DNA from: Opitutales bacterium
Lineage (GTDB): Bacteria; Verrucomicrobiota; Verrucomicrobiia; Opitutales; T3Sed10-336
Direction of reading: 5' to 3'
Assembly: GCA_007130045.1 (NCBI GenBank)
Contig: SLTG01000075.1
Coordinates: 1 to 54,409 of the forward strand
Length of the DNA: 54,409 bases
Numbering within the stretch: the stretch's first letter is position 1; every line of letters starts with the position of its first letter. A model generated the notes under the pieces. It saw only the letters and a program-made list of their open reading frames with translations. It was not told the DNA's origin and ran no database searches. The translations under genes were made by a program, and so were the position numbers. This document shows, piece by piece, positions 1 through 54,409 of the stretch.

Positions 1-2
1 AC

Positions 3-305
3 CAAGATATCAGACCAGCAGATGCATCAGATCAACCTCAGACACCATACACCCAGACCCAAATGGAACTACTCGATCTCACCGTCATGAAATGTGAATT
101 TATTTATGAGCGAGCCCTAAAGGAAACGGACAAGTTGAAAGCCGCCTCCGGAAACAATCCAAATTCTATGTTTGATAACAGAGGCTTTGTTGAGCCTGTT
201 ATTTCATCTGAATTAAAAGGCGAAGCCGGATCACTGACGGTTTCTGAGGTATATGAATACGACATTGACACGAAGAAAGGTGAAGAAGTAATAATAATCA
301 ACTAA
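3..305 (+). CDS. C-terminal end of an unrecognised protein (5' partial)
   Basis: The reading frame is open from the window edge to a TAA stop, so this is the last 100 or so residues of a longer gene. An internal Met lies at position 63, but the frame continues unbroken upstream of it, so that Met is probably not the start. The tail is hydrophilic and ends in Glu-Glu-Val-Ile-Ile-Ile-Asn. I see no membrane segment or known motif. It lies in the A/T-richer left end, in the same direction as the carbohydrate-active genes downstream, so a link to polysaccharide metabolism is possible but is only inferred from position. Confidence 0.5.
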   Translation, partial: QDIRPADASDQPQTPYTQTQMELLDLTVMKCEFIYERALKETDKLKAASGNNPNSMFDNRGFVEPVISSELKGEAGSLTVSEVYEYDIDTKKGEEVIIIN

Positions 306-377
306 GCGCAAGTAGGTTCTGCCGGCCAGTCGGGGTTCGCTATCCAACAGATACGAACAAATATTAGAATCAATACG

Positions 378-2228
378 ATGAAGACGCCGTCTATTATTTC
401 TGCCAAAGAATACCACGTGGCCAAAACCGGAAACGAGAGCAATCCAGGTACGGCGGAAAAACCGTTTCTTACCATTCAGGCTGCTGCAGATGTGGCCCAA
501 CCGGGCGATGTGATTACCGTGCACGAAGGCGTTTACCGCGAATGGGTCAACCCACCCCGTGGAGGCGAGTCTGAGGAAAGACGCATCACCTACCGGGCTG
601 CTCCCGGTGAAAAAGTGGAGATTAAAGGTTCAGAGATCGTAACAGGCTGGAAGAAGGTTCAGGATGATACATGGGCAGTAAGCCTTCCGAATTCGTTTTT
701 TGGTGATTTTAATCCTTATAATGACCTAATAAGTGGAGATTGGTTCGTTCGCATGAATCGCGATCACCACACAGGTGCAGTGTATCTTAACGGGGACTGG
801 CTGACCGAAGCAGCAGCAATCGAAGAAGTCTACCAACCTGCCGGGGAAACTCCCTTATGGTTCGGCCGGGTGGATAGCGATAGCACTAGAATTTATGCGC
901 AATTTCCCGGCCTTGATCCGAACAGGGAAATCACGGAGATCAATGTTCGGCAGGCTGTTTTTTATCCAGATCAGCCTGGTAGAAATTATATAACTGTGCG
1001 TGGCTTCATCATGCGTCACGCAGCAACACCCTGGGCTCCGCCAACAGCTGAACAGATCGGTTTGGTCGGTACCCATTGGAGCAAGGGTTGGATCATCGAG
1101 AATAACACCATCAGCCATTCGACATGTACTGGGATTACCCTCGGAAAACATGGGGATGAATTTGACAACACTTCAGCCAATTCAGCCGAGGGCTACGTTG
1201 AAACCGTAAAACGCGGATTGAATCACAGGATACCCTGGGATAAAGAACATATGGGTAGCCATATTGTCCGCAATAATCATATGTATCATTGCGAACAGGC
1301 TGGTATCGTGGGAAGCCTGGGTGCCGCTTTCAGTACCATTGAGGGGAATCTCATCCATGATATCCACGTGCGCCGGTTATTTACTGGGGCGGAGCAGGCG
1401 GGAATCAAGCTGCATGGCGGCATTGATGTATTAATCAGTGGTAATCATATCTACAGAAGCTATAAACGTGCCATCTGGCTGGACTGGATGACGCAGAACA
1501 CACGGGTTACCGGGAATTTAATGCACGATAACGCCAGTGATACCATCGATTGGGCAAGGAATTGGGACCATAGTGCACAAGGCGGCTTCCAGGATGTATT
1601 CCTTGAAGTAAATCATGGACCAATCCTTGTGGATAACAATATATCCCTGTCAGCATACTCCTTAAATATTCGTTCAACTGGAGTGGCTTATGCTCACAAT
1701 CTATTTGCCGGTGCCGTACGAGTCGTTGAATCGGATGGACGTCTGACTCCTTATCATTCACCCCATTCAACACAGATACAGGGGCTGGAAAATTACACCA
1801 TGGGAGACAGTCGTTTTTACAATAACATTTTTGCCTTTCGTCCTGATTTGCAGGGCTTCGATATGGCTACACTTCCAGTGTGGATGGAGGGTAACGTATT
1901 CCTTCAGGGGGCTATACCCTCGATGCATGAGAAAAACCCACTGATCATTAAAGACTATAACCCTGATCCGAAGATTATCGAAGAAAGCGGAGCCTTTTTC
2001 CTTGAAATGAACATTGATCCGGCATGGATCAGTTTTCAATCTCGGGAGCTCGTGACAACTTCCCTGCTGGGCAAAGCAATGATACCCAAACAGCCTTTCA
2101 CGAACCCCGATGGCTCGCCCCTCATGATCGACAAGGATTTTCCGGGCAAGCCACGTGAGCTGGAAAACCCCACACCCGGCCCATTTGAAAATCCTGGTTC
2201 CGGGGCGATCAGGATACAGGTATGGTAA
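378..2228 (+). CDS. right-handed parallel beta-helix protein, candidate polysaccharide-degrading enzyme
   Basis: The 616-residue product opens with YHVAKTGNESNPGTAEKPF, the typical start of secreted beta-helix proteins in which a 'G-x-D/E-x-NPGT' turn leads into a 'TIQAAxxxAxPGDxI' coil. Later coils carry repeated N-x-I/L rungs such as GWIIENNTISHS, HIVRNNHMYH and VLISGNHIYRS. The fold is shared by pectate-lyase-like lyases and some glycoside hydrolases, and no family can be assigned by eye. There is no obvious signal peptide at the only plausible ATG, which is odd for such an enzyme; an in-frame TAA at 303-305 rules out a long N-terminal extension. It is followed after 31 bases by the heparinase-like gene, and the pair probably acts on the same glycan. 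Base composition is more A/T-rich than in the main part of the window. Confidence 0.8.
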   Translation: MKTPSIISAKEYHVAKTGNESNPGTAEKPFLTIQAAADVAQPGDVITVHEGVYREWVNPPRGGESEERRITYRAAPGEKVEIKGSEIVTGWKKVQDDTWAVSLPNSFFGDFNPYNDLISGDWFVRMNRDHHTGAVYLNGDWLTEAAAIEEVYQPAGETPLWFGRVDSDSTRIYAQFPGLDPNREITEINVRQAVFYPDQPGRNYITVRGFIMRHAATPWAPPTAEQIGLVGTHWSKGWIIENNTISHSTCTGITLGKHGDEFDNTSANSAEGYVETVKRGLNHRIPWDKEHMGSHIVRNNHMYHCEQAGIVGSLGAAFSTIEGNLIHDIHVRRLFTGAEQAGIKLHGGIDVLISGNHIYRSYKRAIWLDWMTQNTRVTGNLMHDNASDTIDWARNWDHSAQGGFQDVFLEVNHGPILVDNNISLSAYSLNIRSTGVAYAHNLFAGAVRVVESDGRLTPYHSPHSTQIQGLENYTMGDSRFYNNIFAFRPDLQGFDMATLPVWMEGNVFLQGAIPSMHEKNPLIIKDYNPDPKIIEESGAFFLEMNIDPAWISFQSRELVTTSLLGKAMIPKQPFTNPDGSPLMIDKDFPGKPRELENPTPGPFENPGSGAIRIQVW

Positions 2229-2259
2229 TGATTATAAATACAAAGACAAAGCAAACAAC

Positions 2260-4803
2260 ATGAAACCACTCACATTTTACAACAAATTATTGGCAACCTC
2301 AATGCTGTTAGTCCTCTTTTCCTTTACGTTAATCAAAAGCAGCCATGGCATGAAGCGTCCTATTATCTTGGCGGACGATGCAGATAAAGCCCGCATTCAG
2401 GAAGTTATTGCTGAGCGCGAGTGGGCGGCTGGGCGCCTGGAGGATATGAAGCAAAATATGGCTCCACACTTGGAACGCCACAAGTCCTCGCCGTTGGATT
2501 ATTTGACGAAAACGGTTCCTGAGATTCCCGCCGGGGTCCATGCCCACGGCAGGCCGTTGAATCTCGCGTTGGAATCCAGTGTACTTTACTTCATGACCGA
2601 CAACGAAGATTACGCACAGCTTGCCGCGGACATCCTGAACGTCTATGTGCAGCAATTGGGTAACGAGAGCCATGCGGTAGAACTATCTACAGATGGGCTC
2701 GTAAGGGATTACTGGGATCTCTTTCCGATGGTCGGTCTCATCTACGATTTCATTCATCCGTTTCTGAAACAGGAAGGCATGACAGTTTTCGACAAGGGTA
2801 TGGGAAAACGCATTCCTTTTGACGATGAGCTGGCCCAGCTTATGTTTGAGCGAGTTGTCGAGAGGGGTTTAGGTTTCTGGATTGAGGGGAGCAATCACAC
2901 GATCATGGAAGGCGCCGGTATCCTCTACTGTGCGCTCTCGATAGAGGACAAAGAGAAGCGCGATGCGTACATCCGGACCTTCATGGAGGGCAGCAAGCCG
3001 AGGACCGGCCTGAACTGGATGAAGCAGGTCATGATCGACAACAACGGGGTGTGGCCGGAATCGCCCGGCTACAGCTCTCCGGGCATCATCACCTATATCC
3101 TGATGGATGCCGTTGACCGCAGCTATCCCGAACTGGGGATCTACGATGGAGTCGAAAAGGTGCTGACCGGTTTCAGTGACCGACTGTTCTTTGCTTATCC
3201 CAGCCATGAGGAAGGTGTCGCTTTCGGCACCGCGAGGCGCAGTCGAAGTGGGCGCCCGAGGATACCCGCGATGGTCATCCGCTTTATTCGGCGGGCCGGT
3301 CTGGAGGAGGAAGCGGAAGCGACGGCGCTGCTCCGGCATATGAAGGCGGATCGTGAGGAATATGGCGAAAGTTCCACGGTCTCACACTACAGCCGGGGAG
3401 GGCACTGGGTGTACAGGGAGTTTCTCAGCATGGAGATGCTGGAAGGATATGAGCCGAAACGCATCGAAAGCCAGGCGGTCGTGCTGCCGTACGCCGGTGT
3501 CGTCATCCAGAACAACCTCCATGCCGACGCCCCGAAAGAGCATGGCATGATGTATTACACCGGCGGAGCGGAACATGTACATTCCGCGCTCTCCGGGCTG
3601 AACTTCGAGTTTTTCGGTGCCGGCTATGTCATGGGCGGGGTGGGGGGAATGTATGCCCCGCGATCGGCGGCGAAATACAACGATTATTACCGCAACTATG
3701 CGGGCCACAACACCGTTGTTGTCAATGGAAGATCCAAAGGCAGCTCCGAGGGATTCTGGGGACAGCAAAAGATGTTGTACATGGATACGACCCGCATGGA
3801 GGCCATGGAACCGAAACCCTATACCGAGGCTGTTTCGAAAAATTTTACCTTTTCCAGCCAGATCCTGAACGACACGGTCAATAACGCGACGCAGCAGCGC
3901 ATCGTAAGCATTGTTCGAACCAGCGGTACGACAGGATACTATTTCGATATGTTCCGTTCACGTTCCGAGGAAGTGAACCATTACCACGACTACATCTACC
4001 GCAACATGGGCGAAGCCCTGGTCATGCGCGAGGCCGGTGGTGGCGAGTTGCCACTGGTCGCGGCGCCAGATCGATACCAGTCCTACCCGGTTACCAGATA
4101 TAGGGTGAACTCGGATGATGAGGAGACGACCATTCACCGATATGTATCACCGGATGACAAGGGGGGCAAGTATCAGGAGAGCCTGACGCTGCGTTTTCCC
4201 GGCTGGCACTACTTTACCGATGTGATGAGCTCAGCGCCCGATGCAAGCGGCATCCACGGAACTTTTTTTATGGAAGCTTTGGAGCGGTATAATCATGTGG
4301 CCATGCCCGGGGGCTTTGCCCGCGAGTACACGGCTGCCAAGGCGCCCCCCATCTTCGATGCGGCGGAACCTTATGCCGCGATCGCCAGGGAGGGGCACGA
4401 TGAGAAATCGCAGGCGCAGCTGCTGTCGATCCGACAGCCGGGCGAGGCATGGGATCGTCCCTTTATCGTGATCTATGAGCCGTCCGCAAATGAAGAACCG
4501 ACGGTTCAGCGTGTTGAGAACATCATGAATGACGGCAAAGTGATTGGCGCGAAGGTGGTTTCGCATGTGGATGACAAGGTGATCACCGACCGGATCATTG
4601 CCCGCGACGCGGCCGGGGAGACCTATGAGGATCCTGACTCAGGACTTGGTTTCACAGGCCGGTTCGCCATCGTCAGGATGATCGAGAGCGAATCCGGAAG
4701 CGAAATCAATCTCTATATCGGCGACGGTGAGAAGCTCTCCTTCCAAGGGAATGAACTGTCGGCCGGAGACGGCAACAAGGGCTACAAGGCAATCCGTCTG
4801 TGA
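2260..4803 (+). CDS. heparinase II/III-like polysaccharide lyase, secreted
   Basis: I chose the ATG at 2260 because it begins a clear signal peptide (basic MKPLTFYNK, then a hydrophobic run, then a Ser-rich end near residue 30). The 847-residue protein has an all-alpha toroid in the first half with GFWIEGSNHTI near residue 212 and WPESPGYSS near 270. The heparinase II/III C-terminal beta-sandwich follows, with NYAGHNTVVVNG near residue 480. In this superfamily the Asn, His and Tyr residues at such sites perform beta-elimination on uronic-acid glycans; the actual substrate cannot be read from sequence. No Shine-Dalgarno is visible. The neighbours, a beta-helix protein and a sulfatase, suggest a sulfated uronate-containing glycan. 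The front part of the gene is A/T-richer than the rest. Confidence 0.85.
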   Translation: MKPLTFYNKLLATSMLLVLFSFTLIKSSHGMKRPIILADDADKARIQEVIAEREWAAGRLEDMKQNMAPHLERHKSSPLDYLTKTVPEIPAGVHAHGRPLNLALESSVLYFMTDNEDYAQLAADILNVYVQQLGNESHAVELSTDGLVRDYWDLFPMVGLIYDFIHPFLKQEGMTVFDKGMGKRIPFDDELAQLMFERVVERGLGFWIEGSNHTIMEGAGILYCALSIEDKEKRDAYIRTFMEGSKPRTGLNWMKQVMIDNNGVWPESPGYSSPGIITYILMDAVDRSYPELGIYDGVEKVLTGFSDRLFFAYPSHEEGVAFGTARRSRSGRPRIPAMVIRFIRRAGLEEEAEATALLRHMKADREEYGESSTVSHYSRGGHWVYREFLSMEMLEGYEPKRIESQAVVLPYAGVVIQNNLHADAPKEHGMMYYTGGAEHVHSALSGLNFEFFGAGYVMGGVGGMYAPRSAAKYNDYYRNYAGHNTVVVNGRSKGSSEGFWGQQKMLYMDTTRMEAMEPKPYTEAVSKNFTFSSQILNDTVNNATQQRIVSIVRTSGTTGYYFDMFRSRSEEVNHYHDYIYRNMGEALVMREAGGGELPLVAAPDRYQSYPVTRYRVNSDDEETTIHRYVSPDDKGGKYQESLTLRFPGWHYFTDVMSSAPDASGIHGTFFMEALERYNHVAMPGGFAREYTAAKAPPIFDAAEPYAAIAREGHDEKSQAQLLSIRQPGEAWDRPFIVIYEPSANEEPTVQRVENIMNDGKVIGAKVVSHVDDKVITDRIIARDAAGETYEDPDSGLGFTGRFAIVRMIESESGSEINLYIGDGEKLSFQGNELSAGDGNKGYKAIRL

Positions 4804-5020
4804 GGTTTCAGTTTTCCGGATTTCAAACAGAGTTTTCAACGTCCCTTCCTTGCTTGAGCGTTGCAAGTTGGGTGTCATGATTCGCACAATGATCAACCCA
4901 AATTCTACTATGAAAAACCTTGATCCCTCCCATTCTGCCGATGATGGTGGCCGTCCTTTGGACCGGCTGCGGGGAATCGGCGCTCACCACGTTCGACCAA
5001 ACCACCCTTCAGGTAACCTC

Positions 5021-6127
5021 ATGAAGCTTTTGCCTGCGCTCCTTCTTGGCACCGCCTTGATCGGGGTCAGCGGGTTCGCTTACGGTCTCGGGCATGAAGA
5101 TCGCCCGAACATCGTGATCATTTATTCCGACGATCAGGGTTATGGCGATTTCAGCTTGCAGAACCCGGATTCGAAGATCCCCACGCCGCACCTGGACGAG
5201 TTGGCGCGGCAGGGGGCGCGTTTTACGGACGCGCACAGCTCTTCGGGTATGTGCACGCCGAGCCGGTACGCCCTTCTGACGGGCCGGTATCACTGGCGGC
5301 AGGGCGAGGGGATCGTGGGCTCGTGGGGCGGACCTTGGTGGGATGAGGGCCGGCTCACGCTTGGGCAAATGCTTCAGGAGAAGGGTTACCGCACCGCGTG
5401 CATCGGCAAGTGGCACCTAGGCTGGGACTGGTCGGCGATTCGCAACGAGCAGGTGGCCGACCGCAACAGCCCTGAAGCGTGGGACTGGTCGAAGCCCGTG
5501 CCGGGCGGGCCGCTGGATCACGGCTTTGCGGAGAACACGCTGGTGATCTTCAGCAGCGACAACGGGCCGGAGAACATTGCGTATGAGCGGATCCGCAACC
5601 ACGGCCACTACAGCATGGGGCCGCTGCGCGGGCTCAAGCGGGACGTGCGGGAGGGGGGCCGCCGCGTTCCGTTCGCGATTCGCTGGCCCGGTGTGATTGA
5701 GTCGGGGACGGTCAGCGAATCGCTGATCGGCCAGATCGACATCATGGCGACGATCGCCTCGATCGTGGGCTACAAGCTGCCCGACACCGCGGCGGAGGAC
5801 AGCTACGACCTGCTTCCGTACCTGCTGGGCGAGGCCGAGACGCCCGGCCGCGACACGCTCGTCCACCGTACGTGGGGCGAGCCGTGGGGCATCCGCCACA
5901 GGGACTGGGTGTACATCAACGCTTCGACGGGCGCGCTTCAGAACGAGCCGGACTGGCTCGGCCATGAGGCGACTCCCCACGATGCCGTGCTCAACCGACT
6001 GGACGATGACCTCGGCCAACAGCAGAACCTCGTCGAGGCGCGCCCGAATAAGGCGGCGGAGCTTGAGGCGATGCTCGAGGAGATCCGCGCACGCGGCTAC
6101 AGCGCGCCTCGGCTGATGAATGACTAA
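5021..6127 (+). CDS. secreted arylsulfatase-family protein with an in-frame internal deletion
   Basis: The ATG at 5021 starts a good signal peptide (MKLLPALLLGTALIGVSGFA); in-frame ATGs from 4877 onward would only add a hydrophilic leader. The N-terminal half has the type I sulfatase hallmarks: the metal site IIYSDDQGYGD, the formylglycine motif CTPSR in SGMCTPSRYALLTGRY, and GKWHLGW. At residue 169 the chain jumps from GGPLDHGF straight to AENTLVIFSSDNGPE, which in family members is separated by well over 100 residues that include the conserved 'PHTP'-type His. The product is 368 residues against roughly 450-520 for relatives. The frame is intact, so the protein may be made, but a missing mid-domain and active-site His make normal activity unlikely. 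Sulfatase kinship is certain; function is doubtful. Confidence 0.85.
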   Translation: MKLLPALLLGTALIGVSGFAYGLGHEDRPNIVIIYSDDQGYGDFSLQNPDSKIPTPHLDELARQGARFTDAHSSSGMCTPSRYALLTGRYHWRQGEGIVGSWGGPWWDEGRLTLGQMLQEKGYRTACIGKWHLGWDWSAIRNEQVADRNSPEAWDWSKPVPGGPLDHGFAENTLVIFSSDNGPENIAYERIRNHGHYSMGPLRGLKRDVREGGRRVPFAIRWPGVIESGTVSESLIGQIDIMATIASIVGYKLPDTAAEDSYDLLPYLLGEAETPGRDTLVHRTWGEPWGIRHRDWVYINASTGALQNEPDWLGHEATPHDAVLNRLDDDLGQQQNLVEARPNKAAELEAMLEEIRARGYSAPRLMND

Positions 6128-6233
6128 GCCGGCCCTCCATTCATGCTTCAGACCACAAGAGGAAACCCGATGCGACCTTTTAAATGGATTTTTTTCTTGC
6201 GCAGGCCGGGGTGAATTATTTGAACGGGTTGTT

Positions 6234-6647
6234 ATGCGACTACCCCGGAAAGAGCGTGTGGCGGAGGATTTCCAGATGGCCCCGATGATCGACATGGTGT
6301 TCCTGTTGCTCGTGTTTTTCATGTGTGTGAGTTCGCTCGCGCAGGCGGACCGGTTGCTGGTCGAGCTGGATTTGCCGGAGTCGACCGAGAGCACGGTGCC
6401 CGAGGATCTTTCGGGCAGGGGGACGATTTCGGTGAAGGAGGACGGGACGGTACACACGGCGCGCGGGGAGGTAATGATCGAGGAGATGCAGGAGAGCGTT
6501 CGGGCGGCGCTGCGGGAGACGCCGGACCTCCGCATCCAGCTCCGGGCGGATCGGGGAACGCCGTTCGAGGAGATTCGGCGTGTGCTTTCGGCCTGCGCCG
6601 AGGCGGGAGCGACAGAGGTGATTTATTCGACGCACCAGGCGGATTAA
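6234..6647 (+). CDS. exbD: ExbD/TolR-family biopolymer transport protein (first copy)
   Basis: The product is 137 residues: a short basic cytoplasmic start, then MAPMIDMVFLLLVFFM, the single ExbD/TolR membrane helix with its proton-conducting Asp in 'PMID'. A periplasmic domain ending in ADRGTPFEEIRRVLSACAEAG follows. ExbD works with ExbB to use the proton motive force for TonB- or Tol-linked transport. The ATG at 6234 was chosen because it places the family N-terminus correctly; the open frame from 6120 overlaps the sulfatase end and has no family similarity. A second exbD follows, but the exbB/tolQ gene that normally comes first is not next door; the sulfatase is there instead. Confidence 0.88.
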   Translation: MRLPRKERVAEDFQMAPMIDMVFLLLVFFMCVSSLAQADRLLVELDLPESTESTVPEDLSGRGTISVKEDGTVHTARGEVMIEEMQESVRAALRETPDLRIQLRADRGTPFEEIRRVLSACAEAGATEVIYSTHQAD

Positions 6648-6715
6648 AATCATGAGACACCCAGAGATGTTGCACTTGAGGCAATTTTTTACGCGGCTTT
6701 CACGAATCCCCCCGC

Positions 6716-6746
6716 CCTGGGTCCGAGGCTATGCCTCGCCTGGGTC
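6716..6746. repeat. short hairpin flanked by direct repeats between the two exbD genes
   Basis: CGAGGC-TAT-GCCTCG (6724-6738) can form a six-pair stem and is bracketed by two copies of CCTGGGTC (6716-6723 and 6739-6746). It lies in the 114-base gap between the exbD genes. There is no T-tract, so it is not an ordinary intrinsic terminator; it may be an RNA stability element or just a chance symmetry. Confidence 0.35.
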
Positions 6747-6761
6747 GAACGAGATTGAAAT

Positions 6762-7208
6762 ATGGCAGTCAGGTTGAAACGGAAAAAGGCTCCGGGGGCG
6801 CAGATGCAGATTGCGCCGATGATCGATGTGGTTTTTCTGATGCTGATTTACTTCATGGTGAGCGCGACCCTGGAGAAGCAGGAAGCGGATGTCTCATTCC
6901 AGCTTCCGGGCACGGTTGAGCAGGCGTCGCCGCTTGAGATGCCGGACGAACAGATCGTGGAGATTACGGCGGAGGGCCAGGTGGTCGTGAACGAGCACGC
7001 TTACGATGCGCCGGGAGCCGCCCGACTCGTGGAGCTGACGGCGATGCTGTCGCGTTTCCGTGAAACGAGCGACGCGGGCGGGGTGGATGCGATCGTAACG
7101 TTGGCGCCGGCCGACGAGGCGCCTCACCAGATCGTCGTGCGAGTGCTCGATGCTTGTTCGGCGGCGGGAATCGAGGCGGTGAATTTCGCGTTGGGTGAGG
7201 AGTTTTAG
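6762..7208 (+). CDS. exbD: ExbD/TolR-family biopolymer transport protein (second copy)
   Basis: This is a 148-residue relative of the upstream protein. It has a basic start (MAVRLKRKK), then MQIAPMIDVVFLMLIYFMV with the essential membrane Asp, and a periplasmic domain ending in HQIVVRVLDACSAAGIEAVNFAL. Paired, diverged exbD genes often belong to one ExbB-ExbD-ExbD motor in which the two ExbD copies are not interchangeable. Here the gene for the ExbB partner must lie elsewhere in the genome or has been lost. The ATG gives the usual family N-terminus. Confidence 0.9.
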   Translation: MAVRLKRKKAPGAQMQIAPMIDVVFLMLIYFMVSATLEKQEADVSFQLPGTVEQASPLEMPDEQIVEITAEGQVVVNEHAYDAPGAARLVELTAMLSRFRETSDAGGVDAIVTLAPADEAPHQIVVRVLDACSAAGIEAVNFALGEEF

Positions 7209-7321
7209 GCAGGGAGGAGGAGGAGGGAGAAAAGACGTGACATCTAATTTTTTGCGAAATTCGCTACGGAGCGCGGGCTTTGGATTTGGTGTGAATTTTT
7301 TGCGGTTTCCTATGCAGTTCC

Positions 7322-7350
7322 TTGACTTCATGGGGGATTCTTCTCATTAA
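7322..7350 (+). promoter_or_regulatory. possible sigma-70-type promoter for the oxidoreductase operon
   Basis: TTGACT (7322-7327) and CATTAA (7345-7350) are 17 bases apart. The -35 matches consensus at five of six positions and the -10 is weak. It lies in the 250-base gap ahead of the korA-type gene and would give a leader of roughly 100 bases. Confidence 0.3.
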
Positions 7351-7458
7351 CTAAGGGTTTAGGAGGTTGTAAGTTTTTGGACGGGAGTTCGCGGGCTTAT
7401 TTAATTTAAATCCGGGAAAGGCGGGTGCTTTTCTCGGCGAAAGTGTTTCAGGCGGAGC

Positions 7459-9321
7459 GTGTCGAAAGAAAAAATTCAGTATAAGTCGAATGTGGTTATT
7501 CGTTTCGCGGGAGATTCGGGCGACGGAATCCAATTGACGGGAACGCAGTTTACGACTTCGAGCGCGCTGGCGGGAAACGACCTGGCGACTTTTCCGGATT
7601 ATCCGGCCGAAATCCGGGCTCCGGCGGGCACGATGGCGGGGGTGTCCGGGTTTCAGCTTCATTTTTCGAGCGATGAGATCTATACGTCCGGCGACTATTG
7701 CGACGTGCTCGTGGTGATGAACGCGGCGGCGCTGAAGGCGAGCCTGGTTCACCTCAAGAAGGGCGGAATCATTATTGCGAACGAGGACGGGTTCGACGAG
7801 AAAAACCTGCGTCTGGCGAAGTACCCGAACGGCGAGAATCCGATAGCCAACGATTCCCTTTCGGAGTACCAGGTACACATTGTGCCGGTGACCAAGCTGA
7901 CCCGTGAGTGCCTGAAGGACACGGGGTTGGGATTCCGGGAAATGGACAGGTCAAAGAACATGTTCGTTTTGGGGGTGCTGTATTACATGTACAACCGGGC
8001 CATGGATCCGACGATCAATTTCCTGCAGAGCAAGTTCGCGAGAAAGCCGGAAGTGGCGGAGGCGAACATCAAGGCATTGAAGGCGGGGTATTCGTTTGCG
8101 GACACGACCGAGATCCAGCACGGGCGGTTCGAGGTCAAGCCCGCTGCCCTGGAAAAGGGGATTTACCGGAGCATCATGGGCAACCAGGCGACGGCGTTCG
8201 GGGTGATCGCGGCCGCTAAGCGGGCCAACCTTCCGGTTTATTACGCGACCTACCCGATCACACCGGCGTCGGACATTCTTCATGAGTTGTCGCGGCATAA
8301 GAATTTCGGGGTGGTGACGGCCCAGGCGGAGGATGAAATTGCGGCGGTGTGTTCGGCGATCGGCGCTTCGTTTGGCGGGAGTCTGGCAGTGACCGCGTCG
8401 GCCGGGCCGGGAATATCTCTGAAGACCGAGGCGATTTCGCTGGCAACCATTTACGAAATCCCTCTGGTAATCTGCGACATTCAGCGCGCGGGTCCTTCGA
8501 CGGGGCTTCCGACCAAGATGGAGCAGGCGGACCTGATGCAGGCGATTTACGGGCGACCGGGTGAGGCGCCGCTGCCGGTAGTGGCGGCGTCGAGCCCGGC
8601 GGATTGTTTCGAGGCGGTTTTCGAGGCGTGCCGGATCGCGCTGGAGTTTATGACGCCGGTTTTCTTTCTAAGCGACGGATACCTGGCCAACGGCGCGGAG
8701 CCGTGGCGGTTCCCGCGCACGCGGGATCTCGGGCGGATCAAAGTCGGCTTCGCCCGCCCGGAGGACCGCGGGAACGGCGTTTACCTGCCCTACAAGAGGG
8801 ACGCCCGCCTGGTGCGCAAGTGGGCGACACCGGGCACGCCCGGCCTGGAGCACCGGATTGGCGGGCTGGAGAAGGAGGATATCACGGGCAACGTATCCTA
8901 CGAGCCGGACAATCACGAGAAGATGGTCAGGATCCGCCAGCAGAAGGTGGACAACGTCGCGGACCACATCCCCGAGCAGACGCTGGATTCCGGGCCGGAG
9001 AAAGGGGAACTCCTGGTGATCGGCTGGGGTTCGACCTACGGGACGATCAAGGCGGCGCTCAAGCAGCTGCGCGAGGAAGGGGTGGACGTGGCCCATGCCC
9101 ACCTGCGCTACCTCAATCCGTTTCCCAAAAACCTTGGCGAGCTGATTCGGAACTACGACCGGGTCCTGGTGCCGGAGATCAACAACGGCCAACTCGTGCG
9201 ACTCTTGCGCGACCGCTTCCTTGTGCCGGCCATTCCGTACAACAGGATCCGTGGCCAGCCATTTGCCGTGGCGGAGATCAAGAACGCAGTCTGGGAAGTG
9301 CTCAATGGGAAAACCAGGTAA
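7459..9321 (+). CDS. korA: 2-oxoacid:ferredoxin oxidoreductase, alpha subunit with fused gamma domain
   Basis: The 620-residue protein starts at GTG 7459. The gamma domain comes first (residues about 10-190, VVIRFAGDSGDGIQLTGTQF), then the alpha pyrimidine-binding domain (ATYPITPASDILHELS near residue 265, then TASAGPGISLKTEAISLA), then the transketolase-C-like domain (LLVIGWGSTYGTIKAAL near 515). This gamma-alpha fusion is typical of two-subunit 2-oxoglutarate-type enzymes. It decarboxylates a 2-oxoacid, probably 2-oxoglutarate, to the acyl-CoA while reducing ferredoxin. The beta subunit follows 26 bases downstream. The symbol is given for 2-oxoglutarate use, which is inferred from the beta-subunit motifs; another 2-oxoacid is possible. 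Confidence 0.9.
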   Translation: MSKEKIQYKSNVVIRFAGDSGDGIQLTGTQFTTSSALAGNDLATFPDYPAEIRAPAGTMAGVSGFQLHFSSDEIYTSGDYCDVLVVMNAAALKASLVHLKKGGIIIANEDGFDEKNLRLAKYPNGENPIANDSLSEYQVHIVPVTKLTRECLKDTGLGFREMDRSKNMFVLGVLYYMYNRAMDPTINFLQSKFARKPEVAEANIKALKAGYSFADTTEIQHGRFEVKPAALEKGIYRSIMGNQATAFGVIAAAKRANLPVYYATYPITPASDILHELSRHKNFGVVTAQAEDEIAAVCSAIGASFGGSLAVTASAGPGISLKTEAISLATIYEIPLVICDIQRAGPSTGLPTKMEQADLMQAIYGRPGEAPLPVVAASSPADCFEAVFEACRIALEFMTPVFFLSDGYLANGAEPWRFPRTRDLGRIKVGFARPEDRGNGVYLPYKRDARLVRKWATPGTPGLEHRIGGLEKEDITGNVSYEPDNHEKMVRIRQQKVDNVADHIPEQTLDSGPEKGELLVIGWGSTYGTIKAALKQLREEGVDVAHAHLRYLNPFPKNLGELIRNYDRVLVPEINNGQLVRLLRDRFLVPAIPYNRIRGQPFAVAEIKNAVWEVLNGKTR

Positions 9322-9347
9322 CGCGACTCATTAAAGAAGGATCCATA

Positions 9348-10397
9348 ATGGCAACGACACAAACGCGGGAGAGCATCTCGAATTTCACGAGCAAGGATCT
9401 GGTTTCCGACCAGGACGTGAGGTGGTGCCCCGGATGCGGGGACTACTCGATTCTCAAACAGGTCCAGAAAGTTCTGCCTGAACTGGGGTTGAAGAAGGAG
9501 AACATCGTTTTCATTTCGGGAATCGGTTGCTCTTCGCGCTTCCCCTATTACATGAACACTTACGGGATGCACACGATTCATGGACGCGCCACCGCGATCG
9601 CGACCGGACTGAAGGTCAGCCGGCCCGAGTTGAGCGTCTGGGTGGTGACGGGCGACGGCGACTCTCTTTCGATCGGCGGAAATCATTTTATCCACACGCT
9701 CCGGAAGAATCCCGACCTGAACGTGCTTCTGTTTAACAACGAGATCTACGGTCTGACGAAGGGGCAGTTTTCTCCCACCTCCCCGGAGGGGAAGGTCACC
9801 AAGTCCAGTCCGATGGGATCGGTGGAGCATCCCTTCAATCCCCTTGCGCTGGCGCTGGGGGCCGACGCGACGTTTGTGGCGCGTTCGATAGACCGGGATC
9901 CGAAGCATCTGCAGGACATGATTCGCCGTTCGACCGCCCACAGGGGAACGTCGCTTCTCGAGATTTATCAGAATTGCAACGTATTCAACGACGGGGCGTT
10001 TCAGTCATTCACGGACCGCGCCAGCAAGAACGATCACGCCCTTTTCCTCGAAGACGGGAAACCGCTGTTGTTCGGCAAGGACAATTGCAAGGGGATCCGC
10101 CTGCGCGACGGCTACCGTCCGCAGATCGTGGACCTTGATTCCGACGGCGTTTCGGAGAGCGAACTATGGATTCACGACGAGAAAGATTCGCTCAAGGCGG
10201 GAATGCTTGCCCGTCTCTCGGAGAACGAACACGGCGAGAAGGGCGATTTCCCCCGTGCGTTCGGTGTGTTTTACGCATCGGAGCGAAGCTGTCTGGAGGA
10301 AGCGGTCCAGTCCCAGATCGAAAATGCTTTCGAGCGCATGGGTGAAGGGGATCTGGACTTGTTGATCCGGGGGGATCATGTTTGGGAGATCAAGTAG
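9348..10397 (+). CDS. korB: 2-oxoacid:ferredoxin oxidoreductase, beta subunit (thiamine diphosphate binding)
   Basis: The 349-residue protein starts at ATG 9348, preceded by GAAGGAT as ribosome binding site. The long open frame running in from 8604 overlaps korA and is not used. The motifs are RWCPGCGDYSILKQ near residue 25, GIGCSSRFPYYMNTYG, and the thiamine-diphosphate/Mg2+ motif VTGDGDSLSIGGNH, completed by NNEIYGLTKGQFSPTS. These last motifs resemble 2-oxoglutarate:ferredoxin oxidoreductases. No separate ferredoxin-like delta gene is present, as expected for the two-subunit type. It forms an operon with the upstream alpha/gamma gene and feeds low-potential electrons to ferredoxin. Confidence 0.9.
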   Translation: MATTQTRESISNFTSKDLVSDQDVRWCPGCGDYSILKQVQKVLPELGLKKENIVFISGIGCSSRFPYYMNTYGMHTIHGRATAIATGLKVSRPELSVWVVTGDGDSLSIGGNHFIHTLRKNPDLNVLLFNNEIYGLTKGQFSPTSPEGKVTKSSPMGSVEHPFNPLALALGADATFVARSIDRDPKHLQDMIRRSTAHRGTSLLEIYQNCNVFNDGAFQSFTDRASKNDHALFLEDGKPLLFGKDNCKGIRLRDGYRPQIVDLDSDGVSESELWIHDEKDSLKAGMLARLSENEHGEKGDFPRAFGVFYASERSCLEEAVQSQIENAFERMGEGDLDLLIRGDHVWEIK

Positions 10398-10523
10398 GAC
10401 GGGACAAAGGACGAGGGGCGAGGGGAAGCCGGTGCGCGGGCGGGCATTGAGATCGGAATCTTTCCGGCCTGGATCGGATATGTGTTGCCGGGAAGCGTTT
10501 GAGTTTTTGATCGATTGGAAGGG

Positions 10524-11858
10524 ATGAAATCCGCGATGTCACCAGTCAGGCGAGCGTCCGTACACACGCTTGGGTGCCGGTTGAACCAGTCGGAGAGTCT
10601 TCTGCTGAGGGACCGGTTGGAAAAGGAAGGTTATCGGCTGGTTCCATTCGGCGAGGAGGCGGATCTCGGGATCATCAACACATGCACGGTCACCAATCTC
10701 GCCGACGCGAAGTGCCGGAATGTGATCCGTTCGTTCGTGCGAAAAAACCCGCGGGCGTTCACGGCGGTCGTCGGATGCTATTCGCAGATGGGGCACAAGG
10801 CGGTCGCGGAGATTCCCGGAGTGGACCTGATAATCGGCAACCAGGACAAGCTGAGCGTGCTTGACTACGTCGGTTTTGGAAAGAACGAGACTCCGGTCAT
10901 CGTTCGGGACCGCATCGACAAGACGGATTTCTCGATCCATTTCGCCGGCGAGCTGCCGTTCAACAAGCGGGCGAATCTCAAGGTTCAGGACGGGTGCGAT
11001 TTCATGTGCTCGTTCTGCATCATTCCGTTCGCGCGGGGGCGGTCCCGTGCGCGGGAGTTCGGGAATCTGCTGGACGAGGCGCGTTCGCTTGCGGCGCGCG
11101 GCGTTCGTGAAATCGTTCTCACGGGAGTGAACATCGGCACGTACGCTTACGAGGGCCGCGGCATCCTGGAGGTGGTTGAGGCGCTGAACTCGGTTACCGG
11201 GATCGACCGGATCCGCATCAGCAGCATCGAGCCGACGACGATTCCGGAGGAGCTGTTCGGGATGATGCGCGATCCGGACCACGCGCTGCTGCCGTTCCTG
11301 CACATTCCGCTGCAATCGGGCTGCGATCGGGTTCTCGGGCTGATGAAGCGGAAGTATTCATTTTACGAATACCTGGATTTCATTCACCGGGCAAACGATG
11401 CCGTGCCGGATCTCTGCATCGGCACCGACATCATGGTCGGATTTCCGGGCGAGAGCGGTGAAGAGTTCGACGAGACGTGCCGGGTCTTCCTTGAGAATCC
11501 GTTTGCCTATTGTCACGTTTTTTCGTTTTCCGAGCGGGAAGGGACGCCGGCGGAACGGATGGAGGGATCGGTGTCCGTGCCGGAGCGGACTCGTCGCAGC
11601 GCGTTTCTAAGGCGGCTCAGCGCGAGCCGCAGGCGGGAGTATTACGAAAAATTTTTGGGCCGGACACTGCGGGTGCTTTTCGAGGATCCGAAGCCGGGGC
11701 ACTGGACCGGGTACACGGACAACTACGTTCGGGTCGTTGTGGACGCCGAAACGGTGCCGCCGGAAACAGGCGATCTGACCAACCGGACGGGGATGGTGCG
11801 ACTGGAGAAGGTGAGCGCGGATTTCGTCGAAGGAAGGATTTTGAAGGGAGAGGGGTGA
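10524..11858 (+). CDS. mtaB: tRNA (N6-threonylcarbamoyladenosine-37) methylthiotransferase
   Basis: This radical-SAM enzyme adds a methylthio group to t6A37 of ANN-decoding tRNAs. It has the UPF0004 domain with VHTLGCRLNQSES, NTCTVTN and VVGCYSQMG supplying the three Cys of the auxiliary 4Fe-4S cluster. The radical-SAM motif is QDGCDFMCSFCIIPFARG and a TRAM-like end follows. About 444 residues is normal. The exact start is uncertain: TTG 10515, ATG 10524 and ATG 10536 are in frame. GGAAGGG at 10517-10523 touches the middle ATG and lies 12 bases from the last one. It ends ahead of a strong hairpin and a convergent gene. Confidence 0.9.
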   Translation: MKSAMSPVRRASVHTLGCRLNQSESLLLRDRLEKEGYRLVPFGEEADLGIINTCTVTNLADAKCRNVIRSFVRKNPRAFTAVVGCYSQMGHKAVAEIPGVDLIIGNQDKLSVLDYVGFGKNETPVIVRDRIDKTDFSIHFAGELPFNKRANLKVQDGCDFMCSFCIIPFARGRSRAREFGNLLDEARSLAARGVREIVLTGVNIGTYAYEGRGILEVVEALNSVTGIDRIRISSIEPTTIPEELFGMMRDPDHALLPFLHIPLQSGCDRVLGLMKRKYSFYEYLDFIHRANDAVPDLCIGTDIMVGFPGESGEEFDETCRVFLENPFAYCHVFSFSEREGTPAERMEGSVSVPERTRRSAFLRRLSASRRREYYEKFLGRTLRVLFEDPKPGHWTGYTDNYVRVVVDAETVPPETGDLTNRTGMVRLEKVSADFVEGRILKGEG

Positions 11859-11881
11859 TGGTGCCTGCCTCTTCACTTCGG

Positions 11882-11916
11882 GAACCGCTCATCGGGTAAG
11901 ACCCGATGAGCGGTTC
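11882..11916. terminator. perfect 16-bp hairpin between convergent genes, bidirectional end signal candidate
   Basis: The arms 11882-11897 and 11901-11916 are exact reverse complements around an AAG loop, 23 bases past the mtaB stop and ahead of the convergent phosphodiesterase gene. The inner part, CATCGGGTAAGACCCGATG, recurs in related form at 14539, 40514 and 51701. No T-tract follows on either side, so it may act with Rho, protect 3' ends, or be a short palindromic repeat element. Confidence 0.6.
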
Positions 11917-11995
11917 GGGGGCATGGAGAGAAGACTCGATCCGGGGGTGGACCCGAGGTTGCGGAGGGAGAAGTATCCCGCATTGCCGGATGATC

Positions 11996-13351
11996 TTACC
12001 GCAGGTCGATGGGGCGGGATTGTGCGGTTTCGGCAGGGGTGATGCCGAGCAGGCGGGCGACGGTCGGGTGGAGCTGGAGTGAGTGGACCGGGCCGAGATC
12101 GGTGCCGCCGAATGAAATCGGGTAACGGTGGAAGAGGGCGACGGTGTTCATATCGGGGTCCTGCACGGGATCGTATCCGTGCATTCCAAATGGACCGGTT
12201 CCTTCTTCGGGGGCCATGCGGATTCCGTGCGGTCTCCGGCTGAATGTGTATCCGGATTCGAGGACGATGAGCAAGTCACCGGTTCGGGAGGGATGGTCAT
12301 AGCCCCATTCGGCCGGGAGCGATTCGCGGGTGTAAGCGCGGACGAATCCGAATTCAGCGAGGCGGTCCAATGTCTCTTCGACCAATTCGTCGCGTTGTCC
12401 GGGGGAGAGTTCGGAGTCGAGATATACGTGAGCGATATTGGCCGAAGTAATCAGACGAACATCCTCGCGATCACTCAACCCGGTCAGGTGATCCGGGTGG
12501 ACGAGGGTATGGACTTCGCTCATGCCGTGGTCGGAGGTGACCGTGAAATAAAGCTCGTCGTCGGGCGCCATGTTTTCGTTCCAGAACTCAACAAGCTCCT
12601 CGTAGTGGCGGCCGAGGATCGCGTCGATCTCCTCGACGGCGGAAACGACCTCATCGGAATCCGGGCCGAAACGGTGTCCGGGGGAGTCGGGGCCGACCGT
12701 GTAGCCCATCAGGAGGCGCAGGGGTTCCGAGTGTTCGTCGGTCAACAGGATATCGAGGAGTCTGCGGAGGCGTTCCTCGTTCGAGAGTCCGCGCTGATAT
12801 TCGGGGTCGAAGTAGTCGGCGGAGTACGGGCCGGTCTGGGCATGAGAGAGCACCCAGTCGAGTGAAGCGACCCGAAGCCCCTGCCGGACGGCGGTATTCC
12901 AGATGGGTTCGGCTTCCAGGAGGCTGGAGTCGCTCGGAAAGTGATATTCGCGGCCGGTTTCGAGGTCGTGGAACGAATTGGCCGTTATCCCGTGCTCGCC
13001 GGGCCTGACCCCGGTGGCCTGCGAGACGTGGCTGGGGAAGGTGGTGGAAGGGAAAACGACTTCGTGTTCCAGGCTGTAGGCGCCCTCGGCGAGCAAAAAG
13101 TCGAAGAACGGGGTGTCGGCGCGTTCCAGGTAATCGGAGCGGAGACCGTCGATACTGATCCAGTAAACGACACTGACCGGTTCGGCGCGGTCGGTGGCGC
13201 GATCCGCGCGTCCGTAATAACCGGCTTCCGAGGGTGTGACGTGCTGTTCTCCGACTCCGGGGGGCACGCGGCGTTGGGTAAGGAGCATCACGATGCCTGC
13301 AACGAGGACTGCGGCGAGAATTCCGAGGACGATCAGGTCATTCTTTTTCAT
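11996..13351 (-). CDS. membrane-anchored nucleotide pyrophosphatase/phosphodiesterase family protein
   Basis: The 451-residue protein has an N-terminal membrane anchor (residues about 5-24) followed by the alkaline-phosphatase-superfamily core. Asp68 in YWISIDGLRSDY is the first metal ligand and Thr104 in FPSTTFPSHVS is the expected nucleophile. TSDHGMSEVHTLVHPD (near 270) and a late MHGYDP supply the other zinc ligands. Such enzymes cleave phosphodiester or pyrophosphate bonds of nucleotides or lipids outside the membrane; the substrate is unknown. It runs convergently to mtaB and divergently from the alpha/beta hydrolase, with no partner gene in an operon. Confidence 0.85.
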   Translation of the reverse strand: MKKNDLIVLGILAAVLVAGIVMLLTQRRVPPGVGEQHVTPSEAGYYGRADRATDRAEPVSVVYWISIDGLRSDYLERADTPFFDFLLAEGAYSLEHEVVFPSTTFPSHVSQATGVRPGEHGITANSFHDLETGREYHFPSDSSLLEAEPIWNTAVRQGLRVASLDWVLSHAQTGPYSADYFDPEYQRGLSNEERLRRLLDILLTDEHSEPLRLLMGYTVGPDSPGHRFGPDSDEVVSAVEEIDAILGRHYEELVEFWNENMAPDDELYFTVTSDHGMSEVHTLVHPDHLTGLSDREDVRLITSANIAHVYLDSELSPGQRDELVEETLDRLAEFGFVRAYTRESLPAEWGYDHPSRTGDLLIVLESGYTFSRRPHGIRMAPEEGTGPFGMHGYDPVQDPDMNTVALFHRYPISFGGTDLGPVHSLQLHPTVARLLGITPAETAQSRPIDLR

Positions 13352-13643
13352 ATCGACGTGAGCATTGTACGGGTGATCGGGCTTTCACCAAGCATGAAAC
13401 GCATTATTCGGCGCGGAAGGCTGCGGAGGCACGGATCTGCTTTCCTCCCAACGGTGCGCCGGGCCTGTGGCACGGTATATGTAAACGTATTGTTTCCACC
13501 GTTTGATCAATTATTGCAGGGATTTCCGCTTTGGATTTTTCTCCGGGGGCTATTGGATGTGGCCTTGACGCGCCCGCGCGGGGTTCGGCGGGGCGTCGGA
13601 AATAATTGGAATGCCGGGCTTAACGTTGTTTAGGCTGGATGTT

Positions 13644-14486
13644 ATGAGTGCAAAGAAGTCGATATTCGGTTCCCCCGTATGGCGGGCCATCCGCTTCGTT
13701 CTCCTAGTGTACGCGGGAGTGGTCATTCTTATGGGGCTGTTTCAGAGGATGTACATCTACTACCCTTCCACCGAGGATCCGTCGCGGTTGGAGGAATTGG
13801 CGGATCGATTCGGTTTGTCCGCGTGGCGCTCGTCGGAGGGGGAAATCATCGGCTGGAGGGGGGGAGTCAACGGGAGCGGGAGCCGGATCGTCGTGTTTCA
13901 CGGGAACGCCGGCCATGCGCTTCACCGTGATTATTACGTGGACCTGTTTTCGGGTTTCGAGGATTCGGGGCCGTGGGAGGTTTTTCTGTTTGAATATCCG
14001 GGCTATGGGGGACGCGACGGGCGTCCATCCGAGAAGGTCTTTGTGCGGGCGGCGTTGGAGGCGGTGGATGAAATGCTGGAAGAGGACGGGGAGAGGCCGC
14101 TTTACCTGGTCGGCGAATCGCTCGGGAGCGGAGTGGCCAGCCACGTGATCGCGAGTCGCGGCGACGAGATCGACGGAGCGCTCTTCCTGGCGCCGTTCAC
14201 GGGTTTGGCCGACGTCGGTTCCGCCCATTTCCCCTTTCTTCCCGTACGGCTCCTGCTGCGCGATCGCTACGACAACGCGCGGCATCTGAGCGATTACGAG
14301 GGGCCGGTGGCGATTCTGGTCGCCGAGCTGGATGAAACGGTCCCGGCGCGGTTCGGGCACGAGTTGTACGAGAGTTTCGAGGGAAGAAAAGGTTTGTGGG
14401 AAATTGAGGGGGCTCGCCACAACACGCTCTGGGATCATACGGCGACCGAGGTCTGGGAAGAAATCGTGTCGTTTCTCGTGGAGTGA
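13644..14486 (+). CDS. membrane-anchored alpha/beta hydrolase
   Basis: The 280-residue protein has a hydrophobic helix at about residues 14-32 (RFVLLVYAGVVILMGLF), then an alpha/beta hydrolase fold. HGNAG forms the oxyanion region, GESLGSG holds the nucleophile Ser159, AELDETVP the acid Asp230 and ARHNTLW the base His259. The overall order matches the ABHD12/13- or BEM46-like group. The substrate is unknown, probably an ester or acyl group at the membrane. An in-frame ATG at 13611 would add 11 residues; I prefer 13644 because the membrane helix then follows a short basic N-terminus. Confidence 0.85.
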   Translation: MSAKKSIFGSPVWRAIRFVLLVYAGVVILMGLFQRMYIYYPSTEDPSRLEELADRFGLSAWRSSEGEIIGWRGGVNGSGSRIVVFHGNAGHALHRDYYVDLFSGFEDSGPWEVFLFEYPGYGGRDGRPSEKVFVRAALEAVDEMLEEDGERPLYLVGESLGSGVASHVIASRGDEIDGALFLAPFTGLADVGSAHFPFLPVRLLLRDRYDNARHLSDYEGPVAILVAELDETVPARFGHELYESFEGRKGLWEIEGARHNTLWDHTATEVWEEIVSFLVE

Positions 14487-14538
14487 GGGCGGGAGGAAAA
14501 AGGGGTTCCTGTTGGTGGTTCGCGGTTGGCGGGAGGAT

Positions 14539-14580
14539 CATCGGAAAAGACCCGATGCCTGCTACGGTGAAGACCCGTTG
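14539..14580. repeat. two tandem short palindromic elements of the AAGACCCG family
   Basis: CATCGGAAAAGACCCGATG (14539-14557) and a looser copy, TACGGTGAAGACCCGTTG (14563-14580), lie in the 102-base gap between the convergent hydrolase and sugar-kinase genes. The first copy differs from the one at 11890 at only two central positions. The position suggests a role at transcript ends. Confidence 0.5.
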
Positions 14581-14588
14581 CCGCGGAG

Positions 14589-15476
14589 TCATTGGGTTCT
14601 ATCGAGAATCCATTCCTTCGGATTGTAGGGGGGGACGGCGCCGTCGCGGGTCGCGATAAACTCTCCGAAGCGGCAGGCGATTTCGAGAATTTCGCGGGAG
14701 GAGCCGCTTTTGGCGAGGTAATTGGCGGTAAAGGCGGCGAGGAATCCGTCACCGGCGCCGACGGTATCCCTGACGGTGACCTTGCGTCCTTCGGCGACGA
14801 GCCATTCGCCTTCGTCGAGGAATGCGGCGCCTTTTTCGGCGCGGGTGACGCAAATCCTCCGGACGCCAATTCGGTCGCGCAGGAGGCGGGCGGCGTTTTT
14901 GAGAGGGACGTTGCGGGATTCCACGGGAAGAAGGCAAAAAAGTTCTTCCTCGTTCAGCTTGAGCAGGTCGGCCGGGCGCGCGAGTTCCTGGACGAGATCG
15001 AGATCGTCGTAAGGGGGACGGAGATTGACGTCGTAGATCTTGAAAAGGGAGTCGCGGGCGAGCAGCTTTGTGATCTCGCCGCGATTGAATTCACCGCGCT
15101 GGGCGAGCGTCCCGTAAATGACCGCGTCGGCTTTGTCCGCCAGTGCCGCGGCCTGTTCATCGACCGGGATACGGTCCCACGCGACGGGCTCGAGGATTGA
15201 GTAGGACGCGTTGCCCCGGGCGTCGATTTTGACCTTCACCGTTCCGGTCGGAAGAGAGTCGTGCCGGTGAATGAGATCGGGGGGCAAGCCGGCCGCGGCC
15301 ATCCGTTCGGTCGCTTCGTCCCCGAGGAAATCCCGGCCGACGCAGGTGAGCGGCCAGGCATCGGCGCCGAAACGGCGAAGGTGAAAGGCGGCATTCATCG
15401 GGGCTCCGCCGAAGAAAAGGCCGTTCGGCAGACAATCCCAGAGTGCTTCACCGTAGCAAATGATGGTTTTCGGCAT
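14589..15476 (-). CDS. PfkB-family sugar kinase, probably fructokinase-like
   Basis: The start at 15476 gives MPKTIICYGEALWDCLP, the usual ribokinase-fold opening. The open frame extends to 15533, but the extra 19 residues have no family similarity. The 295-residue protein has the sugar-binding GGAPMNAAFHL and the C-terminal PfkB signature DTVGAGDGFLAAF, whose Asp is the catalytic base, plus NLRPPYDD and LKLNEEEL typical of fructokinase/KDG-kinase relatives. It phosphorylates a sugar or sugar acid with ATP in the cytoplasm. Given the polysaccharide-lyase genes at the left end, KDG-like substrates are also possible. It stands alone, divergent from coaE. Confidence 0.85.
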   Translation of the reverse strand: MPKTIICYGEALWDCLPNGLFFGGAPMNAAFHLRRFGADAWPLTCVGRDFLGDEATERMAAAGLPPDLIHRHDSLPTGTVKVKIDARGNASYSILEPVAWDRIPVDEQAAALADKADAVIYGTLAQRGEFNRGEITKLLARDSLFKIYDVNLRPPYDDLDLVQELARPADLLKLNEEELFCLLPVESRNVPLKNAARLLRDRIGVRRICVTRAEKGAAFLDEGEWLVAEGRKVTVRDTVGAGDGFLAAFTANYLAKSGSSREILEIACRFGEFIATRDGAVPPYNPKEWILDRTQ

Positions 15477-15597
15477 GGATGAGATTGGAATCCTCCCGGC
15501 GCCTTCCGGGCGAGGAATAAATGAAAAAATCACGACTTATTTCCAATGAAAATAAAAAAAAGTATGGACAAACGTTGCCGCAACAGTGATTGCTCCG

Positions 15598-16224
15598 ATG
15601 AACCGGATGTTGCCACAAGACTCACGCCTGAAGAGGGACGACCGCCCCGCCTTCGTTATTGGAATTACGGGAGGAATGGCCTGCGGGAAATCCGCGGCGG
15701 CGGAAGTTTTTCGAAGGTCGGGATTCGGTTGTGTGGACTGCGACGAGATAGTCCGCGAATTATTGGCGGAAAAGCGTGACGTCTGCCGCGCCGTGCGCGA
15801 ACGATTCGGGGATTCGGTCATGGATTCGAAAGGAGCGGTGAGCCGTTCCGCGCTGGCGGAGGTGGTCTTTGCATCGTCTGATGATCTCGATTGGCTTGAG
15901 AATCTCCTGCACCCAAAGGTGATCGGAATCTGGCAGGAGAGGACAGCGGCCGGGCCGGAACCAATGTGGGCGGTTGAGATTCCGCTCCTTTTCGAGAAAG
16001 GACTTGAAAAACACGTGGACGTGACCGTGTGTATTGCTGCGAGTCCGCGCGTTCAAAGAGAAAGATTACGCCTGCGGGGAATGAACGATGAGCAGGCGAA
16101 TTCGCGAACATACCGGCAGTACTCCATTGAAGTTAAGATGGAATTGGCGGATCATGTGGTGTTGAACGATGGATCCGAGCGTTTTCTTCGCGAGCAGGTA
16201 CTCGATTTGATTCGCAATTTGTAG
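15598..16224 (+). CDS. coaE: dephospho-CoA kinase
   Basis: The last step of coenzyme A synthesis, phosphorylation of the ribose 3'-hydroxyl of dephospho-CoA. The 208-residue product has the P-loop GITGGMACGKS (residues 22-32), the substrate-binding VDCDEIVREL, the lid HPKVIGIW and the C-terminal AVEIPLLFEKGLEK. The start is open: GTG 15586, ATG 15598 and ATG 15607 are in frame, none with a clear ribosome binding site. The CoA-binding region near the C-terminus (EQANSRTYRQYS) differs from the common 'RxxxQ' wording, but the core is clear. A 127-base gap separates it from rho, so they may be cotranscribed. Confidence 0.88.
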   Translation: MNRMLPQDSRLKRDDRPAFVIGITGGMACGKSAAAEVFRRSGFGCVDCDEIVRELLAEKRDVCRAVRERFGDSVMDSKGAVSRSALAEVVFASSDDLDWLENLLHPKVIGIWQERTAAGPEPMWAVEIPLLFEKGLEKHVDVTVCIAASPRVQRERLRLRGMNDEQANSRTYRQYSIEVKMELADHVVLNDGSERFLREQVLDLIRNL

Positions 16225-16351
16225 GGTAAACGACCAAAAATGTTAAGAACAGATCGGGATGGAATGTCTGTGCATATCATGACTCAACGCGATTTTTCAG
16301 CCTTGGAAAGGGTGTTTGTTCGATTAACCGATGTGAGCCCGGAGAGTGAAC

Positions 16352-18127
16352 ATGGAATCGAGAGATGATTGGAGCCCGGCGAAAGCCGGGCAACCGAAGA
16401 CGAATGCGAAAGCGTTCTCGAAGAGTACGGCGCTGAAAGGGGCGGCGCGCGGCGGGAAGAAGCGGCCGGCGGAAATCGGGGCCTTCGACGACCGCGACAA
16501 GGCTACACCTGAGGAACTCGGCGATCAGGAGAGGTTTCAGTTTTCTCCGGATGATTCAAGCACGGGTGGAGGCGGGCCCGGGGGAGGCCCGCGCGCCCTG
16601 GCTGGCTGGAACCGGACAGGTGAAGCGAAAAAGAAATATACGGGTGGAAAACGCTCCGGGCAGGATGGCGTCCGGCGGAAGCCGCAAACCCGGAATGTTC
16701 GAAGGGAGAAAGGGGATCGTCCGTACTCAGGTCAGCCATCGAGCAAATTCCCGGTGCTGCGGGCGCGATCGCTGGCATCGGGTCCCGGCCTGCCGGACGG
16801 GCGAGAATTCGAAGATGAAAGGGAATTGGCGCGCATGGTCGAAGCGGCCGGCGGTGGCGGCGAGCCGCTCCAGGTGGCGGTACTCCATGATCGTTCCGTA
16901 AAGGAGCTGCTTGCTGAAGCCGAGGCGATGGGTGTCCGGGACGGCGCGGCGCCGTCCCGCCGATCACTGGTCGAAAAGATTATCCGTGCGGCGGGTGAGG
17001 CGCGCAGGCCGGTCGTGGACGAAGGGATCTTGTTCGTGGCTCACGAGGGCCATGGTTTTGTCGTGCGGCGCCAGAACGATTACCAGCTTCAGGGCGAAGA
17101 TCCCTACGTTGCGCCCGCGTTGATCCGGCGCTACGGGATGCGGCCCGGCCAGTCGGTGCGGGTGCTGATACGTCCGTCGGCGAAAGGGGAACGATGCCCT
17201 GCCGCGCTGGCCGTGCTCAAGGTGATGGGAGAGGACCCGGAGTCGGCGTCGAAGCTTCCGCGATTCGAGAACCTCGTTCCGTACTATCCATTGGAGAGGA
17301 TCCTGCTGGAAAAGGTCCGGACCGACGGCAGACCGGATATCTCAATGAGGGTGATCGAGATACTCTCGCCGATCGGATTTGGCCAGCGCGGCCTGATTGT
17401 CGCGCCTCCGCGTGCAGGGAAGACCCTGCTGCTTCAGAAGATTGCCGAATCGGTTGCGACCAACACGCCGGAAGCGACCCTGATCGTTCTCCTTGTCGAT
17501 GAGCGACCGGAGGAAGTGAACGAATTCCGTCGTCGCGGGCACGGCGAAGTGATTAGCTCGACGTTTGACGAGCCACCGGAAAGGCACGTTCAAGTCGCCG
17601 AGATCGTGTTTGAAAAGTCGAGGCGGCTGCTCGAGGCGGGAAAGGACGTCGTCATTCTTCTTGATTCGATCACGCGGTTGGTCCGGGCGCACAACGCGTT
17701 GATAATCAGCGACGGAAGGGTTTTATCCGGCGGGGTGGAGGTGACGGCACTGCACGAACCCAAGCGGTTTTTCGGGAGCGCGCGAAACATCGAGGGCGGC
17801 GGCAGTCTCACTATTCTCGCTACGGCTTCGGTTGGAACGGGCAGCCGGATGGATGAGGTGATATTTGAAGAGTTCCAGGGGACCGGAAACATGGAGCTCC
17901 ATCTGGACAGTGAATTGGTCGGCAAGCGTATCTTTCCGGCGATCAACATAGAGAAAACCGGGACGCGCAAAGAAGAGCTGTTATATAGTCCGGACGAAGC
18001 GGAGAAAATTTATTCATTGCGCAGGGCAATGCAAGGTGTTCCAATGGACGAAGCGATGGAGATGTTCATCCAGCGCCTCGAGAAAACCGAAACCAACGCA
18101 GAGTTTCTGATGAATGTGAACCGGTAA
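16352..18127 (+). CDS. rho: transcription termination factor Rho with long disordered N-terminal extension
   Basis: The ATG at 16352 has GGAG seven bases upstream. The 591-residue protein is well above the roughly 420 of the E. coli type. Residues 1 to about 175 are rich in Lys, Arg, Gly, Ser and Pro and look disordered. Then come the Rho N-terminal helix bundle (DRSVKELLAEAEAMGV), the RNA-binding OB domain (GILFVAHEGHGFVVRRQNDY) and the ATPase with Walker A APPRAGKT at 351-358. The Q- and R-loop regions (LDSITRLVRAHN, ILATASVGTGSRMDE) are intact. It unwinds RNA-DNA hybrids to end transcription. It lies 36 bases ahead of pilB, so the pilus genes may share its transcript. Confidence 0.93.
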   Translation: MESRDDWSPAKAGQPKTNAKAFSKSTALKGAARGGKKRPAEIGAFDDRDKATPEELGDQERFQFSPDDSSTGGGGPGGGPRALAGWNRTGEAKKKYTGGKRSGQDGVRRKPQTRNVRREKGDRPYSGQPSSKFPVLRARSLASGPGLPDGREFEDERELARMVEAAGGGGEPLQVAVLHDRSVKELLAEAEAMGVRDGAAPSRRSLVEKIIRAAGEARRPVVDEGILFVAHEGHGFVVRRQNDYQLQGEDPYVAPALIRRYGMRPGQSVRVLIRPSAKGERCPAALAVLKVMGEDPESASKLPRFENLVPYYPLERILLEKVRTDGRPDISMRVIEILSPIGFGQRGLIVAPPRAGKTLLLQKIAESVATNTPEATLIVLLVDERPEEVNEFRRRGHGEVISSTFDEPPERHVQVAEIVFEKSRRLLEAGKDVVILLDSITRLVRAHNALIISDGRVLSGGVEVTALHEPKRFFGSARNIEGGGSLTILATASVGTGSRMDEVIFEEFQGTGNMELHLDSELVGKRIFPAINIEKTGTRKEELLYSPDEAEKIYSLRRAMQGVPMDEAMEMFIQRLEKTETNAEFLMNVNR

Positions 18128-18163
18128 GCATTATTCGGTTCTTACTTTTAAAACTACGCTCAC

Positions 18164-19894
18164 GTGACTTCAGCCGACGAATTCATTGCACAACTTCTCA
18201 TTGAGAAGGACATGGTGTCCTCCGAAATGGTCGAGTCCACTCGGCGAAAGCTTCAGGAGGAAACCGAGATAGACATGATTCCGCGTCACGTCGTGGACCG
18301 GTTGATTGAAGACGGGATAGTCGAGGCAGGCCAGGTGACCCAGGTGCTTGCGGATGAATTCGGCATGCCCATGGTCGAGCCCGGCAAACTCAAACCGGAC
18401 AAAAACGCCCTGGGAGCGGTTTCGAAGGAGCTGGTGTTGCGCTACAAAATATTCCCCCTGCACCGAAAGGGCAACACTCTGCAGGTGGCGATCAGCGATC
18501 CACTCGACGTCGACACCATCGACAACCTGAGCCACGTGCTTCAGTTGGCCGTGGAACCGGTGGTGGCGGCACGCAAGGATATCGATGAGGCGATCCAGAA
18601 GCATTATATAGAAGAAACCGTCGAGAGCCAGCTTTCGGAGTTGGGCGAGGAGCTTACCGGAGACAGCGCGATGAACCTCGCGGGGGGATTGCCCGGGGTC
18701 GACGACGAGACCGTTTCCGATGATGACGCGCCGATCATCCGGCTGGTGTACATGGTCATCACCGAGGCGATCAAACGGCGGGCCTCGGACATTCACCTCG
18801 AGCCCCTGGAAAAACGTTTTCGCGTGCGTTACCGGATCGACGGCGTGTTGCACGAGGTGGAAAACCCTCCCAAGCGCCTGCAATTGGCGATTATTTCGCG
18901 CCTTAAGATCATGGCGCAGATCAGTATCGCCGAAAAAAGGATTCCTCAGGACGGACGCATCCAGGTGAAACTGACCGACCGCGAGCTTGACCTTCGGGTG
19001 TCCTCCCTGCCCACCGAGCACGGGGAAAGTATCGTCATGCGGATTCTCGACAAAGAGGGCCTCAAGCTTGGACTGCCCGAACTCGGCTTCCTCAGCGACG
19101 ATCAGACGACCTTCGAACGAATCATTTCGCTTCCGGATGGAATCTTCCTGGTGACCGGTCCGACCGGGTCGGGGAAGACCACGACGCTGTACGCCTGCCT
19201 GAATTACATCAACCGGCCGGATCGTAAGATCATTACGGTAGAGGATCCCGTGGAGTACCAGCTCAGCGGCATCAACCAGGTCCAGGTACGCACCGAGGTC
19301 AAGATGACCTTTGCCGCCGCGCTGCGCGCGATGCTTCGACAGGCGCCGAACATCATCATGATCGGGGAGATCCGGGATCCGGAGACCGGTCACATCGCGA
19401 TCAATGCGTCGCTTACCGGGCACATGGTTTTCAGCACCCTGCACACCAACGACGCTCCCAGCGCGGTGACGCGTCTTATCGACATCGGCGTCAAGCCGTT
19501 CCTCGTTTCGGCGTCGATTCGGGCGACAATGGCCCAGCGACTGGTGCGTCGGATCTGCCCGAAGTGCAAGGTTCGGTACGAGCCCAGGGAAAGCGAACTT
19601 CGGGCGTTCAATATGAGTTCCGACGATGCCAAGGCGGGCACGTTCATGCGCGGAAAGGGATGCGATTCCTGCAACGGCACGGGATTCCGGGGGCGAATGG
19701 GAATATTCGAAATATTCGTGTTGAATGACGAAATCGAGAGTATGATTTATGACAACGTCTCGACTCAGAAGCTACGGGCCAAAGCCCGTGAAATAGGAAT
19801 GCGTTCGATGCGCGAGGACGGGGTCCGCAAGGTGACTGCGGGTATGACAACTTTCGAGGAGGTCATTAACGTCACCGTTGGCGATAGCTACTGA
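18164..19894 (+). CDS. pilB: type IV pilus assembly / type II secretion ATPase
   Basis: The 576-residue protein starts at GTG 18164. An N-terminal MshEN/T2SSE-N domain comes first (residues about 15-150, IPRHVVDRLIEDGI and the LQVAISDPLDVDTIDNL motif). The secretion ATPase core follows: Walker [13 protein letters not shown] near 330, the Asp box ITVEDPVEYQ, Walker B IIMIGEIRDPET and the His box. A tetracysteine zinc knuckle, CPKC/CDSC, is near the C-terminus. The ATPase drives pilin polymerisation at the inner membrane. It is the first of four pilus-type genes with short gaps. It could instead serve a type II secretion system; the adjacent pilT favours pili. Confidence 0.88.
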   Translation: MTSADEFIAQLLIEKDMVSSEMVESTRRKLQEETEIDMIPRHVVDRLIEDGIVEAGQVTQVLADEFGMPMVEPGKLKPDKNALGAVSKELVLRYKIFPLHRKGNTLQVAISDPLDVDTIDNLSHVLQLAVEPVVAARKDIDEAIQKHYIEETVESQLSELGEELTGDSAMNLAGGLPGVDDETVSDDDAPIIRLVYMVITEAIKRRASDIHLEPLEKRFRVRYRIDGVLHEVENPPKRLQLAIISRLKIMAQISIAEKRIPQDGRIQVKLTDRELDLRVSSLPTEHGESIVMRILDKEGLKLGLPELGFLSDDQTTFERIISLPDGIFLVTGPTGSGKTTTLYACLNYINRPDRKIITVEDPVEYQLSGINQVQVRTEVKMTFAAALRAMLRQAPNIIMIGEIRDPETGHIAINASLTGHMVFSTLHTNDAPSAVTRLIDIGVKPFLVSASIRATMAQRLVRRICPKCKVRYEPRESELRAFNMSSDDAKAGTFMRGKGCDSCNGTGFRGRMGIFEIFVLNDEIESMIYDNVSTQKLRAKAREIGMRSMREDGVRKVTAGMTTFEEVINVTVGDSY

Positions 19895-19922
19895 CCGGAA
19901 ACGTGAACCACCTTAAATCATT

Positions 19923-21005
19923 ATGAGCTACGATATGAACGATCTTCTGCACCTCACCGTCGAGGAAGGTGCGTCGGATATTCACCTTCAGGTCGGCCAG
20001 CCGCCGACGTTGCGGGTTCATGGCGGGTTGACGCCGGTAGAAGGCGACGACCTCACGCCGGAGGATACGGAAATGCTGATGGAGTCGATCACACCGGACA
20101 CCCATCAACAGCAGGTGAAGACCCAGGGGGGCGCGGATTTCGGTTTCGCGTTTCTGGACAAGGCGCGTTTCCGCGTCAGCGTGCTAAAGGCAAAAGGGCA
20201 TTACGGCCTGGTGCTGCGTCAGATTCCCAACGATATGTTCGGGTTGCGCCAGATCGGGTTGCCCGACAGCATTCGAGACCTTCTGTACCTGCCGCGCGGA
20301 CTGATTCTGGTGACCGGCCCGACCGGTTCGGGGAAAACGACGACGCTGGCTTCGATGTTGAACTACATCAATGAAAACCGGGACTGCCATATCATTACGA
20401 TCGAGGATCCGATCGAATATTACCACAACCACAAGAAGTCGATCGTGACCCAGCGCGAGTTGGGGACGGACGTTCCCAGCTTTGAGGAGGCAATCCGGCG
20501 GGCGCTTCGTCAGGACCCGGACGTGGTTCTCGTCGGTGAGATGCGCGACCTCGCGACCATCGAGGCTGCCGTTACCGCGGCGGAAACGGGACACCTTGTT
20601 TTCGCCACCCTGCACACCACCGGCGCCGCCCGGACGGTCGACCGTATCGTCGACGCATTCCCGGCGAATGCCAAAGACATGATCAGGACCCAGTTGGCGT
20701 CGTCGATCGTGGCGGTGATTTCCCAAGTGCTTTGCCGAAAAGTCGGCGGCGGACGGATAGCAGGGTTCGAGTTGATGATTACCACCAATTCGATCCGCGC
20801 GCTGATTCGCGACAACAAAACCTACCGCATCGCCTCGGACATTCAGACGGGTGCGAACATAGGCATGATCACGCTGGACGCGCATCTTCTAAGCCTTTAT
20901 AATAAAGGAATGATCAGCACGGAGGAAGCGTTGGACAAGGCGCAGGATACGCAGGGGATGAAGGAAAAACTCGTTTCTCTGGGCGCTGATATCCAACGAC
21001 GCTGA
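19923..21005 (+). CDS. pilT: type IV pilus retraction ATPase
   Basis: The 360-residue protein lacks the long N-domain and zinc knuckle of the flanking ATPases, as expected for PilT. It starts with [19 protein letters not shown], has Walker [16 protein letters not shown], Walker [14 protein letters not shown], and the retraction-type C-terminal stretch [16 protein letters not shown], the place of the AIRNLIRE motif. PilT depolymerises pili and powers twitching or DNA uptake. It sits between two PilB-type genes, 28 bases from each, in one transcription unit. No Shine-Dalgarno is visible before the ATG. Confidence 0.9.
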
Positions 21006-21033
21006 TATAGTCTTCGGAAACAATTGTCATTCT

Positions 21034-22722
21034 ATGTACGAATCGCATGACCAGCCCGTTTTTGAGGCATTCAAGGAAAGCGGCCTGCTAAATAAGGCTC
21101 AGTTGGAGGAGCTTGTCGCTGAGCATGAACGGACTGCAAAGCCGCTTGCCGACGTTATTCTCGATTCGGAGCTGGTTGATAAGAAGGATTTCTTAAGGGT
21201 TATCGCCGCGCACCTGGGCCTGGAGTGGATGAAGGAGGTGCCGGAGTCGATTCCATCCGATATCGGAAAGTCGCTTTCCGGAAGCGTGGCCCGTATGTAC
21301 GGCGTGGCGCCGGTCAAGGTGGAGAGGGACACCGTTCACCTCCTGGTGATCGACCCCTTCAACCATCAGATCGTCGACGATCTTACCTTCGCCATGGGCA
21401 AGGATGTGATCCTTTACGTCGGGGATCCGGATCGGATTCGAGACCTGATTCGGTCCCACTACGGAGAAGAAGAGGGATCGGTGGAGGATCTCCTCCACGA
21501 GATGGAGGGAACCGAGTACGACTTGACCGAAGAATCTTCCGAGTCCGACCTCGAGGAGGTGGCCAGTCAGACTCCCATTATCCGTTTTGTGAACCTGGTG
21601 CTCAACCAGGCGATCAGGGACAAGGCGTCCGATATTCATTTCGAGCCGTTTGAAGACGAATTCAAGATCCGCTACCGTATCGACGGGGCGCTCTACGAGA
21701 TGGCGCCTCCGCCGAAGAACCTCGCGATTCCCGTCACTTCGCGTGTAAAGGTCGTTGCGAATCTGAACATTTCCGAGCGAAGGATCCCGCAGGACGGACG
21801 CATCAAGATGACCATTGCGGGACACGCGGTGGATTTGCGCGTTTCCACGCTTCCCACCCAGTTCGGTGAGAGCGTCGTGTTACGAGTACTCGACAAATCG
21901 GTGGTGAATCTCGACCTCGAGACGCTGGGGATGCCGGATGACGTCTTCGACTCGGTTAACGAGGTGATCCACCTGCCAAACGGAATCTTCATTGCGACCG
22001 GTCCGACCGGCAGCGGTAAGACCACGACGCTTTACAGTGGTCTGCGGGAAGTCAACAGAGTGGAGAAGAAGATTCTCACGGCGGAAGACCCGGTCGAGTA
22101 CGAGATCGAAGGGATCATGCAGGTTCCGGTGAAGGCACAGGTGGGGTTGACATTCGCCAAGGCGCTGCGGGCGTTTCTTCGGCAGGATCCGGACATCATC
22201 ATGGTCGGTGAGATCCGCGATCTGGAGACCGCGCAGATATCGATTCAGGCATCCCTTACCGGGCACCTTGTTTTCAGCACCCTGCACACCAACGACGCGC
22301 CCGGCGCGGTGACAAGGTTGATCGATATGGGGGTGGAGCCTTATTTGATCGCGGCGTCGCTGGAAGCCATTATCGCCCAACGACTGGTTCGGCGAATCTG
22401 CAAGGCCTGTAGAACCTCTTACGAACCGAGCCAGTCGCTGATTTCGCAGCTGAGTATAGATCCCGTGGACATCGGGGACAAGGAGTTTTTCTATGGAAAG
22501 GGGTGTGAGGACTGTAATCAAAGCGGCTACCGGGGTCGTTTGGGACTGTTTGAAATGCTCCGCATATCCGACGCGGTGCGCGATCTGGTGTCCGACCGCG
22601 CACCTGCGTTGGTGATTCGCCAGAAAGCGATCGAGCAGGGTATGCGCACCCTGCGCGACGACGGTCTTCGCTGCATCTTTGATGGTGCAACGAGTATTGA
22701 AGAAGTGATAAAATACACCTAG
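21034..22722 (+). CDS. second PilB/GspE-type assembly ATPase
   Basis: The 562-residue protein is a full-length paralogue of the gene at 18164, with the same order: MshEN domain ([18 protein letters not shown], then [17 protein letters not shown]), ATPase with [15 protein letters not shown] near residue 325, ITVEDP-like [12 protein letters not shown], Walker [13 protein letters not shown], and the CKAC/CEDC zinc knuckle. Both copies keep all catalytic boxes, so neither looks degenerate. One may drive the pilus and the other a type II secretion or pseudopilus machine sharing the single PilC/GspF platform downstream. Assignment between PilB and GspE is not possible from sequence alone. Confidence 0.88.
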
Positions 22723-22741
22723 TTTCCAGCCTGCACCTGCC

Positions 22742-24025
22742 ATGCCCACGTTTTTTTACACAGCCATTGATTCGAGCGGCAAACAAAAGTCGGCGACGAT
22801 CGACGCCGCCAGCCAGGATGACGCGACCAACCAGCTCAAGGAGCAGAAGCTCTTTGTAACCAGCATTTCCACCGGCAAAGGCGGCGCCAAGGGGGCGAAA
22901 AAGAAAACGGCGAGGAAGGGAAGCGGGTTCTTTTCCACCACCCCGGCCGAAGGGGTCAAGAAGAGGCCGATGACCATAGGAAAGGTCGTCAACGCGAAGG
23001 GATTGACGATTTTTACGCGGCAGTTGGCGACCCTGATTCAGGCCGGCCTTCCATTGCTGCGCAGTCTGGAGGTTCTCGCTCGCCAGGAAAAGAATCCCGG
23101 TTTCAAGTACGTGGTAGAGCAACTCTCCGAGAATGTTCGTGCCGGTAACACGTTTTCGGACGGCCTGGCGCAGAACCCGAAGATTTTCGACCGCTTGTAT
23201 GTCAATATGATTCGGGCGGGTGAAGCGGGCGGCGTGCTCGACGTCGTCCTGAACCGCCTTTCCCGGTTTATGGAAAAATCTCTTGCCATCCGGGGGAAGA
23301 TCAAGGCGGCGATGGTGTATCCGATTATCGTGCTTTTCGTCGCCCTCGTGATTCTAATCGGATTGCTGATCTTTGTGGTTCCTCAGTTCGAGGAGATTTT
23401 TGAGGATATGCTTGACGGGGCGGCGCTCCCGGTTCTTACGCAGTGGGTCTTGAACGCCAGTGATTTCGTAAAGAATAACTTTCTGGTGACCCTGGGGATT
23501 TTTGCCGCAGTCTACATTTCCTTCAAGTTGCTTAAAAAGACCGAGAAGGGCGGAAGAATCGTCGACCAGATGCTACTGAACATGCCTCCGGTCGGGGACC
23601 TCTTCCGCAAGGCGGCGATCGCGCGCTTCAGCCGGACTTTCGGGACCCTGCTTTCCAGCGGCGTGCCCATACTCCAGTGCCTGATTATCACGCGGGAAAC
23701 GATCGGGAACGCCGTTCTTCAGGACGCGATCGACAAAGTCCATGACCGGGTCAAGGAGGGGGATTCAGTCTCGGCTCCCCTGGAACAGACGAAAGTTTTC
23801 CCCACGATGGTCACCAGCATGATCGACGTCGGGGAGGAAACCGGTGAACTCCCGGAAATGTTGAATCGTGTTGCCGATACCTATGACGAAGAAGTGGACA
23901 ATGCGGTGGCCGCTCTGACATCGATCATCGAGCCGATAATGATCGTCATTCTCGCGGTTATCGTCGGCGTGATCGTGATCGCGCTGTTCCTTCCAATTAT
24001 CGGCGTCATCGAGGAGCTATCCTGA
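22742..24025 (+). CDS. pilC: type IV pilus inner-membrane platform protein (PilC/GspF)
   Basis: The 427-residue protein begins MPTFFYTAIDSSGKQKS, typical of PilC/GspF. A Lys/Ala-rich linker comes next (residues about 55-75), then two homologous GspF domains, the first with FTRQLATLIQAGLPLLRSL and the second with FSRTFGTLLSSGVPILQCL. Membrane helices lie near 195-220, 240-260 and at the C-terminus (IMIVILAVIVGVIVIALFLPII). It is the platform on which the PilB/PilT ATPases act to move pilins in and out of the membrane. It is the last gene of the cluster; pilA, pilM-Q and pilD are not here. Confidence 0.92.
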   Translation: MPTFFYTAIDSSGKQKSATIDAASQDDATNQLKEQKLFVTSISTGKGGAKGAKKKTARKGSGFFSTTPAEGVKKRPMTIGKVVNAKGLTIFTRQLATLIQAGLPLLRSLEVLARQEKNPGFKYVVEQLSENVRAGNTFSDGLAQNPKIFDRLYVNMIRAGEAGGVLDVVLNRLSRFMEKSLAIRGKIKAAMVYPIIVLFVALVILIGLLIFVVPQFEEIFEDMLDGAALPVLTQWVLNASDFVKNNFLVTLGIFAAVYISFKLLKKTEKGGRIVDQMLLNMPPVGDLFRKAAIARFSRTFGTLLSSGVPILQCLIITRETIGNAVLQDAIDKVHDRVKEGDSVSAPLEQTKVFPTMVTSMIDVGEETGELPEMLNRVADTYDEEVDNAVAALTSIIEPIMIVILAVIVGVIVIALFLPIIGVIEELS

Positions 24026-24079
24026 GAGTTCGCCCACGGAGTGACGGCAATTATTCGCCCCGCCTGCGGCCGGTTTCGG

Positions 24080-25090
24080 TCAGCGGTCTCCGTCCCCTGA
24101 ACGGGCCGGAGGATCGACGAAGACAGGCGCCTTGAGTCCGGAGATGTAATCGGAAAACGGCTCGCCCGCCGGTGTTTCGCGGATGGCCTGCTGGATCATT
24201 CCCATGCGGGCGTCGAGGTTGTCGATCATCGAAACAAACACCGCTTCCGGGGTGGAGGCCAATGCGGCGGCGCCCCATTCCATCTCTCCCTGGTGACTGA
24301 GAATAATGTGTTCGAGTCGTTCGAGCAAGTCCGGCTCAAGTTTCGTTTTCATGCCGGCTTTGCGAACCATCCGGTAGCCGAGCACGACGTGTCCGTTGAG
24401 GATCCCCTCCCGGCTTCGGCGGGGGACGAGTTTTCCCTCATACTCGACCGTTTTCCCGATATCGTGGAGCAGCACGCCGCTCAGGGCGAGATCGCGATCG
24501 ACTTCGGGATAGAGGGGAAGAAGTGACCGGCATGCGCGCGCCATGTGGACGGTGTGTTCCAGTAGTCCGCCCCGGTAGGCGTGGTGCATGGAAATCGCGG
24601 CAGGGGCGGCTCGGAAATCCTCGGATATCTCGCCGAAAACGCTTTCGACCGTCCCGCGCAACCGTTTGTGACCGATCACGGCGATGAGCCCGATCAGTTC
24701 TTCCATCAGCACGTCGATGTCTTCCGTCGTCGTCGCAACGAGTTGATCGAAAATCCCTTCCTGTCTGAGATCCTCTTCCTCGAGAATTTCCAGTTCGACG
24801 ATCCTGGGAGAAAAGCGGTTCTGGAAATAATCGATCTGTCCCCGGATCCGGACAGGGACGCCCTCGGGAGCCTGTTTTAGGGTCTCGAAGACCGGGTTGT
24901 CGTTGAAGCAGGTAAACTGAAACGACCCGGATCTGTCGCCCGCCTCCACCATGAGAAAAGGATTGTTGTTTTTCGCGGTCCGGGCGTTCACCTTCCTGAT
25001 GAGCACCACCGTGAGAAACGACTGGCCCTGCGCACGATCACGGGACTTGAGCTGGGAGACGGTCCGGTTTTCGGAAATGGTTTCGCTCAT
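24080..25090 (-). CDS. YhaM-like OB-fold / HD-domain 3'-5' exoribonuclease
   Basis: The 336-residue protein has an N-terminal OB-fold (LKSRDRAQGQSFLTVVLIRKVNARTAKNN cut short here; residues about 12-100) and a C-terminal HD phosphohydrolase domain. GLLEHTVHMA supplies His179, LLHDIGKT supplies His209-Asp210, and HIILSHQGEMEWGAA supplies later metal ligands. This order matches YhaM/CBF1, a metal-dependent 3'-5' exonuclease of RNA and single-stranded DNA. Its ATG overlaps the stop of the preceding isochorismatase-like gene by four bases (ATGA), so the two are translationally coupled. A nucleic-acid role is well supported by family; the biological target is unknown. Confidence 0.88.
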   Translation of the reverse strand: MSETISENRTVSQLKSRDRAQGQSFLTVVLIRKVNARTAKNNNPFLMVEAGDRSGSFQFTCFNDNPVFETLKQAPEGVPVRIRGQIDYFQNRFSPRIVELEILEEEDLRQEGIFDQLVATTTEDIDVLMEELIGLIAVIGHKRLRGTVESVFGEISEDFRAAPAAISMHHAYRGGLLEHTVHMARACRSLLPLYPEVDRDLALSGVLLHDIGKTVEYEGKLVPRRSREGILNGHVVLGYRMVRKAGMKTKLEPDLLERLEHIILSHQGEMEWGAAALASTPEAVFVSMIDNLDARMGMIQQAIRETPAGEPFSDYISGLKAPVFVDPPARSGDGDR

Positions 25091-25671
25091 GATGCCTCTC
25101 CGTATTTCTTAACCAGCGAGGTGATCTTTCGGAAAGCAGGATGAGTGGCATCCGAAAGGATGCTGTAAACCACGGTTTCAGCGGGCAGAATATGAGTATC
25201 GGTGTGTGCCAGGGAGCGGAGCGCCGCTTCGGCGTCCTCGGTGCGACGGGCTCCGACGCAATCGCTCAAGAGGGTTACTTCGAACCCGTTGTCCATGGCT
25301 TCGATCACGCTTTGGTACACGCATATCGGCGTCTCCAGCCCGATGATAATGAGGTGATGAATGTCGTTTTCTTTCAGGTGTGCCTCGAATCCCTCGGCGC
25401 CGAAACATGAGAAGCGGGTTTTCGGAAAGACTGTCGAGCCCGGAGCGGCGGCACGGAATCGATCGAGAACGGGCCCCAGCTTTTCCGGGACCTGTTCGGT
25501 ATAAATGACGGGGATGTTCAGAGCGACCGCCGCTTCAACGGCGAAGGCGCAGCGGTTGACGAACCGCGGACCGTCGGACAAACTCCGAACGAACGGTTCC
25601 TGGATGTCCAGGGCGATCAGTGCTAGTCCGGATAGGTCGGGGCCTCCTTCTTCCTGCGTTTCTTTTGCCAT
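25087..25671 (-). CDS. isochorismatase-family cysteine hydrolase
   Basis: The start at 25671 (MAKETQEEGG) gives 194 residues; the open frame runs further upstream to 25842 but without family similarity. The catalytic triad of the fold is present: Asp22 in LIALDIQEPF, Lys84 in VFPKTRFS and Cys117 in GLETPICVYQS, the last with the usual cis-peptide ETPICV. It resembles the YcaC/ISOC1-like hydrolases, whose substrates are mostly unknown; isochorismate is unlikely without siderophore genes nearby. It is coupled to the YhaM-like nuclease through a four-base overlap, an unexplained pairing. Confidence 0.85.
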   Translation of the reverse strand: MAKETQEEGGPDLSGLALIALDIQEPFVRSLSDGPRFVNRCAFAVEAAVALNIPVIYTEQVPEKLGPVLDRFRAAAPGSTVFPKTRFSCFGAEGFEAHLKENDIHHLIIIGLETPICVYQSVIEAMDNGFEVTLLSDCVGARRTEDAEAALRSLAHTDTHILPAETVVYSILSDATHPAFRKITSLVKKYGEAS

Positions 25672-25844
25672 AACATCCCAATAATAGGGGTACGGTCGAA
25701 CGACGAAAGCATTAAATGGGGGTTTTCGGGGGAACGACAGGCGGGAGGCGAAACGATTCCGGGTCCAGGGATGGTCTTTGATATTATCGTATTTATATTC
25801 GACTTGGAATCCCGGCCGGTGCTTCAATCGTTTGACGAACAAGT

Positions 25845-26342
25845 ATGAGTTGGCAAATCAAACCATTTTCCCATCGTTGCTGTATTACGGGAAACGCGTT
25901 CGAGGATGGAGCGCGGTACGTCAGCTACCTTGTCGCGCACGACGAGGGCGAGGAGTTTCTACGCTTTGACCTTGATCGGGACGTTGAGGACCGATTCCAG
26001 CCCGAAGGTGAGATCCTGTGCCGCTGGTCGCGTGTGTACAAGAGCCCTCCCGAACGGGAAAATGCAAAGCGGAAACAGAAAGAAACCGCCGAGTCGTTAT
26101 TCGTTTCGCTTTATGAATCGGAAGATGAGGAGGAGGACGAAGAACGCGAAACGATGAAGCAGGTTCTCGGGATATTCCTGGAGCGGAAAAGGATCCTCAA
26201 GGACCGAGGGTTTTCCAGGGAAGGGGCGTATCAGGTGTTGGAACATCGCAGGACCGGCAACGTATTTCTCGTCCCCACCAACCGAATGACCCCGCGCGCC
26301 CTGCTGAGAATTCAGGAGAAGCTGGGGAAGCTGATGAACTGA
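25845..26342 (+). CDS. conserved-looking protein of unknown function with Cys pair and acidic/coiled-coil middle
   Basis: The 165-residue product is soluble. Its start, SHRCCITGNAFEDGARYVSYLV, resembles half of a zinc ribbon or treble clef (two adjacent Cys, then TG and a beta hairpin), though I see no second Cys pair except a lone Cys near residue 59. The middle (residues about 65-110) is highly charged, with a Glu/Asp run, and could form a coiled coil. The C-terminal part holds GAYQVLEHRRTGNVFLVPTN. Similar short proteins occur, to my recollection, in Verrucomicrobia and Planctomycetes without a known function. It converges tightly on rpoN (four bases between stops). Confidence 0.75.
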   Translation: MSWQIKPFSHRCCITGNAFEDGARYVSYLVAHDEGEEFLRFDLDRDVEDRFQPEGEILCRWSRVYKSPPERENAKRKQKETAESLFVSLYESEDEEEDEERETMKQVLGIFLERKRILKDRGFSREGAYQVLEHRRTGNVFLVPTNRMTPRALLRIQEKLGKLMN

Positions 26343-26346
26343 CCGG

Positions 26347-27801
26347 CTAGAATCTCCGGCGAAGCTTCGCGGGAAGGATGTCCATATTTTCCCGGTACTT
26401 GGCGACCGTGCGGCGGGCGATGTTGATGTTCTTTTCCTTGAGCATATTGGCTATTTCCTGATCGCTGAACGGTTTGCGGGGGGATTCGCTTTCGATGAGG
26501 TGGGCGATCATATCCTTGATGCTCTTGTTTGAAACGGGGTTTCCGTCTTCAGATTTGTATCCCGGGGTGAAGAAATATTTGAATTCGAACGTTCCGTGAG
26601 GCGTCTTGATGTATTTGTTGGCGATGGCACGGCTCACAGTCGTTTCGTGAACGCCGACCTTTGCAGCAATTTCGGTCATTGTAAGCGGTCGTAGTTTGGA
26701 AACGCCCTCGCGGAGAAAGTCCTTCTGGACGTCGATGATTTCCTTCGCGATGCGCTCGACCGTCTGTTGCCGCTGTTCGATCGAACTGATCAGAAATTTC
26801 CCGTTGCGCAGTTTCTCGCGAATGTACTCTTTTTCCTGCCTGCTTAAGCGGCCGCTCGCAATCAGGTTCTTGTACGTGTTCGAGATCCGCACCCGGGGGA
26901 TGTAGTCATTGTTCATTTCGATAGTGAACTCGTCCTCGTCCCGGTGAACGATGACGTCGGGAACCACGACCCGATTCGTGTCGTCAGCGAAACGACGGCC
27001 GGGGCCTGGATCGAGTGAGGCGATTTCCTGGATGGCATCCTGGACCGCGTCGAGGCTTGCGGAGACTTTCCTGGCGATTTCGGGGATGCGACGGCGCATG
27101 AGCAGGTCGAAGTGATCGGAGACGATGGCGGCGGCCAGAGTGTTCCCCCTCCCTTCCAGCGTCAATTGGTGAAGGAGGCATTCGCGAAGATCGGCGCAAC
27201 CGATTCCCGGCGGGTCGAACGACTTCAGGATTTCGGATGCCTTTTGCAGATTCTCCAGAGGAATACCTGAGTAAAGGGCGAGGTCCTGCAAAGGAGAAGT
27301 AAGGAAGCCGCGGTCGTCCAGGCTGCCGACGAGGTACTGCATCGCCTCCATTTCCTTTTCGGAGCAATCCGAGAGCGCCGCCTGCTCCATAAGGTATTCC
27401 TGAAGCGAGGTTTCACTGACGAGAGAATCGAAGAAATGCTGCCGCTTCTCGCTGTCTTCGGAGGTGAAGGAACCCCGCGCGGATTGGTTGTAGTAGGAAT
27501 CCCGGGAGTCCTCGGTCAATTCCCGCAGCATCGCGAAGTCGCGGTCCGACTCAAGGCTCTCCCCGTTTTCACCGTCGGTACCGGCCCCGTTCTCGGAGAC
27601 TTCCGGATTTTCGTCGAGACCGATCGATTTCATTGGAAGTTCTTCGAGCAGGGGATTGTTCTGAATCTCTTCGCGGATGGTGGTCTGGAGATCGAGCGCG
27701 GGAACCTGCAGGATCTTCAGAGACTGCCGTAACTGCGGAGCCAGCACCTGCTGCTGGGTCTGTTTCTGAACCTGTTGTAAGCCTTGCCATGGTTTTGGCA
27801 T
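26347..27801 (-). CDS. rpoN: RNA polymerase sigma-54 factor
   Basis: The 484-residue protein has all three regions of sigma-54. The Gln-rich region I (QQVQKQTQQQVLAPQLRQSLKIL cut short; residues about 5-45) contacts activators, region II is acidic, and the core-binding and DNA-binding domain ends in the RpoN box ARRTVAKYRE at about 462-471, which reads the -24 element. It directs transcription from -24/-12 promoters and needs AAA+ activators, none of which lie in this window. The protein kinase gene follows upstream on the same strand with a 42-base gap, so both may share a transcript. Confidence 0.95.
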   Translation of the reverse strand: MPKPWQGLQQVQKQTQQQVLAPQLRQSLKILQVPALDLQTTIREEIQNNPLLEELPMKSIGLDENPEVSENGAGTDGENGESLESDRDFAMLRELTEDSRDSYYNQSARGSFTSEDSEKRQHFFDSLVSETSLQEYLMEQAALSDCSEKEMEAMQYLVGSLDDRGFLTSPLQDLALYSGIPLENLQKASEILKSFDPPGIGCADLRECLLHQLTLEGRGNTLAAAIVSDHFDLLMRRRIPEIARKVSASLDAVQDAIQEIASLDPGPGRRFADDTNRVVVPDVIVHRDEDEFTIEMNNDYIPRVRISNTYKNLIASGRLSRQEKEYIREKLRNGKFLISSIEQRQQTVERIAKEIIDVQKDFLREGVSKLRPLTMTEIAAKVGVHETTVSRAIANKYIKTPHGTFEFKYFFTPGYKSEDGNPVSNKSIKDMIAHLIESESPRKPFSDQEIANMLKEKNINIARRTVAKYRENMDILPAKLRRRF

Positions 27802-27843
27802 AATGAGTGATAATATTTGAAAATCGGCCGGTCGGACGCGAGG

Positions 27844-28806
27844 TCAGTCCGTCCATTCCGGGACGCCGACCGGAGTCCCCTCGTAAAGTTTCTCCAAATA
27901 CGCGGCAAACTTCTCGTTGGTCGGACCGAACCGGTCCTTGTAAAGGTACATTTCAAGATCGTAGAGCATTTCTATAGCCGAACCGTATCGATCGTTCGGC
28001 TGTTTTTCCAGAGCTTTGACGAGAACGTCATGCAGCCGTCCGTCGATTTCTTTCCTCATTCCGGGAAAGTGGGGCAGGGGCATTGTGCGGATGTTCTCCC
28101 ATGTTGAGTTGTTGTCTTCGGCCAGAAAAATGTTACGGCCGAGCAGAAGCTCGCTCATGACGACTCCGAGGGAGAAAAGGTCTGCGCGGCTGTCGGTGGA
28201 TTCGTAGTTGGCCTGTTCGGGCGAGATGTACTCGGGTTTGCCTGGAATAATCTGGCCCTCTCCGTCGTGCATCAGGTCCAAGGCTTTGGCGATGCCGAAA
28301 TCGGTGATCTTCACGTCGCCGGAGAAGGACAGCATGATGTTTCTCGGATTAACGTCGCGATGAACGATGTTGAGGTACCGCTGTCTCCGCCTGCCCTTTC
28401 TGTGTGCGTAGGCGAGGCCGCGACAGACCCGGGAGATGATGAACACGGCGATATCCGCGGGAATGTCGATCGCCTCCCGGTTATGCTTGTCAAGAAACGT
28501 TTCGAGGGTGAGACCATCGACGAATTCCATTACCATGAAGTACTGTCCGGAGATCTCGCCCAGATGATAAATCTGAACGATGTTCGTATGAATGAGGTCC
28601 GCGGCGAGAAGGGCTTCACCGATGAAATTGTGGCGGAATTCGTCGATTTCGGAATACTCCTCCCGGATGAGCTTGATCGCCACACGCTTCTCGAACTGGC
28701 TGGCGCCGCGCTGGCGTGCTTCGAAAACAACGCCCATTCCGCCTTCGGCGATCCGACGCACGAGTTCGAAATGGATTTCGTTGAAAATATGACGTATTTC
28801 GGCCAT
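27844..28806 (-). CDS. soluble Ser/Thr protein kinase (Hanks type)
   Basis: The 320-residue protein is essentially a bare kinase domain. The Gly loop is [12 protein letters not shown] (19-30), Lys45 is in VAIKLIREE, the catalytic loop is HRDVNPRN (Asp151) and the Mg2+ loop DFG is at 169-171. The activation segment reads [17 protein letters not shown] in place of HRDLKP is typical of many bacterial members. There is no transmembrane helix or sensor domain, so it probably works in the cytoplasm. It is upstream of rpoN in the same direction, which allows a regulatory link but does not prove one. Confidence 0.9.
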
Positions 28807-28982
28807 TTTGCTTCACGCGCCCAGGGTGATCGAGAGCTTTACCTAGGCGATATCACGAACAGTGCCGAAAATCCATCTCAAAGTGATTTAATTGACAGCT
28901 TAGCCCCTGATTGACTTCAGGGTGCGGAAAATTTTCGGGGTGATTATTGACACTTGGCGGAGCAGGAGGAACAGTGTAACCG

Positions 28983-29300
28983 ATGATTCGGTTATCGGAA
29001 AGCGCTGCGGCAAAGCTGAAATCCATGAGAGATGAGATCGGGGACGACTCGAAATATCTCAGGGTCTTTGTCGAGGCGGGAGGCTGCTCGGGATTTCAAT
29101 ATGGAATGTCTTTCGATTCGCCGAAACCCGACGATATCCGGAGCGAGTGCGAGGGTGTGACGATTGTAACGGATCCCGCCAGCCACAACCATCTGAAGGA
29201 TACTCGGATTGATTTTGATGACAGTCTTGCCGGCAAAGGGTTTGAGATAATCAATCCGAACGCAAAGACAACCTGCGGCTGCGGGAAGTCCTTCAGTTAG
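28983..29300 (+). CDS. A-type iron-sulfur carrier protein (IscA/ErpA/HesB family)
   Basis: This 105-residue protein keeps the three Cys that hold iron or an Fe-S cluster: Cys35 in AGGCSGFQYG and Cys98/Cys100 in the C-terminal CGCGKSF. It delivers Fe-S clusters to apo-enzymes; candidates in this window are MtaB and the ferredoxin oxidoreductase. The ATG at 28983 follows an A/T-rich leader and lies divergent from the kinase gene. It is a single gene, with no iscSU neighbours, and precedes the nusA operon by 181 bases with a promoter in the gap. Confidence 0.93.
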   Translation: MIRLSESAAAKLKSMRDEIGDDSKYLRVFVEAGGCSGFQYGMSFDSPKPDDIRSECEGVTIVTDPASHNHLKDTRIDFDDSLAGKGFEIINPNAKTTCGCGKSFS

Positions 29301-29384
29301 GACTGCAGCGAATTCCGCGTACGCGCCGAATCGATGCCTGTGGCGGGAGGCGATGGGCGGGACGGACGCGCAATTCGTAGGGTC

Positions 29385-29413
29385 TTGACATGAAATGGCG
29401 GAAGATTTACTGT
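29385..29413 (+). promoter_or_regulatory. sigma-70-type promoter for the nusA-infB operon
   Basis: A perfect TTGACA -35 (29385-29390) is followed after exactly 17 bases by TACTGT (29408-29413), a fair -10. It lies 69 bases before the nusA start codon in the only gap large enough for a promoter. Confidence 0.5.
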
Positions 29414-29481
29414 TGACCGTTTAAAGCCGCAATCGGGGGATCAGGCTCTCCCGAGGAAATTACTTTTTTCATAACCAACTA

Positions 29482-30741
29482 ATGAGCAGCGAAATACTTT
29501 CAGTTCTGGAGCACATGGAGAAGGAAAAGGGGATTCGTCGTGACGACATGATCTCCGCCATTGCCAGTGCCATAAAAAACGCCGCTCAGAGGGGGGTGAA
29601 CGCCGGCCAGGAGCTGCGAGTCGAGATCAATCCGAGAAATGGCGCGCTGAAAGCTTGGGCTCAGTACAAGGTGGTGGACTCGCTTAGTGACCCGAAGCGC
29701 GAGATTCACGTGGAGAAAGCGAAAGCGATCCAGCCGGATATCAGTTTGGGAGAGGTGCTCGAAAAGGAGGTGGAGCCGTCTTTTCTCGGCCGCATCGCCG
29801 CCCAGTCCGCTCGGCAGGCGATCATGCAACGCCTTCGCCAGTTCGAGAAGGACAGGATCTACGACGATTACAAGGACAGTGTGGGCACGATCGTCTCCGG
29901 CGTCGTCCGGCGCCGGGAGCGGGGGGATCTGATCGTCGATCTGGGTCGGGCGGAGGCGATTCTGCCGCCCAAGGAGCGCGTTCCGGGCGAGGACTATTCT
30001 CCTGGTGAACGGATTCGTTGTTTCCTGCTCAAAATCGAGGCGGCCAGCCGGGGTCCGGAGCTCATTTTGTCGCGCGCGCATCCTAATTTCATCAGGAAGC
30101 TGTTCGAGCTTGAAGTGACGGAGATTGCGGACGGGACCGTCAAGATCGAGGCGCTGGCCAGAGAGCCGGGGTACCGCACGAAAATCGCCGTCTCCAGTTC
30201 AGACTCGAAAGTGGATCCTGTCGGGGCCTGCGTGGGCGCGCGAGGGGCACGGGTAAAGAGCATCGTGCGCGAGTTGGCCGGCGAGAAGATCGATATTATT
30301 CGCTATTTCAAGGATCCGAGCGAAATGCTGCTGGAAACGCTGAAGCCAGCCGTGCCGAAGAACGTCAACGTGGACGAGCATAACCGGAAGATTTACTTCG
30401 AAGTTTCCGAGGATGATTTGGCTGTGGCGATAGGGAGGCGCGGGCAAAACGCCCGGTTGACATCCCGCCTTCTCGGGTGGAAGCTTGACGTGGCCAAGGA
30501 GAAGCCGCGGAAGCTGGACTTCGAGGATAAGAAGCGCCGGGCGGCCGAAGGATTGAATCAGATTCCCGGCATTGAGGGCGAACTTGCCGAACAGCTCGTG
30601 GCGCGTGGTTTTGTCAGCCCCGAAGCCTTCGTGGGCGTGGAGCAGGAAGACCTGGTTGACGCGGGTTTTGAAGCCGAAGAAGCGGACGATATTCTTCGGA
30701 AAGTCGCCGCCTATTTTGATCCCGAGAATATTGCCCAATAA
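29482..30741 (+). CDS. nusA: transcription elongation/termination factor NusA
   Basis: The 419-residue protein has the RNA-polymerase-binding N-domain ([14 protein letters not shown]), then S1 ([19 protein letters not shown]), KH1 and KH2 ([16 protein letters not shown] and [12 protein letters not shown]), and one helix-hairpin-helix-like end ([17 protein letters not shown]). The two acidic C-terminal repeats of E. coli NusA are reduced to one, as in many non-proteobacteria. It controls pausing, termination and antitermination. It heads nusA-infB-rbfA; rimP, usually just upstream, is missing here and an A-type Fe-S protein gene is in its place. The ATG has no Shine-Dalgarno. Confidence 0.95.
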
Positions 30742-30816
30742 CAGGGTGGAAGCGTCGGAGAGAGCGGCTTATACGGCTTGCATCCAATCACCGGCGCACG
30801 AATTGAATAGTGACTG

Positions 30817-33216
30817 ATGAGCGTACGAATACATCAAATTTCCAAGAAGACCGGAGTAGCGAATAAAGAATTGATTGCTCTCTTGAACGAACGAGGCTTC
30901 AACGTGACCAGTGCGTCCAGTACTATCGACAATATTTCCGCGGAATCGTTCATCGAAGAGTTGACGGCGTCCGGGCGGAGTGCCGAGGCTGCGAAAGCAG
31001 AAGAAACCGGCGGGGAAACTCCCGGGGAGACTGTTCCTTCCGAAGAAAGGAACAAAGAACCGGAAAAAGCCGAACCCGCTCCTCGGGAACGCGGCGGTCC
31101 GCCTCAGGGGGTCTTTGTCAAATCCGCGGAGGACGTCCGCCAGGAACGGAAAGCAAAAGAGGATTCCAGGAAACGGACGCCCGAGCCGGCCTTTCCGAAG
31201 CCGGCGAGCCCTCCAGCGACGAAACCGCCGGCGACTCAACCGCCGCCCGCGAAGTCTCCGCCGCGTCCCCAGTCTTCGCCGCCGTCGGTCCCGTCGTTTC
31301 CGGGGGTAAAACCGTCGGCGGTTTCCTCGCGCCAGGACTCGCATTCGGCGGTTCAGGAGGAAGAGCGTGAGAAGAGCGGGGAGGAAACCGAAGGATCGAA
31401 TGGTTCGACAGGCGCCGCAGCGGAACCAAGAGAGCTTGAACTCCTTCACGTCAAGCCGCCGATCGTCGTCCGTGATTTCGCTCAACAACTCGGGATAAAA
31501 CCGTTTCGGCTGATTTCCGAACTGATGGAGATAAACATCTTCGCTTCGATGAACCAGGTGATCGATGAATCGATTGCCATGGACGTTGCCGAAAAACACG
31601 GTTACTTGCTCGACGTCAAACACCGGAAGGCGGCCGCGACCTCGGCTGAAAAGGCCGAAGAACAAAAGGAGGAAGTGGACGAGAGCAAGTTTCTCGAGCC
31701 GCGTTCTCCCGTCGTCTGTATTCTCGGTCACGTCGACCACGGTAAGACAACCCTCTTGGACTATATTCGAAAGGAGAATGTGGCCGGCGGCGAAGAAGGC
31801 GGCATCACACAACACATCGGCGCCTACCAGATCGATGTCAACGATCAGAAAATCACCTTTTTGGATACACCCGGTCACGCAGCGTTCACCAAGATGCGCG
31901 CGAGAGGCGCCGGGGTGACGGACATCGCCATCCTTGTGGTAGCGGCCGACGACGGCTTTATGCCCCAGACCGACGAGGCCCTTAAACACGCGCAGGCATC
32001 GGCCGTTCCGGTAGTCGTTGCCGTCAACAAGATGGACGTGAAAGGGGCGGACATCAACCGGGTGAAGCGGCAAATGCAGGAGCGCGGGATCCCTCCCGAG
32101 GATCTCGGGGGCGAGACTATTGTTGTCCCGGTTTCCGCCATCAAGGGGGAGGGAGTGGACAACCTCCTGGAGATGATAGTCCTGCAATCGGAGATGCTCG
32201 AACTCAAGGCGAACCCCCAGCGTCAGGCTGCCGGGGTGATCATTGAATCGGAGATTGAGGTCGGACGGGGACCGACTGCGACGGTGATCGTCCAGCACGG
32301 CACTTTGAAAACCGGCGACGTGATCGTTTGCGGTGACGCCTACGCCAAGGTTCGTGCGATGTTCGACGACGCCGGGAAAAACGTTAAAAAAGCGCCGCCG
32401 TCCACCCCGGTAAGGGTAATCGGCTGGACCGACGCGCCCGAGGTCGGGGAAACGTTCCGGGCGGCGAAGAACGAGCGCGAAGCCCGCCGGATCGTTGAGG
32501 AAAGCCAGGAGGAGGCAAGAAGGCGCCAGAGCGCCGCGGAACCGGAAGGGGCCGCCCAGCCCAAGACTATCGAGAATCTTTTCGACGCGATCGAGAGCAC
32601 GAGGAAAATGACCTTCCGTGTGGTGGTGCGTTGCGACGTTCAAGGTTCGCTCGAAGCGGTGATCGGCCTTCTCGAGGGAATCGAGAGCGACAAGGTCGAC
32701 ATGGAAGTCCTCCAGGGGGACGTCGGCCCGATCAGCCGCAACGACGTGCTTATGGCGAGCGCCGCCGAAGCGGCCATCGTCGGTTTCAACGTCAAGATGG
32801 AGCCCGGGGTGCTCAAGTTTGCCAAGCATCACAACGTTCCGATTTACCAGTTCGGTATAATTTACCAGCTTGTCGACCGGATCAAGGAGGTCATGGCCGG
32901 AATGCTCGAACCCGAACAGATCGAGAACAAGGTCGGCGCTGCGGAGGTTCGCCAGATATTTCCTCTGGCCAAGAGTTTTATCGCCGGGTGCCTGGTGACC
33001 GAAGGCAAGGTGATTCGCGGAGGTCGCGCCCGGTTGCTGCGCCAGGGCGAAGTGGTCGGAGAAACCCGTATCGGTACGCTGAAGCGTTTCAAGGATGACG
33101 TTACAGAGGTGCGCGCCGGCCTCGAATGCGGGATCGCTTTGGAGAAATTCAACCGATTCGAGGAGGGCGACCTGATCGAGTGTTTCGAGATTCAGGAGAA
33201 ACGCCCGTCTCTTTAG
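30817..33216 (+). CDS. infB: translation initiation factor IF-2
   Basis: The 799-residue GTPase recruits fMet-tRNA to the 30S subunit. It has the IF2-N helix at the start (VRIHQISKKTGVANKELIALL), a long Pro/Glu/Lys-rich linker (residues about 55-205), a second IF2-N-like helix, then the G domain. GHVDHGKT is at about 304-311 and is followed by GGITQHIGA, DTPGH, NKMD and SAIKG. Domains II-IV follow, with VVRCDVQGSLEAVIGLL in domain III. All GTPase motifs are intact. There is no Shine-Dalgarno before the ATG. The rbfA gene begins one base after its stop codon. Confidence 0.96.
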   Translation: MSVRIHQISKKTGVANKELIALLNERGFNVTSASSTIDNISAESFIEELTASGRSAEAAKAEETGGETPGETVPSEERNKEPEKAEPAPRERGGPPQGVFVKSAEDVRQERKAKEDSRKRTPEPAFPKPASPPATKPPATQPPPAKSPPRPQSSPPSVPSFPGVKPSAVSSRQDSHSAVQEEEREKSGEETEGSNGSTGAAAEPRELELLHVKPPIVVRDFAQQLGIKPFRLISELMEINIFASMNQVIDESIAMDVAEKHGYLLDVKHRKAAATSAEKAEEQKEEVDESKFLEPRSPVVCILGHVDHGKTTLLDYIRKENVAGGEEGGITQHIGAYQIDVNDQKITFLDTPGHAAFTKMRARGAGVTDIAILVVAADDGFMPQTDEALKHAQASAVPVVVAVNKMDVKGADINRVKRQMQERGIPPEDLGGETIVVPVSAIKGEGVDNLLEMIVLQSEMLELKANPQRQAAGVIIESEIEVGRGPTATVIVQHGTLKTGDVIVCGDAYAKVRAMFDDAGKNVKKAPPSTPVRVIGWTDAPEVGETFRAAKNEREARRIVEESQEEARRRQSAAEPEGAAQPKTIENLFDAIESTRKMTFRVVVRCDVQGSLEAVIGLLEGIESDKVDMEVLQGDVGPISRNDVLMASAAEAAIVGFNVKMEPGVLKFAKHHNVPIYQFGIIYQLVDRIKEVMAGMLEPEQIENKVGAAEVRQIFPLAKSFIAGCLVTEGKVIRGGRARLLRQGEVVGETRIGTLKRFKDDVTEVRAGLECGIALEKFNRFEEGDLIECFEIQEKRPSL

Positions 33217-33217
33217 A

Positions 33218-33568
33218 ATGAGTCAACGCAGTGTGAGAGTAAACGAGCTGGTCAAGCGCGAGATCAGCGACATCCTGCATACCCGGTATCGGAGCGAGGC
33301 GGTTTATATCACGATCACCGGCGTGGAGGTGGCTCCGGATCTCCGCAACGCAAGGGTTTACTATTCGGTTATCGGTGACGAGGCGCGACTGGAGGAGGCC
33401 AGGGTCTGGCTCGACAAAAACCGCAACGAGATCCGCCATTACCTCGGAAAGCGAATCGTGCTGAAGTTTCTTCCACATCTCACTTTTCATAACGATCCCT
33501 CCATCGAGCGTGGAATGAGCGTGATCGAGCTGCTCGACGAGTTGGACGACGACGAGGAGGAAAGGTAG
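33218..33568 (+). CDS. rbfA: ribosome-binding factor A
   Basis: The 116-residue KH-fold protein helps mature the 30S subunit, notably the 16S 5' end. It shows the family pattern VNELVKREISDIL at the start, then ITGVEVAPDLRNARVYYSV and HYLGKRIVLKFLPHLTFHNDPSIERG. It directly follows infB, the usual order, and precedes the DHH phosphoesterase by seven bases. Confidence 0.94.
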   Translation: MSQRSVRVNELVKREISDILHTRYRSEAVYITITGVEVAPDLRNARVYYSVIGDEARLEEARVWLDKNRNEIRHYLGKRIVLKFLPHLTFHNDPSIERGMSVIELLDELDDDEEER

Positions 33569-33575
33569 ATTTTCC

Positions 33576-34604
33576 ATGTACTACGACGAGCTTTCACCTG
33601 CTTTCGAGCGATTTGTCGAAGCACTGGACACGAAGAAAGTCGCGGTCATCGGCCACGCCCGCCCGGACGGCGACTGCATTGGATCCCAGGTCGCGCTAAG
33701 CCGGGTTTTGCGCGGACAGGGCTTCGATACGATATGCGTCAACCAGGATCCCGTTCCGGGAAAACTCCGGTTTCTATGCGGCGAGGAACCGTTTGTTCGG
33801 CCGGAGTTATGGAAGCCCGGAGGCCACGTTTCGGTGTGCGTCGATTGCGCGGACGCCGACCGCCCGGGTCCCTTGCTGAAGAAACGGTTCCCTGAAGTCC
33901 ATGCGAACGTGGATCATCACGTGTCCAACAGGCTGTTTGCCCGGCAAAACTTTATCGACAGTAGCTCCGCGGCCACGGCGGAGATTCTGAGCGGAATGTT
34001 TTTCGACAATGATTACCCCATAGATAAAATCGCCGCCCAGGCGTTGTACGTCGGAATCGCCACCGATACGGGCCAGTTCCGGTTCCCGGCGACATCCCAG
34101 CGTGTATTCGAAATTTGCGGACGCTTGCTGCACCTCGGCGCCGATCCGGCCGTCGCAAGCAACCATCTGTACGAACGGGAAACGATGGGAAAGATGAGGC
34201 TTCTGGACGCGTACCTTTCCAGCCTCAAGCTGGAATGTGACGGACGGGTCTGCGTCGGTGTGCTGCCGAAGGACATTTTCGAGAAGACCGGCGCCGAAGC
34301 CGGCGAGACGGAGGGATTGGTCGACTATGCGCGGTCGATTCACGGCGTCGATATCGGGGTGATCATCGAAGACCGGGGGAACGAGATCAAGGGAAGTCTG
34401 CGGGCTAAGGACGGGCGTTACCGGGTCAACGATCTGGCGGCCTTGTTCAATGGTGGTGGACACACCTGCGCGGCGGGCTTTACCGTCCATATGACGATGG
34501 AGGTTTTCTATCCGAAGTTCCTCGCGGCGCTCCGGGAACAGTTCCGTGTCGTGGACGCGGCGAACTATGAAGGGAAGGACGATGGCGGACGATCGGGTGT
34601 TTGA
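33576..34604 (+). CDS. nrnA: DHH-family nanoRNase / bifunctional oligoribonuclease and pAp phosphatase
   Basis: The 342-residue protein has DHH motif [13 protein letters not shown], the motif DCAD, the name-giving ANVDHHVSN and the C-terminal DHHA1 domain ending in the substrate-binding [12 protein letters not shown]. These enzymes finish RNA decay by degrading 2-5-mers and also dephosphorylate 3'-phosphoadenosine 5'-phosphate. Placement between rbfA and truB is the common one. Its 3' end overlaps truB by 23 bases, which suggests translational coupling. Confidence 0.92.
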
Positions 34605-35304
34605 AGGATTGCTGCTCGTGGACAAGCCCCGCGGGCTTACGTCCCACGACGTGGTTTCGCGGCTTCGGCGGAAACTCAAAATGAAACGTATCGGTCATGC
34701 CGGCACACTGGATCCGATGGCCACCGGATTGCTGATTATGCTGATCGGGAAAGCGACGAAGGCGTCGCAGTTTCTGATCAGCCTCGATAAGGAGTACGAG
34801 GGAACCATCCGTCTCGGGCAGACCACGAATTCCTACGACGCGGATGGGGAGGTGATGGTGGAAGCGCCTGTTCCGGATCTTACCGGAGAGGAGGTTCGCC
34901 GTGTGATGGAGTCGTTTATCGGGGATCAATACCAGACTCCGCCGATGCACTCGGCGATCAAGGTGAACGGAGTTCCACTCTACAAGTTGGCCCGCAAGGG
35001 AAGGGAAATCGAGCGCGAGCCGCGCTTTATCCGTGTCTCGGTTTTCGAATTGCTTCGCCTGTCGCTTCCGGAAATCGATTTCCGCGTGGCGGCGTCCAAA
35101 GGTTTCTATGTTCGAACCCTCGCTCACGATTTCGGGGCGAAGATCGGGTGCGGGGGGCATCTCAGCCGTCTTCGACGAACCCTTGTCGGAGGCTTTTCGC
35201 TCTCATCGGCGATTTCGCTCGAGGATTTGGAGGAGCTGCCGTTGTCGGAGATCGAGAAACGTCTGTTGCCGGTAGGTGATGCCGTACCGAGTCACGTCCT
35301 GTGA
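34582..35304 (+). CDS. truB: tRNA pseudouridine-55 synthase
   Basis: The ATG at 34582, with GGGAAGGAC upstream, gives 240 residues starting [21 protein letters not shown], the family N-terminus; the open frame also allows an upstream start at 34546. The catalytic Asp44 is in [12 protein letters not shown]. Further motifs are [20 protein letters not shown] and [13 protein letters not shown]. It isomerises U55 in the T-loop of tRNAs. It lacks a long PUA tail, so it is short but complete for many bacteria. The stop overlaps the ribF start. Confidence 0.95.
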
Positions 35305-36293
35305 GGTATCCCGTCAAATTCCGTTCCCTGGAGGGAATCGAGTTGGAGAGCCGCCCGCTTCATCTGGCGATCGGGATGTTCGACGGTGTGCATCTGGGGC
35401 ACAAGAGCGTGATTGAAGCGGCGGTGCATTCGGCGCGGCGGGAGAACGGTATTGCCGGCGTCCTGACCTTCTGGCCGCATCCGAGCGTGCTGTTCCGCCC
35501 GGAGAATCCGACCCGCCTGATTATGGATCCGGCGAACAAGACACGGCTGTTCCGCGGGCTGGGCGCCGAAATCGTGATTGAGCAACCGTTCGATTCCGAA
35601 TTCGCTTCGATTTCGGCGGAGGAGTTCGTCCCGCACCTGGTGCGTTGTTTGCCGGCGCTGGATTCGATCTACGTCGGTGAGAACTGGGGGTTCGGAAAAG
35701 GGCGCAAGGGCGACGTTGATTTGCTCCTGCGGGAGGCCCGAAAACGCGGTGTCAGCGTTATCAGCATGCCGCGTCTGTACCGGAACGGCGAACCCATCAG
35801 CAGCAGCCGAATCCGCGAATGCCTCATTCGCGGGGCGATTGAAGAGGCGAATTCGCTTCTTGGCTACAGTTATTTTCTGGAGGGTGAGGTGCGGGAAGGC
35901 CGTGGCATGGGGAGAGAAATAGGATTTCCCACGTTGAATATCCCCTGGGCCGGCGACCTTGAGCCCCTCCACGGTGTTTACGGCGTCCGGGTCGATGAGT
36001 CGATCGAAGGGGCGCTTGGAGCGCCGGGTGAAAGGCCGTCCGCAAGAGTACGCTCAGGCGTCGCGAATTTCGGTCTTCGACCGACCGTTGCCGAAGAAGG
36101 TGAAAACGCGCCGATTCTTGAGGTTCACCTCCTCGACGAGTCGTGTCCATTCGACCGGGGTGATCGGCTGTTTGTGGAACTGGTTTTTTTCATCCGTCCG
36201 GAAGAGAAGTTCAGCAATTTGGATGCGCTGAAGATTCGGATTCGAAATGATCGATCGGACGCGCGCGAACGATTTGGAAGAATCGGAGGCTGA
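35301..36293 (+). CDS. ribF: bifunctional riboflavin kinase / FAD synthetase
   Basis: This 330-residue enzyme makes FMN and FAD. The GTG start at 35301 overlaps the truB stop by four bases. The nucleotidyltransferase half has [16 protein letters not shown], the phosphate-binding FWPHPSVLF, and [10 protein letters not shown] near residue 155. The kinase half begins about residue 185 with [15 protein letters not shown] (the PTxN motif), then HGVYGV and the [16 protein letters not shown] stretch. It ends the nusA-infB operon, its usual place in many phyla. Confidence 0.95.
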
Positions 36294-36355
36294 CTCAGGG
36301 GAATCCAGACGTCGTTCGACAGGTGAGGCGGGCGATTTGCCCGTCAACGGCCTGC

Positions 36356-36823
36356 TCAAACAATGGCCTGGGAGGAGACGCCTGCTTTTCGAGCCGGATT
36401 GGGAGGGTTCTTGCCGGAATTCGAAAGGGCGAGCAGGTTCTCGAGCGCGCTCGAAAAGCCGTCGAATGAAAAGGGTTTCTTGAGGAACTCCGAATACTCG
36501 TCCAGTTGGTCCTCCAGGGAGTCCGGGGAAGGCGCGTACCCGGAAATGAACAGGATCGGCATCGCGGGGCGCCGGGCCCTGACTGCCTGCGCCAGTTCAA
36601 GCCCGGTCATCCGAGGCATCCGAATGTCGGTAACGAGTGCGTGGAACGCGCCCGTCCCTTCCCTGTCCAGAATTTCAAGCGCGTCGATTCCGCTGCGCGC
36701 GGAGGTCGGTCGAAATCCCATCTGTTCAATCATTACGCAAAGCAGCCGGCGGAGGGCGTCGTCGTCGTCCACAAGCAGGATTTCCTTGATACGCTGGGCC
36801 TCGTTGGAGTCGCTCATCCTCAT
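36356..36823 (-). CDS. receiver-only response regulator
   Basis: The 155-residue protein is a single CheY-like receiver. The acidic pocket is in ILLVDDDDALR (about 16-25), the phospho-acceptor Asp66 in LVTDIRMPRMTGLEL, Ser in LFISGYAP and Lys in FLKKPFS. It has a short, Lys/Pro-rich tail but no output domain. No histidine kinase lies nearby, so its partner is unknown. Two starts are possible, 36823 and 36817 (MRMSD...); neither has a good ribosome binding site. A perfect palindrome abuts the first. Confidence 0.9.
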   Translation of the reverse strand: MRMSDSNEAQRIKEILLVDDDDALRRLLCVMIEQMGFRPTSARSGIDALEILDREGTGAFHALVTDIRMPRMTGLELAQAVRARRPAMPILFISGYAPSPDSLEDQLDEYSEFLKKPFSFDGFSSALENLLALSNSGKNPPNPARKAGVSSQAIV

Positions 36824-36840
36824 GTTAAATTGAATTTAAC
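36824..36840. promoter_or_regulatory. perfect 17-base palindrome just upstream of the response-regulator start
   Basis: GTTAAATTGAATTTAAC has eight-base arms that are exact reverse complements around a single G. It touches the start codon of the minus-strand response regulator. Such symmetry at this place fits a dimeric repressor site, but an A/T-rich promoter with chance symmetry is also possible. Confidence 0.45.
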
Positions 36841-37171
36841 AGAAACCGGGGGCCGCAACAATAGGGGATATCCTTATCCGGTCGTAAGTTGTCCGTCGTA
36901 TTTCATCCTTGCAACGGCGTTTCAGGCCCCCGGTAGAGCCGATTTCTCAGGGGAAAACCAGTGAATTCCTGGCGACAAAAAATCTGAAACTTTTTTCGTC
37001 GAGGCGTCGATGCGACGTGTGGAGTCGATGCGGGAGAGGTAGAGGAAAGCCATCGTCATGGCCCAATTCCGGCTTTTTCTTTGCATTGACGGCGAGAGGC
37101 GGTAGGTTGGGCTCGAACGAAACCGCCGAAGTCAGGTTGCGTTCGAACGCGAACACGAAAGGAAACGGATC
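36841..37171. other. non-coding divergent region between response regulator and FKBP genes
   Basis: With the palindrome this gap is 348 bases. I see no credible gene. It holds a near-exact direct repeat, AGGTTGGGCTCGAACG (37104-37119) and AGGTTGCGTTCGAACG (37134-37149), with 14 of 16 bases identical and a 30-base period, just ahead of the FKBP gene. GGCGGT/ACCGCC arms around the first copy could also pair. Confidence 0.4.
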
Positions 37172-37603
37172 ATGCAGGAAGCGAAGAAAGGCGATACAGT
37201 AAAAGTCCATTACAAGGGAACGTTCGAAGACGGGGTCGTTTTCGATGAATCCAAGGGCCGGGATCCGCTGGAACTCAAATTGGGAGAGCGGGCGGTGATA
37301 CCGGGTTTTGAGGATGCCGTTGTGGGGATGAAGGAAGGGGAGGCGAAAACCCGGACCATTCCCTGCGACGAGGCTTACGGCCCGCGTCGTGAGGAAATGA
37401 TGTTGCGTGTGCCCCGGTCGCAGTTGCCGGATGAGATCGATCCCGAAATCGGCCAGCAGCTTCAGGTGACCACCGACCAGGGGCAGGCGGTTCCCGTCAT
37501 GATTGCGGAGATTTCCGAGGAGGAAGTGACTCTTGATGCCAACCATCCGCTCGCGGGAAAAGACCTGACATTCGAGCTCGAGTTGGTCGAGATCTCCTCT
37601 TGA
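37172..37603 (+). CDS. SlyD-like FKBP-type peptidyl-prolyl cis-trans isomerase
   Basis: The 143-residue protein has the FKBP pattern GDTVKVHYKGTFEDGVVFDES, then AVIPGFEDAVVGMKEGE. The inserted IF flap domain (residues about 65-120) is followed by the SlyD hallmark DANHPLAGKDLTFELELVEI. It catalyses proline isomerisation and chaperones folding. It lacks both a signal peptide, so it is cytoplasmic, and the His/Cys-rich metal tail of E. coli SlyD. GGAAACGG before the ATG may serve as ribosome binding site. Confidence 0.92.
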   Translation: MQEAKKGDTVKVHYKGTFEDGVVFDESKGRDPLELKLGERAVIPGFEDAVVGMKEGEAKTRTIPCDEAYGPRREEMMLRVPRSQLPDEIDPEIGQQLQVTTDQGQAVPVMIAEISEEEVTLDANHPLAGKDLTFELELVEISS

Positions 37604-37732
37604 TTCCGTCGACGGTTGCAGCGTTCGAGATGCCTGCGTTCGCGTGGACGTTGATCATTGGGGTGACGATGTTTCCAGACCGTGATCGTCCCGCGCCGCC
37701 GCGAACCACGCGAATAAACGCCGCGAGGGCGG

Positions 37733-38806
37733 CTACCAGACTCCATGCTCGCCCTTTTTCAGCGATTGGGCGAACGCGGTGAGCAGGCGGACGCAGTTCT
37801 CAATGTCTTCGAGATCGACGATTTCGCTCGGAGTGTGCATGTAGCGCAACGGAACGGAAATCAGGCCCGTGGCGACGCCGGCGCGTCCGATCTGGATCGC
37901 GCGCGCGTCGGTTCCGGTCGGGCGTGGATCGGCTTCCAGTTGGTGTGGAATCCCGCTCTTTTCCGCGCAGGAAATCAACCGCTCGAACATAAAGGGATTG
38001 ATGTTGGCGCCGCGGCAGATTATCGGCCCTCCGCCCAGTTTGGTTTCCCCGTATTTGCGGGGATCGCAATCGGGGTGATCGGTCGCGTGACCGACGTCGA
38101 CCGCTACTGCCAGATGAGGCTTCACCGCGTAGGAAGACGTGATTGCGCCCCGGGTGCCGATTTCCTCCTGGGTGGTGGCGACAGCGACCACGGTGGCGGC
38201 CAGCTTCTTCACTTTCGCCAATCGCCGGAGGGCTTCACCGACAATGTAGGCGCCCGACTTGTTGTCGAATGCCCGCGCGGCGCCGATCGTCCCGTAAATC
38301 AGTTCGAAGCCGTGATCGTAGGTGGCGACGTCGCCGATCGACACACGGCGCAAGGCGTCCTTCTTGTTCTTCGCCCCGATGTCGATCCACATATCGTGAA
38401 TTTGCGGAACTTTATCCCGTTCGGACTGTTTCATCAGGTGTACGGCGCGTTTGCCGGTGACGCCTTGGACGACGCCTTTGCGCGTTTGAATCGTGACCCG
38501 TCTGCCGCTGATCATGCCGCGGTCGTGGCCCCCGATCGTGTCGAAATAGAGGAAGCCTTTGTCGTTGACGTGTTTGACGATCAGTCCGAGTTCGTCGATG
38601 TGGCCGGCGAGCATCAGGACCGGATCTCCGCCCGGGTTGCGCACGGCGATGCGGTTGCCCATCGGGTCGCGGCGGTACTCGTCGGCACTATCCTTCACGT
38701 ACCTGTCGAAGACGGCCTGGGCCTCGGTTTCGTAGCCCGAGGGAGAACGGGCGCTGAGGAGGTCGACCAGGAATGCTGGAGGTGTGAACGGTTTCTTCGT
38801 TGCCAT
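37733..38806 (-). CDS. M42-family metallo-aminopeptidase
   Basis: The start at 38806 gives 357 residues beginning MATKKPFTPPAFLVDLLSARSPSGYE, the family N-terminus. The di-metal site is visible: LAGHIDELG, ARAFDNKSG (bridging Asp), TQEEIGTRG (Glu base) and VDVGHATDHPD, with a late RYMHTPSE supplying the last His. M42 enzymes are large cytoplasmic TET-like assemblies that trim peptides from the N-terminus; some relatives are listed as endoglucanases, wrongly in most cases. It converges on the FKBP gene and diverges from the sigma-factor module. Confidence 0.92.
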   Translation of the reverse strand: MATKKPFTPPAFLVDLLSARSPSGYETEAQAVFDRYVKDSADEYRRDPMGNRIAVRNPGGDPVLMLAGHIDELGLIVKHVNDKGFLYFDTIGGHDRGMISGRRVTIQTRKGVVQGVTGKRAVHLMKQSERDKVPQIHDMWIDIGAKNKKDALRRVSIGDVATYDHGFELIYGTIGAARAFDNKSGAYIVGEALRRLAKVKKLAATVVAVATTQEEIGTRGAITSSYAVKPHLAVAVDVGHATDHPDCDPRKYGETKLGGGPIICRGANINPFMFERLISCAEKSGIPHQLEADPRPTGTDARAIQIGRAGVATGLISVPLRYMHTPSEIVDLEDIENCVRLLTAFAQSLKKGEHGVW

Positions 38807-38973
38807 GTGGCGCACTCTGGCAGGGTGAATCGACTCTGGCGAGGGAAAATCCGGAATACCGGCCCGCAGGCACAATCCATCCAATTCGCTCGAAATTGTT
38901 GAGGGATTCCTCTTTTTTGAGTGTAGTACAGGAAGATGGTCGATTATTCTTATACAGGAGCGGAGTTAAACCT

Positions 38974-39312
38974 ATGAGGAAACCATCGGATCCGGAGCTT
39001 GACGCTCTTCTCGGAGATTGGAATGTAATCCCGCCCGAAGACGACGGCCGGCTTGCGGTTAGGGTCTGGAGGAAGATTTCGGTGCGTGAGGCCGAATCCC
39101 GGCGGGATGCGTCGCGGGTCGGGTGGCTGCCGCGGTTGCTTGGACGGCCCGGCTTCGCCCTGGCAACCGTTCTTGTTTTCGCGCTTGTGGGCCTCGCGCT
39201 CGCCGAGGCGCGTTTGCAGCAGGAGAAGACCGCTTCGTGGGAATCGTTGGAGGAGCGGTATTTTCGCGCCATCGACCCGGTGTCAATGGCGATCCACCGT
39301 CACCAGGAATGA
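38974..39312 (+). CDS. one-helix membrane protein, candidate anti-sigma factor (CnrY-like position)
   Basis: The 112-residue product starts at ATG 38974, with CAGGAGCGGAG a little upstream. The N-terminal 55 residues are hydrophilic (DPELDALLGDWNVIPPEDDGRLAVRVW cut short), one helix spans about residues 58-78 (GFALATVLVFALVGLAL), and about 34 residues would be periplasmic. This is the plan of small anti-sigma factors that hold an ECF sigma factor with a short cytoplasmic segment. Its stop overlaps the start of the next gene (ATGA), and an ECF sigma gene follows. The order Y-X-H of the Cupriavidus CnrYXH system is the same. No sequence-level identity to CnrY can be shown by eye. Confidence 0.65.
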   Translation: MRKPSDPELDALLGDWNVIPPEDDGRLAVRVWRKISVREAESRRDASRVGWLPRLLGRPGFALATVLVFALVGLALAEARLQQEKTASWESLEERYFRAIDPVSMAIHRHQE

Positions 39313-39755
39313 AGAAGTCTGTTATTGTATTCCTTGCCGCCCTGCTTGCGGGGGTCGCTTCGCATGCGCTCTACCTTGGCTATCGGAGTCCGTCCATTGC
39401 CGAACACGAGGCTGTGTTTGAGGATCTTCGGTGGTTGCGGGCGGAGTTCGATCTGGAACGGGAACAGTTTGAGGCCATTTCGGCGCTCTACGAGGAATAC
39501 CGTCCGGTATGCGAGGAGCTGTGTCATCGTGTGATGGCGACCCAGGAGCGGCTCAACCACCTTCTTGCGGATTCGAACGAGGTGACTCCGGAACTCAGGA
39601 ATGCGCTCGAAGCCTATTCGCAGGTCAAGCTGGAATGCCACCAGGCGATGCTCGAACATATTTATCAGGTCGCTTCCGAAATGGCGCCGGATCAAAGGGA
39701 ACGCTACCTCGAGCGCGCCAAAATTCACGTAACGATGCACGATCCCGTGCGTTGA
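39309..39755 (+). CDS. membrane-anchored periplasmic metal-sensor-like protein (CnrX/CpxP-like four-helix fold)
   Basis: The 148-residue product starts at ATG 39309, overlapping the upstream stop by four bases. An N-terminal helix (residues about 3-22) anchors or exports it. The rest is all helical and charged, ending in VTPELRNALEAYSQVK and MLEHIYQVASEMAPDQRERYLERA. This matches the Metal_resist/CnrX pattern of 'PE...A', 'L-x-H-x-x-x' and 'xP-x-Q/H-R'. Possible metal ligands are His33, Cys68, Cys72, His73, Cys110, His111 and His117; the Met that I recall four residues after the last His in CnrX is Val121 here. A general CpxP-like role is the alternative. Confidence 0.65.
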   Translation: MKKSVIVFLAALLAGVASHALYLGYRSPSIAEHEAVFEDLRWLRAEFDLEREQFEAISALYEEYRPVCEELCHRVMATQERLNHLLADSNEVTPELRNALEAYSQVKLECHQAMLEHIYQVASEMAPDQRERYLERAKIHVTMHDPVR

Positions 39756-39871
39756 CCCGACACATGTTCTGTCAAGCTCGGAGTTTGAATGGATGGGCTG
39801 GATCCGCAATCCATGATCCACTCGCTCCGTCTGATTCCTATACGGCGATCGGCGCCGAGGGTTGAAACGGT

Positions 39872-40465
39872 ATGGACGATCCCGACCGGAATGACATGCG
39901 TGACTTGTGCGAGGGCCAGGACGCGGCCCTCAACCGCATCATGGATCGATGGTCGGCGCCGCTTGGCGCGTTTATCCATCGTTACTTGCAGGACCGGGAG
40001 GACGCCTTCGATCTGCTCCAGGAAACGTTCGTCCGGGTTTACCAGAACCGTGATCGATACCGTCCGGACGCGAAGTTTTCCACCTGGCTTTTTGCCATTG
40101 CGGTCAACCTTTGCCGCAACCGGGCCCGTTGGCGCAGGCGCCATCCCACTGTTTCCCTGGATGCCGGCGCGGAGGAGGGAATTCCGTCGTGCCTGAACGC
40201 CTCGAAGAGCGGGGAACAATCCCCGGATGCCGCTTTGGTCCAACGGGAGCGGATTCGGGCGGTGCGTGAAGCCATCGCGCGCCTTTCGCACGACCTCAGA
40301 ACCCCGTTGATCCTCTTCCAATACGAAGGCCTGACGCACCAGGAAATAGCCGGGGTCATGAATTGCACCCCAAAGGCAGTGGAAACCCGCATCTATCGCG
40401 CCCGCCGGAAACTGAAAGCGTGGCTGGCGGACATCGATCAAGCCAGGCCGTCCCCCGCGCCGTGA
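39872..40465 (+). CDS. ECF-type RNA polymerase sigma factor
   Basis: The 197-residue protein has region 2 (LGAFIHRYLQDREDAFDLLQETFVRVYQN cut short; STWLFAIAVNLCRNRAR as 2.3-2.4) and region 4 (RLSHDLRTPLILFQYEGLTHQEIAGVMNCTPKAVETRIYRARRKL cut short), joined by a linker rich in Gly, Ser and Glu. It directs core polymerase to a stress regulon. It lies 116 bases after the sensor-like gene, in the same direction, so the three are likely one regulatory unit held inactive by the candidate anti-sigma factor. The ATG at 39872 has no clear ribosome binding site. Its target promoters are unknown. Confidence 0.9.
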   Translation: MDDPDRNDMRDLCEGQDAALNRIMDRWSAPLGAFIHRYLQDREDAFDLLQETFVRVYQNRDRYRPDAKFSTWLFAIAVNLCRNRARWRRRHPTVSLDAGAEEGIPSCLNASKSGEQSPDAALVQRERIRAVREAIARLSHDLRTPLILFQYEGLTHQEIAGVMNCTPKAVETRIYRARRKLKAWLADIDQARPSPAP

Positions 40466-40513
40466 ATTCCGGGTCCGGACGGAGGGCATCAGGGCTTCGG
40501 TGCGTCATTGCAG

Positions 40514-40532
40514 CACCGGGTCTTGCCCGATG
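40514..40532. repeat. short palindromic element of the AAGACCCG family between convergent genes
   Basis: CACCGGGTCTTGCCCGATG; on the other strand it reads CATCGGGCAAGACCCGGTG, which differs from the copy at 11890 in two of 19 bases. It lies between the convergent sigma-factor and helicase genes. Confidence 0.5.
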
Positions 40533-40598
40533 ACCCCGAGCTGTCATTTCAAACGGGAGTCTTGAGCCGCGACGCATTGCGGCGAATTCGGAAGAGCG

Positions 40599-42587
40599 CT
40601 ATCTGCGCAATGGCGTTACGAAAAAGCGGTGCCGGACTGGTTCGCGTTGTTCTGCGGTGAGGGCGGGAAGGGGCGGGAGAACGTTGCGTTGGGTGCGTGA
40701 AACGAATTTTGCGGCGAGTTGTCTAAACTGCTCGAAACGTGAATTCTCCGTGGGCGGCGCTTGAACCACCTGGCGCAGGAAGCTGCGCCACTCGGTCAAC
40801 AGCCGGTCGATGTCGCCCCGTCCGGTGAATTCCCGGATCAAGTCGGCGCGACGCGCCCGGTGGTCGACGATCTCACGCACGATGTCGGAAGCGCCGTATC
40901 CATATTGCGGGACCACGCCTTCCCAAAGGTATCCTTCGATCGTGAAGCGGTGATAGGTTTTGCGGCAGACGCCTGCCAGTGGCCCCATCCATCTCGGATT
41001 CGTCGCGCAAAAACGTTCGCCGCCGAAAAGGTTGGCGATATCGAAGATGAGTTCGTCGAGCGGATAGCGCTTGTCTTCCAATGCCGCGGCCAATGCCAGT
41101 CCCTCGGGGCCGAGAAAAAGAGAGACGACTTCTCCGCGGCGGGTGAGCCGGAGCTGCTTGTCGAGCACGCCGATCCGCGTCCATTGCCAGAGCAGCGTCG
41201 GTTCGGGACCCAGTGAAAGGCATTCCTCGCGGAGCGGGCATTTCCGGCATCCCTCGAACGGGCGCCGCTTCCGGCGAACCAGCCGCGCGCGCCCGGTATC
41301 GGTCGACACGGCGCAGGGATAGTCCGCTGCAGGGCGCTCTCCCGAAACTTCGACTCCAAGCGCGGGGGGCTTTTCGGTGAACAGCCGTGCGCGGTAAAAA
41401 GCGGCGAGGTCGCCCGCCGCGCCGCCGGCCCGCAGGCTCCGGAGGAAAAACGCCCAGGGGAACGGGGTGGCGCGCTTGAGGCGCTGCGGGCGGGCATGGG
41501 TCAGTCGGGGTGTGTCTTCCGTGCAGAGCAGGTACCCGGTTTCGTCGATCCCGCGGCGCCCCGCGCGCCCGATCATCTGCATCAGTTCGTGGGGTTGGAT
41601 TCGGTATTCCGTTTCCTGATACCTATAGCTCTGCGCGGTGATCAGGACCGAGCGCAGCGAAAAGTTAATCCCCGCGCTCAATCCCAGGGTGGCGACCACC
41701 GCGCGCAACTGCCCGGCCTTGGCCAGCGGCTCGATGACCCCGGCGCGCTGGGCGTATGAAAGCCCGCTGTGGTGGTAGGCCACCCGCTGCTGGATGAGCT
41801 TCGCCAGTTTGGGTCCGAGCACGCTTGCCTGTTCGTTGGTCAGGGTCAGCGGTTGAGGCAGGGGGAGCTCTCGGGCGAGCTGGCGAGCCAATCGTTCGGC
41901 TTCGCGCCGGTGAGGGGCGAACAGGAGCACGGGGCCGAGGTCCTCCCTCAACGCTCCGGCCACCCGTTTTGCCCAGTACCCTCGAATGTTCGCGGGGCAG
42001 TAACGCGCGAGCTCGTTGATGTCGATCTCCTCGAGCGGGACCGGCCGTTCGCGGTGACGAATGATCCGGACAGCCCGACCCATGCGTTCGAGCCAGACGC
42101 CCAGGCTTTCCGGGTTGGCGACGGTTCCGCTTAGAAAAAGCAGCTGGACCGTCGGAGACAGGGCCATAAGGACGCCTTCGTAATGGTTGCCGCGTACTGG
42201 GTCTCCAAGCCATTGATATTCATCGACGGCGAAAACGTCCGCCTTCTTCCTGTCGAACGGCAGACCCTGCACCGCCTCCAGGGTGGCGACAACGACCGGG
42301 GCGTCGGGATTCATCGTCACGTCTCCGGTCATGATCCCCGTATCCCAGCCTCGTTCGGACCATTCGGCGAACTTGTCGTTGGCGAGGGCCCGTGTAGGGA
42401 CCGTGTACAGCGCGCGGCCGGAAAAGTTGGTTCGTTCGATGAATTTTTCGAAGATCAGGGTCTTCCCGGCGCCAGTGGGAGCGTCAACGACGACGTCGTG
42501 GCCCTCCATCAGGGCAGAGATCGCCTCCGCCTGCCATTGGTCGGGCAGCATCAGCTTCTGCAGTCCTTCCAAATCATCAATGAACAC
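40599..42587 (-). CDS. Ski2-like DEAD/DEAH-box helicase with inserted cysteine cluster
   Basis: The 662-residue protein has helicase motifs I (APTGAGKT, 36-43), Ia (TVPTRALANDK), II (DEYQ, 122-125), III (LSGT) and VI (QMIGRAGRRG, 337-346), in the order of Ski2/Hel308-like enzymes. Motif II reads DEYQ rather than DExH. After the helicase core an insert holds Cys425, Cys447, Cys450 and Cys456 in the spacing C-X21-C-X2-C-X5-C, the last three matching the C-X2-C-X5-C end of Fe-S nucleases such as AddB and Cas4. A metal or Fe-S cluster is inferred. The C-terminal 200 residues are unassigned. Bacterial members of this type are poorly studied; an RNA or repair role is possible. Confidence 0.88.
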   Translation of the reverse strand: MFIDDLEGLQKLMLPDQWQAEAISALMEGHDVVVDAPTGAGKTLIFEKFIERTNFSGRALYTVPTRALANDKFAEWSERGWDTGIMTGDVTMNPDAPVVVATLEAVQGLPFDRKKADVFAVDEYQWLGDPVRGNHYEGVLMALSPTVQLLFLSGTVANPESLGVWLERMGRAVRIIRHRERPVPLEEIDINELARYCPANIRGYWAKRVAGALREDLGPVLLFAPHRREAERLARQLARELPLPQPLTLTNEQASVLGPKLAKLIQQRVAYHHSGLSYAQRAGVIEPLAKAGQLRAVVATLGLSAGINFSLRSVLITAQSYRYQETEYRIQPHELMQMIGRAGRRGIDETGYLLCTEDTPRLTHARPQRLKRATPFPWAFFLRSLRAGGAAGDLAAFYRARLFTEKPPALGVEVSGERPAADYPCAVSTDTGRARLVRRKRRPFEGCRKCPLREECLSLGPEPTLLWQWTRIGVLDKQLRLTRRGEVVSLFLGPEGLALAAALEDKRYPLDELIFDIANLFGGERFCATNPRWMGPLAGVCRKTYHRFTIEGYLWEGVVPQYGYGASDIVREIVDHRARRADLIREFTGRGDIDRLLTEWRSFLRQVVQAPPTENSRFEQFRQLAAKFVSRTQRNVLPPLPALTAEQREPVRHRFFVTPLRR

Positions 42588-42755
42588 ACGGGCAATGTGG
42601 CCGCTTCGGCGATACCAGTCAACTTCCGGCGCGTTTCGGGCGGCGTCTCGGGCGCGTGCCGAAATCGCCGGTGTGTCGCGAAGGTGCGGGTTGCCGGGGG
42701 ATTATCAGCCGATTTCGATCAGGCGAAAGGTCCGATTGGAAATCGAAACAGGATC

Positions 42756-42797
42756 TTGATCCAGGTCAAAGACCGGTTCGCTGGATTCGATTATTGT
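42756..42797 (+). promoter_or_regulatory. FNR/CRP-family site and -10 element before the NirK-like gene
   Basis: TTGAT-CCAG-GTCAA (42756-42769) matches the FNR consensus TTGAT-N4-ATCAA at nine of ten bases. If its centre, 42762.5, is at -41.5, transcription starts at 42804 and the -10 hexamer falls exactly on TATTGT (42792-42797), four of six to consensus. The mRNA would then be almost leaderless, in line with the missing ribosome binding site. FNR, NnrR and Dnr proteins share this type of half-site; no regulator gene is in the window. Confidence 0.6.
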
Positions 42798-42806
42798 TGG
42801 GACGCT

Positions 42807-44774
42807 ATGAAAAACATTCACCAGGCAAGTGCAATACTCACACCCCTCGGGGCGAAACACGAGGTCACCGGCCCGGACCGCCCCCAAAGGCGTTTTTCGG
42901 TCCAGTCGCTCTCCCGGGCGGTCCGCCGGACGGTATCGGGCGTCGCCCGCATTTTGAATCCGGAGTCCGCTTTCCCGGGCGTTTCCATCGGGCGTAAGGC
43001 GCTGCTTCTCGCAACTCTGATCGGAGCGGCGGCCCTCCCATTTGATGCGCGGGCCTGTGTCGCCTGCAATTTGACCTTTGAGGACGAGGTCCTGAACCAG
43101 CGCGCGGGAACCCTCGCGGGCAAAGACATACTTGCGGCGATGGAGAACCAGCGGGATCTGCCGCTTTCGGGTCTTTCCACGATGCCTTCCCGGACGGAGC
43201 CCGCGACGGAATTAGCGTCGCTTCCTGAAGATCGCTCGTCCACCATGATCCTCGCCCAGGCGGAGATCCCCGATCAGCCCGCCACCACCACCGCACCGGC
43301 GGGGGCGGCGTCGATCGATTGGGAAGACATGTACCGGGATGCGGAGTTCATCGAGATCATCGAGCGGGACGAAGGGCTGTCGATTCCGACGACAAGTTAT
43401 GTTTCGCAGGAGGCGACGCCCGACAAGAGTTTCACGATCGAGCTGGATGAAGGTTTGGCGTATCTTGGAAACGGCGTGATCTACGACGGATTCCTCACCA
43501 GCGGGAAAATTCCGGGACCGACGATCTTTGTCGATCAGGGCGACATCGTGGAGTTCAATGTGGTCAACAGAGGCACCATTCCCCACGGTGCCTCGATCCA
43601 CGCCGCCTACACACAGACCTCCAGCTACCTCGGCCAGATTCAACCGGGCGAGACCAAGACGGTCACGTTCCGCGCCTCACATCCCGGCGTCTTTATGTAC
43701 CACTGCGCGCCCGGGGGCCATGCGATTCCGATGCACGTCCTTTTTGGGCAGTACGGCATGATGGTGGTCAGACCGACGGAGACGAAGTATAGACTGGAAG
43801 AGGAACTCGGACGGGGGCCGGACGTCGAGATCAGCCTTATTCAGCACGAGTGGTACGCGAGCGGCAAGGATGCGGTCGAAGGCAACCCGATGTACGTCAC
43901 CTTCAACGGCAAACTCTTCCGCTACATCGAAGAGCCGATCCAGGCGAAACCCGGCGAATACGTGCGGATCAACTTCCTCAACATCGGGCCGAATCTTCTT
44001 TCGACCTTTCACCTTGTCGGGATTATCTGGGACTACGCCTACTGGCAGGGACACCCGGAAGCCGCGTTTAAAGGGGGGCAAACTGTAACCGCCGGACCGT
44101 CGGACTCCTGGGTCGTCGAGTTCCGCGTCCCTCCCGAGGAAGGCGCCTACACGATGCTTTCGCACGTGGTCGGATCCACCAGCCGCGGAGCGATCGGGCT
44201 CCTGGTCGCGGATCGCAACGCGGAGACCCCGGTCACAGTCATGGCCGACGGACCCGAATTCACGCAGGAGGAATTGCAGGGCATGGTTGCGGACGCGGTG
44301 AGGGTCATTTCGCCATTTAAACCCGGAACGGCCGGAGTTGACGAGACGGTCGCCTACGGGAGCGAGACCGACGAGGTTACCGTGAGCATCATAGGCAACT
44401 CCTATTATCCCAAGGTGGTGCAAGTCACCCCGGGAACCACGGTGACCTGGGTCAACGAAGACGTCTTCTCCTACCTTGCCGGTGAGTTTTCCGGAATCCA
44501 CAACGCGGTCAGCACCAGCGGCCCGGACCGGTTCGTCTCACCGCTGCTCGCCCACGGCGAGAAATACAGCTTCACGTTCGAGGAAGAGGGTGAATACGAC
44601 TACATTTGCACGCCGCACCCGTACATGGAAGGGCGAATTATCGTCAAGGGTGAGCCTGAGGTCGTGGAAGACATCGCCGCGGACGATTCCGGAAGAGGAA
44701 TCGGCGGACTGGCCATCGGGTTGGCGAGCATCGCGGTTCTGCTTTCTCTTGTCACGCTCGTCCGGAAGCGTTAA
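42807..44774 (+). CDS. NirK-like multicopper protein with extra C-terminal cupredoxin and membrane anchor
   Basis: The 655-residue product starts at ATG 42807. A basic 60-residue leader precedes a hydrophobic signal-like segment (about 62-82) and Cys84-x2-Cys87. From about residue 190 come two NirK-type cupredoxins: His260 and His265 (PHGASIHAA), His299-Cys300 (MYHCAPGG), His310 (PMHVLFGQYG), His402 (TFHLVG) and His453 (LSHVVG). These fit type-1 and type-2 copper sites. But Gln315 stands at the axial Met place and Ser263 at the catalytic Asp place of nitrite reductases. A third cupredoxin follows with His565, Cys601, His604 and Met607, then a membrane helix (about 633-652). Nitrite reduction is therefore uncertain. 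Azurin-like partner downstream. Confidence 0.82.
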   Translation: MKNIHQASAILTPLGAKHEVTGPDRPQRRFSVQSLSRAVRRTVSGVARILNPESAFPGVSIGRKALLLATLIGAAALPFDARACVACNLTFEDEVLNQRAGTLAGKDILAAMENQRDLPLSGLSTMPSRTEPATELASLPEDRSSTMILAQAEIPDQPATTTAPAGAASIDWEDMYRDAEFIEIIERDEGLSIPTTSYVSQEATPDKSFTIELDEGLAYLGNGVIYDGFLTSGKIPGPTIFVDQGDIVEFNVVNRGTIPHGASIHAAYTQTSSYLGQIQPGETKTVTFRASHPGVFMYHCAPGGHAIPMHVLFGQYGMMVVRPTETKYRLEEELGRGPDVEISLIQHEWYASGKDAVEGNPMYVTFNGKLFRYIEEPIQAKPGEYVRINFLNIGPNLLSTFHLVGIIWDYAYWQGHPEAAFKGGQTVTAGPSDSWVVEFRVPPEEGAYTMLSHVVGSTSRGAIGLLVADRNAETPVTVMADGPEFTQEELQGMVADAVRVISPFKPGTAGVDETVAYGSETDEVTVSIIGNSYYPKVVQVTPGTTVTWVNEDVFSYLAGEFSGIHNAVSTSGPDRFVSPLLAHGEKYSFTFEEEGEYDYICTPHPYMEGRIIVKGEPEVVEDIAADDSGRGIGGLAIGLASIAVLLSLVTLVRKR

Positions 44775-44777
44775 GAA

Positions 44778-44808
44778 TTGACGCCGAGGATTTTTCTTGA
44801 GATAGAAT
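44778..44808 (+). promoter_or_regulatory. possible promoter for the azurin-like gene
   Basis: TTGACG (44778-44783) and TAGAAT (44803-44808), five of six to each consensus, but 19 bases apart, which is long. It lies just past the NirK-like stop and would give a leader of about 83 bases. Confidence 0.3.
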
Positions 44809-44897
44809 CGGAAAGGTCCCATCACGAAAGTCGGGCGCGGAGGAGAGATTTTCATGCGTGCCCGACTCTCAACGTAAGAAAGTACATCCAATATTAT

Positions 44898-45422
44898 ATG
44901 AATAAGAACATTCTTTGGTTCAAACTTGCAATGCCTCTCGCCGCCGCGATCCTTTTCGCCGGTTGTGGAGAGCCCGATCCGGCGGCCCCGCCCGAAGATC
45001 CGGCTGAAGTTCCGGAGACGGCTGCGCCACCGGCGGATGAGGCGGAAGAGATCGTTATAACCGGAAACGACATGATGGAGTTCGATGTGACGGAGTTCAC
45101 GGTTCAGGCCGGCAGTGAGGTGACGATTACGTTTCGCAACATCGGCCAGATGCCGGTGGAAGCGATGGGGCATAATCTCGCGATTTTGACCCTCGGAACC
45201 GATCCGATTGAATTCGCCAACACGTCCCAGGCGCATCCGCAGAACGACTACATCGATCCGGCCAAGGAGGACCAGGTGATCGCGGCGACCGCGATTCTGG
45301 GGCCGGGCGAGGAGGAGACCCTGGAGTTCACCGCTCCCGACGAGTCCGGTGATTACCCGTTTGTATGCTCGTTTCCGGGACATACGCAAGCGGGGATGCG
45401 GGGCGTAATGATCGTGGAGTAA
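44898..45422 (+). CDS. azurin-like blue copper lipoprotein
   Basis: The start at ATG 44898 gives a lipoprotein signal peptide with lipobox LFAGC and lipidated Cys23. An acidic Pro/Ala/Glu linker (24-50) is followed by an azurin domain. The type-1 copper ligands are His92 in MGHNL, Cys157, His162 and Met167 in FVCSFPGHTQAGM. At 174 residues it is a normal azurin with a tether. It should carry single electrons at the outside of the inner membrane or inside of the outer membrane. It is 123 bases from the NirK-like gene and is followed by a strong terminator, so it may pass electrons to or from that protein. Confidence 0.92.
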   Translation: MNKNILWFKLAMPLAAAILFAGCGEPDPAAPPEDPAEVPETAAPPADEAEEIVITGNDMMEFDVTEFTVQAGSEVTITFRNIGQMPVEAMGHNLAILTLGTDPIEFANTSQAHPQNDYIDPAKEDQVIAATAILGPGEEETLEFTAPDESGDYPFVCSFPGHTQAGMRGVMIVE

Positions 45423-45451
45423 CCAGGCTTCTTCAGTCTCAATGTTTGTCA

Positions 45452-45482
45452 AAGGCCGGCGCATGTGCGCCGGCCTTTTTTT
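45452..45482 (+). terminator. intrinsic terminator after the azurin-like gene
   Basis: A GC-rich stem AAAGGCCGGCGC / GCGCCGGCCTTT closes over a short loop and runs into six Ts (45477-45482). It ends the copper-protein unit. Confidence 0.85.
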
Positions 45483-45559
45483 CGCTGCGGACGACGAAAA
45501 ATTTCATCCTGGCGTTGGCATTCCGCCGCGGTTCTGATTGGGTGAGTCGGACGAATCCA

Positions 45560-46420
45560 ATGTTCACCGATCCACAGCAGAGCCGAGTTCGCGGTCCGAT
45601 CCGGATAGTTTCGGACGTCCATTGGCGGCATCCGGTCGGCATCGTGCGCCACCCGGAGCAACTCGCGCCGCTGTTCGACGGGGCGGGCACCGTTATCTTC
45701 AATGGAGATACGGTTGAACAGCGATCCGGGACGGGACGAGACGGGGTCATGGAGGCCGCCGGCAGATTCGAAGAGTGCTGCCGCAGCGAGGGCGCCGAGG
45801 CGGTCTTCGTCAATGGAAACCACGATCCCGATGTTTCGGGATGCGGACTGCTGGAGTTTGCGGGCGGACGGGTGGTGGTGACGCACGGAGACGTTCTGTT
45901 CCCTGAAATCGGGATCTGGGGGTCCTCGATGCCGAAACTGAAGTCGCAGTGCGAGGACTTCTTCCGCGATGGGCAGGCGCAGGTTTTCGAGTCCGTCGAC
46001 GAACTGATCGATACCGTTCGCGGCGTGTGCTCCAGGTTGATCAGAGAACGAAACGGAAATCCCCAGCCGGGCGTGGTGTCCTTCTTTCTCGCGCAGGGCT
46101 GGCCGCCGGTCCGCACTCTGCGAATCATAAAATGCTGGCTCGACACACCGGAGCGGGGCGCGCAATTGGCCGCGCGGCAAAAGACGCGGCCCCGATTCAT
46201 GGTGATGGGGCACACGCACTACCCGGGAATCTGGCGCCGGCGGGGGCTAATCGTCATCAATACCGGCTCGTTTATGCCGCCGTTGGGACGAACTCTGGTC
46301 GAACTGGACAACGGCGCCCTGGCCGTGCGTCGCATCGTTTATCGTCGAAAGGCGTTTCGCCTCGGGAAGACCCTCGGAAAATGGGCGGTGCCATGCGCTG
46401 AGGTCGATTCGTTTACGTAG
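45560..46420 (+). CDS. metallophosphoesterase, UDP-2,3-diacylglucosamine-hydrolase-like fold
   Basis: The 286-residue protein has the metallophosphoesterase blocks SDVHW (Asp-x-His), FNGDTVE (Gly-Asp), NGNHDPD (Asn-His-Asp), VVTHGD and MGHTHYPG. The SDxH opening and overall order resemble LpxH-like phosphoesterases, but relatives with other substrates share them. The ATG at 45560 is chosen; a GTG 18 bases earlier is also in frame. It is cytoplasmic or peripheral, with a basic C-terminal tail. It stands between a terminator and tRNA-Val, so it has its own promoter, not seen with certainty. Confidence 0.85.
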   Translation: MFTDPQQSRVRGPIRIVSDVHWRHPVGIVRHPEQLAPLFDGAGTVIFNGDTVEQRSGTGRDGVMEAAGRFEECCRSEGAEAVFVNGNHDPDVSGCGLLEFAGGRVVVTHGDVLFPEIGIWGSSMPKLKSQCEDFFRDGQAQVFESVDELIDTVRGVCSRLIRERNGNPQPGVVSFFLAQGWPPVRTLRIIKCWLDTPERGAQLAARQKTRPRFMVMGHTHYPGIWRRRGLIVINTGSFMPPLGRTLVELDNGALAVRRIVYRRKAFRLGKTLGKWAVPCAEVDSFT

Positions 46421-46537
46421 GACGAAGGCGACGGGGGTTGGCGACGCGTCCGCAGATTGACCATGGGCGAACTGCACGGAAACACAAAAATTTCCTTGCA
46501 AGAGCGGAGCCGCGCCTGAATGTTATCGGTTTATTCC

Positions 46538-46611
46538 GGGGGATTAGCTCAGTTGGTTAGAGCGCTTGCATGACACGCAAGAGGTCACTGGTTCGAATCC
46601 AGTATCTCCCA
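46538..46611 (+). tRNA. tRNA-Val (anticodon GAC)
   Basis: A full cloverleaf of 74 bases. Acceptor GGGGGAT pairs with ATCTCCC with one G-U pair, D-arm GCTC/GAGC, anticodon arm CTTGC-ATGACAC-GCAAG with GAC at 46572-46574, and T-arm ACTGG-TTCGAAT-CCAGT. The 3' CCA is not encoded (ACCC follows), so it must be added after transcription. An intrinsic terminator follows at once. Confidence 0.97.
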
Positions 46612-46616
46612 CCCTG

Positions 46617-46644
46617 AAAAAGCTGTCGAAAGGACAGCTTTTTT
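46617..46644 (+). terminator. intrinsic terminator after tRNA-Val
   Basis: AAAAAGCTGTC-GAAAG-GACAGCTTTTTT forms an 11-pair stem ending in six Ts, six bases after the tRNA. Confidence 0.85.
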
Positions 46645-46679
46645 AGTAGCAAGGAATTTGTCGGCACAAATTCTCTGAT

Positions 46680-48362
46680 ATGCTTCAGTATCTTCGCATC
46701 CAGAACCTCGCATTGCTTGATGAGGTGACTCTCGAACTCGATTCCGGGTTTATCGCGGTGACCGGGGAGACCGGTGCCGGGAAGAGCGTGCTTCTGGGAG
46801 CGCTGCAATTGCTGTCCGGGGCGCGGGGCGACAAGGATCTCATACGGCAGGGCGCCGAAGCCTGCGAGCTCGAGGCGGCGTTGTGGATGCCGGAAACGTC
46901 ACGGGTTCACGCGATCCTGGAGGATCTGGACCTTCCGGCGTGCGAGGACGGAGCGTTGCTCCTGAAGCGTGTGCTTCCGAGGAGCAGGATGCCGCGTATT
47001 CTCATTAACGGCACGCTCACCACCCTGACGAATCTCCAGCGCGTCGGCGGGTGTTGGATCGATTTTCACGGGCCGGGCGAACCCCAGCGATTGTTCCGTA
47101 CCGAGGCGCAGTTGGAACTGCTCGATTTGTACGCCGGCCACGGGAATTTGCTTGCCTCGTACCGGGACCATTACCGGACCTGGAAGACACTTCTCGCGGA
47201 AAAGGAATCGCTCGGCAACGAGACGGCGCTTTCGGACGATGAAATCGACTTTCTGCGCAGGGAGATCCGTCGTATTGACGAATGCGGCGTTTCGGAGGAG
47301 GCGATCGACGAACTGGAAAGCGCCTACCGCAAAGTCAGCGGGAGCGAGGAGTTGATCGGGCTCGCCCGTCAGTTGAGCGGCGGCCTCAATGGTGAAGAGG
47401 GAGTGCTCGACCGCCTGGCGGACCTCCAGCGGGCGGGAAAGGATCTGGAGCAGGCGGATCCGGCGACCGAACCCCTGGTATCCCGTCTGCGGTCCCTTGC
47501 GATCGAAGCGGAGGACCTCGGGCGCGAGTTCGACAGCCTGGCTGAAGGATTCGTTATCGATCCAGCCGAAGCGGAAGGGATTACCGCGCGGATGAACGAA
47601 TGGCTCGACCTGAAACGGCGTTACGGAAACAGCGCGGAGGCGGTGCTGGCCAGGCGCGGGGAAATGGCCGGGCGGCTGGATCGGCAGGGCGACGTCGAAG
47701 GCGCCCTGGAAGGCTTGGAGACGAAGATTGCCGCCGAAGCGAAAACGCTCGCGGCTGTGGCGAAGGAGCTGCACGAGAAACGAAGAAAGGCCGCGGAGAA
47801 CTTAGGCAAAAAGGTGCGAAAGAGCCTGCCTAAGCTCGGATTTCGGAAATCCGGCTTCGGCATTGAGATCGTTGAAGAGTCCGTTCCAAGACCCAACGGC
47901 GGTTCGCGCTGCGATTTTCGCTTTTCACCCAACGCGGGCCAGGAACTGATGCCGCTCAACAAGATCGCGTCCAGCGGTGAGATCGCGCGCGTCATGCTGG
48001 CGCTGAAAACTCTGCTGGCGGAAGTGGACGATATTCCCGTTCTGGTATTCGATGAAGTCGATGCCAACGTCGGCGGAGAGATCGGACGGGCGGTTGGAGA
48101 GCGGCTGGCGGCCTTGTCGGGAGGGCGCCAGGTGTTCTGTGTGACCCACCTGCCCCAGGTGGCGGCGTTGGCGGGGCGACACTACGTGGTTGACAAGGAA
48201 GAGAAGGGGGGGGCGACCTGCGTCGCCATTTGGCCGATTCACCAGGAAGTCCCGGCCAGGATCGGCGAATTGGCGCGCATGCTCGGCGATCGCAACGCCG
48301 CGTCCGCCCGGGCGCACGCGGAGGAACTCCTGAGCGTCCCCGAGCCCCGCGCGGCAAAATGA
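46680..48362 (+). CDS. recN: DNA repair ATPase RecN
   Basis: The 560-residue SMC-like protein has Walker A GETGAGKS (29-36), a long coiled-coil middle (about 150-380), the ABC signature ASSGEIARVMLALK and Walker B VLVFDEVDANVGG. It holds DNA ends together in double-strand-break repair. The Q-loop-side motif usually written IHGQHEHQ in RecN is FHGPGEPQRLF here, and the signature has SSGE in place of SGGE, so it is a diverged but complete member. It follows tRNA-Val and a terminator, so it has its own promoter. Confidence 0.92.
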   Translation: MLQYLRIQNLALLDEVTLELDSGFIAVTGETGAGKSVLLGALQLLSGARGDKDLIRQGAEACELEAALWMPETSRVHAILEDLDLPACEDGALLLKRVLPRSRMPRILINGTLTTLTNLQRVGGCWIDFHGPGEPQRLFRTEAQLELLDLYAGHGNLLASYRDHYRTWKTLLAEKESLGNETALSDDEIDFLRREIRRIDECGVSEEAIDELESAYRKVSGSEELIGLARQLSGGLNGEEGVLDRLADLQRAGKDLEQADPATEPLVSRLRSLAIEAEDLGREFDSLAEGFVIDPAEAEGITARMNEWLDLKRRYGNSAEAVLARRGEMAGRLDRQGDVEGALEGLETKIAAEAKTLAAVAKELHEKRRKAAENLGKKVRKSLPKLGFRKSGFGIEIVEESVPRPNGGSRCDFRFSPNAGQELMPLNKIASSGEIARVMLALKTLLAEVDDIPVLVFDEVDANVGGEIGRAVGERLAALSGGRQVFCVTHLPQVAALAGRHYVVDKEEKGGATCVAIWPIHQEVPARIGELARMLGDRNAASARAHAEELLSVPEPRAAK

Positions 48363-48451
48363 ACGGGAATCTGCTCTTGCTGTTTCCCTTACGGAACTGA
48401 ACGCAGTGGCCTTGCGGCGAGGGCGGGTGATTGCCCTGAGACAAAAATCTG

Positions 48452-48479
48452 AAAGCCGGGGCTCGCGCCCCGGCTTTCC
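48452..48479. terminator. bidirectional terminator-like hairpin between recN and the small lipoprotein gene
   Basis: GAAAGCCGGGGC-TCGC-GCCCCGGCTTTC is a perfect 12-pair stem. On the plus strand only three Ts follow. On the minus strand ATTTTTG lies a few bases beyond, so it fits the end of the lipoprotein transcript better. Confidence 0.6.
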
Positions 48480-48532
48480 GTGGTCGTAACGGGTGTTAAG
48501 ACCGATTGGTTTTCCAAGTTCAGATTGCCCGG

Positions 48533-48742
48533 TCAGTTGTCCGCATCTTCGTCCGGCTCGGGAATCGGCGCGGGCTCCGGCAGAGTATCGGTAGGAGGAG
48601 GAAGTTCTTCGCCAGGTTCTTCCGGCGCTTCGAATTCATCCGGTTGGCACCCCGTCATTGTGATGCCGAGACCGATCGCGACGGCGGCCGTGACGGCAAC
48701 CAGTTTCTTCCCGATCGGGTGTTTACTTTTCTGTTGGTTCAT
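48533..48742 (-). CDS. small acidic, proline-rich lipoprotein of unknown function
   Basis: The 69-residue product has a lipoprotein signal (GKKLVAVTAAVAIGLGITMTGC) with the lipidated Cys near residue 32. The mature part is only about 37 residues, almost all Pro, Glu, Asp and Ala, with no fold expected. A strong AAGGAG lies six bases before the ATG, clearer than at almost any other gene here, so it is probably real and well translated. Its role is unknown; it may be a spacer or surface-charge peptide. Confidence 0.75.
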   Translation of the reverse strand: MNQQKSKHPIGKKLVAVTAAVAIGLGITMTGCQPDEFEAPEEPGEELPPPTDTLPEPAPIPEPDEDADN

Positions 48743-49022
48743 TGCACTCCTTCTTTATCGGTTGGCGTTTGGAATGAAAGGGTTACGATCACACATCGAC
48801 AGGAGTCCATTGGCATGGTTCCCGGAATTCGGGTTTCATAACGAGAGCTTGCTGCCAATATTCGAAGGATTCAACCAAAATGTTAGCCTGCCGAAAACCG
48901 GGTAATTCAAAGGCGGTTACCGCTCGATTCATCAAGGCGTGACGGCGTTTGGCGACGGAGGCGGGGGCGCTGCAAACGCCCGCCGGCTCTTATCCGGATT
49001 CGGTCGCCGTACCATAATGCGC

Positions 49023-50126
49023 CTATTTGGCAAACCGGAAATGGGCGACGTCACCGTCCTGAAAGACGTAATCTTTGCCCTCGAGGCGGCATTTGCCCGC
49101 TTCTCGTGCCGCGGTCATGCTCCCCAGGTCCCGAAGATGTTCGTAGGAAACGACTTCCGCTTTGATAAATCCGTGCTCAAAGTCGGTGTGGATGACCCCC
49201 GCCGCCTGGGGCGCTTTCATTCCCCGGGTAATGGTCCATGCGCGGACCTCCTTTTCGCCCGCGGTAAAATAGGTGAGAAGCCCGAGCAGTTTGTACACGG
49301 CGCGGATGAGGGCGTTGACGCCGGAATCCTCGACTCCGTATCCCGCCAGAAAATCGCGGGTTTCCCCGGGGGACAGGTCGACCAGCTCCGCCTCAAGCCG
49401 GGCGCTCACGTGAACGCACGCGGCGGCGTGATGCTCCCGCGCATACTTTTCCACCTTTTGCACGTAGCGATTCTCACTGGTGTTCGCCAGGTCGTCCTCG
49501 GCAATATTCGCCGCGTAAAGGACCGGTTTGGCCGAAAGAAGAAAGAACCCCTTCATCAGCGCGCGTTCGTCGTCCTTGAGGTCGGCGGTGAGGGCCGGTT
49601 TGGTTTCGTTGAGGTGCGGCAACAGCTTCTCCGCAACGTCGAGCTCGGCCTGGGCTTCCTTGTCGTGGCCGCGCGCTTTTTTCCGAAGCTTTTCGATACG
49701 TTTCTCCAGGGAGGCGATGTCCGCGAGGATTAACTCGGTGTTGATCGTTTCAATATCCCGGATCGGGTCCACCGCGTCCATGCTGTGAAGGATGTTGTCG
49801 TCGTCGAAGCAGCGGACAATGTGGACGATCGCGTCGACCTCCCGGATGTTTGAAAGGAACTGATTTCCAAGCCCTTCGCCTTTGCTGGCGCCGGCGACGA
49901 GTCCGGCGATGTCCACGAATTCGATGGCTGCGGGAATGACGACGTCGGTTTTCACAATGTCCCTGAGCACAGCCAGCCGTTCATCCGGTACGGTGACGAC
50001 CCCGACGTTCGGATCGATGGTGCAGAACGGATAATTGGCCGATTCCGCCTTGTGCGTCCGGGTCAGCGCGTTGAACAGTGTGGATTTCCCGACGTTGGGA
50101 AGACCTACGATTCCAGCTTGTAACAT
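49023..50126 (-). CDS. ychF: ribosome-binding ATPase YchF (Obg-like)
   Basis: I chose the ATG at 50126 (MLQAGIVGLPNVGKS) over an in-frame TTG nine bases earlier. The 367-residue protein has the P-loop GLPNVGKS, G3 DIAGLVAGASKGEGLGNQFL, the NxxE-type nucleotide motif in place of NKxD that gives ATP preference, a coiled-coil hairpin (about 130-200) and the C-terminal TGS domain (RAWTITRGMKAPQAAGVIHTDFEHGF cut short). It binds ribosomes and links to oxidative-stress responses. It diverges from the rpsP operon. Confidence 0.95.
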   Translation of the reverse strand: MLQAGIVGLPNVGKSTLFNALTRTHKAESANYPFCTIDPNVGVVTVPDERLAVLRDIVKTDVVIPAAIEFVDIAGLVAGASKGEGLGNQFLSNIREVDAIVHIVRCFDDDNILHSMDAVDPIRDIETINTELILADIASLEKRIEKLRKKARGHDKEAQAELDVAEKLLPHLNETKPALTADLKDDERALMKGFFLLSAKPVLYAANIAEDDLANTSENRYVQKVEKYAREHHAAACVHVSARLEAELVDLSPGETRDFLAGYGVEDSGVNALIRAVYKLLGLLTYFTAGEKEVRAWTITRGMKAPQAAGVIHTDFEHGFIKAEVVSYEHLRDLGSMTAAREAGKCRLEGKDYVFQDGDVAHFRFAK

Positions 50127-50269
50127 AACCGACAAGCATCCAGCATTCCAAGGCGGGGTGACGAGTTCAAAGTTTGTTCCGGAATGTTTTTAAGTAAGAG
50201 ATTGACGAACCATCGAATCCTCCTCACTTTTGACTGTTTTTAATCCAGCAAGCATCTAATAAAAGCACC

Positions 50270-50563
50270 ATGGCTTTGAAAATCAAACTCTCTCGCGCCG
50301 GCGCGACTCACAATCCTGTCTATCGTATCGTCGTATCCGAAGCCCGTGGACGGCGGGATGGACGCTTCGTGGAGACCCTCGGCACCTACAGCCCAAAGGC
50401 GAAGAACGAGCAATTGCGCCTGAACGTCGAGCGGGCGTCTTACTGGATCGGCCAGGGTGCGCTTCCGACCGACACCGTTCGCTCCCTTTACAAGAAAGCC
50501 CGCAGGGAAGCCCCCGCGGAAGCCTCCGCCCAGGCGGCTGAAGCGGCGCCTGCCGAGGGGTGA
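50270..50563 (+). CDS. rpsP: 30S ribosomal protein S16
   Basis: The 97-residue protein starts MALKIKLSRAGATHNPVYRIVVSEARGRRDGRF, a textbook S16 N-terminus (quoted in part), and continues with VETLGTYSPKAKNEQLRLNVERASYWIGQGA. An Ala/Glu-rich tail is common in this phylum. No Shine-Dalgarno is visible. It heads rpsP-trmD-rplS. Confidence 0.96.
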   Translation: MALKIKLSRAGATHNPVYRIVVSEARGRRDGRFVETLGTYSPKAKNEQLRLNVERASYWIGQGALPTDTVRSLYKKARREAPAEASAQAAEAAPAEG

Positions 50564-50585
50564 CCGCCGGGCGGCGCCGTCTCCG

Positions 50586-50621
50586 GAACGCTCAACGTCC
50601 AACTCCAAACGTTGAACGTTC
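50586..50621 (+). promoter_or_regulatory. hairpin directly against the trmD start codon
   Basis: GAACGCTCAACGT (50586-50598) and ACGTTGAACGTTC (50609-50621) are reverse complements at 12 of 13 positions around a 10-base loop. The right arm ends at the base before the ATG, and there is no other ribosome binding site. It could lower trmD translation relative to its ribosomal-protein neighbours. Confidence 0.5.
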
Positions 50622-51308
50622 ATGAAAATCGATCTGCTTACGTTGTTTCCCGCGATGGTTCGCGGGTTTCTTGAGGAAAGCATCCTCGGGAGGGCGGCGA
50701 AAGCGGGCGTGTTGGAACTGCGCGTGCACAACCTGCGCGACTGGGCGGAGGGCAAACACAAGGTTGCCGACGACCGGCCCTTCGGCGGTGGCGCGGGGAT
50801 GGTGCTCAAACCCGAGCCGATCTTTGCGGCGATCGAGGAACTTCGCGGCGAGGAGACTTCGACCATTTATCTCGCTCCGGACGGCGAGCCGCTGAAGCTC
50901 CCGCTTGTCAAGCACCTGGCCAAAGAGAAGCACCTGGTCCTTCTCAGCGGCCATTACGAAGGGGTCGATCAGCGCGTGCGTGACTGTTTGATCGACCGTG
51001 AGATCAGTGTCGGCGACTTCGTCCTTACCAACGGCACCCTGGCGGCGGCGGTCCTGGTTGACGCGGTGGCCCGCCATGTCCCGGGAGTGTTGGGCGAAGA
51101 AAAATCGTTGACTCAGGACAGTTACGAAGACAATTTCTTATCTTTTCCGCAGTACACACGCCCTGCGGAGTTTCGTGGGATCAAGGTGCCGGAAGTCCTG
51201 TTGTCCGGCGACCACGGAGCGATTGAGGGATGGCGGCGTGAAATGCGGGCGCGTAGAACGCGTGAGAAACGACCAGACTTGTACAAAGAGAGTGAGAAGA
51301 AACGATGA
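50622..51308 (+). CDS. trmD: tRNA (guanine-37-N1)-methyltransferase
   Basis: The 228-residue SPOUT enzyme methylates G37 to prevent frameshifts. It has the start [25 protein letters not shown] (in part), the substrate loop [15 protein letters not shown], the SAM knot [13 protein letters not shown] and [10 protein letters not shown], and the C-terminal [20 protein letters not shown]. Its stop overlaps the rplS start by four bases. RimM, usually between S16 and TrmD, is missing here. Confidence 0.96.
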
Positions 51309-51670
51309 ACCAGATTGTAAATGAAATCGGCAAAGAGCAGCTCAAGACCGACCTGCCGCCTTTCAAGGTGGGCGACGGCGTCAAGGTCCACACGCGTGTT
51401 CGCGAGGGTGACAAGGAGCGCATACAGCTTTTCAGCGGGATTGTGATCGCCCGGCGCGGTTCCGGTATCAACGAAACATTTACGGTGCGCCGTATTTCGT
51501 ACGGCGAGGGAGTGGAGCGGGTGTTTCCCGTGCATTCCCCAAATATCGAAAAGGTGGAGATCGACCGCGAAAGCGTGGTTCGCCGCGCGCGCCTCTACTA
51601 CCTGCGCGACCGCGTCGGGAAGTCTGCGACCAAGGTCAGGGAAAAGCGGCTTGCGGAAAAGAAGGCTTAA
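51305..51670 (+). CDS. rplS: 50S ribosomal protein L19
   Basis: The 121-residue protein has [28 protein letters not shown] (in part), [35 protein letters not shown] and the C-terminal [15 protein letters not shown]. It sits at the 30S-50S interface. It is coupled to trmD through a four-base overlap and is the last gene of the operon. Confidence 0.96.
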
Positions 51671-51696
51671 TGAGATTTTTCCGCTGAGTGATGTGG

Positions 51697-51717
51697 TCTC
51701 CCGGGTCTTTCCCGAGA
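51697..51717. repeat. hairpin of the CGGG-TCTT-CCCG family after rplS
   Basis: TCTC-CC-GGG-TCTTT-CCC-GAGA can fold with a two-base bulge, 26 bases past the rplS stop. Its core CCGGGTCTTTCCCGA matches the elements at 11890 (reverse strand) and 40514. It may mark the end of the rpsP-trmD-rplS transcript. Confidence 0.45.
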
Positions 51718-51841
51718 GCGTGAACATTGCAGGTGGAAACGCCGGTTCCCGATGAATGATCTGTGACACTTCTCCGGTTTTTGTCTGGCGGCTGAAAAGT
51801 TTCTTTGTTCGGATTGCTATTAACGCGTACCAAAATATGCC

Positions 51842-53827
51842 ATGGACTTGAATACTGAAATGCTTTCGAAGGCCGCGACGATAGCGCGCGGACTGGCTAT
51901 CGACGCGGTGCACGCGTGCAACTCGGGACACCTCGGCCTGCCCCTTGGCGCGACCGAGATGGGAGCGGTCCTTTACGGGCAGGCGATGCGCCACAATCCC
52001 GACGAGCCGCGTTGGATCAACCGCGACCGTTTCGTGCTTTCCGCCGGACACGGAAGCATGTTTCTTTACGCATGGCTTCACCTTTCTGGCTACGACCTTC
52101 CGCTGAAAGAAATCGAGAACTTCCGGCAGTTGCACAGCCGGACGCCGGGGCATCCGGAATTCGGGGACACTCCGGGTGTCGAAGCGACCACCGGGCCGCT
52201 CGGGCAGGGCGTCGGTAACGGCGTCGGTATGGCGCTTGCCGGAAAGATGGCCGCCACGCGCTTCAATACGGATGAACACAAAATCTTCGACCACCATGTC
52301 ATCGTTCTCGCGGGCGACGGGTGCCTCCAGGAGGGAGTGGCCGCTGAAGCCTCCGCCTTTGCGGGTCATTTCAAACTGGACAACCTCATCCTCATTTACG
52401 ACTCCAACGACGTCACGCTCGATGCGATGGCGAAGGAGACCCAGAGCGAGGACACGATGAAGCGTTACGAAGCTTACGGGTTCGACGTTCAGCGGGTTGA
52501 CGGCCACAACATGGAGGAGTTCCTCGCCGCATTCGAGAAAGCGAAGAACGCCACCTCGGGCCGGCCGCAGTTCATCGAGGCGAAGACGGAGATCGCCCGG
52601 AGCATTCCCGAAGTCGCGGGCACCGCCAAAGGTCACGGAGAGGGCGGCGCCAAGTTCGCGGACGCGGCGAGAAAGGGACTCGGTTTGCCCGATGAGAAGT
52701 TCTTTGTCTCCGATGAGGTCAAAACCTATTTTGCGGAGCATAAGAAACGTTTGCTCGCCGAGTACGGCGAATGGGAAACCGTCCATCGGGTATGGCGGAA
52801 GGAGAATCCGGCACTGGCCGATCTGCTCGACAGCGGCTTGGAGAAGCGGGTGCCTTCGGATCTGATCGAGAAAATAGAGCGGTTTCCCGACGACGCGAAA
52901 ATCGCCACACGTAAGGCAGGTTCTCAGGTCATTCAACCGATCGCGAAAGCCATGCCCCTGTTGATCAGCGGAAGCGCCGACCTTCATGGATCGACCAACA
53001 ATTACCTCCAGGACGCGGGCGATTTCAAACCCGAGACCCCCGAAGGCAGGAATATCCGGTTTGGAATCCGGGAGCACGGAATGGGCGCGATTCTCAACGG
53101 CATCGCCTACGACGGCATCTTCCGCCCTTCCGGGGCGACGTTTCTCGTGTTTTCCGATTACTGCCGTCCTTCGATCCGGCTCGCGTCGTTGTCCCGCTTG
53201 CCTGTGACCTATATTTTCACGCACGATTCCGTGGGTGTCGGCGAAGACGGTCCCACCCACCAGCCGGTGGAAATGGTCTCCTCGTTGCGGTTGATTCCGA
53301 ATCTCGACGTGATTCGTCCGGCCGATCCGGAGGAAACCGCGGGGGCGTTTGTCGCCGCGATGGAGCGGACCGACGGTCCGACCCTCCTCGCTCTCACCCG
53401 GCAGGCCTTGCCGATTCTCAATGAAATTCCCGTAAAGGACCGCCGTGAAGGCGCCCGGCTGGGCGGGTACATCGCCCGGAGGGAAAAGGGCGAGCTGAGT
53501 CACATTATCCTGGCTTCGGGCAGCGAACTGCAGCACGCGCTCGCCGCCGCGGATCAGTTGGGCGACGGCGTGCGCGTGGTTTCCATGCCGGGCACCACCC
53601 GGTTCGACCGGCAACCGGAATCTTATCGCGAGGAGGTCCTGCCTTCGTCCTGTCGCAAGCGCGTCGCCATCGAGGCGGCCGCGACCGCGTATTGGCACAA
53701 GTACGTCGGGCTGGACGGGAAGGTGATCGGTATCGACCGTTTCGGTCTCAGCGCTCCCGGAGCCGCCGTCCTCGGCGAACTTGGCATCAAGCCGGAATCC
53801 GTAATAGCCGCAGTCAAAGCCCTGTAG
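51842..53827 (+). CDS. tkt: transketolase
   Basis: The 661-residue thiamine-diphosphate enzyme moves two-carbon units between sugar phosphates in the pentose phosphate pathway. It has the N-terminal [58 protein letters not shown], and the cofactor motif [19 protein letters not shown] followed by [13 protein letters not shown]. The middle domain has [19 protein letters not shown] and [18 protein letters not shown]. The C-terminal domain is complete. No Shine-Dalgarno precedes the ATG; the gap of 171 bases from rplS is enough for its own promoter. Confidence 0.96.
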
Positions 53828-53841
53828 CGAGACTGCGCCCG

Positions 53842-53872
53842 GAAAGGCGGCATCCGTACGGATGGCCCTTTA
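53842..53872 (+). terminator. possible terminator after transketolase
   Basis: The palindrome CATCCGTACGGATG (53851-53864) sits inside weaker flanking pairs (AAAGG/CCTTT) 14 bases past the stop; the T-run is only three long. Confidence 0.35.
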
Positions 53873-54409
53873 ACACCGCCCCACCAGCCGGTCGTGTCAG
53901 TTGGAACATTCGTCCGGCTTCCAAGTGATGAGTCCGGTTGCGCCACGAATGAGCGCGGGTTGGCGGTTCTTAAACTGCGGTCTTAATGTTCAAACCAAAA
54001 TACGGATCCGCCGGGTCAGCGACGTGTCAATCCCGAAGCCTGCCTCTTCTCACTTGGCTTTTCGCGCTGCGAACGACATGTTCCGTTCGTTTACGAGCGA
54101 AACGATGCGCACCTCATCATGATCCTGAGGCGAAAGTCGAAAGACCTGCTCGATCCGAAAGGATGATTGGGAGCGCTGCGGGTTGGAGTTGGACTTCGGC
54201 GGAACTTACCGGATAGCGGGGACCGCTTTTCAGAGAGCTGCCGAACGTGGGGCGGTTCTAAAAAGAAATCCCGCAAGTTGTTATTCAGGATTAACCCAAG
54301 TTCGACACCTCTTGCGAGAATCAACGACTTGCGGATTTCGGTGAAGAAGAAAACCCGGTCAAAATCGCTCTGAATCGGGTGCCAACCCGCATATTGTCGT
54401 TGCGCAAGG
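53873..54409. other. last 0.5 kb with no supported gene
   Basis: Short frames exist on both strands, but none has a family motif, a good ribosome binding site or a codon pattern like the neighbours. The stretch could be the start of a regulatory region for a gene beyond the window. Confidence 0.5.

Follow-up and report, generated by a model that had tools for sequence, protein, structure and literature searches.

A Putatively Membrane-Tethered Relative of the Copper Nitrite Reductase TsNirK in an Opitutales Bacterium

The nirK gene of the window (the whole 54,409-nucleotide stretch of Opitutales DNA that was analyzed) encodes a membrane-tethered relative of TsNirK, the nitrite reductase of Thermus scotoductus, and not a new kind of enzyme. 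We consider it very probable that the protein, anchored to the membrane, is a TsNirK-type copper nitrite reductase in which a donor, likely an azurin, would pass electrons to a C-terminal type-1 copper (T1CuC), from there to a type-1 copper in the core (T1CuN) and on to the type-2 (T2) copper, where nitrite would be converted to NO. The original prediction had recognized a NirK-like protein of three cupredoxins in which a Ser replaces the catalytic Asp (AspCAT) and a Gln replaces the axial Met. These residues were read correctly, but the Ser/Gln three-cupredoxin type that was taken to be novel had already been described in TsNirK (PMC6400189).

Results

Gene and Protein Organization

A single open frame on the forward strand comprises 655 amino acids and a stop codon (Table 1). 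Its first codon at 42807 is probably, though not certainly, the start codon of nirK, because the proteins of relatives L002 and L003 have starts resembling that of the window protein (MKNTNQ / MKNLIQ); no obvious ribosome-binding site was seen before this position. Changes relative to the nearest relatives are concentrated at third codon positions (119/82/324 for the three positions against L002), and the frame is therefore a conserved coding sequence.

The protein was modeled with AlphaFold2 from a 50-sequence alignment (mean pLDDT 78, pTM 0.74). An unusually long N-terminal stretch precedes the predicted signal-peptide region, which has a matching position in the aligned relatives and within which the model places a helix (residues 61-75). 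The translation contains all His and Cys ligands that had been predicted for the two NirK cupredoxin domains (H260-G-A-S263-I-H265, Y298-H299-C300, H310, H402, H453) and the complete ligand set of the fused third cupredoxin, and the model likewise contains the predicted C-terminal membrane helix. The enzyme is most likely periplasmic (or outward-facing) and membrane-anchored.

Table 1. Features of the nirK locus, with positions in the window.
Feature	Position	Strand	Basis
Probable TsNirK-type copper nitrite reductase gene	42807..44774	+	translation, phmmer to 6hbe, fold match
Signal-peptide region, residues 61-82	42987..43052	+	hydrophobic stretch RKALLLATLIGAAALPFDARA; predicted
Conserved N-terminal ACxxCN segment, residues 83-126	43053..43184	+	alignment, model
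Cupredoxin domain I: T1CuN H260, C300, H310, Q315; T2 H265, H299; Ser263 at the AspCAT position	43419..43772	+	
Cupredoxin domain II: H402 (HisCAT), V404 (ValCAT), Q425, T426, H453	43822..44214	+	roles from PMC6400189
Cupredoxin domain III, amicyanin-like T1 copper: H565, C601, H604, M607; E560	44370..44648	+	Copper-bind, 58 bits
C-terminal membrane helix, residues 633-654, VRKR end	44703..44768	+	AlphaFold2 model
Azurin-like lipoprotein, 174 aa, lipobox FAGC	44898..45422	+	azurin profile
Divergent helicase gene, upstream of nirK	40599-42587	-	

Relationship to TsNirK and Other Copper Proteins

Among solved structures the best match was 6hbe, TsNirK of T. scotoductus SA-01 (phmmer E 5.9e-127, window residues 205-613 against residues 20-440 of 6hbe), which is 86 orders of magnitude ahead of the second-best structure (E 4.5e-41), with an identity of about 51% over 404 aligned residues. 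The same structure was the best fold match of the AlphaFold2 model (TM 0.90, normalized by target; rmsd 2.0 A). In the crystal structure of TsNirK the core T1 copper has His2-Cys-Gln ligands and a stellacyanin-like geometry, the loop H-G-L-S-I-H carries Ser where AspCAT would stand, and an amicyanin-like T1CuC, fused at the C terminus, lies 14.1 A from T1CuN. After purification TsNirK reduced nitrite at 65 s-1 with a KM of 27 uM and accepted electrons from a pseudoazurin (PMC6400189); in the literature searched, we found nothing on TsNirK past this 2019 paper. Thermus strains in which nirK alone was detected reduced nitrite (PMC9270275).

The window protein has in common with TsNirK the order of the three cupredoxin domains, the His2-Cys-Gln T1CuN (H260, C300, H310 and Q315 corresponding to His75, Cys115, His125 and Gln130), SerCAT in H-G-x-S-I-H, the three-His T2 site, HisCAT, ValCAT, the Gln-Thr pair, the amicyanin-like T1CuC and the inter-domain Glu (E560, corresponding to Glu385 on the proposed electron path to T1CuN). 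Gln239 of TsNirK is kept in the window protein and invariant among its relatives, in which the position of Thr240 is held by Thr or Ser. The suggestion that the fused third cupredoxin is a built-in electron carrier agrees with the same arrangement in the TsNirK crystal structure (PMC6400189). However, the window protein, unlike TsNirK, carries an N-terminal ACxxCN extension of about 120 residues, its C-terminal membrane helix is absent from the crystallized TsNirK chain, and its gene adjoins an azurin gene instead of one for cytochrome c.

Canonical two-domain NirK and the heme- or cupredoxin-fused forms (AniA, Geobacillus, Ralstonia, Hyphomicrobium) share the fold of domains I-II, the T2 site and the Cys-His bridge with the window protein, but carry Asp and an axial Met. 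When the protein was aligned with structurally known NirKs, as the original prediction had proposed, Gln315 and Ser263 fell on the Met and Asp of Geobacillus NirK and on the Gln and Ser of TsNirK, and the site is not a canonical one. Likewise, the score against the canonical NirK profile TIGR02376 (128 bits) is below the curated cut-off of 296.3. A NirK-like core with a C-terminal cupredoxin is also found in the multicopper oxidase of Nitrosopumilus maritimus (PDB 9cck), which by sequence and fold is far less similar to the window protein than 6hbe (E 7e-27, TMt 0.60).

The TsNirK-type group, including the window protein, probably corresponds to NirK clade 5 of Pold et al. 2024, judging from the genera named for that clade, namely Thioalkalivibrio, Caldalkalibacillus and Thermus (PMC10999283). 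Thermus and the Thioalkalivibrio relative L050 belong to the same Ser/Gln family here, and alkaline or hot habitats are a shared feature; the text of that study makes no mention of Verrucomicrobia or Balneolota (PMC10999283).

Conservation of the Copper Sites

When about 85,000 genomes were scanned with short peptides of the window protein, a query type that under-samples distant members, 64 relatives were obtained from Verrucomicrobiota, Bacteroidota, Balneolota, Rhodothermota, Ignavibacteriota, Myxococcota, Pseudomonadota and Planctomycetota and from one metagenome-assembled genome labeled Bacillus. In an alignment of 65 rows, which includes TsNirK and leaves out L039, Ser263 was kept in 64 of 64 and Gln315 in 65 of 65 covering rows, across at least eight phyla. 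All copper ligands, HisCAT, ValCAT, Gln425 and Glu560 were invariant, and the position of Thr426 was occupied by Thr or, in 17 relatives, by Ser. Since both exchanges are kept throughout and codon changes are predominantly at third positions, the odd copper-site residues reflect neither chance nor sequencing error. In a tree of the relatives the window protein grouped with other Opitutales, while TsNirK formed a long separate branch.

N-Terminal Extension and C-Terminal Anchor

The extension that follows the signal peptide opens with the motif A-C-x-x-C-N (residues 83-88). Of the 62 informative alignment rows, 59 have Cys84 and 60 have Cys87, and the AlphaFold2 model predicts two helices in this segment (85-98 and 103-115, pLDDT about 90). 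No convincing match to the segment was found in Pfam or the PDB. A profile of it gave nine matches in eight of 53 related genomes, all in frames of at least 613 amino acids, a size consistent with NirK of the same type; among the genomes searched, the segment appears to be specific to the Ser/Gln NirK clade. The genome of L002 (G047:C283, C373) has matching frames of 613 and 732 amino acids, probably two paralogues of this NirK of which one is longer.

The hydrophobic tail with its basic end is kept in most aligned relatives. An Opitutaceae group (L053-L059 and L064) lacks it, as do L020, L050 and the homologue in Thermus thermophilus; the gene of the latter stops 18 codons past the match. An apparent loss of the CxxC motif or the anchor in L048, L049 and L063 was rejected as contig-end truncation. 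The predicted extension and anchor are two previously unreported anatomical additions to the TsNirK type. It is conceivable, although rather unlikely, that the ACxxCN helical hairpin is a working module at the N-terminus of the mature protein, which would receive copper or undergo dithiol/disulfide redox changes and in this way load or switch the tethered reductase.

Genomic Context in the Source Genome

The product of the gene immediately downstream scored 78.7 bits against the azurin profile TIGR02695, under the curated cut-off of 105.1, and is called azurin-like because the His, Cys, His, Met pattern is present (MGHN, C-S-F-P-G-H-T-Q-A-G-M). Neither this gene nor the ACxxCN segment had been mentioned in the original prediction. 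The azurin gene also lies downstream of nirK in six verrucomicrobial loci (L003, L005, L006, L033, L037, L062), and the azurin lipoprotein is most likely the electron donor of the window NirK. Farther upstream, at 39312-40465, is a small periplasmic protein with regularly spaced Cys and His, Spy/CnrX-like by eye and directly upstream of an ECF sigma factor, which might sense metals or envelope stress.

The window's genome encodes a clade II NosZ (810 bits); an azurin/plastocyanin-family protein is encoded about 1.6 kb upstream of NosZ on the opposite strand (G000:C113; L066, L076). This genome has only one Cu-oxidase_3 protein and no other NirK; the search for NrfA gave just a 19-bit match below the cut-off, and that for dissimilatory nitrate reductase two partial molybdopterin matches. 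Cytochrome cd1 (NirS) was not found and was rejected as the alternative nitrite reductase of this genome.

Five proteins of the heme-copper oxidase family are encoded in the window's genome. In heme-copper oxidases the cross-link tyrosine stands four residues past a His. The protein closest to the ba3-type oxidases, L073 (G000:C76:48857-50203), reads G-H-Q-S-Q-Q, and with Gln at the expected tyrosine it is a weak candidate for a B-family NO reductase, a type reported to have been found only in Bacillota (PMC11388526). A CuA-like frame (L068) is located near L073, and two further heme-copper proteins (L072, L074) are CcoN-like, with 239 and 162 bits, far under the ccoN cut-off. Overall, this genomic context fits denitrification.

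Partner Genes of the Relatives

Nitrogen genes were surveyed in 44 genomes of relatives. Seven of these, all from the anchor-less Opitutaceae group (L053-L056, L058, L059, L064), also contain a canonical NirK, above the curated cut-off in six and as a partial match of 251 bits in the seventh, while no canonical NirK above the cut-off was found in the other 37. The canonical NirK of L059 has HNIDLH, a Met ligand (HIGNGM) and a C-terminal cytochrome c; in this genome about 1.4 kb separates the canonical from the Ser/Gln nirK, and a formylglycine-generating-enzyme-like gene lies between them. Cytochrome d1 matches above 300 bits occurred in just one of the genomes searched (that of L065), and 36 of the 37 genomes outside the two-NirK Opitutaceae have neither canonical NirK nor NirS.

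Clade II NosZ was found in 14 of the 44 genomes, none of them among the two-NirK Opitutaceae, and in six genomes it is on the nirK contig within about 8 kb. In Balneolaceae, nirK adjoins genes for RIC/ScdA (a di-iron iron-sulfur protein of NO-stress repair) and an Rrf2 regulator, with NosZ nearby, and DUF542 and Rrf2 genes are likewise found near the nirK homologue on a Thermus thermophilus plasmid. At seven Bacteroidales loci (L023, L027, L028, L030, L031, L042, L047) the genes next to nirK, on the opposite strand, were named by eye as cytochrome c oxidase subunits, and a heme farnesyltransferase-like gene was recognized there in the same way.

Discussion

In the mechanism that we propose by homology with TsNirK, a donor, most likely the neighboring azurin lipoprotein, would reduce T1CuC in domain III. 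By way of Glu560 and a water molecule the electron would then reach His310 of T1CuN, whose axial ligand is Gln. From T1CuN it would cross the Cys300-His299 bridge to the T2 copper, whose ligands are His265, His299 and, from the next subunit, His453, and there nitrite would be reduced to NO. The third T2 ligand is donated to the neighboring subunit in NirK trimers (PMC6400189), and on the same basis we infer a homotrimer, nitrite reductase activity in the source organism and azurin as its donor. Ser263 together with His402, Gln425 and Thr426 would hold the water and proton network, the role of the Asp in ordinary NirK, and the C-terminal helix would tether the enzyme to the membrane. In the window's genome the NO would then pass to the candidate NO reductase and its product to clade II NosZ. 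The formation of NO from nitrite is the most likely reaction of the window enzyme.

The purpose of this reaction is a separate matter. A nitrite reductase serving NO detoxification balance, signaling or low-nitrite scavenging instead of respiratory denitrification would differ from our preferred explanation in purpose, not in chemistry. Consistent with such a role are the RIC/ScdA repair proteins and Rrf2-type regulators adjoining nirK, the low KM of TsNirK, the second NirK of the seven Opitutaceae and the absence of NosZ from 30 of the 44 genomes; the presence of NosZ in only 14 of them, the second NirK of the Opitutaceae, the weak NO reductase assignment in the window's genome and the TsNirK identity of about 51% count against our preferred explanation. 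Nevertheless, the window's own genome combines NosZ with a candidate NO reductase, and nirK and NosZ are clustered in Balneolaceae, which makes a non-respiratory role possible but the less probable reading. As a canonical NirK is also present in the seven Opitutaceae, the Ser/Gln protein may do something else in some hosts; a different substrate is conceivable for some members, chiefly these two-NirK Opitutaceae, but is called for by no finding.

The original prediction had taken the changed residues to point to an oxidase or to a reductase with another substrate, and a multicopper oxidase that converts O2 to water, or a metal or organic oxidase, with nitrite reductase function lost, would indeed be in line with the replacement of both the catalytic Asp and the axial Met, with the cytochrome oxidase subunit genes that adjoin the gene in several Bacteroidales and with the PGAP label of the Thermus homologue, which reads only 'multicopper oxidase domain-containing protein'. 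However, the laccase-type H-C-H motif is absent, the Cys having a His neighbor on just one side (Y298-H299-C300-A301), and there is therefore no type-3 copper pair. In addition, the aligned relatives show no variation at the three-His T2 site, HisCAT or ValCAT, the surrounding genes relate to NO and N2O, and TsNirK reduces nitrite with the same residues. We therefore rejected the oxidase reading, which is very improbable. The reading of the protein as an inactive paralogue in decay, its Gln ligand and Ser being accidents of the lineage, was dismissed as practically negligible, since, although both changes remove residues held essential in classical NirK, they are invariant across relatives from at least eight phyla, the frames are intact with mostly synonymous changes, and TsNirK is active.

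In summary, TsNirK, the only characterized Ser/Gln nitrite reductase, is no oddity of Thermus, its active site being invariant in dozens of uncultured bacteria from at least eight phyla. Many of the hosts of Ser/Gln NirK come from soda-lake sediment, and it is usually their only NO-forming nitrite reductase. Since standard models (TIGR02376) score these proteins below the cut-off, nirK may be wrongly counted as absent from their genomes. If the module function suggested for the hairpin holds true, hairpin and anchor would set apart a structural subclass of the Ser/Gln NirKs that is perhaps adapted to alkaline, proton-poor habitats. The seven Opitutaceae genomes that hold a canonical NirK beside the Ser/Gln one offer a natural experiment on the purpose of the changes.
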